From assembly GCF_020520285.1 (NCBI RefSeq), contig NZ_CP084742.1, positions 4,960,001 to 5,024,000 on the forward strand: a stretch of 64,000 nucleotides of DNA, given 5' to 3'. This document shows positions 1 to 64,000 of this stretch, piece after piece (the first letter of the stretch is position 1; each line of letters begins with the position of its first letter). Below the pieces are notes generated by a model, which worked only from the letters and a program-made list of their open reading frames with translations, was not told where the DNA came from and made no database searches. Source of the DNA: Pseudomonas sp. L5B5. Its GTDB lineage: Bacteria > Pseudomonadota > Gammaproteobacteria > Pseudomonadales > Pseudomonadaceae. A program made the position numbers and the translations under genes.

Positions 1-574
1 TGATCTCCGTGGCATTGCCGGGGAACTTGATGCTCTTGGCCGCCTCGACGATATCGGCGTTGTAGAACTGGTTGGCGACGATGTAGTTGTAGGACACCTC
101 GTTGGTGGCGATGTCGTAGTAGGTCGGGTTCTGGCGCTGGTCGATCAGCCAGCCTCCCACTGCCTGCAGGTCCGATTGCACCACCTGGTTGTTCTTGACC
201 GCCGCGATGTTGATCAGGCTGAGGCTGCGGGTCTTCAGGGCAGTGTCCCAGGGGCCGGGGTCCTGGCCCGCGGGCAGGAACGTCTCGGCGATGCTCTTGT
301 AGCTCTGCCATACGGTATTGCCTGGGCTGCCCAGGGGCTTGCTGCAATCGGCCGCCCCGCGCTGGCCCGCCAGGGCCGGCCAGTTGAGGCTGATGAACAC
401 CTGCCAGCTGTATTGATCGAAGGCCTGCTGCGACGCCCCGGCCGCCGGGACCACCGGTAGCGGCGGGCACTGGCCGACGGCCTGCGTGGCCGCCGCCGTG
501 GGTTGCAGGGCATTGGCCGAAAGGCTGGCCGCTCCCAACAGCAGCAGGGCGGTGAAACGGCTCCAATGATTCAT
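1..574 (-). CDS. Exported protein of unknown function, 3' end beyond the window
   Basis: The reading frame starts at the ATG at 574, with an AGGAG ribosome site about 8 nt upstream, and is still open at position 1. The first 191 residues or so are visible. They begin with a Sec signal peptide (MNHWSRFTALLLLGAASLSA, cleavage probably after ANA). The mature part is rich in Trp, Tyr and Asn and resembles in style the heme-motif protein encoded at 4044-5222 (early Cys, W-rich segment, FISLNWP versus WFVCLNEP). A C-terminal CxxCH would fall outside the window, so a cytochrome role is only a guess. It is the last visible gene of the minus-strand run below the ebo cluster, 13 nt after the preceding stop. 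Confidence 0.7.
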   Translation of the reverse strand, partial: MNHWSRFTALLLLGAASLSANALQPTAAATQAVGQCPPLPVVPAAGASQQAFDQYSWQVFISLNWPALAGQRGAADCSKPLGSPGNTVWQSYKSIAETFLPAGQDPGPWDTALKTRSLSLINIAAVKNNQVVQSDLQAVGGWLIDQRQNPTYYDIATNEVSYNYIVANQFYNADIVEAAKSIKFPGNATEI

Positions 575-587
575 GAGGCTGCTCCTG

Positions 588-1532
588 TCACTGCGAAATG
601 GGCGCGAGTTGGTTCCACTGTGGCCGCGCGCCGTTCTTCAGCGATGGCGGTGGCGTGAAGAGCTGGCAGTCCGGCGGGTTGGCCGGGCACATCTGCGCCA
701 CCAGATCCCAGGTCTTGGTCGGGTCCGGTTTGGCGTTGCTCCAGTTGCGGTAGTTCTGGCTGACGATCGGTGCGTTGGCCACGCTGGCATCGCCGGAGAA
801 GTAGAACGACTGCGGATGCTGGTAGGCCGGCTGGCCCGGCCCGTCACTGGTGGCCTGCTTGTTGAAGGCATAACCGAACAGGATCGGTGGCTGGCCCTTG
901 GGCTTGAGTTCCAGGGCATAGGCCAGCACGCTGCCGTCCAGATTCTGGCTGCGGCTGGCGCTGTAGGGCAGGTGCTTGATGAAGTCCTGGCGCGGCGGAT
1001 GGTTCATCGGCGAGAACATGCAGCACGCCGGCATGTCCTTGGGCCGGTCCTCGGGATAGGTGAGGAAGTAGGCCTTGTTGCCCAGGGAGACGAAGGAGCA
1101 GGTGTAGTTGTTGTCCTTGATCGGGAAGATCGGCAGGCAGTACTTCTCGTAGTGCTCCATCATCGCGCCGGTGCCGTCGCCGTCGGCTGGAACATACGTG
1201 TTGTCGTAGTAGCTGGTGCCCTGGGACACCGTGTAGTCGCCCGGTTGCAGGGTGCTGGGCGGGCTGCTGTAGGGCGGCGGGCTGTTCTCGTAGTGGGCAG
1301 TGACCCGGTACATGGTCCAGTCGCTGACCCAGGTCGCGGGGAACTGCGGGTCGGCCGGCTCGCCGGCCTTGCGCTTGGCGACGCAGTTGTTGTTGAGGGC
1401 GTTGCAGCCCTTGGTGTTGTGCACTCCCATGTTGAAGTACACGTTGTCGCCGTTCTGGTCGGCCAGTACCGCCTGGCTGGCGCAGAGCAGGGTAGCGGTT
1501 GCCAGCAGGTGCCTGAAAAGACGAATTCGCAT
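588..1532 (-). CDS. Exported protein of unknown function (314 aa)
   Basis: I chose the ATG at 1532 because AGGAG lies 7-8 nt upstream; the frame is open 13 codons further but without a ribosome site. The product starts with a signal peptide (MRIRLFRHLLATATLLCASQ, cleavage near VLA-DQ). The mature protein contains several Cys residues (GCNALNNNC, KYCLPIF, PACCMFS, CPANPPDC), suggesting disulfides in the periplasm or outside the cell. I recognise no catalytic motif and cannot name the family. It lies 74 nt after the 808-aa gene and 13 nt before the partial gene at the window edge, so it probably shares their transcript. Confidence 0.75.
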   Translation of the reverse strand: MRIRLFRHLLATATLLCASQAVLADQNGDNVYFNMGVHNTKGCNALNNNCVAKRKAGEPADPQFPATWVSDWTMYRVTAHYENSPPPYSSPPSTLQPGDYTVSQGTSYYDNTYVPADGDGTGAMMEHYEKYCLPIFPIKDNNYTCSFVSLGNKAYFLTYPEDRPKDMPACCMFSPMNHPPRQDFIKHLPYSASRSQNLDGSVLAYALELKPKGQPPILFGYAFNKQATSDGPGQPAYQHPQSFYFSGDASVANAPIVSQNYRNWSNAKPDPTKTWDLVAQMCPANPPDCQLFTPPPSLKNGARPQWNQLAPISQ

Positions 1533-1606
1533 CGCACACTCCTTTGAACGAGCCGGGTGCATAGCGCGCACCCGGCATTCCTTTCAGTGATGGTGGTGGT
1601 CGGGAG

Positions 1607-4033
1607 TCACAGGTAGTCGTTGATATTCAGCTCCTCGGGGGGGTACCCCTGTTTCACCAGCTGATTGGCCCAGATCTCCAGCACCTGGCGGCGGCTCTGC
1701 GGCAGGTCCCGGGTGATGGGCATCGCCAGGGTACTTTCGTCCTGGTACTCCCTGCTGATCAGGCGGGTGAACTGTTCGATCGCCCCTTCGATGCGTTGCA
1801 ACGAGTCCAGTGGCATGAACTTGTTCATGATCGGGTACAGGTAGTAGAAGGGCCGGAGGATCTTGGGAAAGATGAAGGCGTTCCAGATCCGCACGTTGGA
1901 ATCCTGGTACTGGCACATCTGGTTCCAGGTACTGACGAATTCCGTGACCAGGCCCTGTTCCAGCGGCAGCACCCGGATCGGCGCCAGGAAGTCGGTGTAG
2001 GCGTCGTTGACGTTGAAGCTGAACGACACCGGCTCATCCCCGAAGAAGAAGCGCAAGGTCGGGAAGCCAGGCGCCATGCCTTTGACCGAGATCTGCGCCA
2101 CGCCATGCTCGTCGGTCTCGATCAACGCCATGCTGTAGTCCACCTCGGCGTTCGATGTGTCTTGCAGGATGCCGTGCTGGGGCTGGCCGCCGATCAGTTG
2201 CAGGCATGCCTTCAACGACACGGACGCTGGCTGCTCGAGGAATTCCTTGTAGGTGATCGAAACTTCCTGGTCGCTGCTTTCGACCTCCGAGAGGGCCTGG
2301 AGTCGCCGGCCGCTGCCCTGGTACAGAAAGCTGGCGATGGCCCTGGCGTCGACGAACTGCGGCAGGTTCTGAGTGTTCAGACTGCGATCGCGCGGGAAAT
2401 CGTTGATCAGGGTGAAGTCGACGTCGTTGGTGAATCCCAGGTAGTAGCTGCTGGTGGTCAGCATGAAGGCGTTGTTGTATTCGACGACTCGCAGCTTGGT
2501 GCCTTTGGGCGCGGGCTTGCCGTTGCATTGCACCATGATCTTCAGGGTCAGGGGCTGTGGGTCGCCGACATTGATGAAGTTGCCGCTGTCGATGACCTCG
2601 GCGGTCCAGGTCTGCTGGGCGGCGGCGATCACCGGCGGGTTGCTGCCCTGCAATTGCAGCTCCAGCCGGCCTTCCTGCTTCAGCAGTTCCTGGGCCTGCG
2701 GGCTCAGCGGCAGGTCGAGCAGACCGGCCCGCTTGTCGTACTCGCTCTGGCGGTACTGCTCGAAACCGAAGCTGGCCAGTTTGTTGAACGACTGGTCGGA
2801 AGCCTTGCGCAAGCCCAGGTCGTAGGCGCCGACGTTGAACTTGCCGGCCACCGGGACTCCCTTGTTCGCCTGGACGACCGGCGCCGGCACCTGTGGATCG
2901 TCGCCGACCGGGAAGAACGGGAAGGTGTTGCCCAGGTCCAGGGACAGTACATCGCCGTTGGCCTGGGCGCTGATCACGCCGAGGGTGACCTCCTGCTTCC
3001 TGGTCGGCGGATAGATGATCGAGTCGCCCGGCACCGCCTTGTAGAACGGCACGGGTGCACTGGGGGCCAGGCGCAGCCCGGCTGGCGCCGTGGGGTATTC
3101 GTTGGCAAGCCACAGGCCCAGGGTGCCGGCGGTACGGCTATAGGCCGGGTTGAAGAAGATCTCGTTGGTGTTGTGCAAGCCCTTGTCGTACATCTCGCGC
3201 ATCGCTGCCAGGGCCGCGTCGCTCTTGGAGTGGCTGTCCACGGGCTTGAAGTTGTTGAGGATGCCGTTCAGGTCATAGAACGTCAGGTAGGTGGTGAACC
3301 TGAACATCAGGCCCAGGGCATTCTGCTGCTTCATCTGATCTTGCAGGGTCTGCAACAGGGCCGAGTCGCCGAGGGCCCACTTGATGCTTTCCTGCGGGAA
3401 GCAGGTCTGCCAGGTGGTGGTCACGTAGTTCAGGCCACCGAAAGCGCCCCAGTTGAAGTTCAGGAAACGGTCGAGCATGCGGTACTTGCGGGTGAGCTCC
3501 AGGCCGCAGGCGTCGGTGCCGATCTTCAGGTTGTCGAAGTACAGCGCGGTGAAAGTGTTCTGCCAGGGGCTGACGTCGACGAAGCGTGCCGGTGTGGGGG
3601 TGCTGCCGCCGAACGGATTGCCATAGAACTGGTAGCCCTGGTTGACCAGCGAATCGCTGGAGATATAGCTGTTGGCCTGGAGCTCGCCGCCAACGACCAC
3701 CGACTTGATCGAGTTGTAATCGACGGTGCCACAGGAGTTGTCGCCGAACAGGTCCCATTCGGCGGGAATCATCGGGTAGCCCCCGGGGGACCCGTTGCCG
3801 GGTACCTGCAGGACATACTCGGGCACATCCTGGTATTTCAGGCCGGTGATCATCCAGGGCAGCAGCTTGCTGTTGGCGTTGGCATCGTTGATGCCGAAGT
3901 CCTTGAGGAAGTCCCAGTTCATTTGCATCTTCACCGCGTCATACAGCGGGAAGACGTCGTTGTTGTTGGCCGTTGGCGGATTCCAGAACATGTGGCCGTT
4001 GAAGTAGATCCGTGGAAAATTCAAGACGCTCAT
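1607..4033 (-). CDS. Large protein of unknown function (808 aa), no signal peptide
   Basis: The frame starts at the ATG at 4033 with AGGAG 6 nt upstream. The product begins MSVLNFPRIYFNGHMFWNPP. I have an impression of actinobacterial and cyanobacterial proteins opening with a similar RIYF-G-W-P pattern, but I cannot name a family. No signal peptide, membrane segment or catalytic motif stands out, and it lacks the export signal that its neighbours carry. The C-terminal third looks like beta-rich, Ig-like material (HGVAQISVKGMAPGFPTLRF) followed by a helical tail. It starts 10 nt after the stop of the heme-motif gene, so the two are almost certainly one transcript. Confidence 0.75.
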   Translation of the reverse strand: MSVLNFPRIYFNGHMFWNPPTANNNDVFPLYDAVKMQMNWDFLKDFGINDANANSKLLPWMITGLKYQDVPEYVLQVPGNGSPGGYPMIPAEWDLFGDNSCGTVDYNSIKSVVVGGELQANSYISSDSLVNQGYQFYGNPFGGSTPTPARFVDVSPWQNTFTALYFDNLKIGTDACGLELTRKYRMLDRFLNFNWGAFGGLNYVTTTWQTCFPQESIKWALGDSALLQTLQDQMKQQNALGLMFRFTTYLTFYDLNGILNNFKPVDSHSKSDAALAAMREMYDKGLHNTNEIFFNPAYSRTAGTLGLWLANEYPTAPAGLRLAPSAPVPFYKAVPGDSIIYPPTRKQEVTLGVISAQANGDVLSLDLGNTFPFFPVGDDPQVPAPVVQANKGVPVAGKFNVGAYDLGLRKASDQSFNKLASFGFEQYRQSEYDKRAGLLDLPLSPQAQELLKQEGRLELQLQGSNPPVIAAAQQTWTAEVIDSGNFINVGDPQPLTLKIMVQCNGKPAPKGTKLRVVEYNNAFMLTTSSYYLGFTNDVDFTLINDFPRDRSLNTQNLPQFVDARAIASFLYQGSGRRLQALSEVESSDQEVSITYKEFLEQPASVSLKACLQLIGGQPQHGILQDTSNAEVDYSMALIETDEHGVAQISVKGMAPGFPTLRFFFGDEPVSFSFNVNDAYTDFLAPIRVLPLEQGLVTEFVSTWNQMCQYQDSNVRIWNAFIFPKILRPFYYLYPIMNKFMPLDSLQRIEGAIEQFTRLISREYQDESTLAMPITRDLPQSRRQVLEIWANQLVKQGYPPEELNINDYL

Positions 4034-4043
4034 GAGCTGCTCC

Positions 4044-5222
4044 TTAGCGTTTCCATTGGGCGCGTTTCAGCGACCAGACGTAATCCAGCCTGTGGTAACC
4101 GATGAATTTTTCATCCGGCAGTACGCTGGTGGGATAGACGATGCCGTCGTTCTCCGGCAGGGCGAAGTCGAAGAAGGTGTTCTTCTTGATGGCGGCAGTG
4201 TTGTGGCAGGCCAGGCACGAGGAGCTGCTCTGGAACGCCGACTCCAACTGCGAGTTGGCCAGCAGCTTGGGCTCCGGCTGATTGCGGTCGTACTCCACAC
4301 CGATCAGTTCGTACTGCGCCAGCGATGGGTGCTGCTGCTGGAACTGGGCATTGACCGGCTTGGCGGCGTCGGTCGGCCCGGTGGTGTTGATCAGCGGCTC
4401 GGGCGGCGTCTGGTTGGTCACGGTGTAGTCGGAGTTGTGGCGGTTCTCGAAGGTGGTCCATGCCCAGTCGGGGGTCAGCTTGTTGATCACATGCATGCCG
4501 CTGAGACCGGCAAACCCCACGTGGTAGTTGCCCATCTTGTCGATGTAATAGCCCTGGGCGATGTAGTAACCCTGGCCACTCAACTGCTGCTTGAACGCGT
4601 CGTCGCCGCCGATCCACAGCCAGGAGGTCTTCAGTTCCCAGGCCGTGTCGGGGAACACCAGGTCTTGGGTCAGGGCCGCGAGGCCGTTACGGTTGTAGAC
4701 CTTCAGCTGGACGATGTAGTTGTAGGTCTGCTCGCCCATCAACAGGTGGAAGCGCACGGGCTGGCCAGCCTGCGCCGGTGGCGCCTTGTTGCCCATGTAG
4801 AGGGCCAGGCCATCGACCTGCTGGATACCGTTGTTGGTGCTGCCGTCACGGTCGTCGCCCAGGTTCAGGAACAACCCTTTGGGGTCCATTCCGGGGATGC
4901 CACTGGCTGCCTGGGTCACCGGGGCCGGAACGTTGGCAGGCATGTTGTAGGGCAGGGGAGGTCCGCCGTTGCCGAGGTACACCTCGTCGGACGGCTTGAA
5001 GGATTCCCAGACCATTTGCGAGCTCTTCGACGGATCGGGTTCGTTCAGGCACACGAACCAGTTCCAGGCCATGGTCTCCGGGCTCTGCTTGAACGTGGTC
5101 AGGGTGCCGGCCTGATCCCCATTGAACGTCAGGAAGTTGCTGCAATTGAAGGCGGGCGTGCTCTGTGCCTGAGCGAGCCCGCTCAGCACACTCAGCACGA
5201 CTATAGGGATGGTTCGCCGCAT
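4044..5222 (-). CDS. Exported protein with a C-terminal c-type heme motif (392 aa)
   Basis: The start is the ATG at 5222, with AAGGAG 5 nt upstream. A signal peptide (MRRTIPIVVLSVLSGLAQAQ) is followed by a long region of unknown fold. Near the C-terminus lies CLACHN, one CxxCH heme c attachment motif. The likely product is therefore a periplasmic mono-heme protein, perhaps a redox partner or oxidase-like enzyme. The start codon lies inside the end of eboF (22-nt overlap), which ties this gene and those after it to the ebo transcript. Its substrate is unknown. That the motif binds heme is inferred from CxxCH plus the export signal. Confidence 0.75.
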   Translation of the reverse strand: MRRTIPIVVLSVLSGLAQAQSTPAFNCSNFLTFNGDQAGTLTTFKQSPETMAWNWFVCLNEPDPSKSSQMVWESFKPSDEVYLGNGGPPLPYNMPANVPAPVTQAASGIPGMDPKGLFLNLGDDRDGSTNNGIQQVDGLALYMGNKAPPAQAGQPVRFHLLMGEQTYNYIVQLKVYNRNGLAALTQDLVFPDTAWELKTSWLWIGGDDAFKQQLSGQGYYIAQGYYIDKMGNYHVGFAGLSGMHVINKLTPDWAWTTFENRHNSDYTVTNQTPPEPLINTTGPTDAAKPVNAQFQQQHPSLAQYELIGVEYDRNQPEPKLLANSQLESAFQSSSSCLACHNTAAIKKNTFFDFALPENDGIVYPTSVLPDEKFIGYHRLDYVWSLKRAQWKR

Positions 5223-6646
5223 GGAATCTCCTTGGCCGGAGCCGTGTCTTCATCGGGGCGCCCTAGGAAATGCGCTAGGAGCAGGTGCTTTACCGCAGTG
5301 GCCGGCAACTGCTCCGGCAGTGGTAAATCGCAATCGGTGATCAGCAGCGGCCCGACCTCGGGGCTGCTCGGCAAGCGTCCATGGCTGCCGCGTACCAGCC
5401 CGGTATCCAGGGGGATCAGGTCCATGTAGTAGCGAAAGCCGAGTTTCTTCTGCAGCAGCCGGCGGGCTACCCGCAGCTTGGGAAAGCGGATCGCCGGGTC
5501 GACGAACAGCTCCAGCGGGTCGTAGCCCGGCTTGCGGTGGATATCCACGGTACGGGCGAAGTCGGGGGCCAGGCGGTCGTCGAACCAGTAGTAGTAATCG
5601 AACCAGAAGCCCGGTGCGGCCAACGCCACCAGCTCGCCACTGCGTGGGTGGTCGAGTTGCCAGGCCCGTTGCTCGGCCTTGTCCAGTACCTGCTCGATAC
5701 CGTGCTGGCGCAGGAGCAGTGTCTTGACCCGGGCCACGTCCTCGGGCCGGCGTACATACACGTGGGCGATCTGGTGGTCGGCCACCGCGAAGGCGGCGCT
5801 GGCGCCGGGGTCCAGCAGCTCCCAGGCCACGGAATGGCGCACTTGCAACAAACCTTGCTCGCGCAGGATGCGGTTGATGGAAATCGACTGCTGCACGGGT
5901 TCGATGCCGTATTCGGAAACCAGCATCACCGCCGCACCCTGCTGCCGGGCGAAGTCCAGCAGGCGTCCGACTTCATGATCGATGGCCCGCACCTCGTCCG
6001 CGATGGATGGGTGTTCGGGCCCTACGCGTTGCAGGCTGTAGTCCAGGTGCGGCAGGTAGACCAGTTGCAGGTCGGGGCGGGTGATCTGGAATTCGGCCAT
6101 GGCGCAGTCGACGATCCAGCGACTGGAGGCAATCCCGGCCGCCGGGCCCCAGAAACCCGGAAACGGAAATTCGCCGATCTGCTGCTCGATGCGTTGGTGC
6201 AGGTCCGCCGGCGACGAATACAGGCCGAACAGCTTGCGCCCATCCGCCGGATAGTGCGGGCGCGGGGTAATGGCGGCACTGACCTCGGCGTACATGTTGA
6301 ACCACCAGAACAGCTGGCTGCAGCGCAGGCCCGGGAGTTCCCGTTGCAGGGTGTGCCAGACCTTCTCGCCCTGGATCAGGGCATTGGGTTGCAGCCAGAA
6401 GCGCACTTCGGCCTGGTCGCGAAAGTACCAGCCGTTACCGACGATGCCGTGCCCCGAGGGAGGCAACCCGGTGAGGATCGAGGCCTGCACCGTCGAGGTC
6501 ACGGCCGGGAATACCGGCAGCAGCCGAGCCATCTGCGCCCGTTGCCGCAGGGCATTGATCCGTGGCGTGGCCGGCCCCAGCAGGCTGGGGGTCAGGCCCA
6601 CTACGTTGATCAGCAGCAACGGCTGGCGGGCATGCTCAGTAGGCAT
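5201..6646 (-). CDS. eboF: EboF-type alkaline phosphatase/nucleotide pyrophosphatase family protein
   Basis: The 481-residue product belongs to the alkaline phosphatase/phosphodiesterase superfamily. N-terminally FPAVTSTVQASILTG carries the Thr that acts as nucleophile in nucleotide pyrophosphatases, followed by PPSGHGIVGNGWY. Mid-protein, YLPHLDYSLQRVG supplies a metal-ligand Asp and SEYGIEP lies where further ligands are expected. There is no signal peptide, so a cytoplasmic site is likely. The ATG at 6646 overlaps the end of eboE by 11 nt. EboF proteins are encoded with a TatD-like, a UbiA-like, a cyclase-like and a TIM-barrel gene in ebo clusters; the substrate is unknown. Confidence 0.85.
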   Translation of the reverse strand: MPTEHARQPLLLINVVGLTPSLLGPATPRINALRQRAQMARLLPVFPAVTSTVQASILTGLPPSGHGIVGNGWYFRDQAEVRFWLQPNALIQGEKVWHTLQRELPGLRCSQLFWWFNMYAEVSAAITPRPHYPADGRKLFGLYSSPADLHQRIEQQIGEFPFPGFWGPAAGIASSRWIVDCAMAEFQITRPDLQLVYLPHLDYSLQRVGPEHPSIADEVRAIDHEVGRLLDFARQQGAAVMLVSEYGIEPVQQSISINRILREQGLLQVRHSVAWELLDPGASAAFAVADHQIAHVYVRRPEDVARVKTLLLRQHGIEQVLDKAEQRAWQLDHPRSGELVALAAPGFWFDYYYWFDDRLAPDFARTVDIHRKPGYDPLELFVDPAIRFPKLRVARRLLQKKLGFRYYMDLIPLDTGLVRGSHGRLPSSPEVGPLLITDCDLPLPEQLPATAVKHLLLAHFLGRPDEDTAPAKEIPCGEPSL

Positions 6647-7874
6647 GGGCGGGCGCCTCCAGGGCACTGGACTGGGCACGCAGCAGCTGGCGCTGACGCA
6701 GTTGCCCCTCGACCCATTGCAACTCGGCAGCGATGCCTCGCAGCAAGGCCTGCTGGGTATCCGGACGCAGGGCGCCGGGCAACACGTTCCAGCTGTAGGT
6801 CTCGACCTCCAGCACCGGCTGGAAGTGCGGATGCTCGGCCAGGAAGTCGAAGGTCTGCAGCAGGGCCTGCTGGCTGCCGTGGAGCTCGGCCAGCAGGAAC
6901 TGTTCGCTGAACAGCGGCACATGGAAATGGATGCGCAGTTGCGGGCAGTGCCCCTGGACCGCTGGCGCCGCTTGCAACGCCGCCGGCAGGTCGGCCCAGG
7001 CCAGCAGTTGGCCTTCGGCATCCCGCGCCTTGACCTGATGCAGGTAGGTGGCCTCGACGAAGTTGCCCAGGGCTTGCAGGACCTGTTCGCGGCGCTGACG
7101 GTCGGCGAACGGCAACTGGCACACCAGGGCGTTGGACAGCTGGATCTTGCCCACGGGCACCCGAGCCTCCAGCAGGTGCTGCAGGGCCTGGTAGCAGTCC
7201 TCGAACATCACCGCCTGGTGGCAGACATCGAAGCACAGGGCCAGGTAGCCATGATGGGGGTCGACGCTGCGCCAGTGCCTGAAGAAGGCAATGGCCTGCT
7301 CGGTGTTCTCCAGCACGCAGTCCGGTTCCATCTCCAGGCACAGCTGGATCTTCTTGCCGCTCTGGCGATGCAGGCTGGCCAACTCGGCGGTCAGTTGGCA
7401 CAACTGCTGCTCGGCCTGTTGCTGCTGGGCCGGGTCCCAGGTGGCGGCGTAGCCCAGGGGCACGCTGGAGATCACGCCCTGGTGGCAGTCCAGGGGCAGG
7501 GCGGCGGCCAGCAGGTGGGCCAGTTGCAGGCTGTATTCCAGGCGCTGCGGTTCGGCCCAGGTTGGCCGGTAGACCTCGGCCTTCACCGCGCCCTCATGGA
7601 ACTGGCCATAGGGAAAGCCATTGAGGGAGGTCAGGCGCACCCCGCACTCGTGCAGCAGGTCGAGGAAGGCCTCGCGAGCCTGCGGCTCCTGCAACTCGGC
7701 GGCGGCCCGGGCGCTGATCCACAGGCCGCTGTCCTGGACCGCCAGCCCGCGTTGCCGGCGTACCTCCTGGAACTGTTCCCGGATCGAGGCCCGCAGGGCG
7801 GCCAGGTCCGGCGCCGGGTGCACGTTGCCGCAGTAGCCCAGTTGCGCTGCGCTCCAGCCGGTCCGCCCGCTCAT
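6636..7874 (-). CDS. eboE: EboE-type xylose-isomerase-like TIM barrel protein
   Basis: The 412-residue product has the pattern of the xylose isomerase-like TIM barrel (sugar phosphate isomerase/epimerase) family. Candidate metal or active-site residues are Glu in CLEMEPDC, Asp and His in CFDVCHQAVMF, and Glu near the end in PVLEVETYSWNVLPG. Ebo cluster members of this type are annotated as metabolite traffic protein EboE. The start ATG at 7874 overlaps the eboB stop by 4 nt (ATGA), implying translational coupling. An ATG in frame at 7919 is less likely because it would run deep into eboB. Confidence 0.88.
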   Translation of the reverse strand: MSGRTGWSAAQLGYCGNVHPAPDLAALRASIREQFQEVRRQRGLAVQDSGLWISARAAAELQEPQAREAFLDLLHECGVRLTSLNGFPYGQFHEGAVKAEVYRPTWAEPQRLEYSLQLAHLLAAALPLDCHQGVISSVPLGYAATWDPAQQQQAEQQLCQLTAELASLHRQSGKKIQLCLEMEPDCVLENTEQAIAFFRHWRSVDPHHGYLALCFDVCHQAVMFEDCYQALQHLLEARVPVGKIQLSNALVCQLPFADRQRREQVLQALGNFVEATYLHQVKARDAEGQLLAWADLPAALQAAPAVQGHCPQLRIHFHVPLFSEQFLLAELHGSQQALLQTFDFLAEHPHFQPVLEVETYSWNVLPGALRPDTQQALLRGIAAELQWVEGQLRQRQLLRAQSSALEAPAHAY

Positions 7875-8755
7875 TTGACCACCGGTTCCTGGCCCCGCAG
7901 GGCGGAGTTGTCCTGCCACTGGCGACGCTGGTCGATGGGTAACGGGGTGCCCACCAGGTGCTTGTCCAGCTGTCCGCTCTGGGCAAAGAAGTCCACCGGG
8001 TTGTGGAACAGCACTTGTTCCACCTGGCTCTCGCTGAAGCCGGCGGCCAGCATCGCCTGTCCGGTCTTGGGCACCTTGAGCGGGTCGCTGATGCCCCAGT
8101 CGGCGGCGCTGTTGACCACCATCTTCTCGGTGCCGTACTGCTGCAGGAGCGCCACCATGCGCTGCTCCGACATCTTGGTGTTGGGGTAGATCGAGTGCCC
8201 GCGCCAGCAGTCGCTGTCCAGCACCAGGGGCAGGGTCAGTTCGTTGAGGTGATCGATGATCACCAGGTGTTCGGCGATCCCCACTTCACGGATCACCGCC
8301 AGGGTGCGCTTGGTCCCGCCGATCTTGTCCCGGTGCGGGGTGTGTACCAGCACCGGCAGGTTGAACTGCCTGGCCAGCTCGAGTTGCGCGGCGAGGAAAC
8401 GATCCTCTTCGGGGGTGATGTCGTCGTAGCCGATCTCCCCGACGGCCACCACGCCATCCTTGACCAGGTAGCGCGGCAGGATCTCCAGCACTTCGTTGGC
8501 CACCGACAGGTCGTTGGCCTCCTTGGGGTTCAGGCCAATGGTGCAGAAATGATGGATGCCGAACATGCTGGCGCGAAAGCGCTCCCAGCCCAGCAGGGTG
8601 TCGAAGTAATCGATGAAGCTGCCAACGCTGGTGCGGGCCTGACCTTGCCAGAACGCCGGCTCGATGACCCCGGTGATGCCGGCGGCGGCCATGTTCTGGT
8701 AGTCGTCGGTGGTGCGGCTGACCATATGGATATGCGGATCGAAGTACTTGGCCAT
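7871..8755 (-). CDS. eboB: EboB-type TatD family metal-dependent hydrolase
   Basis: The 294-residue product shows the TatD amidohydrolase pattern. It has an N-terminal HxH (DPHIHM), a Glu in VGEIGYDD, His in LVHTPHRD and IIDHLNE, and a late Asp in NSAADWG, the usual ligand set for a two-metal TIM-barrel hydrolase. The ATG at 8755 has AAGGA about 6 nt upstream; it is the only gene of the ebo run with a clear gap (55 nt) before it. TatD relatives act as nucleases or esterases. In ebo clusters the true substrate is not known, so no reaction is assigned. Confidence 0.9.
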   Translation of the reverse strand: MAKYFDPHIHMVSRTTDDYQNMAAAGITGVIEPAFWQGQARTSVGSFIDYFDTLLGWERFRASMFGIHHFCTIGLNPKEANDLSVANEVLEILPRYLVKDGVVAVGEIGYDDITPEEDRFLAAQLELARQFNLPVLVHTPHRDKIGGTKRTLAVIREVGIAEHLVIIDHLNELTLPLVLDSDCWRGHSIYPNTKMSEQRMVALLQQYGTEKMVVNSAADWGISDPLKVPKTGQAMLAAGFSESQVEQVLFHNPVDFFAQSGQLDKHLVGTPLPIDQRRQWQDNSALRGQEPVVK

Positions 8756-8810
8756 GGTGAATCCTTGAGGTAGTGGTGGAGGAAACTCGACGCTCGCCGT
8801 GGCGGGCGTT

Positions 8811-9575
8811 TCAGGTACCGGACGGGAGGTGCCCCAGCCAGTGCGCCGGCAGGCGGCGCTGTTGGCACAAGCCACGCAGGCGCTGGAGCTGGGCCGGGCT
8901 CAGCTGCTTGAAGGCAATGGCCTGAGGCAGGCTGTCGCTGACGTTGCGCCCCGCCGCCAGGTGTTCCTCCATGTGCTCCAGGGCCAGTTGGTTGAGGTCG
9001 ACGCTGTGGCGCTGGGCCAGGCCGGCGATGCGCCCGCAGTCCAGGCCCATGCCCAGGGTCTTGAGCACCAGTTGATGGAAGGCCCGGTCCTGGTAGTGGC
9101 GTGCGACGAAGGGGTTGTCCAGGGCGATGGCGGCGAACACCTCGCGGTTGTTGGTGCGCCCGGCCTGCAAGGCCAGCTCGAGGCTGCTGCCCTGGCTGTC
9201 GAGGTCGTCCAGGATCTTGAGCAGGACGCTTTTTTCCTGGTCGTCGCCCCACAGGAACAATTGGCGCAGCAGTGGCAACTGTCCCGCGGTGTCCTGCTGT
9301 TCGAGCAATTGTCCCAGGAGCACCGCGCGAGCCAGCTGTGCCAGGTTCCAGCCCGGGTTCTGTGGCACTGGCGTATCGCCGAGGCGCCGCCGGCACTGGC
9401 TGCTGAGCAGCACCAGGGAATTGGCCGTCGGCTGGTTGGCCAACTGCTCCAGGCTGCGCTGCCACCAGATGCGGGTGTCGTTGTCCAACTGCTGTTCCAG
9501 CAGCCGGCGGCGTTCGACAAGGGCTTCATGGCGCATGACGAGGGCAGGCGAGGGGGTGATGACGTCCGTGGTCAT
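8811..9575 (-). CDS. eboA: EboA domain protein, helical, function unknown
   Basis: The 254-residue product is almost entirely alpha-helical, rich in Leu, Gln and Arg, with HEAT-like spacing (LARAVLLGQLLEQQDTAGQL, LALQAGRTNNREVFAAIALD). There is no signal peptide, membrane segment or catalytic motif. Its assignment as EboA rests on size, the region around DNPFVARHYQDRAFHQLVLK, and its place between the UbiA-like and TatD-like genes. The ATG at 9575 overlaps the eboC stop by 4 nt. A scaffold or adaptor role is possible but unproven. Confidence 0.8.
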   Translation of the reverse strand: MTTDVITPSPALVMRHEALVERRRLLEQQLDNDTRIWWQRSLEQLANQPTANSLVLLSSQCRRRLGDTPVPQNPGWNLAQLARAVLLGQLLEQQDTAGQLPLLRQLFLWGDDQEKSVLLKILDDLDSQGSSLELALQAGRTNNREVFAAIALDNPFVARHYQDRAFHQLVLKTLGMGLDCGRIAGLAQRHSVDLNQLALEHMEEHLAAGRNVSDSLPQAIAFKQLSPAQLQRLRGLCQQRRLPAHWLGHLPSGT

Positions 9576-10456
9576 GTCGGCTTGATCCAGCGTTGAAGGT
9601 GGGGGAGCAGGAAGAACACCAGCACGCACAGCAGGCTGCCCAGCGGCTGGTTGGCCAGGGCCAGTACCAGGGCATCGAACAGCGGCAGGGCGGCGAGCCC
9701 GGCACCGATGAAGGCGCGGATCTGCCGCTGCCGGGGATTGGCCAGGTGGCGTTGGTAGTGCCAGCCCAGCCAGCCCAGCCAGAGCAGCAGCACCAGCCAG
9801 AACACGCTGTTGTCGGCGTAGGCGGCCAGGGCCAGGGGACTGAGCATCAGCAGCAGCGGCAGGCGGCTGAGCAGCTGGTTGCGATGTTCCAGCCGCGCCA
9901 GGTAGGTCAGGCCGGCGATGTAGCTGCCCAGCAGGGCGGCGCACAGCCACAGCGGTTGCGGCGGCAGGGCCAGGCTGGCCGCCGCGGTCAGGTACAGGGC
10001 CGAGCGGCAGCCGCCCATCAGCCAGACGCTGTGGGGATACTTCTTGTGCAGCAGGTCGTAGGCCAGGATGAACAGCAACAGCAGCCCGGCGCTGGCCAGC
10101 AACCAGTGGGGCTGGGCGATCAGGTGGCTGAGCCCGAGTACCGAGAGGGCCGCCAGCAACAACAGGATGGCGGTGGCCAGGCTGACCTGGGTGCTGCTGA
10201 CCAGCCCCAGGACGATCGGTCGCGGATTCTGGTGGCGCCGGTCCCAGTCGGCGTCCAGCAGGTCGTTGAGCAGCATGCCTGCCAGGTACAGCGCCGACAG
10301 GGCTACCAGCAGCAGGGTCCAGACCAGCGGCGAGGGCGGGGCCAGGGCCGTGGCACTGCTGGCCAGCAGGGCGGCGGCCATGGCGTTGGTCCATACCGTC
10401 GGCAGGTTGGAGACCCGGCCCAGGGTCAGCCAGGTGGTCAGCGAGGACTGGGTCAT
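9572..10456 (-). CDS. eboC: EboC-type UbiA family prenyltransferase-like membrane protein
   Basis: The 294-residue product is a multi-pass membrane protein of the UbiA type, with about eight hydrophobic segments. The first Asp-rich motif is NDLLDADWD (UbiA pattern NDxxDxxxD), placed after the second segment. The second motif region is weaker (YDLLHKKYPHSVWLMGG). UbiA enzymes transfer prenyl groups to aromatic acceptors in the inner membrane; here the acceptor is unknown. The N-terminus (TLGRVSNLPTVWTNAMAAAL) is typical of the family. The ATG at 10456 overlaps the eboD stop by 4 nt. Confidence 0.88.
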   Translation of the reverse strand: MTQSSLTTWLTLGRVSNLPTVWTNAMAAALLASSATALAPPSPLVWTLLLVALSALYLAGMLLNDLLDADWDRRHQNPRPIVLGLVSSTQVSLATAILLLLAALSVLGLSHLIAQPHWLLASAGLLLLFILAYDLLHKKYPHSVWLMGGCRSALYLTAAASLALPPQPLWLCAALLGSYIAGLTYLARLEHRNQLLSRLPLLLMLSPLALAAYADNSVFWLVLLLWLGWLGWHYQRHLANPRQRQIRAFIGAGLAALPLFDALVLALANQPLGSLLCVLVFFLLPHLQRWIKPT

Positions 10457-12336
10457 TGCGCGCAGCCCTCGGTCCAGGCGAAGTTCGGCCCGCCGAAGCT
10501 GGCCAGGCGCGACAGAGCCTGCTCCATCACCGGCAGCTCGATGTGATGCAGGTCGATCGATTGTCCCAGGCGCTTGAGCATAGGGATCGACAGTTGCCCG
10601 CCCAGGTGCTGGCGGAACTCCTCCAGCCCTTGCAGCACCAGGAAGCGTCCCTGGGCATCCTTGAGGTTCAGCTCCGGCGGGCACAGGTGAAAACCCAACT
10701 GGTCGAGCAGTTGCAGCAAGCGCCGGGTATCGGCGTTGCCCAGGAGCCCGATGGCATTGGCGTAGAGCGCATCCAGGGCCATGCCCACCGCGACCGCTTC
10801 GCCATGGCGCAAGCGATGCTGGCTGAGGTTTTCCAGCTTGTGCGCGGCCCAGTGGCCGTAGTCCAGTGGCCGGCCGTTGCCACGCTCGAAGGGGTCGCCG
10901 GCGCCAGTGATATGGCCCAGGTGCAGTTCGGCGCAGCGGCGGATGGCATAGCGACTGGCGTCGTGCTCGAAACCGGCCAGGGCTTCGGCCTGCTGCTCCA
11001 TCCACTGGAAGAACGGCGCATCCTTGATCACCGCGACCTTCACGGCTTCGGCCAGGCCGGCGATCTGGTCGCGGGGCGACAGGCTGAGCAGCAACTGGAA
11101 GTCGTTGATCACGGCGCTAGCGGGGTAGAAGGCGCCCAGCAGGTTTTTCTGGGCGAAGGCGTTGATGCCGTTCTTCACTCCGATGCCGGCATCGTTCTGC
11201 GCCAGCACGGTGGTGGGGATACGGATCAGGCGCATGCCACGGTGGAAGGTGGCGCAGGCATATCCCACGGCATCCAGCACCGCGCCACCGCCCAGGGCCA
11301 GGACATGGCAATGCCGATCCAGGCCGTGTTCGAGCATGTGCCCGTACAGCTGCTGCAGGACTTCGGGCGTCTTGCACAGCTCGCCGGCTGGCACGGGAAT
11401 CGGCGCGGCCTTCAGGTGCAGGTCGGTGGCATGGGCACTGAAGTACTCGCCGATCTGTTGCGCCAGTTGCGGGCAGCAGCGCAGCAACTGTTCATCGGCC
11501 AGAACCAGCACCGTGGCGCGTGCGCCGGCCTGGTGCAGCAGTTGCTGGTGCAGGCAGGGGTTGTCGACCTGGAACAGGTGGTCGCTGAACAGCACCGGGT
11601 AGTGATAGCTGACCTCGAAGCGCCCCTCCAGTACCTGCCCCTGATCGGTAGGGGGCTGCACGCGGCGTGGCTTGAACAGGCTACGAGCGCCCAGGAGCAG
11701 GCCCGGCAGGACCATGCTGGCCAGGATGGTCGCCAGCAGGGCGTTCTGTTCCACCAGCAGGCTGCCGATGGCTGCGTAGGCCAGGGCCAGCCCGGCATTG
11801 GCCAGGGTCGTGACCAACAGGAACTGGCGCAGCGGATAACGCTGCATGCCGGCGGCCAGTACTGAGGTTTCCGCCAGGACCGGCACTCCCCGCAGGCAGA
11901 TCAGCGACAGGGTACTGAGGCGATAGGCCAGTTGGCCGGGCTGCCAGGTCCGCAGGCCCAGCCAGCTGGACAGCAGGCGAAAGTAGCCGGCCCCCAGCCA
12001 GTAGCCCAGGGCGGCACCCAGGCACAGGCCGACAAAGATCACCAGGTAACCGCCGACGGCCCCCAGGGCGGCCACGGCCAGGAGCGCCACCAGGCTGGAA
12101 GGCACCGGCAGCAGGACATCCAGAGCCAGCAGGGCGACCAGCAGCAGGGCCAGGCTGGTGCGCTGCACGGGATCGGTGGGGAGGAAGTTGCCCAGATGTT
12201 CGAGCAACTGCTGAATCTGCTCTTCGAACAACAGGAAGCTGGCGATCACCAGGACCGAAAACAGCACTAACGAGAGCCAATAGTTTTCAGCTGTACCCTT
12301 TAATGAAAAGGCACGAGGCAACGAACTGCGCTTCAT
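10453..12336 (-). CDS. eboD: EboD-like sugar phosphate cyclase fused to an N-terminal DedA/VTT membrane domain
   Basis: The 627-residue product has two parts. Residues about 20-225 form five or six hydrophobic segments with DedA/VTT features (LLPVPSSLVALLAVAALG, then GVPVLAETSVLAAGM). Residues about 240-600 are a 3-dehydroquinate synthase-like sugar phosphate cyclase. They carry the NAD-binding GGGAVLDAVGYACATFHRG, then IPTTVLAQNDAGIGVKNGIN, and metal-site candidates in GLAEAVKVAVIKD, YGHWAAHKLE and RHGEAVAVGM. The cyclase part shows EboD-like changes (for example GVKNGIN where aroB has GGKTGVN). I chose the ATG at 12336, preceded by GAGGG; a TTG lies just upstream. It is the first gene of the run. 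Confidence 0.87.
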   Translation of the reverse strand: MKRSSLPRAFSLKGTAENYWLSLVLFSVLVIASFLLFEEQIQQLLEHLGNFLPTDPVQRTSLALLLVALLALDVLLPVPSSLVALLAVAALGAVGGYLVIFVGLCLGAALGYWLGAGYFRLLSSWLGLRTWQPGQLAYRLSTLSLICLRGVPVLAETSVLAAGMQRYPLRQFLLVTTLANAGLALAYAAIGSLLVEQNALLATILASMVLPGLLLGARSLFKPRRVQPPTDQGQVLEGRFEVSYHYPVLFSDHLFQVDNPCLHQQLLHQAGARATVLVLADEQLLRCCPQLAQQIGEYFSAHATDLHLKAAPIPVPAGELCKTPEVLQQLYGHMLEHGLDRHCHVLALGGGAVLDAVGYACATFHRGMRLIRIPTTVLAQNDAGIGVKNGINAFAQKNLLGAFYPASAVINDFQLLLSLSPRDQIAGLAEAVKVAVIKDAPFFQWMEQQAEALAGFEHDASRYAIRRCAELHLGHITGAGDPFERGNGRPLDYGHWAAHKLENLSQHRLRHGEAVAVGMALDALYANAIGLLGNADTRRLLQLLDQLGFHLCPPELNLKDAQGRFLVLQGLEEFRQHLGGQLSIPMLKRLGQSIDLHHIELPVMEQALSRLASFGGPNFAWTEGCAQ

Positions 12337-12943
12337 CAAGCGTCCCTCTTGATTGAATTGACTGATTCCATGTCGGTGTCGGTAGTTCGAGTTCGAGCGT
12401 GTTTGCGGGAGAGTCCTCGGCTGTTTTTATTGGTTTTCTAGCGGCTGAACAGCGCTTCAGTGGCGAGTAGCTATCAAGTTAGTCAAGGCCCTGGCTTTTG
12501 CAAGCGCACCGAATGAAGTGGCTCATAACGCAGTTTTATGGCTCGTTGGGAAAGTATTCTGAAAAGCTATTAAGGGTGCTGCATCGCCAATGTTTTCGGG
12601 GTTGCGGCGGAGGAAGAGTTCAAATGGTGGTTTTAAATGATGAGTTGAAATCGGTACTAACTATTAGCCGGCTACTAAGTAGCTGGCTTGTTTTGGTGGC
12701 CATTTAGTTGAATTGATTGATTAAACTTTCACGGTAACTAGGCGTTGAAGTAGATTTATCCTGGGTAATGCAACTCATTCTCATGAGTTGGGTTTTCGCT
12801 GACTGTTTTCAATCGGGCCTTAGTTGATTGACTGTTCAATCATTGTTCTTGCTAGTTTGTCGTGCAATGACCAGGGCTAAGGTTGTCCGTGCTGGCCGGA
12901 CAACCTTGCACAAGATGCGACCCGTTGAGCTTCAGGTGCGGAT
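12337..12943. other. AT-rich intergenic region upstream of the ebo run
   Basis: These 607 bases are clearly poorer in G and C than the genes on either side and hold no convincing gene. They must contain the ebo promoter (minus strand), although I could not place confident -35/-10 boxes. Visible elements are a near-identical 15-nt repeat at 12353-12367 and 12708-12722, a perfect 8-bp inverted repeat at 12771-12790, and an Rsm-like ACATGGAAT on the minus strand at 12364-12373. A plus-strand frame at 12498-12707 is open, but its codon use is unlike Pseudomonas genes. Confidence 0.6.
12771..12790. repeat. Perfect inverted repeat, possible operator
   Basis: The arms CAACTCAT and ATGAGTTG are exact complements separated by TCTC. 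There is no T-run on either side, so it reads more like a protein-binding palindrome than a terminator. It lies about 170 nt beyond the 3' end of the cysteine hydrolase gene and 435 nt upstream of eboD. Its role is unknown. Confidence 0.55.
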
Positions 12944-13495
12944 TCAGGCCGTGGCCAGGAACTCGTCGGTGGACAGGACGCTGGCATAAGCGAAGGCCAG
13001 GGCCGACATCACTGCGCTCTGGACCTGGGCCGCCGGTACTGCCTGGCCGTTGAACTCCAGGTCCAGGGTGGCGCAGGCATCGTGGATCACCTGTACCGGA
13101 TAGCCCAGGTCGGCTGCGGCCCGAGTGGTGCCTTCCACGCACATGTGGCTCATGTTGCCGACGATCACCAGTTCCTCGATGCCCTGTTGCTGGAGGATCG
13201 ACTGCAACCGGGTTTCGCGGAACGCGTTGACGAAGTGCTTGAGCACCACCGGTTCATCCCCCTGGTTGCGAACCTTGGCGTGCAACTGCGCGCCCTCGGA
13301 GCCGGGGGTGAAGAAGGGCGCGTCCTGGGTGTTGAATTCGTGGCGGATGTGCAGCACCGGGGCGGCCTTCTGGCGAAAGGCCGCGATCAGCCGCGCGGCG
13401 TTGTCCGCTGCGGCATCGACCCCCGCCAGCGGCCATTTGCCTCCGGCGAAGTAGTCGTTCTGGATATCGATTACGATGAGTGCCTGTCTGGCCAT
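12944..13495 (-). CDS. Cysteine hydrolase of the isochorismatase superfamily
   Basis: The 183-residue product has the isochorismatase-like fold signature. The probable catalytic triad is Asp10 (LIVIDIQNDY), Lys86 (VVLKHFVNAF) and Cys119 (GNMSHMCVEG). Enzymes of this superfamily hydrolyse isochorismate, nicotinamide, N-carbamoyl compounds and related substrates; the substrate cannot be told here. The ATG at 13495 has GGAGG 8 nt upstream. It is divergent, across 101 bp, from a GlxA-type regulator, which probably controls it. Confidence 0.9.
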   Translation of the reverse strand: MARQALIVIDIQNDYFAGGKWPLAGVDAAADNAARLIAAFRQKAAPVLHIRHEFNTQDAPFFTPGSEGAQLHAKVRNQGDEPVVLKHFVNAFRETRLQSILQQQGIEELVIVGNMSHMCVEGTTRAAADLGYPVQVIHDACATLDLEFNGQAVPAAQVQSAVMSALAFAYASVLSTDEFLATA

Positions 13496-13596
13496 GGGTA
13501 TTGCCTCCAAGTGATGGTTCGATGTGGGGCCAGTATCGGCCTGTCGCATTGCCTGGAGGATTGGCCGCATCGACATTAACAGGGGGAAAACTGACA

Positions 13597-14580
13597 GTGG
13601 GCATTCAAGCCACGGTTGCCGAAGTGGGCGTACTGCTTTACCCGGGCGTGCAGATGGCTGCGGTGCACGGCTTGACGGACCTGTTCCAGGTGGCCAACCG
13701 GGTGGCCGGCGAGCAGTCCCAGGGGGCGTTGCCGGTGTTGCGGATCAGCCATTGGCAGGCCGCTGACGAACAGGCGCCGAGGCGGACCTATGACAGCCTG
13801 GACGGCGCCACCGCAGGGTTGCAGGCGCTGGTGATCCCACCGGCGCTGGCCGGGTTCTGCTCCAGCCAGTCGTCCGCGGCGCTGGTGGGCTGGCTGCGTG
13901 AGCAGCATGCCGCTGGCGCGACCCTGGGAGGCGTCTGCGTGGGTTCTATCCTCCTGGCCGAGAGCGGTTTGCTCGATGGGCGCAGCGCCACCACCCACTG
14001 GACGTCGGCCAAGGCTTTTGCCGCTCGTTATCCACAGGTACGGCTCGAGGCCGAGCAACCCATCGTCGACGATGGCGACCTGATCACCACTGCGGGCCTG
14101 ATGGCGTGGGCCGAGTTGGGGTTGCGCCTGGTGGACCGCTTGCTGGGGCCCGGGGTGGCCAGGGCGACCGCGCGCTTTCTGGTGATGGAACACAGCGACA
14201 GCGCCAGCCAGTGCGGCAGCAACTTCGCCCCGATCCTCAGCCATGGCGATGCCGCGATCCTCAAGTTGCAGCACTGGCTGCAGGCCAATGGCGCGGTGGA
14301 TGTATCGCTGGCGGCGATGGCCCGGCAGGCGGGGCTCGAGGAGCGGACCCTGCTGCGGCGTTTCCGCGCGGCCACCGGGCTCAAGCCGACCCAGTACTGC
14401 CAGCATCTGCGGGTGGGCAAGGCGCGGGAAATGCTCGAGTTCACCACGGGCACCATCGATCACATCGCCTGGACCGTGGGCTACCAGGACCCGGCGACCT
14501 TTCGCAGCCTGTTCAGGAAGATCACCGGCCTTGCGCCCAGCGAGTATCGCAACCGCTTCGGTGCCGCCCGGGGCCAGTGA
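13597..14580 (+). CDS. GlxA-type transcriptional regulator (DJ-1/PfpI domain plus AraC helix-turn-helix)
   Basis: The 327-residue product has an N-terminal DJ-1/PfpI domain with the nucleophile-elbow region GGVCVGSILLAESGLLDGR followed by TTHW. A C-terminal AraC-type DNA-binding domain follows (VSLAAMARQAGLEERTLLRR, then IDHIAWTVGYQDPATFRSLF). The start is taken as the GTG at 13597 behind an AGGGGG run; no ATG fits in frame nearby. Members of this group often sense small nitrogen compounds and activate a neighbouring catabolic gene. The divergent cysteine hydrolase is the obvious target. Confidence 0.9.
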   Translation: MGIQATVAEVGVLLYPGVQMAAVHGLTDLFQVANRVAGEQSQGALPVLRISHWQAADEQAPRRTYDSLDGATAGLQALVIPPALAGFCSSQSSAALVGWLREQHAAGATLGGVCVGSILLAESGLLDGRSATTHWTSAKAFAARYPQVRLEAEQPIVDDGDLITTAGLMAWAELGLRLVDRLLGPGVARATARFLVMEHSDSASQCGSNFAPILSHGDAAILKLQHWLQANGAVDVSLAAMARQAGLEERTLLRRFRAATGLKPTQYCQHLRVGKAREMLEFTTGTIDHIAWTVGYQDPATFRSLFRKITGLAPSEYRNRFGAARGQ

Positions 14581-14677
14581 TCGGCTGGAAAGTCACGGCC
14601 AAGTGGGCAGTTGAAGCGAACTTGCCGGACGTTTGCTGATCAGTTCCTTACAGACCCTGCTGAAGGAGCCCCGCGTT

Positions 14678-16783
14678 GTGTTGAATTTCAAGACCGCGAT
14701 TCTGCTCGGGGTGCTGCTCTTGCTGGGCAGCAGCGAGCTGGATGCCGCACCTGCGCCAAACGCCCCGGCCGAGAGTCCGGCCAAGCCCGAGTTGCTGGTC
14801 GAGGGCGGGTTGCTGGGCGCCATCAGTTCGAGCATCGATGAAGTCCAGGACAAGCTCGATCTCAACCAGAACCTGATCGACGCCTGGCGTTTGCGCGCCG
14901 ATCGTGCGGTTGACGAAGTAGGACGCCTGGTCAACCAGCCCTCGGACCGTTCCGGCTGGAGCGTGGCCGGGGACTTCCTGGTGTTGTCCGGCGCCTGGCT
15001 TGCCAGCTTCGCCCTGCTGACGCTGCTGGGGGGCTGGCTGGTTCGGCGCCTGGCGCAACAGCGCTGGTTGCTGGCCCGTCCCCGGGGCCAGGCCCTGCTG
15101 GAATACCTGTTGCCCTATACCTTGCCGGCGCTGGTCAGCCTGCCCTTGACGCTGTACGCCAGTCACTCGCTGCCCGGCTCGGCAGGCCGGGCCCTGGCCT
15201 TGTGCCTGGCGTATGCCACCAGCAGCGGCATCGTCTCCACCTCGGTGCTGCTGTGCCTGATCGTGCTGTTCAACGTGGGGCACAAGCGTCCGGCGGTCCG
15301 GATAATCCGCGACTATTGCCCCAAGCCGCTTTTTCTCATGGGCTTTCTGGCGGCCCTCAGCGATGCCCTGACCAGCCCGCAGATCGCCCGCCAGCTGGGT
15401 GGCAATATCACCAGTAGCGTGGCGGTGCTCACCGGCTTGCTGGCCACGGTGATCTTTGCCGTGCTGGTGATCCGCCTGCGCCGGCCGGTGGCGCAGCTGA
15501 TCCGCAACCGCCCGCTGTCCCAGCGTCTCAGGCAGCCGGCATTGCAGGAGTCACTGCGGATCTTTTCCGGGCTCTGGTACTGGCCGATCCTGCTGATGGC
15601 ACTGGTCTCGGCGGTCAACCTGATCGGCGCTGGCGAGGACAGCCAGGAGGCCCTGCGCTGTGCCCTGCTGACCACCGCGCTGCTGATTGCCACGGTCTTT
15701 CTCAGCACGCTGCTGCAGCACCTGTTCAAGTCCCGCAGTGCCCAGTCGATCCAGCGCAGCAGCGCCTACAAGGAGCGCTTTCTCAGCCTGCTGCATGCGT
15801 TGCTGCGGATCGTCATGGCGATAGCCTTCATTGAAATCCTCGGGCGTATCTGGGGCCTCTCGTTGTTCGAGTTCGCCCAGCGCAACTCCGTCGGCCGGGC
15901 CATCAGCGATTCGCTGAGCAGCATCGGGCTGATCTTCCTGGTGACCTGGCTGCTTTGGGTGGTGCTGGACACGGCGATCCAGGAGGCCCTGAAACCACCG
16001 GTCAACAAGCGTTCCGCGCGCCAGCCCAGTACCCGGGTCAAGACCATCCTGCCGCTGCTGCGCAACGCGATCAAAATCATCCTGGTGGTGATCTGCGCGA
16101 TCACCACCATGGCCAACCTGGGGATCAACGTCGCACCGCTGCTGGCCGGTGCCGGGGTGGTCGGCCTGGCCATCGGTTTCGGTTCCCAGCAACTGGTGCA
16201 GGACGTGATCACCGGCTTGTTCATCATCATCGAGGACACGCTGTCCGTCGGTGATTGGGTGGTCCTGGATTCCGGCCACGCCGGTACGGTGGAAGGCCTG
16301 ACCATCCGTACCCTGCGCTTGCGCGATGGCAAGGGTTTCGTGCACTCGGTGCCGTTCGGCCAGATCAAGGCGGTCACCAACCAGTCGCGGCAGTTCGCCT
16401 TCGCCTTCTTCTCGGTGCAGTTCACCTACGATTCGGATGTCGACAAGGCCATCGAGCTGATTCGCGAGGCCGGGCGCTCCATCAGCGACGATCCGTTCCT
16501 CAAGTACAGCCTGCAAGGTGGCCTGGATGTGTTCGGGGTGGACAAGATGGACCTCAACGGCGTGGTGCTGACGGCGCAGTTCCGCACCGTGTCCGGCGGC
16601 CAGTACGCGGTGACCCGGGCATTCAACCAGCGCTTGAAGAAGCTTGTGGATAACTCGCCGTGGGTCCATTTCGCCCAGACTTATCCACAACAGGTGATGT
16701 TGCCGGCGCGGCGGATCCATGAGGACGAGCCGGAGCAGGACGAGTCGGCGCTGTTGCTGCCCGAGTCGCCGCGCCCGCAGTGA
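14678..16783 (+). CDS. MscS family mechanosensitive channel, large form (701 aa)
   Basis: The start is probably the GTG at 14678, with AAGGAG 9 nt upstream; a TTG follows directly. A signal peptide (cleavage near LDAAP) leads to a soluble region and then about ten membrane segments. The MscS core follows, with the pore-lining helix and the beta-domain signature GLAIGFGSQQLVQDVITGLF next to IIEDTLSVGDWVVLDS. The length and extra N-terminal membrane segments match the YbiO-like class. Such channels release solutes under hypo-osmotic stress. The C-terminal tail is acidic and unstructured. Confidence 0.9.
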   Translation: MLNFKTAILLGVLLLLGSSELDAAPAPNAPAESPAKPELLVEGGLLGAISSSIDEVQDKLDLNQNLIDAWRLRADRAVDEVGRLVNQPSDRSGWSVAGDFLVLSGAWLASFALLTLLGGWLVRRLAQQRWLLARPRGQALLEYLLPYTLPALVSLPLTLYASHSLPGSAGRALALCLAYATSSGIVSTSVLLCLIVLFNVGHKRPAVRIIRDYCPKPLFLMGFLAALSDALTSPQIARQLGGNITSSVAVLTGLLATVIFAVLVIRLRRPVAQLIRNRPLSQRLRQPALQESLRIFSGLWYWPILLMALVSAVNLIGAGEDSQEALRCALLTTALLIATVFLSTLLQHLFKSRSAQSIQRSSAYKERFLSLLHALLRIVMAIAFIEILGRIWGLSLFEFAQRNSVGRAISDSLSSIGLIFLVTWLLWVVLDTAIQEALKPPVNKRSARQPSTRVKTILPLLRNAIKIILVVICAITTMANLGINVAPLLAGAGVVGLAIGFGSQQLVQDVITGLFIIIEDTLSVGDWVVLDSGHAGTVEGLTIRTLRLRDGKGFVHSVPFGQIKAVTNQSRQFAFAFFSVQFTYDSDVDKAIELIREAGRSISDDPFLKYSLQGGLDVFGVDKMDLNGVVLTAQFRTVSGGQYAVTRAFNQRLKKLVDNSPWVHFAQTYPQQVMLPARRIHEDEPEQDESALLLPESPRPQ

Positions 16784-16822
16784 GCCTGGTGCTGCCGCCC
16801 CGGCAGGTCCAGGCGCCAACGG

Positions 16823-19800
16823 CTACAGGCGGTGCTGCACCAGCTTGTTGCGCAAGGCCTGGGCTTCCCCGGGTTCCAGTTCCAGCCAGACATGCTGGGT
16901 GCCGGCGATCTCGGCGGCAGCCGGCAGCCCATCGCGATACACCAGGCGGTTGCCGCTCAGGGCCGGGACCTTGGGGCCGGGCAGCAGGGTGCCGGCCAGG
17001 TTCAGCGGGTCGACGCCACACACCGCGACCAGGCTGCCGTCATGGGGGCGGCGGCGCACCTCGCGCAGCAGCGGGATCGCTTCCGGCAGGGCGAATTGCT
17101 CACCGGCCAGGCCGCTGACGAAACGTCCGCCACGGATCTGTCCACGGGCTTCCAGGCGATGCAGGGTACGCAGCAGCTCGCGCCAGCTGGGCAACCAGTC
17201 GGCCTCGCGCTCCAGCAAGCGCCAGAACACCACGCCGTAGCGGCGTAGCAGGGTCATGGCCACATGCTCGAGGGTGCTCGCCTGGTCCTGGCTCGACAGG
17301 CGCCGCAGCAGGGCCCAGCGGCCCGCATCGTCCATGCCACCGCTGAAAGCCCCACGCCCACGCCGGCTGCTGCGGTGCTGGCGCTTGCTCGCAGGGGTGA
17401 TCAGGGCCCGCAGGCCGGCGAAACTGTCGGCATTCACCCGCCCGGCCCCCACCAGTTCCTGCAGCACGTTTTCCAGTTCGCTGCGCAGCAGGCGACTTTC
17501 GTGCAGCAGTTCATCGAAAAACAGCGCGCCGTGCTGGCCGAGCACGTCATGGACCTTCTGCGCCTTGGCCGACAGCTCGATGTCGGAGGGGGTGGCCAAG
17601 CCGTTCCAGAGGGGCGCCTGGGCCCGGGGCAGCAGAACGATCGGCGTGCTGCGCAAGGCGCCGCCAGCGGGTTTTCCGCTGGCATTGATCCGGCTCCAGG
17701 CCACCTTGCCGCTGCGGCACAGTTCATCCAGCCAGTGGCCGGAATAGTCCTTCAGGCGGGCCGGCAACAGGTCGCTGTCCCAGGCCGAGGCGGCTGCGGG
17801 GTAACCCTCGAACTGGCCCACGACCTCGGTCAGCATGGCGCTGCCTTCGCCCCGAGTATTCGCGGACAGGCGCTGCCAGTCGAACAGGAACCGCATGAAG
17901 TCCTGCAGCGCCACCGGTTCGATCTCCCGGCGCAAGCGCTTGACCGTGTAGCGGTGGATCCGGGCCAGCAGGTGGCGTTCGCACCATTGCTCTTCGCTGC
18001 CGCCAGGGCTGAAGCGCCCCCGCAGCACATAACCTTCCGCCTCCAGTTGCATCAGTGCCTGGCTGATGCTCGCGGCGGGCAAGCCCAGGGGGGCGGCGAT
18101 TTGCGTCAGGGTCAGGGGGGCGAAGCCGCTGAGGCGGGCGCGAATCAGCTCCACCAGGGCCGGCTGTTCCTCCCAGGCCTGGTCAAAACCGGGCACTGGC
18201 AGCAGCGCAGGTTGCAAGGTGGCCTGGGGATACAGGGCCCGCAGACAGCCGATGCGTTCCAGGGCCAGCCACAAACCGCCGTCGGGGCCGGCCTGCAAGC
18301 AGCAGGCACGGCCCTGGCTCGCCAGGGCTTGCAGCCATTCGGGCCAGCCGGGATTGGCTCGGGCCTCGGCGACGCTGATACAGGCCAGGCTCATCAGCGC
18401 TTCGTGCATTTCATCGGCGCTGGCCGCAGCTGGCCAGGCTTCTTCGGCCACTGCGGCGATGGCGCCCGGGTCCAGGGCGCCCAGGTCGTCGCTGGCCGTC
18501 GGATCGCTCCAGCGCCGGGCCAGTACGGCCTGGGTACGACGCTCCTCCAGGGGCGCATCGTCGAGGAAGGTGTAGGGCTTGGCGCTGAGGATCTCCGCCG
18601 CCAGGGGCGAAGGCGCTGGCAGGTCGCGGCTGAGCAGGCGTACCTGGCCCTGTTCCATGCGCCGCAGCAGGTGCAGCCAGCCCTCGCTGTCCATGGCCTC
18701 GTGCAGGCAGTCGTCCAGGGTTTGCTCCACCAGCGGGTGGTCGGGGATCTGCCGCTCGCCGGCGAGGTTTTCCAGGCAGGCGATCTGGTCGGGAAACACG
18801 CTGGCGATCAGGTCTTCGCTTTTCATCCGCTGGATCTGCGGCGCCACCTTGCGTCCGCCGCTGTAGCGCGGCAGTGCCAGGGCCACCCCGGCATTCCAGC
18901 GCCAGCGCACGCCGAACAGCGGCGCGTCGAGCAGGGCCTGGATCAGGATGTGTTCGGCACTGTTGCTGTGCAGGTAGCGCCACACCTCGTCCAGGGCAAA
19001 GCTGTGGCTGGTGGAGAGCGACAGGACGATGGCGTCCTCGCTGGCGGCGGCCTGCAGCTCGAAGTTGAACGTGCGGCAGAAGCGCTTGCGCAGGGCCAGG
19101 CCCCAGGCGCGGTTGACGCGGCTGCCGAAGGGGCTGTGGATCACCAGCTGGGTGCCGCCGGACTCGTCGAAGAAGCGTTCCATGATCAGCGTGTCCTGGG
19201 ACGGCAGCGCGCCCAGGGCCAGGCGGGCCGGAGCCAGGTAGTCCACCAGTTGCTCGGCGCAGGCCAGGTCCAGGCCCAGTTCGTGGTGCAGCCAGTGGAT
19301 GACCGGTTGCAACTGGCCGGGCGCGGCGCCCAGCAGCTCGTCCAGGCGGGCCAGCAGGCGTGCCACCGCTGCCGACAGTTCGGCGCTGCGCCCGGGGGCT
19401 TCACCGAGCCAGAAGGGCAGGCTTGGCGGTTGCCCCTGGGCATCTTCGACTCGCACCTTGCCGGCCTCCACCCGCAGGATGCGATAGGAGGTGTTGCCCA
19501 GCTGGAACACGTCGCCGGCGATGCTTTCCACGGCGAAGTCTTCGTTGACGCTACCGATGTTCAAGCCCTGGGGTTCGAGCAGCACGCTGTAGTCGGCGTT
19601 GTCGGGAATGGTCCCGCCACTGGTGACCGCGGTCAGCTTCGCGCCTCGGCGTCCACGCAGGGTCCGGGCCTGGGCGTCGCGGTGCAGGTACGCGCTGCGC
19701 AGCCCCTGGCGGCTGTTGAAGCCTTCGGCCAGCATCTGCAGCAGCGCCTGGTAGTGCTGCGCGTCCAGGTCGGCATAGGGCGTGGCCCGGCGCAGCAGTT

Positions 19801-21112
19801 CCAGCAGGGCCGCTTCCGGCCATTCCTGGCAGCTGACTTCGGCGACGATCTGCTGGGCCAGGACATCCAGGGGCGCTCGGGGAATCGACAGGCTGTCCAG
19901 TTCACCGCGGCGCACGCAGTCCAGCAGTGCGGTGCATTCGATCAGGTCGTCGCGGGTCAGGGCGAACAGGCGACCCTTGGGCGTACCGCCCACCTGGTGG
20001 CCCGAGCGGCCGACCCGTTGCAGGAACGCCGAGATCGAGCCTGGCGAGCCGATCTGGCACACCAGGTCGACATCGCCGATGTCGATGCCCAGTTCCAGGG
20101 ACGCGGTGGCCACCAGCACTTGCAGGTCGCCGGCCTTGAGGCGCTGTTCGGCCTCCAGGCGCTGTTCCTTGGCCAGGCTGCCGTGGTGGGCGGCCACCGC
20201 CTGTCGGCCCAGGCGCTCGCTCAGGTGCCGGGCCAGGCGTTCGGCCAGGCGCCGGGTGTTGACGAACACCAGGGTGGTGCGGTGTTCCCGCGCCAGGTTG
20301 GCGATGCGCTCGTACACCTGTTCCCAGACGTCGTTGGCCATCACGGCCGACAAGGGTACGGGCGGTACTTCAATCGCCAGGTCACGGGGGCGGGAGTGGC
20401 CGATGTCGACGATCTCGCAGGGGCGCTGGTGTCCGGCCAGGAACCGCGATACCGCCTCGATGGGTTTTTGCGTGGCGGACAGGCCGATACGCAGCAAGGG
20501 TTCGCTGCACAACGCCTGCAACCGTTCCAGGCTCAGGGCCAGGTGGCTGCCGCGCTTGTTGCCGGCCAGGGCATGGATCTCGTCGACAATCACTGTCCGG
20601 GTACTGGCCAGCATCTGTCGCCCGGAGTCCGAGCCCAGCAGCACGTAGAGCGATTCGGGGGTGGTGACCAGGATCTGCGGCGCGCTCTTGCGCATGGCAT
20701 TGCGGTCTTTCTGCGGCGTATCGCCGGTGCGCACGGCGGTGCGGATGGCCAGCTCCGGCAGGCCCATCAGGCGCAACTGTTCGGTGATGCCGGCCAGGGG
20801 TTCCTGCAGGTTGACCTGGATGTCGTTGCTCAGGGCCTTGAGCGGCGAGACGTATACCACCAGGGTGGCGTCCGGCAGTTGGCCGCCCGCGGCCAGGCCC
20901 TGGTGCACCAGGTCGTCGAGCACGGCGAGAAAGGCCGTCAGGGTCTTGCCCGATCCGGTGGGGGCGGCGACCAGGGTCGAGCGCCGCTGCGCGATCAACG
21001 GCCAGGCGCGGGCCTGGGCCGTGGTCACGGCGGTGAAGGTGTGCTGGAACCAGGCCCGGACGGCCGGATGGAAACCGTCCAGGGGCTGGTTCGCGGATTC
21101 GACAGGGTTCAT
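16823..21112 (-). CDS. lhr: Lhr family ATP-dependent helicase, full length
   Basis: The 1429-residue product is a superfamily 2 DNA helicase of the long Lhr type. It has Walker A APTGSGKT at about 50-57, the DEIH box in VIVDEIHALAG near 170, motif III LSATQKPIE, and motif VI QRVGRSGHQVGG. A winged-helix region, the Lhr-specific domain and a long C-terminal extension follow, as in E. coli Lhr (about 1500 residues). Lhr moves 3' to 5' and unwinds DNA and RNA:DNA hybrids. I chose the ATG at 21112; no strong ribosome site precedes it, and a TTG 36 nt upstream is an alternative. It converges on the MscS gene. A long antisense frame on the plus strand is a shadow. Confidence 0.95.
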   Translation of the reverse strand: MNPVESANQPLDGFHPAVRAWFQHTFTAVTTAQARAWPLIAQRRSTLVAAPTGSGKTLTAFLAVLDDLVHQGLAAGGQLPDATLVVYVSPLKALSNDIQVNLQEPLAGITEQLRLMGLPELAIRTAVRTGDTPQKDRNAMRKSAPQILVTTPESLYVLLGSDSGRQMLASTRTVIVDEIHALAGNKRGSHLALSLERLQALCSEPLLRIGLSATQKPIEAVSRFLAGHQRPCEIVDIGHSRPRDLAIEVPPVPLSAVMANDVWEQVYERIANLAREHRTTLVFVNTRRLAERLARHLSERLGRQAVAAHHGSLAKEQRLEAEQRLKAGDLQVLVATASLELGIDIGDVDLVCQIGSPGSISAFLQRVGRSGHQVGGTPKGRLFALTRDDLIECTALLDCVRRGELDSLSIPRAPLDVLAQQIVAEVSCQEWPEAALLELLRRATPYADLDAQHYQALLQMLAEGFNSRQGLRSAYLHRDAQARTLRGRRGAKLTAVTSGGTIPDNADYSVLLEPQGLNIGSVNEDFAVESIAGDVFQLGNTSYRILRVEAGKVRVEDAQGQPPSLPFWLGEAPGRSAELSAAVARLLARLDELLGAAPGQLQPVIHWLHHELGLDLACAEQLVDYLAPARLALGALPSQDTLIMERFFDESGGTQLVIHSPFGSRVNRAWGLALRKRFCRTFNFELQAAASEDAIVLSLSTSHSFALDEVWRYLHSNSAEHILIQALLDAPLFGVRWRWNAGVALALPRYSGGRKVAPQIQRMKSEDLIASVFPDQIACLENLAGERQIPDHPLVEQTLDDCLHEAMDSEGWLHLLRRMEQGQVRLLSRDLPAPSPLAAEILSAKPYTFLDDAPLEERRTQAVLARRWSDPTASDDLGALDPGAIAAVAEEAWPAAASADEMHEALMSLACISVAEARANPGWPEWLQALASQGRACCLQAGPDGGLWLALERIGCLRALYPQATLQPALLPVPGFDQAWEEQPALVELIRARLSGFAPLTLTQIAAPLGLPAASISQALMQLEAEGYVLRGRFSPGGSEEQWCERHLLARIHRYTVKRLRREIEPVALQDFMRFLFDWQRLSANTRGEGSAMLTEVVGQFEGYPAAASAWDSDLLPARLKDYSGHWLDELCRSGKVAWSRINASGKPAGGALRSTPIVLLPRAQAPLWNGLATPSDIELSAKAQKVHDVLGQHGALFFDELLHESRLLRSELENVLQELVGAGRVNADSFAGLRALITPASKRQHRSSRRGRGAFSGGMDDAGRWALLRRLSSQDQASTLEHVAMTLLRRYGVVFWRLLEREADWLPSWRELLRTLHRLEARGQIRGGRFVSGLAGEQFALPEAIPLLREVRRRPHDGSLVAVCGVDPLNLAGTLLPGPKVPALSGNRLVYRDGLPAAAEIAGTQHVWLELEPGEAQALRNKLVQHRL

Positions 21113-21367
21113 GGGTGAAGTTATGCGGCCGCCCGGGGCAACTTGCAAGCATCCGCCCGGCAGCGGCCGCGCTGTTGTCCGAGGCGGCTGGAGGGGTGCA
21201 GGGCGTCAGCGCCTACAGTCGTTGGCGGGAGGGCGGATCGCACATTCTCAGTGACGGTTGCGCCACAAACCCGCAAAATGCAACGATTCTGGCAATTCTC
21301 GACGGTCGAGCCCCCGGGGTTGACCAATCCAAACCATCGTTCTGAACAGACTGGGCCTGCTGACTCT

Positions 21368-22252
21368 ATGCGAATGCGCCTTATGTTACTGGGCGGCGGA
21401 AATGCCCTTGGGCAGGCGCTGATTCGCCTGGGTGCGGAGGAAGACATCAATTTCCTCGCACCTCGTCCGCCGCAAGACGGTTGGGACGCCGCGAGTCTCA
21501 CGCAACTGCTCGATGACACCCGTCCGGACGCCCTGATCAACCTGGCTTACTACTTCGACTGGTTCCAGGCGGAGGCGGTGAGCGAGGCGCGCCTGGGTGG
21601 CCAGGAACGGGCGGTCGAACGACTGGCCGAGCTCTGCCAGCACCACAACATCATCCTGGTGCAGCCTTCGAGCTATCGGGTGTTCGATGGCTCCCGGGCC
21701 ACCGCCTACAGCGAGAAGGACGAACCGGTGCCCCTGGGCCTGCATGGCCAGGCGCTGTGGCGCATCGAGCAGAGCGTGCGCGCGACTTGCCCGCAACACG
21801 TGCTGCTGCGTTTCGGCTGGCTGCTGGATGACAGCGCCGAAGGCATTCTCGGGCGCTTCCTGACTCGCGCCGAGTCGGCGCAGGAATTGCTCATGGCGGA
21901 TGACCGCCGGGGCAACCCGACGCCGGTGGACGATGCCGCGCGGGTGATCATCTCGGTGCTCAAGCAACTCGATTGCGCCGCGCCGCTCTGGGGCACCTAC
22001 CACTATGCCGGCCAGGAAGCGACCACGCCCCTGGCCCTGGGCCAGGCAGTGCTCGGCGAGGCGCGGCAACTGCACCCGCTGGCCATCGAGGCGCCCACCG
22101 CGCAGGCCCACGCGGCCTTCGCCGATGCCGCCGAGGAACCGCAGCACGCGGTGCTGGCCTGCAAGAAGATTCTTCACACGTTCGGGATCAAGCCGCGCGC
22201 CTGGCGTGCCGCTCTCCCGGCCTTACTGGATAGGTTCTATCGCCATGGCTGA
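21368..22252 (+). CDS. RmlD-like sugar nucleotide-binding dehydrogenase family protein
   Basis: The 294-residue product has an N-terminal Rossmann motif (LMLLGGGNALGQAL) and RmlD-like later segments (DALINLAYYFDWF, LLRFGWLLD, TPVDDAARVI). These place it in the extended SDR superfamily, close to dTDP-4-dehydrorhamnose reductases. The classical Tyr-xxx-Lys is not obvious, so activity is uncertain. It overlaps the next gene by 8 nt and probably acts with it on an activated sugar or cell-envelope precursor. This pair next to ompW/oprG is conserved in pseudomonads. Confidence 0.85.
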   Translation: MRMRLMLLGGGNALGQALIRLGAEEDINFLAPRPPQDGWDAASLTQLLDDTRPDALINLAYYFDWFQAEAVSEARLGGQERAVERLAELCQHHNIILVQPSSYRVFDGSRATAYSEKDEPVPLGLHGQALWRIEQSVRATCPQHVLLRFGWLLDDSAEGILGRFLTRAESAQELLMADDRRGNPTPVDDAARVIISVLKQLDCAAPLWGTYHYAGQEATTPLALGQAVLGEARQLHPLAIEAPTAQAHAAFADAAEEPQHAVLACKKILHTFGIKPRAWRAALPALLDRFYRHG

Positions 22253-23174
22253 CGGCCTTGTATTGATCACCGGCGGCGCCGGTTTCATCGGTTCGCACCT
22301 GGCCGACGCCCTGCTTGCCAAGGGCTACTCGGTACGTGTGCTGGATGACTTGTCCACCGGCAAGCCCGGCAACCTGCAACTGGATAATCCACGCATCGAA
22401 CTGATCGAGGGTGATGTCGCCGATGCCGCCTTGGTGAACCGGGTCATGCAGGGTTGCACTGCGGTGGTGCACCTGGCAGCTGTAGCGTCGGTGCAAGCGT
22501 CGGTGGACGATCCGGTGCAGACCCACCAGAGCAATTTCATCGGTACCCTGAATGTCTGCGAGGCCATGCGCCAGCAGGGCGTGAAGCGGGTGCTGTTCGC
22601 GTCCAGCGCCGCGGTCTATGGCAACAATGGCGAAGGCCTGTCCATCGACGAGGAGACCGCCAAGGCTCCGCTGACTCCTTATGCCAGCGACAAGCTGGCC
22701 AGCGAGCATTACCTGGACTTCTACCGGCGCCAGCATGGCCTGGAGCCGGCGATCTTCCGTTTCTTCAATATCTTCGGTCCACGCCAGGATCCATCGTCAC
22801 CGTATTCCGGGGTGATCAGCATCTTCTGCGAGCGGGTCCAGCAAGGTTTGCCGATCACCGTGTTCGGCGATGGTGAGCAGACCCGGGACTTCGTCTACAT
22901 CGGCGACCTGGTGCAGGTATTGCTGCAGGCCATCGAGGCCCCCGAGCTGGAGGTGGGCGCAGTCAACGTCGGCCTGAACCAGGCCACCACGCTCAACCAG
23001 ATGCTCGCCGCCCTGGCCGAGGTGGTGGGCCAGTTGCCGCCTGTCAGCTATGGTCCTGCCCGTGCCGGCGACATTCGTCATTCGCGGGCCGGCAACCAGC
23101 GTTTGCTGCAGCGCTTCACGTTTCCCGAACCGACCTCCCTGAGTGTCGGCCTGGCCCGCTTGCTGGGACGTTGA
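22245..23174 (+). CDS. NAD-dependent epimerase/dehydratase
   Basis: The 309-residue product is an extended short-chain dehydrogenase. It has the NAD motif TGGAGFIGSHLAD at the N-terminus, Ser in VLFASSAAVYG, and the catalytic Tyr and Lys in TPYASDKLASE. The length and the segments RFFNIFGPRQDP and GDGEQTRDFVYIGDL are those of UDP-sugar 4-epimerases and related dehydratases. The sugar substrate cannot be deduced. It is translationally coupled to the preceding gene and followed by a strong terminator. Confidence 0.9.
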   Translation: MADGLVLITGGAGFIGSHLADALLAKGYSVRVLDDLSTGKPGNLQLDNPRIELIEGDVADAALVNRVMQGCTAVVHLAAVASVQASVDDPVQTHQSNFIGTLNVCEAMRQQGVKRVLFASSAAVYGNNGEGLSIDEETAKAPLTPYASDKLASEHYLDFYRRQHGLEPAIFRFFNIFGPRQDPSSPYSGVISIFCERVQQGLPITVFGDGEQTRDFVYIGDLVQVLLQAIEAPELEVGAVNVGLNQATTLNQMLAALAEVVGQLPPVSYGPARAGDIRHSRAGNQRLLQRFTFPEPTSLSVGLARLLGR

Positions 23175-23191
23175 AGGTTGTTGCAGGCATG

Positions 23192-23218
23192 AAAAAGGCG
23201 CCCCAGGGGCGCCTTTTT
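23192..23218. terminator. Bidirectional rho-independent terminator
   Basis: A run of A is followed by GGCGCC-CCAG-GGGCGCC-type pairing and then a run of T. It lies between the convergent epimerase and ompW genes and can serve both strands. Confidence 0.9.
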
Positions 23219-23232
23219 CGTGTGGTTCGGGC

Positions 23233-23931
23233 TTAGAACTTGTAGCCCAGGCCAACCATGTAGACCATCGGGTCGACGTCGACGTTGACCTTGGCGCGGG
23301 TACCCTGGGCCACCGCGTTGTTGTCCACGTAGGCACGGGTATCGATGTCGATGTAGCGCACCTGGGCGTTGATCATGATGTTTTCGGTCAGCATGTAGTC
23401 GGCACCGACCTGCCAGGCCAGGCCCCAGGAATTCTTGGCGCGGAAGTTGTCGAAACCGGCTTCGCTGGCGCGGCTGCCAACGTGCTCGTCGTAGATCCAG
23501 GTGTAGTTGATACCGGCACCGACGTAGGGCTGGAATGCTGACTTGTGATCCAGCGGGTAGTACACCACGCTCAGGGTCGGCGGCAGGTGCTTGAGGGTGC
23601 CGAGCTTGCCGTTGGCCGGGGACAGGGCGGTGTTCTTGAGTTTCACGTCGTGTTCGAACGGCGTGGCGGCCAGCAGTTCGATACCGATGTTGTTGGTCAG
23701 CATGTAGGCGAAGTTCAAGCCCAGCTGAGTGTCGCTGCTCATGGTCGCCTTGCCGCCCAGGTTGGCGCCGGCCAGTGGACCGCGATCGACCTTGACGTCG
23801 GAACTGTTGGCTTTCGGATTGACGGTGATCGCACCGGCACGAACGATGATGTCACCGGCTTCGTGGGCGTTGGCGATCGGGGCGGCGAGTGCGAGCGCAA
23901 CCAGGGAGGCGCTGAGCAGGGACTTATGCAT
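23233..23931 (-). CDS. ompW: OmpW family outer membrane protein (OprG-like)
   Basis: The 232-residue product has a signal peptide (cleaved after IANA), then alternating amphipathic strands typical of the eight-stranded OmpW barrel, ending in the outer-membrane signature GLGYKF with terminal Phe. Family members pass small hydrophobic molecules across the outer membrane. The ATG at 23931 has GGAG 5 nt upstream. The promoter region carries an ANR/FNR-like site, consistent with the oxygen- and iron-linked control reported for ompW and oprG. The position next to the zinc cluster matches oprG in P. aeruginosa. Confidence 0.93.
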   Translation of the reverse strand: MHKSLLSASLVALALAAPIANAHEAGDIIVRAGAITVNPKANSSDVKVDRGPLAGANLGGKATMSSDTQLGLNFAYMLTNNIGIELLAATPFEHDVKLKNTALSPANGKLGTLKHLPPTLSVVYYPLDHKSAFQPYVGAGINYTWIYDEHVGSRASEAGFDNFRAKNSWGLAWQVGADYMLTENIMINAQVRYIDIDTRAYVDNNAVAQGTRAKVNVDVDPMVYMVGLGYKF

Positions 23932-23995
23932 GGGAGCTCCAAAGGACGATTCAAATTGGCTATGTCCAATGGTAAGGATCGTCAAGTTGACCACC

Positions 23996-24009
23996 TTGAC
24001 TCAGCTCAA
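23996..24009 (-). promoter_or_regulatory. Candidate ANR/FNR site of ompW
   Basis: On the minus strand the site reads TTGAGCTGAGTCAA, a symmetrical match to the TTGA-N6-TCAA core of the ANR/FNR box. A -10-like TACCAT lies at 23974-23969. A start about 7 nt beyond would be near 23962, which centres the box at about -40.5 to -41.5, the position of a class II activator site. Confidence 0.65.
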
Positions 24010-24115
24010 TGAAATCGCGAACCCTCACTGCGCTGCTGAACTATTCTTTTGCCCCGCACTCTTTTGCCATCGTTTCCCGGGGCGCCCGGCCTGGAAGGGG
24101 CCCTGTGACCAACGC

Positions 24116-24652
24116 TCACTCTTGCAGCTCGTAGACGTAGATCTTCTGGGCCGCCATCTGGTAGCCGGCATCCGCCAGCTCGCTGCTGGACGGCTTGACC
24201 TGCATGTCGCCCTCGACCCAATAGGGCTGGTACAGCTCATCGAGCTTCACGCCGATTTCGCTGGTGACATGGACGATCTGGTTCGACGGCGGCGGCGGTA
24301 CGTGGATGCAGGCGCCGAAGTAGGGCACCAGGAGGAAGTCCGTGGTGCGCCCTTCCTCGTTCACCTCCAGGGGCACGATGTAGCCGGGCAGGCGCACCGC
24401 CTGGCCGTCCAGGCTTTTCACCACCGGTGCATTGGGCAGGTCCTGCTTGGCGGCAGGGGCCGATTCTGCGGACAACGCATCGCTCATCTGCGACAGGTCG
24501 TGCAGGGGTTTCATGTTCGGCACTTCCGGTGGCGCGTCCGGCGGGATCATTTCCGACCAGGTCAGGTCCTTCGGCGCCCCTGCTGCCCACAGCGGCGAAC
24601 TGAACAGCAGCGACAGGACAAGGAGGGAGCGCAGCAAGCGTTGGGTCTTCAT
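24116..24652 (-). CDS. DUF3299 periplasmic protein of the zinc-linked cluster
   Basis: The 178-residue product has a signal peptide (cleavage near LWA-AG) and a DUF3299 domain with RLPGYIVPLEVNEEGRTTDF, FGACIHVPPPPSNQIVHV and the C-terminal YEL. Proteins of this family occur in zinc-starvation operons with an ABC transporter; a periplasmic metal-binding or chaperone role is inferred. It is the last gene of the cluster, 10 nt after the permease stop. Confidence 0.85.
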   Translation of the reverse strand: MKTQRLLRSLLVLSLLFSSPLWAAGAPKDLTWSEMIPPDAPPEVPNMKPLHDLSQMSDALSAESAPAAKQDLPNAPVVKSLDGQAVRLPGYIVPLEVNEEGRTTDFLLVPYFGACIHVPPPPSNQIVHVTSEIGVKLDELYQPYWVEGDMQVKPSSSELADAGYQMAAQKIYVYELQE

Positions 24653-24662
24653 AAACCAGGGC

Positions 24663-25928
24663 TCATAAACGGATCGACAGGCCATCGGCCAGGGATTGCC
24701 GGTAGGCGCGCCAGGCCGGCACGCTGCCCATCAGCAGAGCGGCGATCAGGATACCGCCCAGCAGCGTCCACTCATACTGGCTGGGCCATGCCAGCGGCAG
24801 GTACAGGCCGTAGTTCGACTGCACGTAGCCCTGGGCCAGGGCGATGCCCAGGTACAGCAGGGCGAGTCCCGCCAGCACGCCCGCCAGGGCCAGGGCAAAG
24901 GCTTCCAGCACCAGCAAGGTCGCGATGTGCCAGGGACGGGCGCCCACCGAGCGCAGGATGGCCATTTCCCGGCGACGCTCGTTGAGGCTGGTGAGGATCG
25001 CCGTGAGCATGCCGATCAGCCCGGTCAGGACCACGAACAACGACACCACGAACAAGGCTTTCTCGGCGGTGCCCATCAGGCTCCAGAGTTCCTGCAGGGC
25101 CACGCCGGGAAGGATTGCCAGCATCGGCTCGCCACGAAATTCATTGATCTCCCGTTGCAGGGCGAAGGTCGAGATCTTGCTGTTCAGGCCCAGCATGAAG
25201 GCGGTAATGGCCTGGGGCGTGAGGTCCATGTTGCGTGCCTGGTCGGCGCTGATCCGGCCCTCGCCGCGGGCCGGCACGCCGTTGTGCCAATCGATGTGGA
25301 TGGCTTCCATGCCGCCCAGGCTGATGTGCAGGGTGCGGTCCACCGGCGTACCGGTGCGCTTGAGGATGCCCACGACGGTGAAAGGCTTGTCGTCGTGCTT
25401 GACCAGGCTGATGGCCGCCACGCCATGGGCCAGGACCAGCTTGTCCCCCAGCTGGTAGTGCAGGGCCTCGGCGACTTCGGCCCCCAGCACCACTTCGAAG
25501 GGATCGCTGGCAAAGGCTCGGCCCACCGCCAGTTGCAGATTCTGCTGGTGGCCGTACTGGTAGTGCTGGAAGTAGGCGTCGGTGGTGCCCATCACCCGGT
25601 AGCCGCGATGGGAGTCGCCCAGGGAAATCGGGATCGCCCATTTCACCTTCGGGTTGCTGGCGAAATGTTCGAAGCTGTCCCAGCGGATGTTGTTGGTGGC
25701 GTTGCCGATGCGGAACACCGAGTACAACAGCAGGTTCACCGAGCCGGAGCGGGCGCCGACGATCAGGTCGGTGCCACTGATGGTGCTGGCGAAGCTGGCG
25801 CGGGCCTCGGTACGCACTCGTTCCACTGCCAGCAGCAGGCAGACCGAGAGGGCGATGGCGAAGGCGGTGAGGATCGCGGTGAAGCGGCGGTTGGCCAGGC
25901 TGGCCATGGCCAGGCGGAACAGATACAT
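24663..25928 (-). CDS. FtsX-like ABC transporter permease
   Basis: The 421-residue product has one N-terminal membrane helix, a large periplasmic MacB-PCD-like domain (about 45-280), and three C-terminal helices typical of the FtsX family. ERRREMAILRSVGARPWHI between the last helices is the coupling-helix region. It starts 1 nt after the ATPase stop and pairs with it. Such type VII ABC systems often move lipoproteins or drive periplasmic processes rather than import ions. The likely link to zinc comes from its neighbours. Confidence 0.9.
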   Translation of the reverse strand: MYLFRLAMASLANRRFTAILTAFAIALSVCLLLAVERVRTEARASFASTISGTDLIVGARSGSVNLLLYSVFRIGNATNNIRWDSFEHFASNPKVKWAIPISLGDSHRGYRVMGTTDAYFQHYQYGHQQNLQLAVGRAFASDPFEVVLGAEVAEALHYQLGDKLVLAHGVAAISLVKHDDKPFTVVGILKRTGTPVDRTLHISLGGMEAIHIDWHNGVPARGEGRISADQARNMDLTPQAITAFMLGLNSKISTFALQREINEFRGEPMLAILPGVALQELWSLMGTAEKALFVVSLFVVLTGLIGMLTAILTSLNERRREMAILRSVGARPWHIATLLVLEAFALALAGVLAGLALLYLGIALAQGYVQSNYGLYLPLAWPSQYEWTLLGGILIAALLMGSVPAWRAYRQSLADGLSIRL

Positions 25929-25929
25929 C

Positions 25930-26640
25930 TCAGACCTCGACAGGCTGGGTAGCGCGATTGAGTTCGGCCAGCGACAGGTGGCGATCGAACAGGGGAGCCA
26001 GGCTCTGGTCATGGCTGACGAACAGCAGGCTGGCCCCGGCTTCGCGGCATTCGGCGAACAGCAGTTGGAGGAAGGCCTCCCGGGCGTCGTGGTCCAGTGC
26101 CGAGGTGGGCTCGTCGGCGATCACCAGTTCCGGTTGGCCGATCAGTGCCCGGGCCGCTGCGACCCGCTGTTGCTGGCCGATGGACAGCGAGTCGGCACGA
26201 CGACCGAGCAGGCCGGGGTCCTTCAGGCCCAGGTGGGCCAGCAGGGTGGCTGCGGCCTGGTCGACGCTGCCGTGACGCTGCACGGCGCGGCTGGCCCGCA
26301 GCCTGGAGAAGTGGCAGGGCAGCTCGACGTTTTCGCGCACCGAGAGGAAGGGCAGCAGGTTGAACTGCTGGAAGATGTAGCCGGTGTGATCGACGCGAAA
26401 GCGATCGCGGGCGCCGGCCGAAAGCTCGGTCAACTCCTGGCCCAGCAGGCGGATGCTGCCTTGGCTGGGCTTCTGAACGCCGCCCAGCAGACCCAGCAGG
26501 GTGGTCTTGCCACTGCCGCTGGGGCCCTTCAGGAACAGGGTCTCACCGGCTTGCAGGCGAAAGTCCGGGATGTCCAGCAACTGTGGGTGACCGGGCCAAC
26601 TGAAGCCCAGGTTGGACAGTTCGATAAGTGCTTGGGTCAT
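25930..26640 (-). CDS. ABC transporter ATP-binding protein (MacB/LolD-like)
   Basis: The 236-residue ATPase has Walker A GPSGSGKTT near residue 40, Q-loop FQQFNLLPF, signature LSIGQQQRVAAARAL, Walker B LVIADEPTSALD and the H-loop FVSHD. It is of the MacB/LolD class that partners FtsX-like permeases. In P. aeruginosa the equivalent operon PA4063-PA4066 is known as induced by zinc starvation. The ATG at 26640 lies 60 nt after the DUF2796 gene, across a hairpin. Confidence 0.93.
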   Translation of the reverse strand: MTQALIELSNLGFSWPGHPQLLDIPDFRLQAGETLFLKGPSGSGKTTLLGLLGGVQKPSQGSIRLLGQELTELSAGARDRFRVDHTGYIFQQFNLLPFLSVRENVELPCHFSRLRASRAVQRHGSVDQAAATLLAHLGLKDPGLLGRRADSLSIGQQQRVAAARALIGQPELVIADEPTSALDHDAREAFLQLLFAECREAGASLLFVSHDQSLAPLFDRHLSLAELNRATQPVEV

Positions 26641-26665
26641 GTCGGGTCGATCATCGAATGAGTGT

Positions 26666-26691
26666 TGTAGCCGCCGAAGACAGCGGCTACA
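26666..26691. repeat. Hairpin repeat between DUF2796 and the ABC ATPase
   Basis: The arms TGTAGCCGC and GCGGCTACA are perfect complements with an 8-nt loop. The 12-mer CAGCGGCTACAG is shared with 40734-40745, suggesting a small dispersed REP-like family. In the transcript it could stabilise or attenuate the downstream ABC genes. Confidence 0.6.
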
Positions 26692-26700
26692 GGGGGGCGC

Positions 26701-27306
26701 TCAGAACTTCAGGGTTGCGGCGGTGGCGCTGGCTTCGACGCCCTGCTGGCCGCTCGGCGAAATGAGTTGTACCTGAATTTTCTGGGTGGCGGGGAAGGTC
26801 TTGAAGATCTGCCCCAGGTCGAGGGTCTTCAGGGCATCCGGCTTGGCGCAGGTGAGCTGGTAGTGGGCGTGGATCTCACTGTGTTCATGGTGATGCTCGT
26901 GACCATCGGCGTCCTTGGCCTCTTCGTCGTCATCGTGATCATCGGCGTCAGGCTTGTCGCCGAACAGCGGGCTCTCCAATTCCTGCTTGGCCACCACGCA
27001 CGCCGCGGCCCTGGGCAGGTTGAACAGCACCAGGGGTTGCTCCAGCTGCTTGCGTGCAGCGGCAACCTTGGCCTTGTCGGCATCGGTGCCGGGTGCATGC
27101 TCGAAACCCACCAGGTTCATCGCCGGGCTTTGCAGCTCCAGCTCCAGGGCTTGGCCGTCGAGCACCGCATTCAACCGGGCCACGCCATGCTCATGGGCGC
27201 CAAGGCTTGCGTGTTCATGCTCGTGTTCGTGGTCATGGGCTTGCGCGGCCTGGGTAACGGCCAGTGGCAACAGGGCGAATGGCAAGGCGAGTAGCAGGCG
27301 GCGCAT
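26701..27306 (-). CDS. DUF2796 histidine-rich zinc-binding periplasmic protein
   Basis: The 201-residue product has a signal peptide (cleavage after AQA). The mature N-terminus HDHEHEHEH is followed by a second His/Asp stretch (DADDHDDDEE, then GHEHHHEHSEIHAH). These clusters are strong candidate zinc ligands. The family is found first in Zur-controlled operons with the ABC genes that follow here, and probably captures zinc in the periplasm. A Zur-like palindrome lies 36-50 nt upstream. Confidence 0.9.
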   Translation of the reverse strand: MRRLLLALPFALLPLAVTQAAQAHDHEHEHEHASLGAHEHGVARLNAVLDGQALELELQSPAMNLVGFEHAPGTDADKAKVAAARKQLEQPLVLFNLPRAAACVVAKQELESPLFGDKPDADDHDDDEEAKDADGHEHHHEHSEIHAHYQLTCAKPDALKTLDLGQIFKTFPATQKIQVQLISPSGQQGVEASATAATLKF

Positions 27307-27341
27307 GGCAAGTCTCCGGGACGCAAGTGAAATAAATGTTA

Positions 27342-27356
27342 TGTAATCTTATAACG
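27342..27356 (-). promoter_or_regulatory. Candidate Zur operator of the zinc cluster
   Basis: TGTAATCTTATAACG (plus strand) matches 11 of 14 fixed positions of the Zur-type palindrome TGTTATA-N-TATAACA by my count, in a short AT-rich patch. It sits just upstream of the DUF2796 gene. Zur binding there is inferred from the match and from the known zinc response of the equivalent P. aeruginosa operon. Confidence 0.55.
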
Positions 27357-27442
27357 CTGTTGGCGGCAGAGTTTGACCGCCCGCTTGGCGTTGCGCAAGA
27401 CGCGTGGGAGCATGCTCGTCAGAAATTTTCGGGAGCACGACG

Positions 27443-27805
27443 ATGGTGCGGATTCGTGGAAACATCGGCGACTGGCCGGTGGATTTGACCCTGGAGCTGG
27501 ACGAAGGCGACTGGGCGCAGCTGGCAGGGCAGTTGGGCGCGCAATTGCAGGTGGCCAATCCGGCCCAGCCGGCGCCCACCGGGGTGGTGGGCAAGCCGGC
27601 AAGCCAGGACGACACCTTGTGGCTGACCGCCAAGGACCTGCTGCGCCAGGCTGGCCAGCTCAGCGGGCCGGAGTTGCTGGAGCAACTGGAGGCTTTGACC
27701 GGTAGTGCGGCGGCAGGCAAGCGGCTACTGGTGCGCCTGCGCCACTGCGCCCAGGTGAAGGTGGTCAGCGGCGTGGATACGCCGATCTACAGCTGGATAC
27801 CCTGA
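27443..27805 (+). CDS. Small conserved-looking protein of unknown function (120 aa)
   Basis: The ATG at 27443 is preceded by GGGAG; an in-frame GTG at 27404 has no ribosome site. The product has no signal peptide or membrane segment. It begins MVRIRGNIGDWPVDLTLELD and ends VKVVSGVDTPIYSWIP. Codon use is typical of the genome, so it is likely a real gene. It is divergent from the zinc cluster across 136 bp, so its promoter may share the Zur-like site. No function can be given. Confidence 0.75.
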   Translation: MVRIRGNIGDWPVDLTLELDEGDWAQLAGQLGAQLQVANPAQPAPTGVVGKPASQDDTLWLTAKDLLRQAGQLSGPELLEQLEALTGSAAAGKRLLVRLRHCAQVKVVSGVDTPIYSWIP

Positions 27806-27815
27806 GCGAGGCGAG

Positions 27816-27863
27816 CTGCCGGGCCGGTGCTGCCACGCATCGACTGGCAGGCCGGCCCGGCAG
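27816..27863. terminator. Long hairpin between convergent genes
   Basis: The arms CTGCCGGGCCGG and CCGGCCCGGCAG are perfect 12-bp complements, with an inner TGCCA/TGGCA pair. There is no T-run, but the position between the stops of two convergent genes suggests termination or 3' end protection. Confidence 0.6.
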
Positions 27864-27866
27864 TGA

Positions 27867-28739
27867 TCAGTACAGCGCGGCGAAGAGCTTGCGCCGGTAG
27901 GTGGTCACCAGCGGATGGTCGTTGCCCAGCAGGTCGAAGACTTGCAGCAAGGTCTTGTGGGCAATGCCTTCGCTGTAGCTGCGGTTGCGCATGAACAGCT
28001 TGAGCAGGCCCTCCAGGGCCGCCTCGTACTGCTGGCGGGACAGTTGCTGGATCGCCAACTGGTAGGCCGCCTCGTCGTCCTGGGGGTCCTTGGCCAGGCG
28101 CGCCTTGAGGTCGGCGGCATCCGGCAGGGTCGCGGCCTGCTTGAGGAAGGTGATCTGTGCCTTGGCCCCGGCCAGGGCTGCCTTGTGTTCATCGCTCTTG
28201 ACCGCGTCGAGCACGGTCTGGGCCTCGCCCAGTTCACCGCGTTCGGCCAGGCAGCGGGCGTAGAGGATCAGGGCCTTGGCATTGCTGTTGTCTTCGCTCA
28301 GCAGGGCCTTGAGGACGGCTTCGGCGTCGCCGATACGACCTTCGCCGAACAGGGTCTCGGCCTGTTCCAGCGGATCGGCCGCAGACGGCGGTGGCATCTG
28401 TACGTGGGGCTCGAGCATGGCGCGTACCGCCGACTCCGGCTGGGCGCCGGCGAAACCGTCCACCGGCTGGCCGTCCTTGAACAGCACCACGGTGGGCAGG
28501 CTGCGGATGCCGAAGCGGGCGACGATGTCCTGCTCGATGTCGCAGTTGACCTTGGCCAGCAGCAGTTCACCCTGATAGCTCTCGGCAATCTGTTGCAGCA
28601 TCGGCATCAACGCCTTGCAGGGCGCGCACCACTCGGCCCAGAAGTCCACCAGGACCGGCTTGTGGAAGGAGTTCTCGATCACCGACTGGTCGAAGTCGGC
28701 GGTGTGGGCATCGAAGATGTACGGCGTGTCCTGACTCAT
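27867..28739 (-). CDS. cnoX: Thioredoxin-TPR chaperedoxin CnoX (YbbN)
   Basis: The 290-residue product has an N-terminal thioredoxin domain with Cys38-Ala-Pro-Cys41 (FWAEWCAPCK), cis-Pro in RSLPTVVLF, and a helical C-terminal half with tetratricopeptide-like repeats (residues about 125-290). CnoX/YbbN proteins protect clients against oxidative aggregation and hand them to GroEL or DnaK. E. coli CnoX has lost one active-site Cys; this protein keeps both, so it may also reduce disulfides. The ATG at 28739 is followed by MSQDTPYIFD. Confidence 0.92.
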   Translation of the reverse strand: MSQDTPYIFDAHTADFDQSVIENSFHKPVLVDFWAEWCAPCKALMPMLQQIAESYQGELLLAKVNCDIEQDIVARFGIRSLPTVVLFKDGQPVDGFAGAQPESAVRAMLEPHVQMPPPSAADPLEQAETLFGEGRIGDAEAVLKALLSEDNSNAKALILYARCLAERGELGEAQTVLDAVKSDEHKAALAGAKAQITFLKQAATLPDAADLKARLAKDPQDDEAAYQLAIQQLSRQQYEAALEGLLKLFMRNRSYSEGIAHKTLLQVFDLLGNDHPLVTTYRRKLFAALY

Positions 28740-28770
28740 GGGGTATCTCGAATAAGCGGCAATGGCGCCA

Positions 28771-29481
28771 CTATAAGGCTTGCCCGGGGTGGATCGCCAT
28801 CGTCGGTGCGGCCGCTGCAACGGCGCCTGGTCGTTGTGCGTGATACAGGCTCACGCTGCGAAACTCCCAGGGTTCGGCCAGGTCCGGCAGGGTGAGGGCC
28901 TGGAGCATCTCCAGGCGCCGGTACAGCGGATGCTGGAAGTCCCGGACCCGCGAATCCGCCACCAGGGCTTGCCGGCCCCGGCTGAGAAACTGGTCCAGCA
29001 GCGGCAGGTTGGCGCGGTCGTAGAGCACATCGGCCACCAGGATCAGGTCGAAGCGATCGGTTTCGGCGAAAAAGTCCGCGCAGTACCCCAGCTCGACCTG
29101 GTTGAGCTCGGCATTGGCCCGGCATGCGGCGATGGCCAACGGGTCCAGGTCGCAGGCCACCACTTCCAGGGCGCCGGCCCTGGCTGCGGCAATGGCTGCC
29201 ACGCCGGAGCCGGCACCGAAGTCCAGCACACGCTTGCCTCGTACCCAGTGCGGGTGCTCGGCCAGGTAGCGCGCCAGGGCCAGGCCGCTGGCCCAGCAGA
29301 AACTCCAGTAGGGCGGTTCGTGGAGGATGCGCCGGGTTTCCTCGGGCGTGAAGGCCCGGTCCATGTTGCGCTCGTCGATCAGCCACAGCCGCAGTTCGGT
29401 CTCGGGCAGCTCGCAGGCCACCAGTTGCGCGTCCCCCAGCAGTTCGCCGAGGGCCGCCTGCAGTTCGAGCGGTGGGGTCAT
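28771..29481 (-). CDS. Class I SAM-dependent methyltransferase, ETFB lysine methyltransferase-like
   Basis: The 236-residue product has motif I VLDFGAGSGVAAIAAARAGA, an acidic end of strand 2 (VVACDLDPLAIAA) and motif post-I LILVADVLYDR. The pattern matches small protein lysine methyltransferases related to METTL20/PrmA. A target such as electron transfer flavoprotein or ribosomal L11 is possible but not shown. It overlaps the lipoprotein gene stop by 4 nt. Confidence 0.85.
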   Translation of the reverse strand: MTPPLELQAALGELLGDAQLVACELPETELRLWLIDERNMDRAFTPEETRRILHEPPYWSFCWASGLALARYLAEHPHWVRGKRVLDFGAGSGVAAIAAARAGALEVVACDLDPLAIAACRANAELNQVELGYCADFFAETDRFDLILVADVLYDRANLPLLDQFLSRGRQALVADSRVRDFQHPLYRRLEMLQALTLPDLAEPWEFRSVSLYHAQRPGAVAAAAPTMAIHPGQAL

Positions 29482-29936
29482 GGGGCTTTGACGAATTGCA
29501 GTTGGCCCAGGGCCTGGGTGATGGGCTGGTCGATGCGTTGCGCCGGCAGGTGCAGGATCAGTTGCCCGGACTGGCTGGCGCGGCCGCGCAGTTCGACTCG
29601 GGCACCGGCGGGGAAGGCCTCGGGGGCGAAGCGCAGGCGAAACGGCAGGACCCGAGCGGTGCCGGTCAGGTTGCTGCTGGCCAGCAGGCGCTGCGGACGG
29701 CCGCGCTCATCGACCACCAGTAGCGCCAACTCGACGTCGGCACCGCCGGGCACACCATTGAGGCTGCCGCTCAGCTCGCGCTGGTAGGCGGGCAAGGGAC
29801 CAAGATCGACCGGCTCCTGGGGCTTCTGCACGGTTTGTGGCGTGGAGGAGGCGCTGGCCGCAGGTTTCGGGGCATCGCTGCTGCAGGCGACCAGCAGGCT
29901 GACAAGGCTGAGCAAAACGAGCGGTCTGAGCGGCAT
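29478..29936 (-). CDS. YbaY family lipoprotein
   Basis: The 152-residue product has a lipoprotein signal peptide with lipobox LVAC (Cys near residue 18). A linker rich in Ala, Ser and Pro follows, then a YbaY-type domain: [50 protein letters not shown]. The family is thought to be envelope associated with no known reaction. I chose the ATG at 29936. It is coupled to the methyltransferase gene by an ATGA overlap. Confidence 0.85.
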
Positions 29937-30065
29937 TTGAAGCTCCAACGAGGCAGATTTCCATGTGCGAAACATAATAGTCGGTCTGTATACCGTAAAG
30001 GCTATGGCTTGTCTTGCCAGTGGGATGCGCTACCATGGCCCTCCCTTTTTTTGTTGCCTGCCACC

Positions 30066-30530
30066 ATGCACTGTCCCTTCTGCGGTGCCAACGACACCAA
30101 GGTCATCGACTCGCGTCTGGTCGCCGAGGGCGAACAGGTCCGCCGCCGGCGTGAATGCCTGGCCTGTGGTGAACGTTTCACCACCTTCGAAACCGCCGAA
30201 CTGGTGATGCCGCGCCTGATCAAGACCGACGGCAGCCGCCAGCCCTTCGACGAAGACAAACTGCGCGCGGGCATGCAACGCGCCCTGGAAAAACGCCCGG
30301 TGAGCGTCGAGCGCCTGGAAGCGGCGCTGGCGCACATCAAGCACAAGCTGCGGGCCACTGGCGAGCGTGAGATCAAGTCGCTGGTCGTCGGTGAGTTGGT
30401 GATGAGCGAGCTGCAGAAGCTCGATGAGGTCGCCTACATCCGCTTCGCATCGGTCTACCGGCGTTTCCAGGACCTCGACGAATTCCGCGAGGAGATCGAC
30501 CGTCTCGCCCGTGAGCCGGCCAAGCAATGA
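30066..30530 (+). CDS. nrdR: Transcriptional repressor NrdR
   Basis: The 154-residue product has an N-terminal zinc ribbon with Cys3, Cys6, Cys31 and Cys34 ([19 protein letters not shown]), then an ATP-cone domain ([20 protein letters not shown]). NrdR senses ATP and dATP and represses ribonucleotide reductase genes. It is placed before ribD, as in most pseudomonads and enterobacteria, with a 4-nt overlap. Confidence 0.97.
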
Positions 30531-31660
30531 GCCAGCCTGCGGAACAAGCGGTACTCGACGCCCACTACATGGCTCGCGCGCTGGAACTGGCGCGCAAGGG
30601 CCGTTACACCACCCATCCCAATCCCCGTGTCGGTTGCGTCATCGTGCGCGACGGCGAGGTGGTGGGCGAAGGCTGGCACGTGCGGGCGGGCGAGCCCCAC
30701 GCCGAGGTGCACGCCTTGCGCGCCGCCGGGGACAAGGCACGTGGCGCTACCGCCTATGTGACCCTGGAGCCCTGCAGCCATCACGGCCGTACGCCGCCGT
30801 GCGCCGATGCCCTGGTTACCGCCGGCGTGGCGCGGGTGGTGGCGGCGATGCAGGACCCCAATCCGCAAGTCGCCGGACGTGGCATGCGGCGCCTGGCCGA
30901 GGCTGGCATAGCGGTCCACGACGGGGTGCTGGAACACGAGGCGCGGGCGATCAACAAGGGTTTCCTCAAACGCATGGAGCATGGCCTGCCTTATGTCCGG
31001 GTCAAGCTGGCCATGAGTCTCGACGGTCGTACCGCCATGGCCAGTGGCGAGAGCCAGTGGATCACCGGTCCCGCCGCGCGCTCTGCCGTGCAACGCTTGC
31101 GAGCCGAGTCCAGTGTGGTGCTGACTGGCGCCGACACGGTGCTGGCCGATGGCGCCAGGCTGACGGTGCGCGCCGCCGAACTGGGCCTGGATGCCGAGCT
31201 GACGGCCCTGGCCATGACGCGTCCGCCGCTGCGGGTGCTGATCGACGGACGCTTGCGAGTGCCGCTCGATGCGCCGTTCTTCAAGGCCGGCCCCGCCCTG
31301 GTGGCGACTTGCGCCGCGGTAGAGGAACAGTACGCCAACGGTCCCGAATGCCTGATCGTGCCCGGCCCCGATGGCCAGGTGGACCTGCACCGCCTGCTCC
31401 TGGAGCTGGCCGCCCGGGGCGTCAACGAGGTGCTGGTGGAGGCGGGGCCGCGCCTGGCCGGGGCCTTTGCCCGGCAAGGGCTGGTGGACGAATATCAGAT
31501 ATTCGTCGCCGGCAAGTTCCTCGGCTCCTCGGCGCGGCCGTTGCTGGACTGGCCCCTGGCGCAGATGAGCGAGGCGCCATTGCTCAAGATCATTGAAATG
31601 CGCGCGGTCGGCGATGACTGGCGAGTCACTGCCATTCCTGCCCCGCCAGCGAGCGTATAA
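30527..31660 (+). CDS. ribD: Bifunctional riboflavin biosynthesis deaminase/reductase RibD
   Basis: The 377-residue enzyme carries out the second and third steps of the riboflavin pathway: deamination of the pyrimidine, then reduction of the ribosyl side chain. The N-terminal deaminase shows the zinc ligands in HAEVHAL and [11 protein letters not shown]. The C-terminal reductase starts near [17 protein letters not shown] and contains the NADPH-binding GPAARS and [12 protein letters not shown] segments. It overlaps nrdR by 4 nt and begins the rib run. No FMN riboswitch is visible ahead of it. Confidence 0.97.
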
Positions 31661-31707
31661 TTCCCGACCTTCGCCTACCCGGCGGCCCTGTTCTCGAGGA
31701 GGACTCC

Positions 31708-32370
31708 ATGTTCACTGGCATCATCGAATCCATCGGCAGCATTCGCGCATTGACCCCAAAAGGCGGAGATGTGCGGGTCTATGTAGAAACCGGCAAGCTT
31801 GATCTGGCCGACGTCAAACTGGGCGACAGCATCTCGGTGAACGGCGTCTGCCTGACCGCCGTCGAATTGCCCGGCGATGGGTTCTGGGCCGATGTCAGTC
31901 GCGAAACCCTGGACTGCACCGCCTTCAACCAGTTGAAGGCCGGCAGCCGGGTCAACCTGGAGAAGGCCCTGACCCCGACTACCCGCCTGGGTGGCCACCT
32001 GGTCAGCGGTCACGTCGATGGCGTCGGCGAGGTGGTGGCGCGGGATGAGAACGCCCGGGCCATCCAGTTCCGCATCCGTGCACCGAAGGAACTTGCCAAG
32101 TACATCGCCCACAAGGGGTCGATCACCGTCGATGGCACCAGCCTGACGGTCAACGCGGTGAATGGCGCCGAGTTCGAGCTGACCATCGTGCCCCATACGC
32201 TGGCGGAAACCATCATGGCCGACTACCGGCCAGGTCGTCAGGTCAACCTCGAGGTCGACCTGCTGGCGCGTTACCTGGAGCGCCTGCTGCTGGGCGACAA
32301 GGCCGCCGAGGCCACGGGCAGCACCATTACCGAAAGCTTCCTGGCCGCTAACGGCTATCTCAAATCCTGA
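31708..32370 (+). CDS. ribE: Riboflavin synthase
   Basis: The 220-residue enzyme joins two molecules of 6,7-dimethyl-8-ribityllumazine into riboflavin. It has the classical start MFTGIIESIGSI and two lumazine-binding repeats (about 1-97 and 98-195), each with a CLT/SLTVN-type motif (SVNGVCLTAVEL; TVDGTSLTVNAV). The ATG at 31708 has a GAGGAG ribosome site. It lies between ribD and the RibB hybrid. Confidence 0.97.
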   Translation: MFTGIIESIGSIRALTPKGGDVRVYVETGKLDLADVKLGDSISVNGVCLTAVELPGDGFWADVSRETLDCTAFNQLKAGSRVNLEKALTPTTRLGGHLVSGHVDGVGEVVARDENARAIQFRIRAPKELAKYIAHKGSITVDGTSLTVNAVNGAEFELTIVPHTLAETIMADYRPGRQVNLEVDLLARYLERLLLGDKAAEATGSTITESFLAANGYLKS

Positions 32371-32401
32371 ACCTCAAATTTTGAAAGAAGGGGGGTGCCG
32401 A

Positions 32402-33493
32402 GTGGCGCTCAACAGCATCGAAGAACTGGTCGAAGACATCCGCCAAGGCAAGATGGTCATCCTCATGGATGACGAAGACCGCGAGAACGAAGGCGACCTG
32501 ATCATGGCCGCCGAGTGCTGCACGCCTGCGCACATCAACTTCATGGCCAAGCACGCCCGCGGCCTGATCTGCATGCCCATGAGCCGCGAGCGCTGCGAAC
32601 TGCTCAAGCTGCCGCTGATGTCGCCCCGCAACGGCTCCGGCTTCGGCACCAAGTTCACCGTGTCCATCGAAGCCACCGAAGGCGTGACCACCGGCATTTC
32701 CGCCGCTGACCGCGCTCGCACCGTGCAGGCGGCTGCGGCCAAGGATGCCAAGGCCGAGGATATCGTCAGCCCGGGCCACATCTTCCCGCTGATGGCCCAG
32801 CCTGGCGGCACCCTGGCCCGTGCCGGCCACACCGAGGCGGCTTGCGACCTGGCGCGCATGGCTGGTTTCGAGCCCACCGGGGTGATCTGCGAAGTGATGA
32901 ACGACGATGGCACCATGTCCCGTCGTACCGAGCTGGAAGCCTTCGCTGTCGAGCACGGCATCAAGATCGGCACCATCGCTGACCTGATTCACTACCGGAT
33001 GATCCACGAACGTACCGTTCAGCGGATTGCCGAGCAGCCGCTGGACAGCGAACTGGGCCAGTTCAACCTGGTGACCTATCGTGATTCCGTGGAAGGCGAC
33101 GTGCACATGGCCCTGACCCTGGGCGAGATCTGCGCTGAAGAGCCGACCCTGGTGCGGGTGCACAACATGGACCCGCTGCGCGACCTGTTGATGGTCAAGC
33201 AACCGGGGCGCTGGAGCCTGCGGGCGGCCATGGCCACCGTAGCCGAGGCGGGCAGTGGCGTGGTGCTGTTGCTGGGCCACCCGCTCGATGGCGACGTGCT
33301 GCTGGCGCATATCCGCGAAACCGCGGAGCACGCGCCTGCGAAGAAACCGACCACCTACAGCATTGTCGGTGCCGGTTCGCAGATCCTGCGTGACCTGGGC
33401 GTGCGCAAGATGCGCCTGATGAGTGCGCCGATGAAGTTCAACGCGATATCCGGTTTCGACCTGGAAGTTGTAGAATACGTGCCCTCCGAATAA
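32402..33493 (+). CDS. ribBA: DHBP synthase with a degenerate GTP cyclohydrolase II-like tail (RibBX)
   Basis: The 363-residue product has a complete N-terminal 3,4-dihydroxy-2-butanone 4-phosphate synthase domain (DDEDRENEGDL, TPAHINFMAKHARGLICMPM, RAGHTEAACDL, GVICEVMNDDG). Its C-terminal half has the GTP cyclohydrolase II fold but lacks the zinc Cys set: where RibA has [17 protein letters not shown], this protein reads HNMDPLRDLLMVKQPG. This is the RibBX arrangement described in Proteobacteria. The start is the GTG at 32402 behind AGGGGGG. The true cyclohydrolase is encoded at 36925. Confidence 0.93.
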   Translation: MALNSIEELVEDIRQGKMVILMDDEDRENEGDLIMAAECCTPAHINFMAKHARGLICMPMSRERCELLKLPLMSPRNGSGFGTKFTVSIEATEGVTTGISAADRARTVQAAAAKDAKAEDIVSPGHIFPLMAQPGGTLARAGHTEAACDLARMAGFEPTGVICEVMNDDGTMSRRTELEAFAVEHGIKIGTIADLIHYRMIHERTVQRIAEQPLDSELGQFNLVTYRDSVEGDVHMALTLGEICAEEPTLVRVHNMDPLRDLLMVKQPGRWSLRAAMATVAEAGSGVVLLLGHPLDGDVLLAHIRETAEHAPAKKPTTYSIVGAGSQILRDLGVRKMRLMSAPMKFNAISGFDLEVVEYVPSE

Positions 33494-33539
33494 AAGCCGG
33501 TCGTTGCCAGCTTGAAATTCGCGGTTAAAACATCACTCA

Positions 33540-33562
33540 GGAGCGTGTGCTAGACACGCTCC
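33540..33562 (+). other. Strong hairpin in the ribB-ribH gap
   Basis: GGAGCGTGT pairs perfectly with ACACGCTCC around a 5-nt loop, followed by AGCTCTTT, 23 nt before the ribH start. It could be an attenuator, an RNA processing site or a leaky terminator. Confidence 0.6.
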
Positions 33563-33584
33563 AGCTCTTTAAGAGATTTGTCGA

Positions 33585-34061
33585 ATGACCCTGAAGACCA
33601 TCGAAGGTACCTTCATCGCCCCTAAAGGCCGCTATGCCCTGGTGGTCGGCCGTTTCAACAGCTTCGTCGTCGAAAGCCTGGTCAGCGGCGCGGTTGACGC
33701 CCTGGTTCGCCATGGCGTGAGCGAAAGCGACATCACCATCATCCGTGCACCTGGCGCCTTCGAGATTCCCCTGGTGGCGCAGAAGGTCGCGCAGAAGGGC
33801 GAGTTCGCGGCGATCGTCGCCCTGGGCGCGGTCATTCGTGGCGGCACCCCGCACTTCGAATACGTGGCTGGCGAATGCACCAAGGGCCTGGCCCAGGTGT
33901 CGATGGAGTTCGGCGTACCGGTGGCCTTCGGCGTACTGACTGTCGATTCGATCGAGCAAGCCATCGAGCGTTCCGGCACCAAGGCCGGTAACAAAGGGGC
34001 AGAAGCTGCCTTGTCCGCCCTGGAAATGGTCAGTCTGCTGGCGCAGTTGGAGGCCAAGTGA
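33585..34061 (+). CDS. ribH: 6,7-dimethyl-8-ribityllumazine synthase
   Basis: The 158-residue enzyme condenses the pyrimidine with the four-carbon phosphate to give lumazine. Family motifs are [50 protein letters not shown] and [11 protein letters not shown]. It overlaps the nusB start by 4 nt and sits behind a hairpin, which may set its level relative to ribB. Confidence 0.97.
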
Positions 34062-34558
34062 TTAGCGACGATAGCGATCGTTTCAACCCGCGCGATCCCA
34101 AGCCTGCCGACGCCGGCAAGCCATCCAAGAGCGCCAAGCGTCGCGAAGCTCGTCAGCTCGCGACCCAGGCGCTGTACCAATGGCACATGGCCAAGCATTC
34201 GCTGAACGAGATCGAAGCGCAGTTCCGGGTCGACAACGATTTCACCGACATCGATGGCGCCTACTTCCGCGAGATCCTGCACGGAGTGCCCGCCAACAAG
34301 AACGAGATCGACAACGCGCTCGTGCCTTGCCTGGACCTGGCCATCGACGAGTTGGACCCTGTGGAACTGGCGGTCCTGCGCCTGTCCACCTGGGAGCTGC
34401 TCAAGCGTGTCGACGTGCCGTACCGCGTGGTGATCAACGAGGGCATCGAACTGGCCAAGGTCTTCGGTTCCACCGACGGCCACAAGTTCGTCAACGGTGT
34501 ACTCGACAAGCTGGCCCCACGCCTGCGTGAAGCAGAAGTGAAGGCATTCAAGCGCTGA
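34058..34558 (+). CDS. nusB: Transcription antitermination factor NusB
   Basis: The 166-residue all-helical protein has the NusB signature ([53 protein letters not shown]). NusB works with NusE (S10) on boxA RNA in rRNA antitermination. The start is a GTG overlapping the ribH stop by 4 nt. The N-terminal 25 residues or so form a charged extension beyond the E. coli protein. Confidence 0.96.
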
Positions 34559-34576
34559 TCCGCGCTTGCAGCTGCC

Positions 34577-35542
34577 ATGGGCGAGTTTGAACTGATCCGC
34601 AATTTCTTCGCCGCCGCGCCTTGTGCGCAGGGCGGCGAGGGCGTTGCCCTGGGAATTGGTGATGACTGCGCCCTGTTGGCGGTTGCTCCCGGCGAACAGT
34701 TGGCGATTTCCACCGACACCCTGGTGGCCGGTGTGCATTTCGCCGATCCCTGCGAGCCGTTTCTTCTTGGCCAACGCTCCCTGGCGGTGGCCGTCAGCGA
34801 CCTGGCCGCCATGGGCGCCACGCCGCTGGCCTTCACCCTTGCTCTGACCCTGCCGACGGTGAGTGCCGATTGGCTGCAGGCCTATGCCCGTGGCTTGAAC
34901 ACCATGGCCCAGGAGTGTGGTGTGCGCCTGATTGGTGGCGATACCACCCGTGGCCCCCTGACCTTGACCATGACCGTATTCGGTCGCGTGCCTGCCGGCC
35001 AGGCCCTGACCCGCAGCGCGGCCCATCCCGGCGACCTGCTGTGTGTTGGTGGCCCGCTGGGCAATGCTGCCGGCGCCTTGCCGCTGGTACTGGGGCTGCG
35101 TGATGCCGAACCCGGCATTGCCGAGCCGCTGCTGGCCCATTACTGGTCGCCGCGACCACAACTGGCCTTGGGCCAGGCCCTGCGAGGCAAGGCCACTGCA
35201 GCCCTGGATATCTCCGACGGGTTGCTGGCCGATTGCGGGCATATCGCCGCCGCGTCTGCGGTCGGGTTGCAGGTGGAGATTGAGAAGCTGCCCCTGTCGT
35301 CGTCCCTGCTGGCCTTTCTCGGCCTGGAAGGCGCTCGCGCCGCGGCCTTGAGCGGTGGTGACGACTACGTGCTGGCGTTCACCTTGCCCCCCGCCGAGCT
35401 GGCGCCGCTGCTGGCCGCAGGCTGGCCGGTGCACGTCGTGGGGCGGGCAGTGGTCGGGCAGGGCGTGACGCTGCTGGATGCCGATGGACAAGACATCACC
35501 CCCGGCATCCGGGGCTATCAACATTTTCCGGAGACACCGTGA
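34577..35542 (+). CDS. thiL: Thiamine-phosphate kinase
   Basis: The 321-residue enzyme phosphorylates thiamine monophosphate to thiamine diphosphate. It shows the PurM-like motifs GIGDDCALL, ISTDTLVAGVHF, VSDLAAMGATPLA, GGDTTRGPLT and LDISDGLLAD. It lies 18 nt after nusB and overlaps pgpA by 4 nt, the conserved nusB-thiL-pgpA order. Confidence 0.96.
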   Translation: MGEFELIRNFFAAAPCAQGGEGVALGIGDDCALLAVAPGEQLAISTDTLVAGVHFADPCEPFLLGQRSLAVAVSDLAAMGATPLAFTLALTLPTVSADWLQAYARGLNTMAQECGVRLIGGDTTRGPLTLTMTVFGRVPAGQALTRSAAHPGDLLCVGGPLGNAAGALPLVLGLRDAEPGIAEPLLAHYWSPRPQLALGQALRGKATAALDISDGLLADCGHIAAASAVGLQVEIEKLPLSSSLLAFLGLEGARAAALSGGDDYVLAFTLPPAELAPLLAAGWPVHVVGRAVVGQGVTLLDADGQDITPGIRGYQHFPETP

Positions 35543-36042
35543 CAGATCATCCCAAGCAAGTCCCGGCGGAGTTCGTGCCGCCATCGGTCTGGCGCAATCC
35601 CTGGCATTTCCTCGCATTCGGCTTCGGTTCTGGCACCTTGCCCAAGGCTCCGGGCACCTGGGGTTCGCTGGTTGCGCTACCCTTTATCCCGCTGTGGCAG
35701 ATGTTGCCGGACTGGGGCTACTGGCTGATGCTGGGCGTCACCATGCTGTTCGGCTTCTGGCTGTGCGGCAAGGTGGCTGACGACCTGCGGGTGCATGACC
35801 ACGAAGGCATCGTCTGGGACGAGATGGTCGGCATGTGGATCACCCTGTGGCTGGTGCCCGAAGGCTGGCAGTGGCTGTTGGCGGGGTTCCTGATGTTCCG
35901 CTTCTTCGACATTCTCAAGCCGTGGCCGATTCGCTGGATAGACCGGCATGTGCATGGCGGTGTCGGGATCATGCTCGATGATATCCTGGCCGGCGTGTTC
36001 GCCTGGCTGGCAATGCAGGGGCTGGTGTGGTGCTTGGGCTGA
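35539..36042 (+). CDS. pgpA: Phosphatidylglycerophosphatase A
   Basis: The 167-residue inner-membrane enzyme removes phosphate from phosphatidylglycerol phosphate. Family motifs are FGSGTLPKAPGTWGSL near the N-terminus, HDHEGIVWDEMVGMWI and LMFRFFDILKPWPIRWID, with three or four membrane segments. The start GTG overlaps the thiL stop. Confidence 0.95.
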   Translation: MTDHPKQVPAEFVPPSVWRNPWHFLAFGFGSGTLPKAPGTWGSLVALPFIPLWQMLPDWGYWLMLGVTMLFGFWLCGKVADDLRVHDHEGIVWDEMVGMWITLWLVPEGWQWLLAGFLMFRFFDILKPWPIRWIDRHVHGGVGIMLDDILAGVFAWLAMQGLVWCLG

Positions 36043-36052
36043 GGGACAAGGC

Positions 36053-36811
36053 ATGGGTGTCTGTCGCGCACTACTGGTATTGCTGGTTGTCTGCAGTTGC
36101 GGCGAGGGCTGGGCGGGTGAGACGCCAGTAGCGCCCAGGTCGATTCGTATCGCCAGCGAGGAGTGGAACCAGTACAGCGAGGCCGACGGCCAGGGGTTGT
36201 CCTGGGACATCCTGCGAGAGGTCTTCGAGCCCCTGGGCATCAGGGTCGAGTGCCTGAGCATGCCGTACACCCGTTCGGTCGGGCTGGTGCAGCGCGGCGA
36301 GGTGGATGCCCAGGCCGGTGCCTATCGCAACGAGTCCCCGGGCGTGCTGTACCCGCACTGGAACTACGACAATGATCACGTCTACGCCCTGGGCCTGGCC
36401 AGCAACCCCGATCTGACGCTGGCGACCCTGGGCAACTATCGCCTGGTCTGGGTGCGTGGCTACAAGTACGAGGACTACCTGCCCAACATCCACCGCTACA
36501 ATGAGATCCGCCGCCGGGTGGGGATCCTGCCGATGCTGCTCTACAGCCGCGCCGACTACTACATCGATGGCCAGACCGAAGTCGACTACGTGCTCGGGCA
36601 GGCCGACGATCCCAGTCGGTTCAAGCGTTCGCACCTGGTGGAGCTGCCTTTGTACCTGGGGTTTGCCGATACTCCCCGGGGGCGTGCCCTGCTGGCCCTG
36701 TACGACCAGCGCATGGAGCAGTTGGTGAAGAGCGGTGGCCTGCGGGCTATCTTCCAACACTGGAAGCAACCTTACCCTTTCGGTGATTCCCCCCGGCCGG
36801 CGGTCCGGTGA
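36053..36811 (+). CDS. Periplasmic solute-binding-like protein (transporter substrate-binding domain)
   Basis: The 252-residue product has a signal peptide (cleavage near GWAGE) and a type II periplasmic binding protein fold similar to amino-acid ABC binding proteins (RSIRIASEEWNQYSEADGQG, then WDILREVFEPLGI). No ABC permease or ATPase is nearby. A free-standing sensor or scavenger role is therefore as likely as transport. It starts 10 nt after pgpA and may share the operon. Confidence 0.85.
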   Translation: MGVCRALLVLLVVCSCGEGWAGETPVAPRSIRIASEEWNQYSEADGQGLSWDILREVFEPLGIRVECLSMPYTRSVGLVQRGEVDAQAGAYRNESPGVLYPHWNYDNDHVYALGLASNPDLTLATLGNYRLVWVRGYKYEDYLPNIHRYNEIRRRVGILPMLLYSRADYYIDGQTEVDYVLGQADDPSRFKRSHLVELPLYLGFADTPRGRALLALYDQRMEQLVKSGGLRAIFQHWKQPYPFGDSPRPAVR

Positions 36812-36924
36812 TCGAACTTATCGATCTTTATCCGCGATAATTCAGCCTAAGCGCCCAATGGAGGCTGCTGCTACAATGCCGCCTCTGCGAATCTCCAGTC
36901 CCCATACAGATCAGGAGCACAACA

Positions 36925-37542
36925 GTGCCCGTTGTTTTTGTTGCCGCTTCCAAGCTGCCCACTCCCTTTGCGCAATTCACCATGCACGGTTTCCTCGATG
37001 AAGCCACCGGCCGCGAGCACGTGGTGCTCAGCCTGGGCGACATCGCCGACGGCGCTCCAGTGCTCGGTCGGCTGCACTCCGAATGCCTGACCGGTGATGC
37101 CCTGTTCAGCCAGCGCTGTGACTGCGGCTCGCAGCTCGAAGCCGCCCTGCGGGCCATTGCCCGTGAAGGTCGCGGGGTACTGCTGTACCTGCGCCAGGAA
37201 GGCCGGGGCATCGGCCTGCTGAACAAGATCCGCGCCTATGAGTTGCAGGACGGTGGAGCCGATACCGTGGAAGCCAACGAGCGCCTGGGTTTTGCCGCCG
37301 ACCAGCGCGATTACGCCATGTGCCTGCCGATGCTCGAGCACCTGGGCGTCAAGGCCCTGAGGCTGATGACCAACAACCCGCGCAAGGTCAAGGCCTTGAC
37401 CGAGATGGGTATCCAGGTCGCCGAGCGCGTGCCGCTGCACACCGGCCATAACCCGCACAACAAGCTGTACCTGGCCACCAAGGCCAGCAAGCTCGACCAC
37501 ATGATGGGCAACGAGCACCAGGGCGAGGTCGACCGCGCGTGA
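36925..37542 (+). CDS. ribA: GTP cyclohydrolase II RibA
   Basis: The 205-residue enzyme opens the GTP ring to start riboflavin synthesis. The zinc ligands are the three Cys in [20 protein letters not shown], followed by [13 protein letters not shown] and [15 protein letters not shown]. It is the functional partner for the zinc-less tail of the RibB hybrid upstream. The start is a GTG at 36925 with AGGAG 7 nt before. It overlaps the next gene by 4 nt. Confidence 0.97.
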
Positions 37543-37958
37543 CCCGGGGGCAAGTGAAACGACGCCTGACCGTCAGTTGGTGGCAGTACCTGGCCTTGGC
37601 CTTGCTGCCTCTGTTCGTGATCAACGCGGTGTTCGGCCAGGGCGAGGCGATCATGCCGGTGCTGGCGATGCCATTCTTCATTGCCGGCACGGCTTCGATG
37701 TTCGTCAGCCTGCGTTTCTTCAACGGCTACAAGCATGCGTTGATCGCCACCGGCAAAGCCCTGGACACCCCTGAGGAACCCGCTGCCTGGATCACCCTGG
37801 CGGCTCGCCGGCGCGCGGCGTTTCTGGCGGCCTCGTTGCCGGCCTGGATCGGTGCCCTGGCGGTCTTCGTTGGCCTGGAAGCGGTGCCGCTGATGCTGCT
37901 GGCACTGTCCAGCGCCGTGCTGTTCTACCTCTACCGCATCCCTCGCCAGCTCGGCTGA
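37539..37958 (+). CDS. Small inner-membrane protein of unknown function
   Basis: The 139-residue product has four hydrophobic segments ([68 protein letters not shown]) and no known motif. It is fused to its neighbours at the translational level: its GTG overlaps the ribA stop by 4 nt and its stop overlaps the BtuF-like start by 1 nt. A role in vitamin transport or membrane targeting is only a suggestion from context. Confidence 0.8.
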
Positions 37959-38755
37959 TGCTGCGCTGGTTGGCGGTCCTGGGCCTGCTGGTCGCCGGCC
38001 CGGCGCTGGCGGCATCGCGCGTTGTCAGCCTGGCACCGTCGCTGTCGGAAATCGTCGTTGAACTGGGCGCAGCCGACCTGCTGGTGGGCGTGCTGGATGC
38101 CGGCGAACGTCCTGCGTCGTTGCAGGGCCTACCGTCGGTAGGGCGCTACGGCCAGCTGGACATCGAGCGCCTGCTGAGCCTGCAACCCGATCTTTTGTTG
38201 CTCTGGCCGGGCAGTGTCGGTCCGGCCCAGAAAGAGCAATTGGCGCGTCTGGGCATTCCCACCGTTGTTGCCGAACCCCATGATCTTTCGCAGCTGACCG
38301 CGCAGATCGCCGAGATCGGCGAGCGCCTGGGCCGCCCGCAAGCCGGTCAGGCATTGGCGGTCCAGCTGGACCAGCGACTCGCGCAGTTGCGCCAGCGCTA
38401 TCGTCGGGCGTCGCCCCTGCCGGTGTTCTACCAGATCTGGGATCGCCCGCTGTACACCGTGGGTGGCGGGCAGATCATCAGCGACGCCCTGGCGGTCTGC
38501 GGGGCGCGCAATGTATTTGCCGATCAAGCGCTGCCGGCGCCCCAGGTCAGTATCGAGGCGGTGCTGCAGCGCAACCCGCAGGCGATCCTGGCCACGGCCC
38601 AGGGCCAGTTGGATGCCTGGAGAGCTTGGCCGCAGATCGCCGCGGTCAAGCAGGGGCGTTTGTTGCTGGTGACGGACAAGGGCCTGGAGCGGCCCAGTGG
38701 GCAGATGGTCGGCGCAGTGGCCAAGCTGTGTGCATTGATCGCGCCCGAGCGCTGA
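37958..38755 (+). CDS. BtuF-like cobalamin-binding periplasmic protein
   Basis: The 265-residue product has a signal peptide (cleavage near ALAAS). It then shows the class III periplasmic binding protein pattern seen in BtuF and siderophore binders: RVVSLAPSLSEIVVELGAAD, VGRYGQLDIERLLSLQPDLL, FYQIWDRPLYTVGG. Vitamin B12 is the likely ligand because the next gene, convergent, is a BtuB-like receptor. No BtuC or BtuD gene is adjacent. Confidence 0.82.
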   Translation: MLRWLAVLGLLVAGPALAASRVVSLAPSLSEIVVELGAADLLVGVLDAGERPASLQGLPSVGRYGQLDIERLLSLQPDLLLLWPGSVGPAQKEQLARLGIPTVVAEPHDLSQLTAQIAEIGERLGRPQAGQALAVQLDQRLAQLRQRYRRASPLPVFYQIWDRPLYTVGGGQIISDALAVCGARNVFADQALPAPQVSIEAVLQRNPQAILATAQGQLDAWRAWPQIAAVKQGRLLLVTDKGLERPSGQMVGAVAKLCALIAPER

Positions 38756-38762
38756 GCCGGTT

Positions 38763-40652
38763 CTACAGCTCTGGGGTCCAGGTCACACCGAGCATCCAGG
38801 TCCGACCTTCTTCGCGGTAGCCGTAGTCGCTGCCCTGGTGGTTGTAGAGCGCACGGGAATAGGACTTGTCGAAGACATTGTCGAGCTTGAGGTCCAGCTT
38901 GAGCTCCTGGTTGACTGCCCAACTGCTGCGCAGGCCGAACAGGCCATAACCACCAAGCTGTGCCTGCTTCTGTCCGAAGCGATTTTCACGACTACTGCTC
39001 ACCAGTTGCCAGCTGGCACCGAATGCCAGCCGCTCGAACTGACGGTCCAGATCCAGGTTCAGGGTGCGCTTGGCCCGGCGTGGTAGTTGCTCTCCGCTCT
39101 GGCGATTGCGTGGATCGATGATGGCGACGCCTGCGCTGGTCTGCCAGCCGAACCATTCCTGTTTCAGGGCTGTTTCCAGGCCATTGATTCGCGCCGAGCC
39201 TATGTTTTCTGGTCGCCGTGCACTGATGTTGTAGATGATCGCGTCCTTGAGATCGATGCGATAGAGAGAAGTCTCCAGGCGACTATCTGGGGTCAGTTGG
39301 CTACGCCATTGCAGTTCGTAGCTTTTGGAGTGTTCTGGCTTGAGCTGTGGGTTGCTGCTGTCTGGGTAGTACAGATCACTGAAGTTCGGTGCCCGAAAGC
39401 CTTCGCTGTAGGACAGCAGCAGATCGTTGTCCGGGTTCAGTGGCAGGGTCAGGGTGCCGCTCCAGGTGTTCTGGCTGCCGAACTGCTGGTTCTGGTCATG
39501 GCGCAGGCCCAGTTCGGTGGAGAAGCTGTCGCCTTGGAACCGATGCTGGATAAAGGCCGCACGATTCCAGCGGCTGTCTTCGGCGAAGTACTGCGGGGTG
39601 CTGCCGATGAAAAAGGCCGGGCCGGTATTGAGTCGGTCCTCGTACCAGTCGGCGCCAAGGATCAGGCTGTGTTGCGCAGTCAGGCGCAGATCGTTTTGCC
39701 AGGCGAGTGAGTCGCGGTAAGTGTTGAACACGCTACGCTCGTCGCTGAGCTTATTGCGCTTGAGGTCGCGGTTTTCGCTGTGACCCAGTTCCAGTCGAGA
39801 CTGCCAGCGGTCATTGACCGTCGCATCGATAAAGCCGCTGACGCTGCTGACGGTGAAGTCGGTATAAGGGTCCTGCTCCGCGGCGAAAGGGTTGTCATAA
39901 CGGCTGCGGCCTCGGTTATCCAGCAGGTTGAAGCCCACTTCCAGGTCGTCGCTGAGGGCATGGCTTAGGGTGAAACTCAGGGATTGGTTGCGGTAGCCAT
40001 CGTGATCTGTATCGCTGGGGTAGGAGGCGTGGGTCCAGTCGATTCCGACACTTTCATCCAGGTTGGCGCCGAGGCTGAAGCGGGTCCGCTGGTCGCCGCC
40101 AGACAGTCCCAGGCTGCGCTCCCAGGTCTGGTTGCTACCAGCGGCAACGCGCATGCGCCCATGCAGTCCCGAGTCGGCACTGCGGCGGGTGAAGATTTGG
40201 ATCACCCCGCCAATGGCGTCGCTGCCGTAGATCACCGAGCGCGAGCCACGCAGCACTTCCACCCGCTCGATCTGCTCGACGCTGATGAACTGCAGGTTGC
40301 TGTCGCCGCTGGATGAACTGCCGATGCGTTGACCATCCACCAGCACTAGGCTTTGGGCCGAGTTGGTGCCGCGAATGAAAATGTTCGGCAGGCTGCCGCG
40401 TCCGCCACTCTGAGCAACCTGCACCCCGGGAACCCGTTGCAGCAGGTCGGTCAGGCTGGTGGGTTGCAGGCGATCGATGTCCTCCCGTGTGAACACCGTG
40501 TTGGCCGCGCTGCTGTCGTTGCGGGCTTCGACCTGGCGGTTGGCGCTGATCAGGGTATCCGACAGTTTCAGTGCGTGGTCACGGCTGGCAGTGTCGGCCA
40601 GCAAGTCGCTAGCCGGGAGCAGGAGGAGCAAGGCAAGGCGAGAGCGTGTCAT
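38763..40652 (-). CDS. TonB-dependent outer membrane receptor, BtuB-like
   Basis: The 629-residue product has a signal peptide, a TonB box region near LKLSDTLISANR, a plug domain (LTDLLQRVPGVQVAQSGGRG, FIRGTNSAQSLVLVDGQRIG, EVLRGSRSVIYGSDAIGG) and a 22-strand-type barrel. It ends in LGVTWTPEL. The plug pattern and size match BtuB-type vitamin B12 receptors. It converges on the BtuF-like gene with 7 nt between the stops. Upstream there are only 107 bp and no B12-box, so no cobalamin riboswitch is visible. Confidence 0.87.
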   Translation of the reverse strand: MTRSRLALLLLLPASDLLADTASRDHALKLSDTLISANRQVEARNDSSAANTVFTREDIDRLQPTSLTDLLQRVPGVQVAQSGGRGSLPNIFIRGTNSAQSLVLVDGQRIGSSSSGDSNLQFISVEQIERVEVLRGSRSVIYGSDAIGGVIQIFTRRSADSGLHGRMRVAAGSNQTWERSLGLSGGDQRTRFSLGANLDESVGIDWTHASYPSDTDHDGYRNQSLSFTLSHALSDDLEVGFNLLDNRGRSRYDNPFAAEQDPYTDFTVSSVSGFIDATVNDRWQSRLELGHSENRDLKRNKLSDERSVFNTYRDSLAWQNDLRLTAQHSLILGADWYEDRLNTGPAFFIGSTPQYFAEDSRWNRAAFIQHRFQGDSFSTELGLRHDQNQQFGSQNTWSGTLTLPLNPDNDLLLSYSEGFRAPNFSDLYYPDSSNPQLKPEHSKSYELQWRSQLTPDSRLETSLYRIDLKDAIIYNISARRPENIGSARINGLETALKQEWFGWQTSAGVAIIDPRNRQSGEQLPRRAKRTLNLDLDRQFERLAFGASWQLVSSSRENRFGQKQAQLGGYGLFGLRSSWAVNQELKLDLKLDNVFDKSYSRALYNHQGSDYGYREEGRTWMLGVTWTPEL

Positions 40653-40702
40653 GGCGGGTCCAGTCCGTTGGGTGGGCGCGGCCAGGGCGCCAGATGCAGG
40701 AA

Positions 40703-40755
40703 CGCCCGCAGGGCGGGCGCTCACAACCTGTTGCAGCGGCTACAGCGAGCCGCTG
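40703..40755. repeat. Two tandem hairpins between dxs and the BtuB-like gene
   Basis: The first stem is CGCCCGC/GCGGGCG at 40703-40719. The second is CAGCGGCT/AGCCGCTG at 40734-40755, which shares a 12-mer with the hairpin at 26666-26691. They follow the receptor start region and precede the dxs stop on the minus strand. They may end dxs transcription or be REP-like. Confidence 0.55.
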
Positions 40756-40759
40756 TGAA

Positions 40760-42661
40760 TCACGTCAGGCCCAGTCGTTGCAGGCGCTGGCGGATCGAGG
40801 CTTCGATACCGGCTTCGTCGAGGCCGCACTCGGCAAGCATCTGTGCCGGCTTGGCATGTTCGACGTAGGTGTCGGGCAGGCCCAGGTGCAGAACCTGCTT
40901 GAGCAGGCCCTCCAGGGCCAGGAACTCGCTGACCGCGCTGCCGGCGCCACCCATGATGGCGTTTTCCTCGATGGTCACCAGCAGCTCGTGGCTGCCGGCG
41001 ATCTCGCGCACCAGGGCTTCGTCCAGGGGTTTGACGAAACGCATGTCGACCACGGTGGCGTCGAGTTTCTCGGCCACCTTAAGCGCTTCGGCCATTTGCA
41101 CGCCGAAAACCAGCAACGCCACTTGCTTGCCCTGGCGACGGACCAGGCCCTTGCCGATCTCGATCGGCTCCAGGTCCTTGTCGATCGGCGCATTGGGGCC
41201 GCTGCCGCGTGGGTAGCGCACCGCTGCCGGGCCGTTGTAGAGGTGGCCGGTGTTGAGCATCTTGCGCAGTTCGTTCTCGTCGCTCGGCGTCATCACCACC
41301 ATCCCGGGGATGCAGCGCAGGTAGGACAAATCGAAGCTGCCGGCGTGGGTCGGGCCGTCCTCGCCCACCAGGCCGGCGCGATCGATGGCGAACAGGACGT
41401 CGAGGTTCTGCACCGCTACGTCATGCACCAGTTGGTCGTAGCCACGCTGCAGGAAGGTCGAATAGATCGCCACCACTGGCTTGGCGCCTTCGCAGGCCAT
41501 GCCCGCCGCCAGGGTCACCGCGTGCTGCTCGGCAATCGCCACGTCGAAGTAGCGCAGCGGGAAGCGCTCGCTGAAGTCCACCAGGTCGGAGCCTTCCTTC
41601 ATCGCCGGGGTGATGCCCACCAGGCGCGAGTCGGCGGCCGCCATGTCGCACAGCCATTCGCCGAACACGCCGGAGTACTTCGGTCCGCCGGCTTTCTTCG
41701 GCGCGCTGGCCGGAGCGTCCAGGGGTTCGAGCTTGGTGATGGCGTGGTAACCGATGGGGTCGACTTCCGCCGGGGCGAAACCCTTGCCCTTCTTGGTCAC
41801 CACATGCAGGAACTGCGGGCCCTTGAGGTCACGCATGTTGCGCAGGGTGGCGATCAGGGTCGGCAGGTCGTGGCCGTCGATCGGGCCGATGTAGTTCCAG
41901 CCCAGCTCTTCGAACAAGGTCCCGGGGACCAGCATGCCCTTGGCATACTCTTCGGTACGGCGGGCGATTTCCCAGGCTCCGGGCAGGCGCGACAGCACTT
42001 TCTTGCTGCCTTCGCGCATGCTGGCGTAGGTGCGGCTGGAGAGAATCTTGGCCAGGTAGTTGGACAGGCCGCCGACATTGCGCGAGATCGACATGTCGTT
42101 GTCGTTGAGGATCACCAGCATGTTGGCGTCCACTTCCGGCGCGTGGTTCAGGGCCTCGAAGGCCATGCCCGCGGTCAGCGCACCGTCGCCGATTACCGCG
42201 ATAGCCTTGCGGTCGCTGTTCTGCAGGCGGGCGGCGATGGCCATGCCCAGGGCGGCGCTGATGGAGGTGCTCGAGTGGCCGACGCCGAAGGTGTCGTACT
42301 CGCTCTCCGAGCGCCGCGGGAAGGCGGCCAGGCCGTCCTTCTGGCGCAAGGAGGCCATCTGTTCGCGACGACCGGTCAGGATCTTGTGCGGATACGCCTG
42401 ATGGCCCACGTCCCAGACAAGGCGGTCGTCCGGGGTGTCGAAGACGTAGTGCAGGGCGATGGTCAGCTCGATGACGCCGAGGCCGGCACCGAAATGCCCA
42501 CCGGTCTGGCCGACCGTATAGAGCAGTTCCAGGCGCAACTCATCGGCCAGGGTCTCCAGCTCGGATTCGCCTAACCGGCGCAGGCCGTCCGGCGTCTGGG
42601 CACGGTCGAGCAGCGGCGTGGTCGGGCGTTTGCGGGGAATCTCATGAAACGTCGTGGGCAT
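40760..42661 (-). CDS. dxs: 1-deoxy-D-xylulose-5-phosphate synthase
   Basis: The 633-residue thiamine-diphosphate enzyme makes DXP from pyruvate and glyceraldehyde 3-phosphate, the first step of the MEP isoprenoid route. It has [14 protein letters not shown], the TPP motif [17 protein letters not shown] with [12 protein letters not shown], and the transketolase-like [19 protein letters not shown]. It follows ispA after 112 nt, as in P. aeruginosa PA4044-PA4042. Confidence 0.97.
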
Positions 42662-42773
42662 CAGGCGAATCGTTATAGGTGTAGAAAGAGGCGGCAGTTT
42701 ACCTTATGCATCGCAAGCTGCCCACGCAGAGCACCGAACTTGGCCGATATGCGGTCCTGGAAACCGCCGTCGG

Positions 42774-43661
42774 TCAGTTGCGGCGCTCGACGATATACCG
42801 CGCCAGCTCGCGCAGCGGCTCGGCTGCTGCGTCAAACGGGCGCAGGGCGTGCAACGCCTGGTCACGCAGCTCCAGGGCGTAGGCCTTGGCGGCCTCCAGG
42901 CCCAGCAGCGACGGGTAGGTCGGCTTGTCCCGGGCGATATCGGCGCCCTGGCGCTTGCCCAGGGTCGCGGTATCGCTCTCGACGTCGAGAATGTCGTCCT
43001 GGACCTGGAATGCCAGGCCGATGGCCCGGGCATAGGCTTGCAAGGCCTTGAGCTCGTCCTTCTCGGCCCGGCCGCTGGCCAGGGCACCGAGGATGACGCT
43101 GGCCTCGATCAAGGCACCGGTCTTGTGCCGATGCATGTACTCCAGGGCTTGCTGGTCGAGCTTGAGTCCTACCGAACCCAGGTCGATGGCCTGGCCGCCA
43201 ACCATGCCCGCAGGGCCTGCAGCCTGGGCCAGGGTAGTGACCATGCGCAGGCGGATCTCGGCGCTGGCATCGCTCAGGCGCGGATCCAGCAGGGCGCTGA
43301 AAGCCAGGCTCTGCAGGCCGTCGCCGGCAAGGATTGCACAGGCTTCGTCGAAGGCCTTGTGGGTAGTGGGCTGGCCGCGACGCAGGTCGTCGTCGTCCAT
43401 GGCCGGCAGATCGTCGTGCACCAGGGAGTAAGCGTGGATCAGTTCCACCGCGCAGGCCGCGCCGTTGGCCTGTTCCGGCTGGCCACCCAGGGCTTCGCAA
43501 GCCGCGTAGGCCAGCAGCGGGCGCACGCGCTTGCCGCCATTCATCACGCTGTAGCGCATGGCTTCATAGAGGCGGGCCAGCTCGGGGCCGGGGGCCTCGA
43601 ACAGCGACTGCATCGCGGCGTCGACACGGGCCTGGCTGTTGGCCTGGTAAATGGCGATCAT
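42774..43661 (-). CDS. ispA: Farnesyl diphosphate synthase
   Basis: The 295-residue enzyme elongates IPP/DMAPP to farnesyl diphosphate. It carries both Asp-rich motifs, [14 protein letters not shown] and VQDDILDVE, plus GGKRVRPLL. The ATG at 43661 overlaps the xseB stop by 4 nt. Products of dxs and ispA feed ubiquinone, undecaprenyl phosphate and other prenyl chains. Confidence 0.97.
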
Positions 43662-43900
43662 TCTGGCTGTTCCGCATCGAAGGGCTGTTCCGCCAGCTCG
43701 CCATCGCGCTCCAGCAGGATCTGCACCTTCTGTTCGGCCTGGGCCAGGGCGGCCTGGCAATCACGGGTCAGGCCGATGCCTTGTTCGAAGGCGGTCAACG
43801 AGTCTTCCAGCGACAGCTCGCCGTTCTCCAGACGCTCGACCAGGGTTTGCAGATCGGCGAGGGATTGTTCGAAATCTAAGGCAGCTTTTTTGCGGGCCAT
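43658..43900 (-). CDS. xseB: Exodeoxyribonuclease VII small subunit
   Basis: The 80-residue product shows the XseB pattern [36 protein letters not shown] and [16 protein letters not shown]. XseB bundles wrap XseA in exonuclease VII. It is the first gene of xseB-ispA-dxs and overlaps ispA by 4 nt. Confidence 0.96.
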
Positions 43901-43933
43901 GGCGGCTATCCCGGGTGGCGTTAAACCGGCGCG

Positions 43934-43962
43934 ACACTAGCAGACACCGGGGTTGCGGGCAA
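43934..43962 (-). promoter_or_regulatory. Candidate sigma-70 promoter of xseB-ispA-dxs
   Basis: On the minus strand TTGCCC (43962-43957) and TAGTGT (43939-43934) are 17 nt apart. A start would fall near 43927, about 27 nt before the xseB ATG. Both boxes deviate from consensus. Confidence 0.4.
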
Positions 43963-44348
43963 ATGAGAAGCGCTCGCTGGCACGTTCTCCGGCACGTGCG
44001 TGCGCGGCAGGAACCCCGGGGCGATCGGCTTCGCTGAAGCTTTGCCCAGGAGGGCTGAATAGAGGGAGCACAGGCTGCATCGAAAGCGTTTCGAGCAGTG
44101 GCATCTCTCTCAAGCAGTCTTATTCGATGACGAAAGGGTGATAGCACCGTAATGGCATGTACGGCGCGGGCTCCAGGCCGGTGCCTACTCCCTCGCAAAA
44201 TCCCTTTTCCCCAATTGTGCTACAGGCGGCAAATCGCTAATCTGCGGCCTTTCCAGCGCCCACTTTGATCGGGCGACATTCCGAATGTTTCGCAGCTGCG
44301 CCGAGGATCTGGCGCCAGGGTTTCCCCATGCATGGCAGGACGCACTAC
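43963..44348. other. Intergenic region upstream of the mag operon
   Basis: I see no gene in these 386 bases. They should hold the mag promoter, but I can place no convincing -35/-10 pair. Close to magA, CAGGACG includes the probable ribosome site (AGGA) and a GGA core of the kind bound by Rsm proteins, which is only suggestive. Confidence 0.45.
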
Positions 44349-45140
44349 ATGCGCGCTTTTTCCTTCCTTCTGCTGACCCTGTTGGCGGCCGCCGGCGCCT
44401 GTGCCGAGCCTTCTGCCGAGTTGCAGGAACCCCTGGCCGGCTGGCGTTATTCCGGATTGCTCGACCGCACCGAACAGGACCGGGTGGCTTACCCGACACC
44501 GCCCATCGACCGTGGCATCCAGCGCAACCGCACCATGATCGAGGGCCAGCTCAAGGCCATCGGCCATCTGCGCCAACCCCACAGCCTGTCGGTCAACGGC
44601 AATCCGCTCAATCTCTATACCGACGAGCAGGGGCGCTTCGGTCGGCCGTATGCCTTCGGTGCCGGCTCCAACAGCGTTGAAGTGCGCAGCTCCGAGGGCA
44701 AGTCGCTCAAGCGCGTGCAGTTCTACGAGGCCAACCCGAACAAGACCCCGCCGCGAATCCGTGTGGTGCTGGGCTGGGACGATCCCAAGGCCGAGCTGGA
44801 CATGCACATCATTACCCCTGACGGCCAGCATGCGTTCTTCGGCCACCCCGGCCTGACCAATGGCGGAGGCCTGGACCCCGATGGCGTCGATGGCCCAGGG
44901 CCGGAAATGTTCACCATGACCGCCCCCCTGCGCGGCACTTACCTGGTCTACGTCAACTACTGGGGCAACTTTGGCAGTGGCGGGTACAACTTCGACGAAG
45001 GCAGCAACCAGAACGAAGTGATCACCTCGCAGATCAACCTGATCCTTAACGAAAACACCGTCGATGAGAAACGCGAGACCTTCATCGTGCCCATGCGGGC
45101 CATCGGCGACCTGTTGCTGGTCAAGTCTTTCAACTATTGA
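44349..45140 (+). CDS. magA: MagA, DUF2135 (YfaP-like) exported protein
   Basis: The 263-residue product has a signal peptide (cleavage near GACA). Its DUF2135 domain contains RIRVVLGWDDPKAELDMHII, TPDGQHAFFGH and the ending ETFIVPMRAIGDLLLVKSFNY. It is the first of six genes in the order of the P. aeruginosa magABCDEF operon and of E. coli yfaP-yfaA-yfaT-yfaS-yfaQ. In P. aeruginosa MagA is reported to contact MagD. I preferred the ATG at 44349 (AGGA before it); another in-frame ATG lies at 44328. Confidence 0.9.
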   Translation: MRAFSFLLLTLLAAAGACAEPSAELQEPLAGWRYSGLLDRTEQDRVAYPTPPIDRGIQRNRTMIEGQLKAIGHLRQPHSLSVNGNPLNLYTDEQGRFGRPYAFGAGSNSVEVRSSEGKSLKRVQFYEANPNKTPPRIRVVLGWDDPKAELDMHIITPDGQHAFFGHPGLTNGGGLDPDGVDGPGPEMFTMTAPLRGTYLVYVNYWGNFGSGGYNFDEGSNQNEVITSQINLILNENTVDEKRETFIVPMRAIGDLLLVKSFNY

Positions 45141-45177
45141 ACATCCCGCACCACGGATGAATTGGGCTTTGTGAATC

Positions 45178-46890
45178 ATGAGCGAAAACACAGCATTCCC
45201 GTCGGCCGGCGTCCCCGGTAGCGAACAACCCGGCAGCAAGCGGCGCTGGCCGGCCCTGCTCGTGGGCCTGTGCCTGGTGGCGGCCGCAGTCACTGGCGTG
45301 GGTTGCAAGCCCAAGACCTCGGTGGCCGAGCTGCCTGGCGACAAGCTGGGACTGAGTCGCCCCGACGGTCTGCTGGAGACCCATTCATTGGCCCAGTTGC
45401 CCAAGGACCTGCTGGCCGTACCTTTCCTGCGCGATACCCTGACCGAGGATTTCGTCTTCTATTACCAGGCCCATGCCGACCGCCTGGGCCTGATCGGCAG
45501 CCTGCGCCGGATCATCTACGAGCATGACCTGAAGTTGCAGGACAGCCTGATCGAGCAACTGCTCGACCAGCCGGCGGACATCGCCCTGTGGCGCGGCGTA
45601 GACGGACGTCTCAAGGATTTCCTGCTGGTGATGGATCGCGGTGGCCTGGCCAAGCTGCTCGAGCCCCTGGCCAAGGCCGCCCTGGACGACAGCCAGCTGA
45701 GCAAGCTGGCGGAGCTCAAGGTCGGTGGTGATGCGGTGACCCTGTACCAGCTGAACTTCAACGCCAACAGGTCCCTGGCTTTTGCCTCCCATGGCGACAA
45801 GCTGGTAGTGCTGTCCAATCCGGTCCAGCTGTATGACCTGGCCTCCGGCCTCAGCGACGTGCATGGCGCGGTCTCCACCGCGGCCCTGGAAGCCCTGCTC
45901 AAGGGTGACAAGCTATTCCCCGAGGCCTTCGGCCTGGAGGCGCGCAAGCCTGAGGTGCAGCAGCGCCTGGCGGTCAACTCCAGCGTCCTGGCCATGGGTT
46001 ACCAGCGCTTCATCCCCAACTTCGCCGGCCTGCGCTTCGATATGGACGACAAGGGTTGGCACAGCTACCTGGCCATGGAAGAACAAGAGGACCAGCCAGA
46101 CTTCGACTTCAAGCCGATCTGGCAGGCCATGCCCATGGGCGCCAGTGCTTGCGTGGCGCTGCCCCTGGCGGCGCAGCAACAGAGGCCGCTGCTGGTCAAG
46201 CTCGGCGCCGAGGAGTCGGTGGCCCAGGCGCTGACCGAACACATGGCCGGCACCGCCGGGCTGTGCTGGTACGCCGACTCGCGGTTGTACACGCCGTTGC
46301 TGGTGGCCGGCCTCAAGGACAAGGACAGCGCCAAGCTCGATGCCGACCTGGGCAAGTTGTTCGGCTCCATGGTGGGCTCGCGTGAAAGCAAGGTTGCAGA
46401 GCGGATCTTCCCGGTGGTGGAGCAGCACGATGGCGACGTGCACCAGTGGCAGCGCCAGGTCAGCTCGAACTTCGGCCCGTACCCGGCCAGGCAGGCCAAG
46501 GACCCGCAGGCCATCACCGGTCGTGCCTTCATGCAGGTCAGCCTGGCCCGCCATGGCTCGACCCTGGTGTTCTCCCTGGATGACAAGCTGGTGACCAAGG
46601 CCCTGGGCACCCTGGACAAGCGCTTCCCGCCCCTGGCCGATGTGGTGCCCAAGGACACCCTGATGCCGATCTACCTGGGGCCGCAGTCCCTGGCACAGCT
46701 GGTCCAGCAGGAAACCTTCGACAGCCTGCCCCAGGATATGGAGCCGGTGTTCAACAACGCCGCGCAAACCTACCTGGTGCCCAAGCTGCGCACCCTCGGC
46801 GGTTATGGCAAGTACGCCCTGACCCTGCCTGAGGGCAGTGAACCCAACGGCCATTGGCAGTGGCTGCCCTTGCAATGGCAAGCGCTGTGA
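45178..46890 (+). CDS. magB: MagB, DUF2138 (YfaA-like) membrane-anchored protein
   Basis: The 570-residue product has a short cytoplasmic N-terminus, one membrane anchor at about 24-43 ([20 protein letters not shown]) and a large periplasmic DUF2138 domain. There is no catalytic motif. The family always occurs with a bacterial alpha-2-macroglobulin of the YfaS/MagD type. It overlaps magC by 4 nt when the GTG start of magC is used. Confidence 0.9.
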
Positions 46891-47534
46891 GAGCCTTGCG
46901 CCACGGCTTGACCAGCCTTGGCCTGCTGGCCCTGTTGCTTAGCGGCGCAGTGGGCGCGACCACCGTTGCGCCGCTGGACGTGCAGCAGTCCCAGGTGTTT
47001 CGTGCCTGGTTCGTGCGCATCGCCCAGGAACAGCTGAGCCAGGGGCCAAGCCCGCGCTGGTACCAGCAGGACTGCGCAGGGCTGGTGCGTTTTGCCGCCA
47101 ACGAGGCGCTCAAGACCCATGACAGCAAATGGCTGCGGGCCAATGGCCTGTCCAATCGCTACCTGCCGCCGGAGCTGCAGCTGAGCGAAGGCCAGCGTGG
47201 CCTGGCCCAGCAGTGGCAGCAGGGCGGCGGCAAGGTCGGGCCTTACGTCAATGCCATCAAGCTGATCCAGTTCAACAGCCACCTGGTGAGCCGCGACCTG
47301 GGTCAGGCACGCCCCGGCGACCTGCTGTTCTTCGACCAGGGCGACGACCAGCACCTGATGATCTGGATGGGCCGCAACATCGCCTATCACACCGGCACCA
47401 CCACCCCCACCGATAACGGCATGCGCTCGGCCAGCGTGCAGCAACTGATGACATGGAAGGACACCCGATGGATACCCGACCCCGCCAACCCCAACTTCAT
47501 CGGCATCTATCGACTGAACTTCCTCACCCAATGA
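46887..47534 (+). CDS. magC: MagC, DUF1175 (YfaT-like) exported protein
   Basis: The product (215 residues from the GTG at 46887) has a signal peptide (cleavage near AVGA) and a DUF1175 domain resembling NlpC/P60-like folds. Cys in [18 protein letters not shown] and His in [15 protein letters not shown] are placed like a Cys-His pair. A peptidoglycan amidase-like activity is possible but not demonstrated. An ATG at 46875 is an alternative start; the GTGA overlap with magB favours 46887. It overlaps magD by 4 nt. Confidence 0.85.
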
Positions 47535-50500
47535 GTGAACCGCGCATGCCCCGTTTTCTGTTTCGCCTGACCCTGGCCTTGACCCTGCTGGCCCCCGTGG
47601 CCCTGGTCAATGCCGAAGACACGGTGCCCGCCAGCGACTACGCGGCGGTCTCCGGGGAGAGTTTCTTCCTGCTGTCCGACAGCAGTTTTGCCAGCGACGA
47701 GCAGGCCATGGTGCGCCTCGAGGCGCCGGGTCGTGACTACCGGCGCTTTCGCATGGAGCCCTATGGCGGTGCGGATATCCGGGTCTACCGGATCAACCAG
47801 CCACTGGACTTCCTCAAGCGCCAGAAGAACCTGCACCGGGTGGTCAGCGATGGCCAGTTCAAGGGTGAGGGCCTGTCCAACACCCTGGCCTACCTGTGGG
47901 ACAACTGGTACCGCAAGTCGCGCCGGGTGATGCAGCGCGCGTTCTCCTATGAGTCACGCAAGCAGGTGACCGAGGAGGTGCCGGAATTGAAGGTCGGCAA
48001 CTCGCTGCTGGCGCCGACACCCTATGACGCCCAGCCGCAATTCGGCCTGATTCCGGGGCTGCCCCTGGTGACCCAGTTCCGTTATCCGCTATGGCAGGCC
48101 AAGCCGATCCAGCCGCCGGCGGGGGTCAACCTGGCGGGTTCTTCCAGTGATTTCATCAACGTCGCCCCGGGCAACGTCTACATTCCGCTGGGGCAACTGA
48201 AGCCGGGCCTGTACCTGGTCGAAGCCCTGGTGGGCAAGTACCGCGCCACCACCATGGTGTTCGTCTCCAACACTGTGGCCGTGAGCAAGATTGCCGGTGA
48301 TGAACTGCTGGTCTGGGCCGCAGGCAAGCATGCCGGCAACTCGGTGCCCAAGGTCAATGTGCTGTGGACCGATGGCCTGGGGGTGATGAACAGCGGCGCT
48401 ACCGACGAACAGGGTCTGGTGCGGCTCAAGCATGTCAGCCCGGAGCGTTCCTACGTGATCGGCGAAGATCAGGAAGGCGGGGTGTTCGTCTCCGAGAACT
48501 TCTACTACGACAGCGAAATCTACGACACCAAGCTCTATGCCTTTACCGACCGACCGCTGTATCGCCCGGGGGACTGGGTATCGTTGAAGGTCGTTGGCCG
48601 CGAGTTCAAGAACGCCCGGGACTCGGTCTTGCCCGGTGCCGGCACGGTGAACGTGAGCGTGCTGGATGCTGCAGGCACCGCGCTGCAGAACCTGACCCTG
48701 AACCTGGATTCCAGATCCGGCACCCAGGGCCGCTTCCAACTGCCGGAGAATGCGGTAGCCGGTGGTTATGAGTTGCGCCTGCGCTACAAGGACCAGGTCT
48801 ACAGCAGCGCCTTTCGCGTGGCCGAGTACATCAAGCCGCACTTCGAGATTTCCCTGAGCCTGGCCAAGCCGGACTTCAAGACCGGCGAAGCGGTGAAGGG
48901 CAACCTGGTGCTGCTCTATCCCGATGGCAAGCCAGTGGCCAATGCGCGCCTGCAACTGACCCTGCGGGCCCAGCAGCTGTCGATGGTAGACAACGAACTG
49001 CAGTACATGGGGCAGTTCCCGGTGGAACTGACCAGCGCCGAGCTGACCACCGACTCCAAGGGCAGTGCCAGCCTTGACCTGCCGGCGGCGGACAAACCCA
49101 GCCGCTACATGCTCACTGTGTTCGCCAGCGATGGTGCGGCCTATCGGGTCAAGACCACTAAGGAAATCCTCATCGAGCGTGGCGCCGCAAGCTTCAGCCT
49201 GGGTGCCCCGCAGCGTTTCAGCGCGGTGGGCGACAAGGTGCAGTTCAGCTACACCAACCAGAACACCAGCGAGCAGAGCAAGAACGTCAAGCCCAGCCGC
49301 TACAGCTGGGTGCGCATGGAGGACCAGTCCACCGGCGAGGGCAAGCTGGCTGCCGGCGACAGCGGTTTCCCCCTGGCCTTCGAGCGCCCGGGTACCTACA
49401 ACCTGACCTTGCGCGATGACCATGACCGAGTCGTGGGTGGTACCAGCCACTCGGTCACCGGCGAAGGGGTCAAGGCCGTGCCGGGCACGGTGGAAATCGT
49501 CCTCGACAAGCCCGAATACAAGGCCGGTGAAGAAGCCCTGGCGCTGATCACTTTCCCTGAACCGATCAGCGACGCGCTGCTGTCGTTGGAACGCGACAAG
49601 GTCGAAGCCACGGCATTGCTGTCCCAGGGCAGCGACTGGCTGAAGGTGGAAAAACTCAGCCCGACCCAGTACCGCGCCCGGGTACCGGTCAAGGACAGTT
49701 TCGCGCCGAACCTGACCTTCTCCGTGCTCTACACCAAGGGCGGCGAATACAGTTTCCAGAACGCCGGGATCAAGGTGCTGACGCCGCAGATCGACGTGGC
49801 CATCCACACTGACAAGGACAAGTACCAGCCGGGCGACATGGTGACGGTGGACCTGTCCACCCAGTTCGCCGGCAAGCCGGTGCCGGCCCACCTGACGGTC
49901 AGCGTGGTGGACGAGATGGTCTATGCCCTGCAGCCGGAAGTGGCGCCGAGCATCGATCAGTTCTTCTATCACCCACGACGCAACAATGTGCGCACCAGTG
50001 CCAGCCTGTCGTTCATCAGCTACGACGTGGCCCTGCCAGGCAGCCCCACCGCGCCGGGCAAGGCCAACCGCAGCGAGCGTGGGGTCAAGGTGCTGGAGCG
50101 GCCGCGCCGTGAAGATGTCGACACCGCAGCCTGGCAGCCGGAACTGGTTACCGATGGCAGTGGCAAGGCGCGTTTCACCTTCCGCATGCCCGATTCCCTG
50201 ACGCGCTGGCGCATTACCGCCCGGGCCATCGCCGATGATGGCCAGGTCGGTCAGAAGAAACAGTTCGTGCGTTCCGAGAAGGCCCTGTACCTGAAGTGGA
50301 GCGGCCCGACTCGCTTCCGCGCGGGCGACAAGCCGGACCTGGGGGTCTTTGCCTTCAGCCAGGCCGAACAGCCGACCAAGGCCGAACTGGTGGTGCATTA
50401 CGCCGGGGAGTCCCAGCGCCTGCCGTTGACGCTCAACAGCGGCATCAACTATGTGGCCCTGCCGGCCATTGCCCCGGGCAATGGCGAATGGACTGCCGAG

Positions 50501-52108
50501 CTGGTGCAGTCCGGCAAGACCGTGGACACCCTGGCGGTGCGCCTGGCCAGCAACGCGGCCGGCTGGCAGACCGTGCAGACCCAGAGCCTGGACGTGGTCA
50601 CCAACAGTACGCCGCTGGGCCTGCCGGCCGATGCCGGGGAGATTCGCCTGCGTCTGGACGACAGCTCGCAGGCACTGTTCCGCGCAGCCCTGGATGACTT
50701 GCTGGAATACCCCTACGGGGGTGTCGAGCAGACTGCCAGCCAACTGTTGCCGCTGAGCGTCGCCTATCCGGCCCTGGCCAGCAATCCACAGGTGCGCGAC
50801 CGCCTGCGCCTGATGATGCAGAACAGCCGTCTGCGCCTGGTGCACATGGCCGGCCCGGAAGCGGCATTCACCTGGTGGGGCGAGGGCGATGATCCGGATG
50901 CCTTCCTCACCGCCTATGCCTATTACGCCGACTGGAATGCCAGCAAGGTGATGGACCTGAATCTGCCGCCGGAACACTGGCAGCGAGTGTTGGAGGTCTA
51001 TGCCAAGCAGGCTGGCAATACGCCGTTGCTGCAGCGAGCGCTGATCCTGTCCTTTGCCCGTGAGATGAAGCTGCCGATCAATACCCTGGTCAGCGGTCTG
51101 ATGGGCGACCTGGCCAAGGCTGGCCAGGGACCGGACGCCAGCCTGCAGGACGACAGCGGCGACAGCCTGGTGATGGACAGCCCGGACTCTGCCCTGGGCC
51201 TGGCCAGTGCCCGGGTGCTGACCGCAGCGCTGGCACGGGAAGCGAAGGTCACCCCGCCCCCGGCGTTTGTCGCCCAACTGGACGCGGCGCAACAGCAGAT
51301 GGAAATCAGCTCGCTGGCGTTCACTCAGGCTCTTGGCTTGTCGCTCAAACCGTTCGACCAGGCGGCAGCGCGAACCTTGCTACAGCGCCTGCTGCCATCG
51401 CAGTCGACCCTGGAGCGGGCCCTGGCCCTGACCTGGCTGCAACATAGCGTGGCCCAGTCGGCGCCAGCCCTGACGCTGAACCCGGGACAAGGCTGGCAAC
51501 AGCGCCAGGGCGCCAGCGGCGAAAGCTACTGGCAATGGCAGGGCGCGCAAGTGCCTACGGTGCTGACCCTCAATGGGGTGCCGGAGCGTGCGCTGCGCGC
51601 CTCGGTGAGCTACCTGAGCAAACAGGAGGCCGGTACCCCGGCACCGGTGAACATCACTCGCCGCCTGCTGCGCCTGGTACCGGGCGACGAAGCCTTCACC
51701 TTCAAGCTGGAGCCGGTGGGCAACAAGCCGATCGCCAGCGATGGCCTGTACCTGGATGAAGTGATCCTCGCCAATGAGGGCAAGCGCCCGCTGCTCTACG
51801 GCATGCTGGATGTGCCGCTGCCGCCGGGTGCCGATGTTGAACGCACTACCTGGGGCATCAAGCTGGCTGGTCCGGCGGGCAGTGAGGCGGCGTCCCTGGA
51901 AAAGGCTCGCGCCGAGCCGGGGCAGATGAGTTACCGGGTGCCACTGGATGCGCTGAACGACAGCAGTGAAGTGCGCCTGCGCCACCTGGTCCGCTTCTCC
52001 CAGAAGGGCCAGTTCAACCTGCCGCCGGCACGCTTCTACCAGGTCTACGCACCGGAGCACCAGGCGCAGGAGCGCACTCCGGCCCTGGGCCAGATTTCGG
52101 TCAAGTAG
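47531..52108 (+). CDS. magD: MagD, bacterial alpha-2-macroglobulin without thioester
   Basis: The 1525-residue product has a signal peptide without lipobox and then the domain chain of bacterial alpha-2-macroglobulins. MG domains make up the first two thirds ([20 protein letters not shown] is the conserved MG1-like entry). A helical thioester-type domain and C-terminal receptor-like domain follow. At the thioester site the sequence is YGGVEQT, with Val1065 where thioester forms carry Cys (CxEQ). It therefore cannot make the covalent bond, as in the YfaS/MagD class. The protein is expected in the periplasm, trapping proteases without covalent capture. Confidence 0.93.
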
Positions 52109-52109
52109 C

Positions 52110-53753
52110 ATGTTGCGACGTTGGGCCTGGCTGTTTTGGTGTTTTCTTCCTGGGCTGGTGATGGCCCAGGAAGAACCTTTGCGCCTGGCCTGGAAAGGCG
52201 CCCCTGACAGTGAACTGGTGAGCCTTTCCAGGACCCAGGTACTGGCCCGCGAACCGCTGCCCGAGGACTTGCTAGCGCCCCTGGGCAGTGTCTGGAAACT
52301 CTTCGTCTACGCCTGGCTGGTGGACACCGGCGCCCAGGAACCGGCCTATGCCTGCCAGGGCAAGTCCAAGGAAGAGGTCTACTGCTGTTCGGTGGGCGCC
52401 AGCATTGCCCGCGATCAGGCTTTGGTACGTTCCTGCGGGTTGTATTTCGAGCCGCAGCGCTTGCAGCTGTCCGCCACCGACTGGCGCGATTATTGGCAAG
52501 CCCGCAATGCCCCGGCCTGGTTGCAGGACCTGAGCCAGCTGCAGCCGCAGACCCGAGTTCCGGTAGCGGATCTGCTACAGGTTCTGGCCCGCTTGCCGGC
52601 CCAGGAGACCGCGCGCCGGGTGCTGCTGGATGTGGTGCTCAACGCCGGTGATGGCAGCGTGGTGGGCGCCCTGGGCGGTCGGCTGCGGGTCAAGACCTGG
52701 AGCTGGCTGGCCGACCACGATCCGCAGTCGCGCCAGGGTGGCTTTGCCGGTTGGCTGGTGGACGGTACGCCATTGTGGGTAGGAGGGCGGGGCACCAGTC
52801 AGCGGGTTCTCAAGGACCACGCCCAGGCCCTGGACCAACTGCTACCCGTCAACATGCCAATGGATAAAGGGCGTTGTGTGGAGGTCAGGCTGTTTTCCCG
52901 CTATCCGCTCAAGGGCGTGAGCCAGAATGGCCAGCCTGCCAGGCCCGGAGCGCTGCAAGGGGATTACCGGGTAGCGTTCGCCAATGGCAACCAACTGGAT
53001 ATCCACAGCGCGGGCGAGCTGTTCCTGCAAGAAGAGGCTTCTGCCCAACGCCTGGTGGCGCGCCTGGATCGTGAAGAGTACGTGGCCCGCGTGCTGCAGC
53101 GCGAAGCCAGCAGCGAGCCGCGTGAGGCAGCCAAGGCCCTGGCGGTGGCGATCCGCACCTACCTGCTGCAGAACTCCGGGCGCAGCGGCGAATGCCTGAG
53201 CATCGATGACAGCAGTAGCCGCCAGCGGGTTGCCCCGCGTCCGGCCACTGCCGACGCCCGTGCAGTCGCCGCCTGGACCGACGAACTGGTGCTGGCCGGG
53301 ACCCAGGTCACTTATCACTCGGACCTGCAGGCACCGGACAAGCTGTCCTGGCAGCAGGCGGTGGCGCAGGCCGGTGCCGGCCAGCGCTACGACGCCATCC
53401 TGTTGCATGCCTATCCACGTGCCAGCCTCAGCCGTTGGGACAACCCGGTGGCGTCCTGCGAACCCTTGCCGGCTGCCCAGGACTGGCTGATGAAACAGCG
53501 ACGGCGCTGGCGCCAGCCTCTGGAGCAAGAGGTGGGCTACAACGAAATCAGCCAGTTCGCCGTCTGCCGCCTGGGCTTCGGTCGGCCTTACGTCGACCGC
53601 GAGCGCCAGCGCATCTACGTGCGTGGCGTGCTGTCGTTGCAAGATCGCCTCGATTTGACCCACGAATACCTGCACCTGGCCTTTGAAGCCCATCCCAATG
53701 GCCAGGATGAAACCTACATCGAAGGGCTCGCCCGCCATCTCTTATTGGAATAG
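52110..53753 (+). CDS. magE: MagE, DUF2300 (YfaQ-like) exported protein with SpoIID-like domain
   Basis: The 547-residue product has a signal peptide (cleavage after VMA). Residues about 25-240 show a penicillin-binding-protein-like series: SVWK at 60-63, SCG at 108-110 and KTW at 195-197, spaced like SxxK, SxN and KTG. Residues about 320-360 match the SpoIID/LytB pattern (YVARVLQREASSEPREAAKA then LAVAIRTY) with Glu332 at the catalytic place. Near the C-terminus HEYLH (518-522) with a later Glu resembles a zinc peptidase site. DUF2300 has no assigned reaction; these motifs suggest cell-wall chemistry. It starts 1 nt after magD. Confidence 0.88.
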   Translation: MLRRWAWLFWCFLPGLVMAQEEPLRLAWKGAPDSELVSLSRTQVLAREPLPEDLLAPLGSVWKLFVYAWLVDTGAQEPAYACQGKSKEEVYCCSVGASIARDQALVRSCGLYFEPQRLQLSATDWRDYWQARNAPAWLQDLSQLQPQTRVPVADLLQVLARLPAQETARRVLLDVVLNAGDGSVVGALGGRLRVKTWSWLADHDPQSRQGGFAGWLVDGTPLWVGGRGTSQRVLKDHAQALDQLLPVNMPMDKGRCVEVRLFSRYPLKGVSQNGQPARPGALQGDYRVAFANGNQLDIHSAGELFLQEEASAQRLVARLDREEYVARVLQREASSEPREAAKALAVAIRTYLLQNSGRSGECLSIDDSSSRQRVAPRPATADARAVAAWTDELVLAGTQVTYHSDLQAPDKLSWQQAVAQAGAGQRYDAILLHAYPRASLSRWDNPVASCEPLPAAQDWLMKQRRRWRQPLEQEVGYNEISQFAVCRLGFGRPYVDRERQRIYVRGVLSLQDRLDLTHEYLHLAFEAHPNGQDETYIEGLARHLLLE

Positions 53754-53756
53754 GCC

Positions 53757-54572
53757 ATGAAATTTCCTGCTACCCCGGTGCTCCTGTTCCTTTGCGGAAT
53801 GTTCAGCCTGCCTGCGGCCCTGGCCGACAGTGGTATCCAGCTCGACACCCCCAAGGGCGGCTGGCGCACCCGCGCCGACGACGGCGAGCAGTACCGCCAG
53901 AGCGTCAACTACCCGGCCTCCTCGGTAAACACCCCGCAGGGCCAGGCCGATACCGCGCGTATCCGCGGCCAGATCAAGGGTGCGCCCAAGTCTTCGCAGC
54001 CGGGCAAGCTGATCGTCAACGGCGTCAGCATGCCGCTCAAGGTGGACGAGCAGGGCGGGTTCGACCGACCCTACTCGTTCCCCGATGGCAGCAACAGCGT
54101 CGAAGTGCGCAGCCCCGACGGCCAGCAACGCCAACGCGTGCAGTTCCTCAATACCGGTGGTGGTGTCACGCCGCCCAAGCTGCGGGTGCTGCTGTCCTGG
54201 GACAGCGACAACACCGACTTGGACCTGCATCTGGTGACCCCCGACGGCGCCCATATCTGGTACGGCGATCGGGCAGTTGCCAATGGCGCTGCGCTGGATG
54301 TGGACGTGACCACGGGCTACGGCCCGGAGATCTTCTCCATGCCAGCACCGCTCAAGGGCCAGTACCTGGTGTATGTGAACTACTACGGTGGTGGCTATCG
54401 CAGCGATGACGACGGGGACGGTGGCCAGGATAACGCCGTGCAACCCCTGACTACTGCCCAGATCACGGTGATCACCGAAGAAGGTACTCCGGATGAGAAG
54501 AACGAGTCGTTCATCGTGCCCATGCGCGCTCCCGGCGAACTGACCTTGGTGCGCAGCTTCAGTTATCCGTGA
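53757..54572 (+). CDS. magF: MagF, second DUF2135 (YfaP-like) exported protein
   Basis: The 271-residue product has a signal peptide (cleavage after ALA). It is a paralogue of MagA, sharing PKLRVLLSWDSDNTDLDLHL, VTPDGAHIWYG, GPEIFSMPAPLKGQYLVYVN and the ending ESFIVPMRAPGELTLVRSF. An extra acidic loop (SDDDGDGGQ) sits near the end and may bind calcium. It closes the mag operon, 3 nt after magE. Confidence 0.9.
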   Translation: MKFPATPVLLFLCGMFSLPAALADSGIQLDTPKGGWRTRADDGEQYRQSVNYPASSVNTPQGQADTARIRGQIKGAPKSSQPGKLIVNGVSMPLKVDEQGGFDRPYSFPDGSNSVEVRSPDGQQRQRVQFLNTGGGVTPPKLRVLLSWDSDNTDLDLHLVTPDGAHIWYGDRAVANGAALDVDVTTGYGPEIFSMPAPLKGQYLVYVNYYGGGYRSDDDGDGGQDNAVQPLTTAQITVITEEGTPDEKNESFIVPMRAPGELTLVRSFSYP

Positions 54573-54619
54573 TCGGCTCCGGCTCCCTGCCATGAGCCGG
54601 CAGCCATCGGCCGGCAGCT

Positions 54620-54681
54620 GGCCAGCAGGAGGACTCTGGTAGAGGGCCGCTGTTGGCGGCCCGACCAGCGGCGTGCTGGCC
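54620..54681. terminator. Nested hairpins between convergent magF and the DUF3828 gene
   Basis: An outer stem GGCCAGCA/TGCTGGCC (54620-54627 and 54674-54681) encloses an inner stem GGGCCGC/GCGGCCC (54644-54650 and 54656-54662). There is no T-run. The position between convergent stops suggests termination or 3' protection. Confidence 0.5.
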
Positions 54682-54698
54682 GGACGACGTGGGAGGGG

Positions 54699-55148
54699 TC
54701 AATCGCTCTGGTCGGCGGTGGAAATCACTTCGTCGATCTTCCAGCAGCCCTTGTCCTTGACCATGCGCACATCGACGATCTGGGTGGTATCGGGCGTGTT
54801 GCCCAGGGTTACCTGTTCCTTGGCGGTGGAGCCCTGGACCTGTGGCTCGCTGACCTGGATCTGGGTCAGCCACTCATCCATGTAGTCCTGGGCCTTGAGG
54901 AAGTAGTCCTCTTCCAGGCCATCGGGGCTGGCCATCTGTTTCTTGATCTTGGTGACCAGTGAATCCGAGACATACTTCTTCATTTCGGGGGCGTTGTCGG
55001 TCACCGGGTCCTTGTCCTGGCTGTAGGTCTGCAGATACCAGCTGTAAAATGCCTGGGCCGCAGGCTTGGGCGCACTGGCGCAGTCGGCCAGTGCCAGTGG
55101 CTGGTACAGCGCGATGGCAGCCAGCAGCGAACATAAGAGCATTCTCAT
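54699..55148 (-). CDS. DUF3828 periplasmic protein, likely immunity partner
   Basis: The 149-residue product has a signal peptide (cleavage after ALA) and a DUF3828-like domain (AAQAFYSWYLQTYSQDKD ... MVKDKGCWKIDEVI), with two Cys that could form a disulfide. It lies 10 nt after a putative peptidoglycan hydrolase that lacks a signal peptide. A toxic wall hydrolase without Sec signal followed by a secreted small protein is the layout of type VI secretion amidase effector-immunity pairs. This is inference; no experiment is known to me for this pair. Confidence 0.8.
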   Translation of the reverse strand: MRMLLCSLLAAIALYQPLALADCASAPKPAAQAFYSWYLQTYSQDKDPVTDNAPEMKKYVSDSLVTKIKKQMASPDGLEEDYFLKAQDYMDEWLTQIQVSEPQVQGSTAKEQVTLGNTPDTTQIVDVRMVKDKGCWKIDEVISTADQSD

Positions 55149-55158
55149 GGGGCACTCC

Positions 55159-55530
55159 TTACGGATGGCGGTAGATTTTGTAGTCGGGTTTCTTCACTCG
55201 ATAGGAGTGGCCGGGGTAAAAACCGTGCATCTGCTTGAAGTCTGAGACCCAAAGCTTGCCATTGAACATGGCCATGTGGCCGTGGGGGTGGCCGGGAATG
55301 GGCTGGATGATGACCACGTCACCGGCCTGTGGGGCCTGGCCGACCGGCTGTTCGACAAAACCCGCGGCGGTCAGCGATGAGCCAAAGTCCTTGGCCGAAT
55401 GCCGGCGATGCAGAACAACGCCACCGCCACCGGCTTCAATGGCTTGCCGGGTGTAGGCCGCACAACGCCCCGTGCTGCCAGCGTGGGCATGGCTGTTCAA
55501 GTGACTTACAGCAGTCTCTTTATTCCACAT
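55159..55530 (-). CDS. CHAP/NlpC-like peptidoglycan hydrolase, putative type VI effector
   Basis: The 123-residue protein has no signal peptide. Cys23 in GSTGRCAAYTRQAIEAGGG begins a helix as in papain-like amidases. Then AGDVVIIQPIPGHPHGHMAM supplies His85 and VSDFKQM an Asp, a plausible Cys-His-Asp triad. The length fits Tae-type effectors. Only one start is possible in frame (ATG 55530), and AAGGA abuts it with no spacer, so translation may be weak. No vgrG, hcp or other type VI gene is in the window. Confidence 0.8.
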   Translation of the reverse strand: MWNKETAVSHLNSHAHAGSTGRCAAYTRQAIEAGGGGVVLHRRHSAKDFGSSLTAAGFVEQPVGQAPQAGDVVIIQPIPGHPHGHMAMFNGKLWVSDFKQMHGFYPGHSYRVKKPDYKIYRHP

Positions 55531-55837
55531 TCCTTGTCATCCGAGAGTCCTGGAAAGTGGCGATTTTATTCTTGCTGTAGGAGGGCGGGAATACTGGCGA
55601 AGTGCCTTTTCATGACGCTTTGGGTGGTGGTTCACTATTGTCTGGTGTGTACCAGGATGGAGGACTATGTAAGGGGAGGTTTATCAGTTTGGTCGAGGTT
55701 TGGGCATGCACCGAGATAAGGGCCGGTGCAGTTGTAATTAAGAAATGAATGTTTTGAAAGCGCAATGGCACAAGTCGTGAACAATCACGTAAGTTTCTCA
55801 CGCTGTCGGGAAGGGGGATAAAGCACCAGGCATTAAA
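55531..55837. other. AT-rich region upstream of the hydrolase gene
   Basis: These 307 bases are low in G and C. They probably carry the promoter of the hydrolase/DUF3828 pair. I see no convincing gene or RNA in them; short frames on both strands lack ribosome sites and normal codon use. The low GC may point to acquired DNA. Confidence 0.4.
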
Positions 55838-55858
55838 AAGCCGGCTTGTGGCCGGCTT
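55838..55858 (-). terminator. Rho-independent terminator acting on the minus strand
   Basis: AAGCCGGC pairs perfectly with GCCGGCTT around a 5-nt loop. On the minus strand the stem runs into TTTTTAA. No long gene ends here, so it must serve a short transcript read from about 55.9-56.1 kb. Confidence 0.75.
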
Positions 55859-55876
55859 CTCGGGGACTGGCTTGGC

Positions 55877-56020
55877 TTATTTTTGGTAAACCGCACCAGC
55901 CTGCAAAACGTACACCCAGCTCTTGCGGCTGGCTGTGGAACTAGGCGGGAAAGTCATCCGCTTCGTCGGGCGATCTGGCCATGAGGGCCGATGCGCAAAG
56001 GTGGGGCGCAGCATACGCAT
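55877..56020 (-). CDS. Possible 47-residue small protein
   Basis: A frame from the ATG at 56020 to the TAA at 55877 ends 18 nt before the minus-strand terminator. The product begins MRMLRPTFAHRPSWPDRP and ends SRKSWVYVLQAGAVYQK, basic with a Tyr/Val-rich tail. A shorter form from the ATG at 55957 would be 26 residues. There is no strong ribosome site, so the transcript may be a non-coding RNA instead. Function unknown. Confidence 0.35.
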   Translation of the reverse strand: MRMLRPTFAHRPSWPDRPTKRMTFPPSSTASRKSWVYVLQAGAVYQK

Positions 56021-56163
56021 GTTCGCCGAGAATTCCCAGTGTGAAGCGCGATCCAGAGGCCTCTAGGGCAAAATTAATGCGCAGTGGCCTGTTGCAGGAT
56101 GCATGGCCGGATAGATCTTTTCATCGGCAAGCCGACTCCAGCGGCGCAGGCAGGTACAAAAAA

Positions 56164-56181
56164 GCCCCGATCACTCGGGGC
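56164..56181. terminator. Bidirectional rho-independent terminator below ppa
   Basis: GCCCCGA pairs with TCGGGGC around TCAC, with A-runs before and T-runs after, so it works on both strands. It ends ppa on the minus strand, 40 nt past the stop. Confidence 0.9.
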
Positions 56182-56221
56182 TTTTTCTTGAAGCTTGTAG
56201 CTCGAAGCTTGTAGCTGCTTC

Positions 56222-56749
56222 TTAGCCTTTGTAGGCGGCAACCGACTTCAGGATCTCGGCACGGGCCGCTTCAGCGTTGCCCCAGCCATCGATCTTCACC
56301 CACTTGCCTTTCTCGAGATCCTTGTAGTTCTCGAAGAAGTGCTTGATCTGCTCCAGCAGCAGCGCTGGCAGGTCGGTGTATTCCTTCACGTCGACATACA
56401 GCTGGGACAGCTTGTCGTGAGGAACTGCGATGACCTTGGCATCGCCGCCGCCGTCGTCGGTCATGTTCAGGATGCCAACCGGACGGGCGCGGATTACCGA
56501 GCCTGGGGCTACCGGGTAAGGCGTCACGACCAGCACGTCCAGGGGATCGCCGTCGTCAGCCAGGGTATTGGGGATAAAACCGTAGTTGGCCGGGTAGAAC
56601 ATCGGGGTGGCCATGAAACGGTCAACGAACAGGCAATCGCTGTCTTTGTCGATTTCGTATTTGATCGGCGCGTGGTTGGCCGGGATTTCGATCGCGACGT
56701 AGATGTCGTTCGGCAGGTCTTTGCCCGCCGGAATCTTGCTGTAGCTCAT
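56222..56749 (-). CDS. ppa: Inorganic pyrophosphatase
   Basis: The 175-residue cytosolic family I pyrophosphatase hydrolyses PPi released by biosynthesis. It shows [39 protein letters not shown] metal-site segments (DGDPLDVLV) and [10 protein letters not shown]. The length matches E. coli Ppa. A strong terminator follows. Confidence 0.97.
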
Positions 56750-56920
56750 TGGGCGTTGCCCCCGTTAATTGACCAAATGACTTGGCCGGATTGACCAAAA
56801 AGTGGCGCCGATTATAGACACACTCCGCTATCGATGCCACGTACCAAGGGTCGTAGAGCCCTGGATGCAATGTCTTGTCTGGGCGTCTTTAGATGAACAA
56901 CGTAATGGCCTGGCAAGACA

Positions 56921-57733
56921 TTAGTGTTGAGTCTGATAGACCGGATCCTGTGCCTGAAGTTGCTGCAGCCGGGCCAGCGGATTTTGCCGGTAGAACAGCT
57001 GCAGTTGCTCGTAGACGCTGGGGTAGGCCGCCGCCAGCAGGTCCGGGGCGCTGAAGAAGTACTCGCTGGTCACCGCAAAGAATTCCGCGGGGTTTTCCGC
57101 GGCATAGGGGTCGATGGCCGTCTCGGTGTCCGGGTCTTCATCCAGCTGGCGATTGAGGTCGTCGTAGGCACCTTGCATGACTTGCGCCCAGTCGCTGACT
57201 CGCATGTCGCTGTGCAGTGGCGGCAGGCCGTTGGCGTCGCCGTTGAGCATGTCCAGCTTGTGGGCCAGTTCGTGGATCACCAGGTTATAGGCTTCCCAGC
57301 CGCCGCTGGCCAGGACCCCAGGCCAGGCCAGGATGACGGGACCCTGCTGCCAGGCTTCGCCACTGTGTTCGCCGTCCCATTCATGTTCGATGCCGCTGGC
57401 ATCGCGATGGCGCTGGGGACTGAGGAAGTCGTCGGGGTAAAGGATGATCTCGTGGAAGCCCTGGTACCAGTTCAGGTTGCCCAGGTGCAGCAGTGGCAGT
57501 TGCGCCTGGGCCGCCAGCAGCAGGCGTTGTTCCTGATGCAGTTCCACGCCCGGCAGGGCGGTCAGGTGCTTGTCGTCCAGAAACAGCACGCTGGCCTCGC
57601 GCAGCCACTGGTCCTCGGTGGCGCTGATGCCGTCGAGGAAGGGCAACTGCTGGCGTATCCGCTGCCAGGCCTGGTCGCTGACCGGGTGCCTGGCCAGCCG
57701 GCGCTTGCGCCGCCAGGCGCTCAATGACCACAT
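56921..57733 (-). CDS. mtfA: MtfA family zinc peptidase
   Basis: The 270-residue product has the HEXXH motif in VIHELAHKLDMLNG and the MtfA-typical ENPAEFFAVTSEYFF with a third ligand Glu. E. coli MtfA is an aminopeptidase that also binds Mlc and modulates the glucose phosphotransferase system; a general proteolytic role is more likely here. The ATG at 57733 is only 5 nt from the DedA gene stop. Confidence 0.92.
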   Translation of the reverse strand: MWSLSAWRRKRRLARHPVSDQAWQRIRQQLPFLDGISATEDQWLREASVLFLDDKHLTALPGVELHQEQRLLLAAQAQLPLLHLGNLNWYQGFHEIILYPDDFLSPQRHRDASGIEHEWDGEHSGEAWQQGPVILAWPGVLASGGWEAYNLVIHELAHKLDMLNGDANGLPPLHSDMRVSDWAQVMQGAYDDLNRQLDEDPDTETAIDPYAAENPAEFFAVTSEYFFSAPDLLAAAYPSVYEQLQLFYRQNPLARLQQLQAQDPVYQTQH

Positions 57734-57738
57734 GCCGG

Positions 57739-58395
57739 TCAACGGCTTCCGGCTTTCTCGGCGTTGCGGCCGAAGCGGCTGCGCAGCACGCCGATGATCA
57801 TCGGCACCAGGGACAGGAGAATGATGGCTACCACCAGCAGCGACAGGTTTTTCTTGATGAATGGTACGTTGCCGAAGAAGTAGCCCAGGGTCACCAGGCC
57901 GCCGACCCACAGGATGGTACCGGCCACGCTGAAGGCGAAGAAGCGCGCGTAGGGCATCCTGGCAACGCCGGCAACAAACGGGGCGAAGGTGCGGATGATG
58001 GGCAGGAAACGCGCCAGGGTCACGGTCTTGCCACCGTGTTTTTCATAGAAATCGTGGGTTTTCTGCAGATAGTCGCGGCGGAAGATCTTCGAGTCGGGAT
58101 TGCTGAACAGGCGTTCCCCGGCCGTTCGTCCGATTACGTAGTTGGTACTGTCGCCCAGGATCGCCGCGAGCATCAGCAGGCCCCCCAGCAGCACCGGGTC
58201 CATGCCACCGCCGGCGGCCACGGCGCCGGCAATGAACAGCAGCGAATCCCCGGGCAGAAATGGCATCACCACCAGGCCGGTCTCGCAGAAGATCACCAGG
58301 AACAGAATGGCGTAGATCCAGGGCCCGTAGTTGGTCACCAACATGTCGAGATACACGTCGAGATGAAGGATGAGGTCGATCGGGTTGAAATCCAT
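57739..58395 (-). CDS. DedA family membrane protein
   Basis: The 218-residue inner-membrane protein shows the DedA pattern: FCETGLVVMPFLPGDSLLF, DSTNYVIGRTAGERLF, KTVTLARFLPIIRTFAPFVA and GTILWVGG. Family members support membrane potential and are implicated in moving undecaprenyl phosphate or phospholipids. The ATG at 58395 follows a short leader. The same fold is fused to eboD earlier in this window. Confidence 0.93.
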   Translation of the reverse strand: MDFNPIDLILHLDVYLDMLVTNYGPWIYAILFLVIFCETGLVVMPFLPGDSLLFIAGAVAAGGGMDPVLLGGLLMLAAILGDSTNYVIGRTAGERLFSNPDSKIFRRDYLQKTHDFYEKHGGKTVTLARFLPIIRTFAPFVAGVARMPYARFFAFSVAGTILWVGGLVTLGYFFGNVPFIKKNLSLLVVAIILLSLVPMIIGVLRSRFGRNAEKAGSR

Positions 58396-58683
58396 TGAGG
58401 CACCTGTAGTGGTGGCCTGGCTCGGCAGGCCTGTGCGATAGCTTTGAGAAAAGGACTTAAGGGGTGTGCGACTTTTCTGGGAAGCGGAAAAGGTCGGCAT
58501 TATAAAGGGTGGGAGGTGAAATGCGTGTTCAGATTGTAGCGGCACATGTCGATCCGCAACCTGTCGGCACGCTGACAGAACCAGCAGTCTGGGACCGGGG
58601 CAGGCCCTCTTCCTGCCGCCGAGGGGCAGGAGCCCGGCCATTGAAAAGCGGCCCGGGGCTAACGCCGAGCAGTTAAGGAAAGG

Positions 58684-58783
58684 GTAGGAGCGAGGCTTGC
58701 CCGCGATGGACTCCAGGGCGCTGCGTTTCCAGTAAACATGCGCCATACCGTTGACGACCCTCGCGAGCAAGCTTCGCTCCTAC
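58684..58783. repeat. Inverted pair of REP elements (REPIN)
   Basis: The 23-nt element at 58684-58706 (starting GTAGGAGCGA) returns in reverse complement at 58761-58783 with two mismatches. This is the common Pseudomonas REP family, arranged head to head with a 54-bp spacer. The rest of the 434-bp gap (58396-58829) holds no gene that I can see. Confidence 0.85.
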
Positions 58784-58829
58784 AGGGGATGACCTTGCTT
58801 AACTGACGGGTCAGGCCCGGGGGGCGCTC

Positions 58830-59288
58830 TCAGCCTTCACTGATGGGCAGGATGTAGTTCTTGAACTCGCTATCCTCGCGAAACCCCATGGACTCATAGG
58901 TCTTGCGTGCCACTTCGTTGTCGCTGCTGGTGGACACGCGCATGCGCACCGCCTGGGTGTCCTTGGCCATTTTCTTTGCGGTACGCATCAGGTTGTCGGC
59001 CACTAGCTGGCGCCGGGCATCCTCGGCGACATAGATGTCATTGAGGATCCACACGCGCTTGAGGGACAGGGAGGAAAAGCTCGGGTAGAGCTGGCAGAAG
59101 CCCAGCAGCTTGCTGCTGTCGTCATCGGCCAGGGCCAGGTAGATCACCGACTCCTTGCGCCGCAGGCGCTTTTCCAGGAACGCCCGGGAGGAGTCCGGAT
59201 AGGGCAGGGCGCCATAGAACTCGCGGTATTTGACGAATAGCGGGGTCAACAGATCCAGGTGCTCGAGGGTTGCTTGAGTAATCCGCAT
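58830..59288 (-). CDS. GNAT family N-acetyltransferase
   Basis: The 152-residue product has the GNAT fold signature: LGFCQLYPSFSSLSLKRVWI (strand region), LNDIYVAEDARRQLVADNLM (acetyl-CoA motif A variant), and a C-terminal ARKTYESMGFREDSEFKNYI. The substrate is unknown. The ATG at 59288 begins MRITQATLEH. Confidence 0.9.
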   Translation of the reverse strand: MRITQATLEHLDLLTPLFVKYREFYGALPYPDSSRAFLEKRLRRKESVIYLALADDDSSKLLGFCQLYPSFSSLSLKRVWILNDIYVAEDARRQLVADNLMRTAKKMAKDTQAVRMRVSTSSDNEVARKTYESMGFREDSEFKNYILPISEG

Positions 59289-59394
59289 GGTGGCTCTCAA
59301 CTTCAAGTGGATGTGACGGCACAGGTTGGATGACTCGGGCAGCCGCGTTCCGATGCTGCCCAAAGCGGTTAAAAAGCGCAATCGTCTTGTAAAA

Positions 59395-60219
59395 TCACAC
59401 TTGGGGTGGCCCCAGGAGGAAGTTGCCCTTCATGTCCGCGGGCGAATCGCTGTCCAGGGTCTGCACTTGTGCTTCGTCCTTGAGGTTGACCCCCGACAAT
59501 TGTCGACGGCAGGCTTCGCGCATCAGGTACAGCAGCCGATGGGCAGCCATGCCATAGCTCAGCCCCTCCAGGCGCACGTTGGAGATGCAGTTGCGGTAGG
59601 CATCGGTGAGCCCGACCTTTGGCTGGTAGGTGAAATACAGCCCCAGGCTGTCGGGAGAACTGAGCCCCGGACGTTCACCGATCAGGATTACCGTCATCTG
59701 CGCCCCCAGCAGCTGTCCGACCTCGTCGGCGACCGCCACCCGGCCCTGTTCCACCAGCACCACGGGCGACAGCGACCAGCCTTCGGCGGCGGTCTGTTCC
59801 TCCATGCGTGCCAGGAATGGCAGGGTATGGCGATGCACTGCCAGGGCCGACAGGCCGTCGGCCACCACGACCGCCAGGTCGACCCCGCCGGGGTGGGCCT
59901 GGGCATATTCGCGCAAGGCCTGGGCCGAGTCATCGCTGAGCCGGCGCCCCAGGTCGGGGCGTTGCAGGTAGCTGTGGCGGTCGGTGGCGGCGCTGTGCAA
60001 CAAGAGACTGTCGCGGCCACGCTCGGCCAGCTGGGCGCTGAGGCCGGCATGGTCGAATGGCAGGTGCACGGCGTCCCGGGCCTGGGCATGGGCGAACTGG
60101 AAATCCAGCTGGGCGCCAGTGGGCAGGCTGGTGCCGGTGCGGCCCAGGGCAATGCGTGCCGGAGTCAGGCGGCGCAGTTCCAGCCATGGGTTCTGCGAAT
60201 CGGTCGGGTGTTTTTGCAT
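59395..60219 (-). CDS. eutC: Ethanolamine ammonia-lyase small subunit
   Basis: The 274-residue product has the EutC pattern: [58 protein letters not shown] and [12 protein letters not shown]. With EutB it cleaves ethanolamine to acetaldehyde and ammonia using adenosylcobalamin. It starts 11 nt after eutB. Confidence 0.95.
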
Positions 60220-60230
60220 GAGCCTGTTCC

Positions 60231-61625
60231 TTATCCCAACTGGGCCAGCGCCTGGCGGAAAGCCGGCGGCAGGTTGTTGCCGAAATGCACCTTGCCGTCG
60301 GCCTGGGTGAAGATCCCGGTCCTGGCCAGCCATTGCTCGAATTCGGGAGCGGGCTTCAGGCCAAGGGTCTGGCGAGCATAGAGCGCGTCGTGGAAGGACG
60401 TGGTCTGGTAGTTGAGCATGATGTCGTCCGAGCCCGGGATGCCCATGATGAAGTTGATTCCTGCCACCCCCAGCAGGGTCAGCAGGTTATCCATGTCGTC
60501 CTGGTCGGCTTCGGCGTGGTTGGTGTAGCAGATGTCACAGCCCATGGGCACGCCCAGCAGCTTGCCGCAGAAGTGATCTTCCAGGCCGGCGCGGATGATC
60601 TGCTTGCCGTTGTACAGGTACTCCGGCCCGATGAAGCCGACCACGGTGTTGACCAGGAACGGCTTGAAGTGCCGGGCCACGGCATAGGCGCGGGTTTCGC
60701 AGGTCTGCTGGTCGATGCCGAAGTGGGCGTTGGCCGACAGCGCGCTGCCCTGGCCGGTCTCGAAGTACATCAGGTTCTGCCCCAGGGTGCCGCGGTTCAG
60801 GCTCAGCCCGGCCTCGTAGCCTTCCTTGAGGATGTTCAGGTTGATGCCGAAGCTGGCGTTGGCCGCCTCGGTGCCGGCGATCGACTGGAACACCAGGTCC
60901 AGGGGCACGCCACGGTTGATCGCCTCGATGGAAGTGGTGACGTGGGTCAGCACGCAGGCCTGGGTGGGAATTTCATAGCGCTGGATGATGGCGTCGAGCA
61001 TCTCCAGCATGGCGCAGATCGAGGCGATGCTGTCGGTGGCCGGGTTGATGCCGATCATGGCGTCGCCGTTGCCATAGAGCAGGCCGTCGAGAATGCTCGC
61101 GGCGATACCGGCCGGCTCGTCGGTAGGGTGGTTGGGCTGCAGGCGGGTGGACAGGCGTCCACGCAGCCCCAGGGTGCCGCGGAACTTTGTCACCACGCGG
61201 ATCTTCTGCGCCACCAGGATCAGGTCCTGCACGCGCATGATCTTCGACACCGCGGCGGCCATTTCCGGGGTCAGGCCCGGGGCCAGGGCCCGCAGGCTCT
61301 GCTCGTCGGCGGCGTCGCTGAGCAGCCAGTCACGGAAGCCGCCCACGGTCAGGTGGCTGACGGTGGCGAAGGCTGCCTTGTCGTGGCTGTCGATGATCAG
61401 GCGGGTGACTTCGTCGGACTCGTAGGGGATCAGCACCTCTTCGAGAAAATGCTTGAGGGGGATGTCGGCCAGGGTCATCTGGGCGGCCACCCGCTCGCCG
61501 TCGTTGAGGGCGGCGACGCCGGCCAGGAAATCCCCGGAACGGGCCGGGCTGGCCTTGGCCATGACTTCCTTGAGGCTGTCGAAGCGATAGGTCTGAGAAC
61601 CTACGCTGTGGGAAAATTGGGCCAT
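60231..61625 (-). CDS. eutB: Ethanolamine ammonia-lyase large subunit
   Basis: The 464-residue product has the substrate site residues of the family by alignment: Arg161 and Gln163 (STRLQPNHP), Asn194 (IGINPATD), Glu289 (YFETGQGS) and Asp364 ([10 protein letters not shown]). These correspond to R160, Q162, N193, E287 and D362 of the Salmonella enzyme. It is the catalytic large chain. No eut microcompartment shell genes are present, so acetaldehyde is probably oxidised by a cytosolic dehydrogenase encoded elsewhere. Confidence 0.95.
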
Positions 61626-61676
61626 CTCAGTCTCCGTTTCAACGATGTAGGGGCGTTGCCGAGTGCTGGCGGATCA

Positions 61677-63872
61677 TCAGGATGCCACCTTCTTCAGCAG
61701 GTTTTCCAGGCGGTTGCCGGCAGCCCGGTGATGCAGGATGGCGAAGGCCTTCTCCGCCACCAGGCTGCCGCCTTCCAGCGGGGGCAGGCCGCCGCTGTAG
61801 ATGTTTGAAATCACTGTGTATTCATAGCGAATGTCGGCATTGCCGCTGAACTGCGCGGCGGCGCGGCGGGCCTGGTCGTCCGGCAGGCGGTAGCCCAGGT
61901 AGGCGGACATGCTCCGCGAGGCCAGGGCATCGCCGCCGGGCCGTTCGCCGATCAGCACGATGATCAGTTGCGGTTGCAGGGCCTCGCCCACCGACTCCGC
62001 CAGCTTGACCCGGCCATAGGGCGCCAGTATCGGCTGGCCGACCCGCAGTTCGCGGCTGCGCAGGCCGTCCATCAACACGGGCAACAGCTCGGGAATGTTG
62101 TGATGGATGGCCTCGGCGCTGAGACCGTCGGAAATCACGATCTGCACGTCGTTGTATTCCGGTTGCAGCTGGCGCAGCACCTCTTCGGTCAGGCGTGCGC
62201 CAAGCTCCGGGTCCTGCAGGTGGGCAAGCTTGTCCGGGGCGGCGGTACGCAGCTCGCGCAGGGGAATGTCGCCGATCTCGGCCGGGCGCAGGTCGACGTA
62301 GATCGCTTCCCGGGCCACCGCCAGGTTGGCCCGCACGATGCGCGAGACGGTGTTGGCCGGGCGTGGCCCGGCGTTGTCGAATCCATAGGTGGCAGGGGTG
62401 GATTCCAGCAGGCGCTGGAAGTCGATGTCCGACTCGCAGAAGATCCGTGGGTTGCCCCAGTTCGGCCCGCGCTCGACGTTGCCGTGGGCGTCCTCCTGGA
62501 AGATGCCCTTGCCCAGGGCCCAGCGCAGGTACTCCGGAGCCGGCGCCAGGTCGTGGACCTCCCGCAGGGTCTGGTTGTCGTGGGCGCTGGTGTCGAAGTA
62601 GGCGAGCATGCGGTCGGTGCTCAGGTACACGTCCATGAAGAAGTTGGCACCGGCGGCGGTCAGCAGCTCGGTGGCCATCTGCTGGCCTTCCAGGGTCACC
62701 TGGGAGTGCAGGGTGTAGCAAGGCGCCATGCCCATGGGCAGGCCCAGCAGCTTGCCCATGAACTGGTCCTGCAGGCAGGCGTAGGTCATCTCGAAGTTGT
62801 CGAGGTGGGTTTCCGGGCCGATGAAACCCGTGACGTTGTTCACCATGTACGGCCGGTAGCGCCGGGCCAGGCCGTAGCACAGGGCCTCGCAGGTGGTCAT
62901 GTCGATGCCTTCGTGCTTGCCGTAGGTCAGCTCGCTGCCCTGGCCGGTCTCGAAGTACATGAAGTTTTCCGCCACGTCCCGCAGCGGGCCGCGCTCGGCC
63001 ATGGCCTGCCAGGCCTGGTCGAGCAGTTGCACGGTGACGTCGAACTCGTCGGTCAGGGTGCGCTCGGTGCCCGCCAGGCTCTGGAACATGATCTCCACCG
63101 GTGCGCCCTGGTCCAGGCAGGCCAGCTGGGTCTTGATGTGCGACAACACGCAGATTTGCGTGGGCGCCCCGGTTTCCCGGCGCAGCTTGTCCAGGTGGTG
63201 CAGGGTGGCGCTGATATTGTCGACGGTGTCGATGGCCGGGTTGAGGCCGATCAGCGCGTCCCCCGAGCCCATGCTCAGCCCGGTATATACCAGCAGGGTG
63301 ATGCCGCTGAGGTTGTCGGTGGGGTGGTTGGGCTGCAAGCGCGACGACAGGGTGCCGGGCAGGCCCACCAGGGTCCGGGCCTTGGCCGCCGCACCGCTCT
63401 TGAGCTTCTTGGACAGCAGGATCAGTTCGTGCACGTCGAGCAGCTTGGCCAGGGCTGCCGCCATCACTCCCGTCAGGGCCGTGCCGATACGGCGTATTTC
63501 ACTGCCATGGCTGCGCAGCAGGCGATCCTTCAGGGCGCCCAGGGTCAGTCCGGCGATCTCCTCGAAGACCTGGTGATCGATGTCGTAGTTGACCTGCATG
63601 ACGCTGTCGATGCGGCCATGGCGATCGGTCAGGGGATGATCGAAATAGTGGCCCAGGGTCAGCTCCGAGAGCACCTTGCGGGCCGCCTCACGGGTGATTT
63701 CGTCGGCGGCCGAAAGGCCGGCCACGCGGTCTCCGGCCTTGCTGATATCGGCGGCGCCGAGGACGGCCTTGAGGCTGGGGAAGCGGATCGCGCGATCCAG
63801 GACCCGAGTGCTGTAGCTGCGCTCGGCGGGCACCTCGGGAAGGCGGATGTGCTGGAGTACGGTGAGTGACAT
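61677..63872 (-). CDS. Fused EutB-EutC ammonia-lyase paralogue
   Basis: The 731-residue product aligns with EutB over about 1-490 and with EutC over about 500-731 (VIVISDGLSAEAIHHN-like and LIIVLIGERPGGDALASR). Arg178, Gln180, Asn211 and Glu308 match the EutB substrate residues. At the place of the Asp in [10 protein letters not shown] it reads MGMAPCYTLH, so Ala383 replaces the Asp that holds the substrate amino group. The active-site loop [16 protein letters not shown] is also changed (MDVYLSTDRMLAYFDT). It is likely cobalamin dependent but acts on another amino alcohol. It has AAGGAG before the ATG at 63872 and lies 51 nt upstream of eutB. Confidence 0.9.
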   Translation of the reverse strand: MSLTVLQHIRLPEVPAERSYSTRVLDRAIRFPSLKAVLGAADISKAGDRVAGLSAADEITREAARKVLSELTLGHYFDHPLTDRHGRIDSVMQVNYDIDHQVFEEIAGLTLGALKDRLLRSHGSEIRRIGTALTGVMAAALAKLLDVHELILLSKKLKSGAAAKARTLVGLPGTLSSRLQPNHPTDNLSGITLLVYTGLSMGSGDALIGLNPAIDTVDNISATLHHLDKLRRETGAPTQICVLSHIKTQLACLDQGAPVEIMFQSLAGTERTLTDEFDVTVQLLDQAWQAMAERGPLRDVAENFMYFETGQGSELTYGKHEGIDMTTCEALCYGLARRYRPYMVNNVTGFIGPETHLDNFEMTYACLQDQFMGKLLGLPMGMAPCYTLHSQVTLEGQQMATELLTAAGANFFMDVYLSTDRMLAYFDTSAHDNQTLREVHDLAPAPEYLRWALGKGIFQEDAHGNVERGPNWGNPRIFCESDIDFQRLLESTPATYGFDNAGPRPANTVSRIVRANLAVAREAIYVDLRPAEIGDIPLRELRTAAPDKLAHLQDPELGARLTEEVLRQLQPEYNDVQIVISDGLSAEAIHHNIPELLPVLMDGLRSRELRVGQPILAPYGRVKLAESVGEALQPQLIIVLIGERPGGDALASRSMSAYLGYRLPDDQARRAAAQFSGNADIRYEYTVISNIYSGGLPPLEGGSLVAEKAFAILHHRAAGNRLENLLKKVAS

Positions 63873-63900
63873 GACAGGACTCTCCTTGGTTCGCATCGCC

Positions 63901-64000
63901 TCAGTGCACGCCGTAGAAGGCGACGGGCACGATGTGTTGATGGGGTTTTCCCAGGTTGATGAAGTGCGCCGAGCGCTCGCGTACCTCGTCGATGACGATC
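63901..64000 (-). CDS. 3' end of an unidentified gene
   Basis: A minus-strand frame enters from the window edge and ends at the TGA at 63901 with the sequence ...RERSAHFINLGKPHQHIVPV followed by AFYGVH. Codon use is normal. It ends 28 nt before the fused EutB-EutC gene, so it is probably in the same operon. The fragment is too short to name. Confidence 0.6.
   Translation of the reverse strand, partial: IVIDEVRERSAHFINLGKPHQHIVPVAFYGVH

Follow-up and report, generated by a model that had tools for sequence, protein, structure and literature searches.

In Pseudomonas sp. L5B5, the six ebo genes open an operon of twelve genes that is conserved in Pseudomonas, its second half being the genes g7 to g12. 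The ebo genes lie contiguously in the order eboD-C-A-B-E-F on the minus strand (12336-5201) of the window, the 64,000-nucleotide stretch of contig NZ_CP084742.1 analysed here. Both this arrangement and the identification as an ebo/EDB cluster, proposed in a preliminary description of the sequence, were borne out by profile matches and coordinates. The cluster had also been called complete; this holds for the six ebo genes but not for its extent, since g7-g12 continue the operon, which extends approximately 3.6 kb past the low end of the window. The EDB cluster itself is already known, and it is the mechanism that is newly read. With slightly better than even confidence, we propose that the locus is an EDB-type ebo operon under Gac/Rsm control that makes, exports and finishes (by oxidation) an indole deterrent kept at the cell envelope.

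The first gene, eboD (12336-10453; 627 aa), encodes an N-terminal VTT/DedA-like membrane domain joined to a sugar phosphate cyclase. It is followed on the same strand by eboC (10456-9572; 294 aa; a UbiA-like membrane prenyltransferase), eboA (9575-8811; 254 aa), eboB (8755-7871; 294 aa; a TatD-like hydrolase), eboE (7874-6636; 412 aa; a TIM barrel) and eboF (6646-5201; 481 aa; a member of a phosphodiesterase fold family with an altered metal site). The 4-nt overlaps said to prevail between these genes were found at three of the five junctions (D/C, C/A and B/E), whereas E and F overlap by 11 nt and A and B are 55 nt apart. The minus strand then carries g7 (5222-4044; 392 aa), g8 (4033-1607; 808 aa), the Cys-rich g9 (1532-588; 314 aa) and the N-terminal part of g10 (574-1). 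The whole of g10 (430 aa, minus strand) occupies L040:15574-14282 and is followed, outside the window, by g11 (L040:14278-12458; 606 aa) and g12 (L040:12443-11391; a putative beta-propeller).

Profile searches of the kind suggested in the preliminary description placed EboE (NF035939 equivalog; 409 bits, cut-off 250) and the EboA domain (NF035938; 129 bits, cut-off 50) above their cut-offs. The longer EboA model NF035937 remained below its cut-off (72 versus 320 bits), and the EboC equivalog NF035940 fell far short (73 versus 250). EboC did exceed the cut-off for UbiA (PF01040; 48.5 bits versus 34), and the N, D, D and D of its first Asp motif, NDxxDxxxD, were present in 57/57 sequences, 37 of them from Pseudomonas; where the second Asp-rich motif was placed, Glu alone was invariant. 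EboB matched TatD (PF01026; 45 bits, cut-off 27) and is the most conserved protein of the operon, with a median identity of 97% to 37 Pseudomonas orthologues. EboF belongs to the sequence family of the NPP type I phosphodiesterases (2gsn; PF01663, 215 bits, cut-off 23). It retains Thr50 and Asp202, which we take to be the NPP-type nucleophile and a metal ligand, but four further aligned positions, presumed to be metal ligands, are V, Q, E and Y in 57/57 sequences; the last His ligand was left unmapped by the alignment. EboF was therefore rejected as an ordinary working phosphodiesterase, a role that these residues do not support.

The scores for EboD were 611 bits against NF004852 (cut-off 333) and 42 against the VTT domain (cut-off 34), with Pfam matches to PF09335, PF01761 and PF24621; none of the 57 EboD frames outside Pseudomonas matched in the VTT part. 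The name of NF004852, 3-dehydroquinate synthase, would suit ordinary shikimate/quinone metabolism, with EboD as dehydroquinate synthase (DHQS) and EboC as a quinone prenyltransferase. The cyclase residues of EboD are intact at the positions tested, but Asp492 and His577 replace the DHQS Asn and Lys (N268 and K356, which we assume discriminate between substrates) in 57/57 other sequences and 36/37 from Pseudomonas, an alignment in which one sequence is aberrant and two are partly gapped. By alignment, this Asp/His pair matches the sedoheptulose-phosphate cyclase ValA (4P53), where these positions presumably serve substrate discrimination. EboD was thus rejected as a dehydroquinate synthase; with EboE found in just 38/298 genomes of the genus, a role in ordinary shikimate/quinone metabolism is extremely unlikely. 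The residues of EboD and the site of EboF indicate that the database names dehydroquinate synthase and phosphodiesterase may mislead pathway prediction.

The order D-C-A-B-E-F was identical in 38/39 Pseudomonas loci and is therefore not a product of chance; the 39th locus ends at a contig end within eboF. Comparison of the gene order with other species, also recommended in the preliminary description, found it in 0/53 non-Pseudomonas loci where the full set of six could be identified. This comparison derives from a scan of genome contigs covering the best 80 of 589 relatives; many of these contigs are short, so that counts of absence are weak. All twelve genes occur in a single order in 28 of the 39 Pseudomonas loci, and the series of the six ebo genes, g7, g8 and g12 is present in all 37 that are uncut by contig ends; g7 starts inside eboF in 39/39. 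Across 298 same-genus genomes, EboE scored above cut-off in 38, every one of which carries g8. The latter was found in 39 genomes, and g11 in 32 of these 39 versus 0/259 of the remainder. Organism names among the best 120 of 177 protein matches to g8 and the best 120 of 236 to g11 were all Pseudomonas, bar one 'Pantoea'. We join g7-g12 to ebo function because of the co-occurrence of EboE and g8, the tight junctions, the conserved order and the homology to VioB described below.

VioB, the imine dimer synthase of violacein formation, is a heme-dependent oxidase coupling indolepyruvate imines. g8 aligned to residues 1-380 of its 998 (hhalign E 8.9e-9) and g11 to residues 1-577 (E 6.3e-10); a control comparison of EboF with VioB returned a probability of 0.1%. 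Scores against TIGR04492 (VioB) were far under the family cut-off of 1250 bits, at 16.5-20.6 for g8 and 29.1-33.6 for g11. Unlike VioB, neither protein gave a Pfam match to the C-terminal ferritin-like domain (PF12902), which had 0 matches in the genome itself, and no relative was detected in the 39 Pseudomonas loci. By homology, g8 and g11 thus each correspond to the N-terminal region of VioB as a separate protein that lacks the ferritin-like domain. g11 had no PDB relative at E up to 1, and an AlphaFold model of g8 (16 sequences; mean pLDDT 57.7) was left unused. Both VioB halves stand beside ebo in two betaproteobacterial genera: within the best 80 of 589 relatives, a VioB-N-like gene and an adjoining VioB-C-like ferritin-domain gene were found in the ebo loci of 3/3 Chromobacterium and 1/1 Trinickia, as against 0/76 others, and PF12902 was demonstrated in two of these four loci. 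In the literature searched, which lacks most subscription papers, no paper naming VioB or RebD with NZI7, 'EDB cluster' or 'ebo cluster' was found; the 2013 and 2022 EDB papers may say more.

A CxxCH motif is present in g7 in 39/39 cases and in its paralogue g10 in 29/29, and both are predicted to be exported heme proteins. The model of g7 suggests a fold like that of cytochrome P460 and cytochrome c'-beta, which likewise have a C-terminal CxxCH and whose beta fold the model resembles by VIA-align: the 16 top rows were all P460/c'-beta. Foldseek yielded no hits at E ≤ 0.001. By a crude rule, which also flags EboF and EboB, g7, g9 and g10 have signal-peptide-like starts, and g9 is likewise predicted to be exported. 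No Pfam or NCBIfam match was found for g9, and g12 gave weak beta-propeller matches. Alternatively, g7-g12 could constitute a separate envelope or protein-surface system co-regulated with ebo, with g8 and g11 in binding or structural rather than enzymatic roles, ebo remodelling membrane lipids and deterrence arising from the cell surface. The three signal-peptide-like starts would fit this arrangement, as would the missing ferritin-like domain of g8 and g11, for which no gene adjoins in Pseudomonas, and the reported absence of the NZI7 deterrent factor from the supernatant (PMC6282210, citing Burlinson). However, the genes overlap and g7 and g8 are linked to ebo in every locus read, the homology of g11 spans the whole VioB N-region, and both VioB halves adjoin ebo in Chromobacterium and Trinickia. 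We consider a separate surface system distinctly unlikely.

The closest known system is the EDB cluster of P. fluorescens NZI7 (Burlinson 2013; Zhou 2022), of the same genus. As described in PMC6282210, it combines a full ebo set with non-ebo ORFs, some with signal peptides; here, g7, g9 and g10 accompany the ebo set in the same manner by the crude signal test. The preliminary statement that no product has been identified no longer holds, since the review PMC9655573 reports that the NZI7 cluster in E. coli gave indoles from external tryptophan that were repellent to C. elegans (Zhou, Vergis and Mahmud 2022). Repulsion by the NZI7 products is there given as moderate. The six Ebo proteins are also homologous to those of Nostoc punctiforme and others, from whose clusters the present locus differs in its D-C-A-B-E-F order, the EboD-VTT fusion and the attached g7-g12. 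There, each single ebo deletion tested reportedly acts alike: each of those made in Nostoc (A, B, C, E and F) blocks export of the scytonemin monomer, an indolic compound.

A prenylated cyclitol, the product favoured in the preliminary description, is a 2016 hypothesis of Yurchenko et al. It remains feasible for the Ebo proteins, given the intact cyclase residues of EboD and the first Asp motif kept in EboC, but differs from the reported deterrent and omits g7-g12. In its strong form, the Ebo proteins would make a free prenylated cyclitol as the active product, with the indoles arising as side products of heterologous expression. The ValA-like Asp and His of EboD and the NDxxDxxxD of EboC accord with such a product, and in 76/80 other ebo loci (best 80 of 589 relatives) the sequence covered showed no VioB-N-like gene. 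Against it stand the indolic nature of the reported EDB repellents, the Nostoc deletions and an EboC homologue that farnesylated quinolines in vitro, in an account that does not say whether a cyclitol was offered. A free cyclitol as the active product therefore appears to us rather unlikely.

The EDB cluster is reported to be under GacS control, and two Rsm-type hairpins lie on the minus strand in the eboD leader. Hairpin 1 (12353-12335) has a 6-bp stem with AGGGA in the loop and covers the start codon of eboD together with its ribosome site; hairpin 2 (12374-12360) has a 3-bp stem with GGA in the loop. Stems of at least 4 bp were found in 35/37 eboD leaders for hairpin 1 and 34/37 for hairpin 2, versus 20% and 34% of shuffles. 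A simple promoter scan gave no match.

Gene content, order, co-occurrence, homologies, residues and hairpins were observed directly, and the proposed indole-deterrent operon would assemble them as follows. RsmA/E would repress eboD translation through the two GGA hairpins until GacS/GacA induces the Rsm RNAs. Cytosolic g8 and g11 may bind or process a tryptophan-derived substrate, for example indolepyruvate imine, which the Ebo set would move over the inner membrane, as has been shown in Nostoc for the scytonemin monomer. A prenyl-cyclitol carrier bound to the membrane might be made or formed by EboD-VTT and EboC, EboA being a putative scaffold and EboB, EboE and EboF candidate tailoring or binding parts. 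The P460-like g7 and g10, predicted to be exported, could then, with g9, perform or complete oxidation outside the cytoplasm. A more specific version, possible if doubtful, casts the operon as a bis-indole-type assembly line split over the inner membrane, in which stand-alone VioB N-domains would work on tryptophan imines with no ferritin-like half, the intermediate would leave through the Ebo complex on a prenyl-cyclitol carrier, and oxidation outside the cytoplasm would fall to P460-like heme proteins that are themselves exported. If true, scytonemin, violacein-type and EDB chemistry would unite around ebo, and the wild deterrent would be an oxidised indole product of larger size than the simple indoles from E. 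coli.

The role of ebo, described from cyanobacteria, algae and numerous bacteria, has been an open question; a single operon now ties it to VioB relatives and to heme proteins that are probably exported. Outside cyanobacteria, ebo is thereby connected with metabolites derived from tryptophan through genes as well as phenotype, and g8, g11, g7 and g10 are named as single genes for testing the export model in bacteria that are easy to handle.

Genes 60% and 56% identical to g9 adjoin ebo in 2/3 Chromobacterium loci. A 411-aa opposite-strand frame below g11 (dn411) seemed conserved by tblastn but was rejected, as it is not an intact frame in relatives; the gene at its place is g12, on the other strand.

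The host genome is a single contig of 6.81 Mb. The preliminary description placed six ebo genes in this region, and their content, order and place were all confirmed. They lie on the minus strand and are transcribed in the order eboD (12336-10453), eboC (10456-9572), eboA (9575-8811), eboB (8755-7871), eboE (7874-6636) and eboF (6646-5201). The locus is almost certainly an ebo operon of the EDB type; the NZI7 EDB is described as a full ebo cluster with additional ORFs possessing signal peptides (excerpt of PMC6282210). The cluster does not, however, end with its sixth gene as first described, since g7 (5222-4044), g8 (4033-1607), g9 (1532-588), g10 (from 574, past the window edge) and g11 and g12 (both beyond the window) continue downstream on the minus strand. 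Subtracting 15000 from coordinates on L040, a stretch overlapping the window, gives window coordinates. In 39/39 Pseudomonas loci g7 starts inside eboF, the two genes sharing 22-31 nt, and g7 and g8 are spaced by 4 to 12 nt, while g10 and g11 are separated by 3 nt (29/29 loci) and g11 and g12 by a median of 31 nt (29 loci). The simplest reading of this arrangement is that ebo and g7-g12 would form one transcription unit. A GC-rich palindrome between g8 and g9 (1552-1576) is perhaps a transcript-processing or attenuation hairpin.

The composition of the operon was compared across 298 genomes of the genus, including its own. EboE exceeded the cut-off in 38 and g8 was present in 39, namely the same 38 and a genome (G206) whose contig starts inside eboF. 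g11 was found in 32 of the 39 g8-positive genomes (31 intact, one split in two) but in 0/259 others; two further genomes matched the g11 alignment solely via g8, and no ebo-negative genome among the 298 contained g11. Twelve genes in one order were present in 28 of the 39 loci, eight lacked g9-g11 beside ebo, one lacked g9 and two were truncated by contig ends. One genome whose ebo locus lacks g9-g11 (G169) carries g11 on the same contig, approximately 200 kb away (C13:3357-5183). Named relatives of g8 and g11 among the matches listed belonged to Pseudomonas, with one exception, and the genus of the host was assigned on that basis. A g8 homologue (P0226, 54%) is labelled 'Pantoea sp. Cy-639', reflecting either transfer or a misnamed genome.

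A phylum-wide draw yielded EboE above the cut-off in 3/398 genomes: our own, one congeneric and one from another family (G481), in which the order is A-B-D-E-F-C. Gene orders are known to vary (Yurchenko 2016; excerpt of PMC5133447), and they were compared here as suggested in the preliminary description. A scan with the EboB alignment gave 589 relatives, and D-C-A-B-E-F occurred in none of the best 80 loci, all outside Pseudomonas. These comprised 43 A-B-C-D-E-F, four A-B-D-E-F-C, three D-E-C-A-B-F, two A-B-F with reversed C-E-D, one reversed C-F-E-D before A-B, and five partial clusters. In the other 22 of the 80, mostly Planctomycetota (most of L085-L106, plus L110 and L154), solely eboA-eboB were recognised in the available stretch; the other genes may lie elsewhere, be divergent or be cut off.

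We compared g8 and g11 with violacein imine dimer synthase, VioB (reference: 998 aa, 1701 bits, from a Chromobacterium subtsugae genome). In single-sequence scans the VioB model matched g8 at E 1.4e-4 or 1.4e-3, depending on the scan, g11 at 2.2e-7 and a g11 relative at 9.5e-9 (model positions 78-580). Profile comparison aligned g11 with VioB 1-577 (P 96.6%, E 6.3e-10) and g8 with VioB 1-380 (P 95.7%, E 8.9e-9), against P 0.1% for an EboF control alignment. g8 and g11 share a weak likeness at the C-terminal end (E 2e-6). Judged by sequence, both are homologues of the VioB N-region. Membership of the VioB family proper was ruled out because both lack the C-terminal ferritin-like domain, PF12902, and score far below the family cut-off. 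The 39 Pseudomonas loci yielded no relative of the ferritin-like protein, and our genome gave no PF12902 match; Pseudomonas has thus retained one or two copies of the N-half and no C-half.

Among the best 80 of the 589 relatives, a VioB-N-like gene occurred in the ebo loci of 3/3 Chromobacterium and 1/1 Trinickia; the remaining 76 had no such match at E 1e-3. It is directly followed in these four loci by a frame related to the Chromobacterium ferritin-like protein (E 9e-240 to 1e-57, query locus L158 excluded), and no relative of that protein was found in the 76. PF12902 was confirmed in L158 (217 bits) and L159 (202 bits), and in L158 this protein resembles VioB over the C-terminal half (E 3e-7). 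Both VioB halves are therefore separate neighbours beside these ebo clusters. For genera other than Pseudomonas this makes the connection to VioB firmer, and it shows more plainly what Pseudomonas lacks; on balance, the probabilities assigned to the proposed mechanism did not change. A g9 homologue lies upstream of the pair in L158 and L161 (60% and 56%) and was not found in L159. Besides VioB, the Chromobacterium subtsugae genome G687 contains weakly matching C-half-like and N-half-like frames (C76:78748-79077 and C17:3155-3370; L163, L164).

Like the sedoheptulose-phosphate cyclase ValA (4P53), and unlike dehydroquinate synthases, EboD aligns Asp492 and His577 with the Asn and Lys positions of the latter. 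Both residues are conserved in 36/37 Pseudomonas and 57/57 other sequences. The remaining catalytic positions tested are kept in 35 or 36/37 and 57/57; gaps or a single aberrant sequence account for the exceptions. None of the 57 EboD frames from the best 80 loci and G481 gave a match to the N-terminal membrane (VTT) part. Aligned with the bacterial NPP 2gsn, EboF retains Thr50 and Asp202; Val16, Gln206, Glu245 and Tyr246 occupy the metal-ligand positions of that enzyme in 57/57 sequences (ours and 56 from other taxa), all of which conserve further His and Asp residues without exception. Either EboF would use a rebuilt site or it would not be a phosphodiesterase. The first Asp motif of EboC is present in 57/57 sequences (37 Pseudomonas, 20 others); at the presumed place of the second, a Glu is the sole invariant residue.

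Rsm regulators recognise A(N)GGA where it sits in the loop of a hairpin that covers the ribosome site. AGGGA immediately precedes the eboD start in 37/37 leaders, with a stem of at least 4 bp in 35 (20% with shuffled flanks); these leaders are related sequences and the counts not independent. Pairing is kept despite changes; in three relatives, for example, CAAA/TTTG replaces CAAG/CTTG. Approximately 30 nt upstream lies another GGA hairpin, whose stem reaches at least 4 bp in 34/37 (shuffled 34%); one leader lacks this GGA. Default minimum-energy folding of the short leader produced the hairpins in only some of 20 folded. EDB is reported to be under GacS control (excerpt of PMC4406715). Approximately 600 bases of AT-rich non-coding DNA (12340-12943) lie upstream of eboD, where a simple scan detected no sigma-70-like site; beyond it (12944-14580) are an isochorismatase-like gene on the operon's strand and a divergent AraC/DJ-1 regulator on the plus strand.

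The product, previously described as unidentified, already has a class in print: E. coli carrying the NZI7 EDB makes indoles, two of which moderately repel C. elegans (chemotaxis index -0.18 and -0.08 at 0.2 mM; excerpt of review PMC9655573). From that review and the presence of g8 and g11, the main product of the operon is probably tryptophan-derived. VioB, a heme-dependent oxidase, acts together with VioA to join two molecules of indolepyruvate imine (excerpt of PMC5577590). g8/g11 could plausibly act on the indole substrate. By analogy with Nostoc, ebo may equally plausibly export the product. Its oxidation outside the cytoplasm by g7/g10, predicted exported heme proteins, is a more tentative proposal. 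So is a prenyl-cyclitol carrier made by EboD and EboC, which would follow an earlier hypothesis (Yurchenko 2016; excerpt of PMC5133447); the EboC homologue Ubi-297 farnesylates 8-hydroxyquinoline-2-carboxylic acid (excerpt of PMC9235831). The whole chain is unlikely to hold as a single model. Whilst cluster kind and product class were already known, the literature searched suggests as new the kinship of the non-ebo genes with VioB, the pairing of the two VioB halves next to ebo in Chromobacterium and in Trinickia, the interpretation of g7/g10 as P460-like, the eboD leader hairpins, the VTT fusion (confined to Pseudomonas among the loci sampled) and an EboF site that is altered in every sequence sampled.

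EboB has a median identity of 97% over 37 Pseudomonas loci, compared with 58-83% for other operon proteins. At fourfold sites, identity is 72% for eboB and 59-65% for seven other genes, and together these values indicate protein-level constraint rather than recent transfer. In another Pseudomonas locus (L051), an AcrB-type efflux gene (L051:25-1203) and a TonB-dependent receptor (L051:17600-19756) flank the operon.
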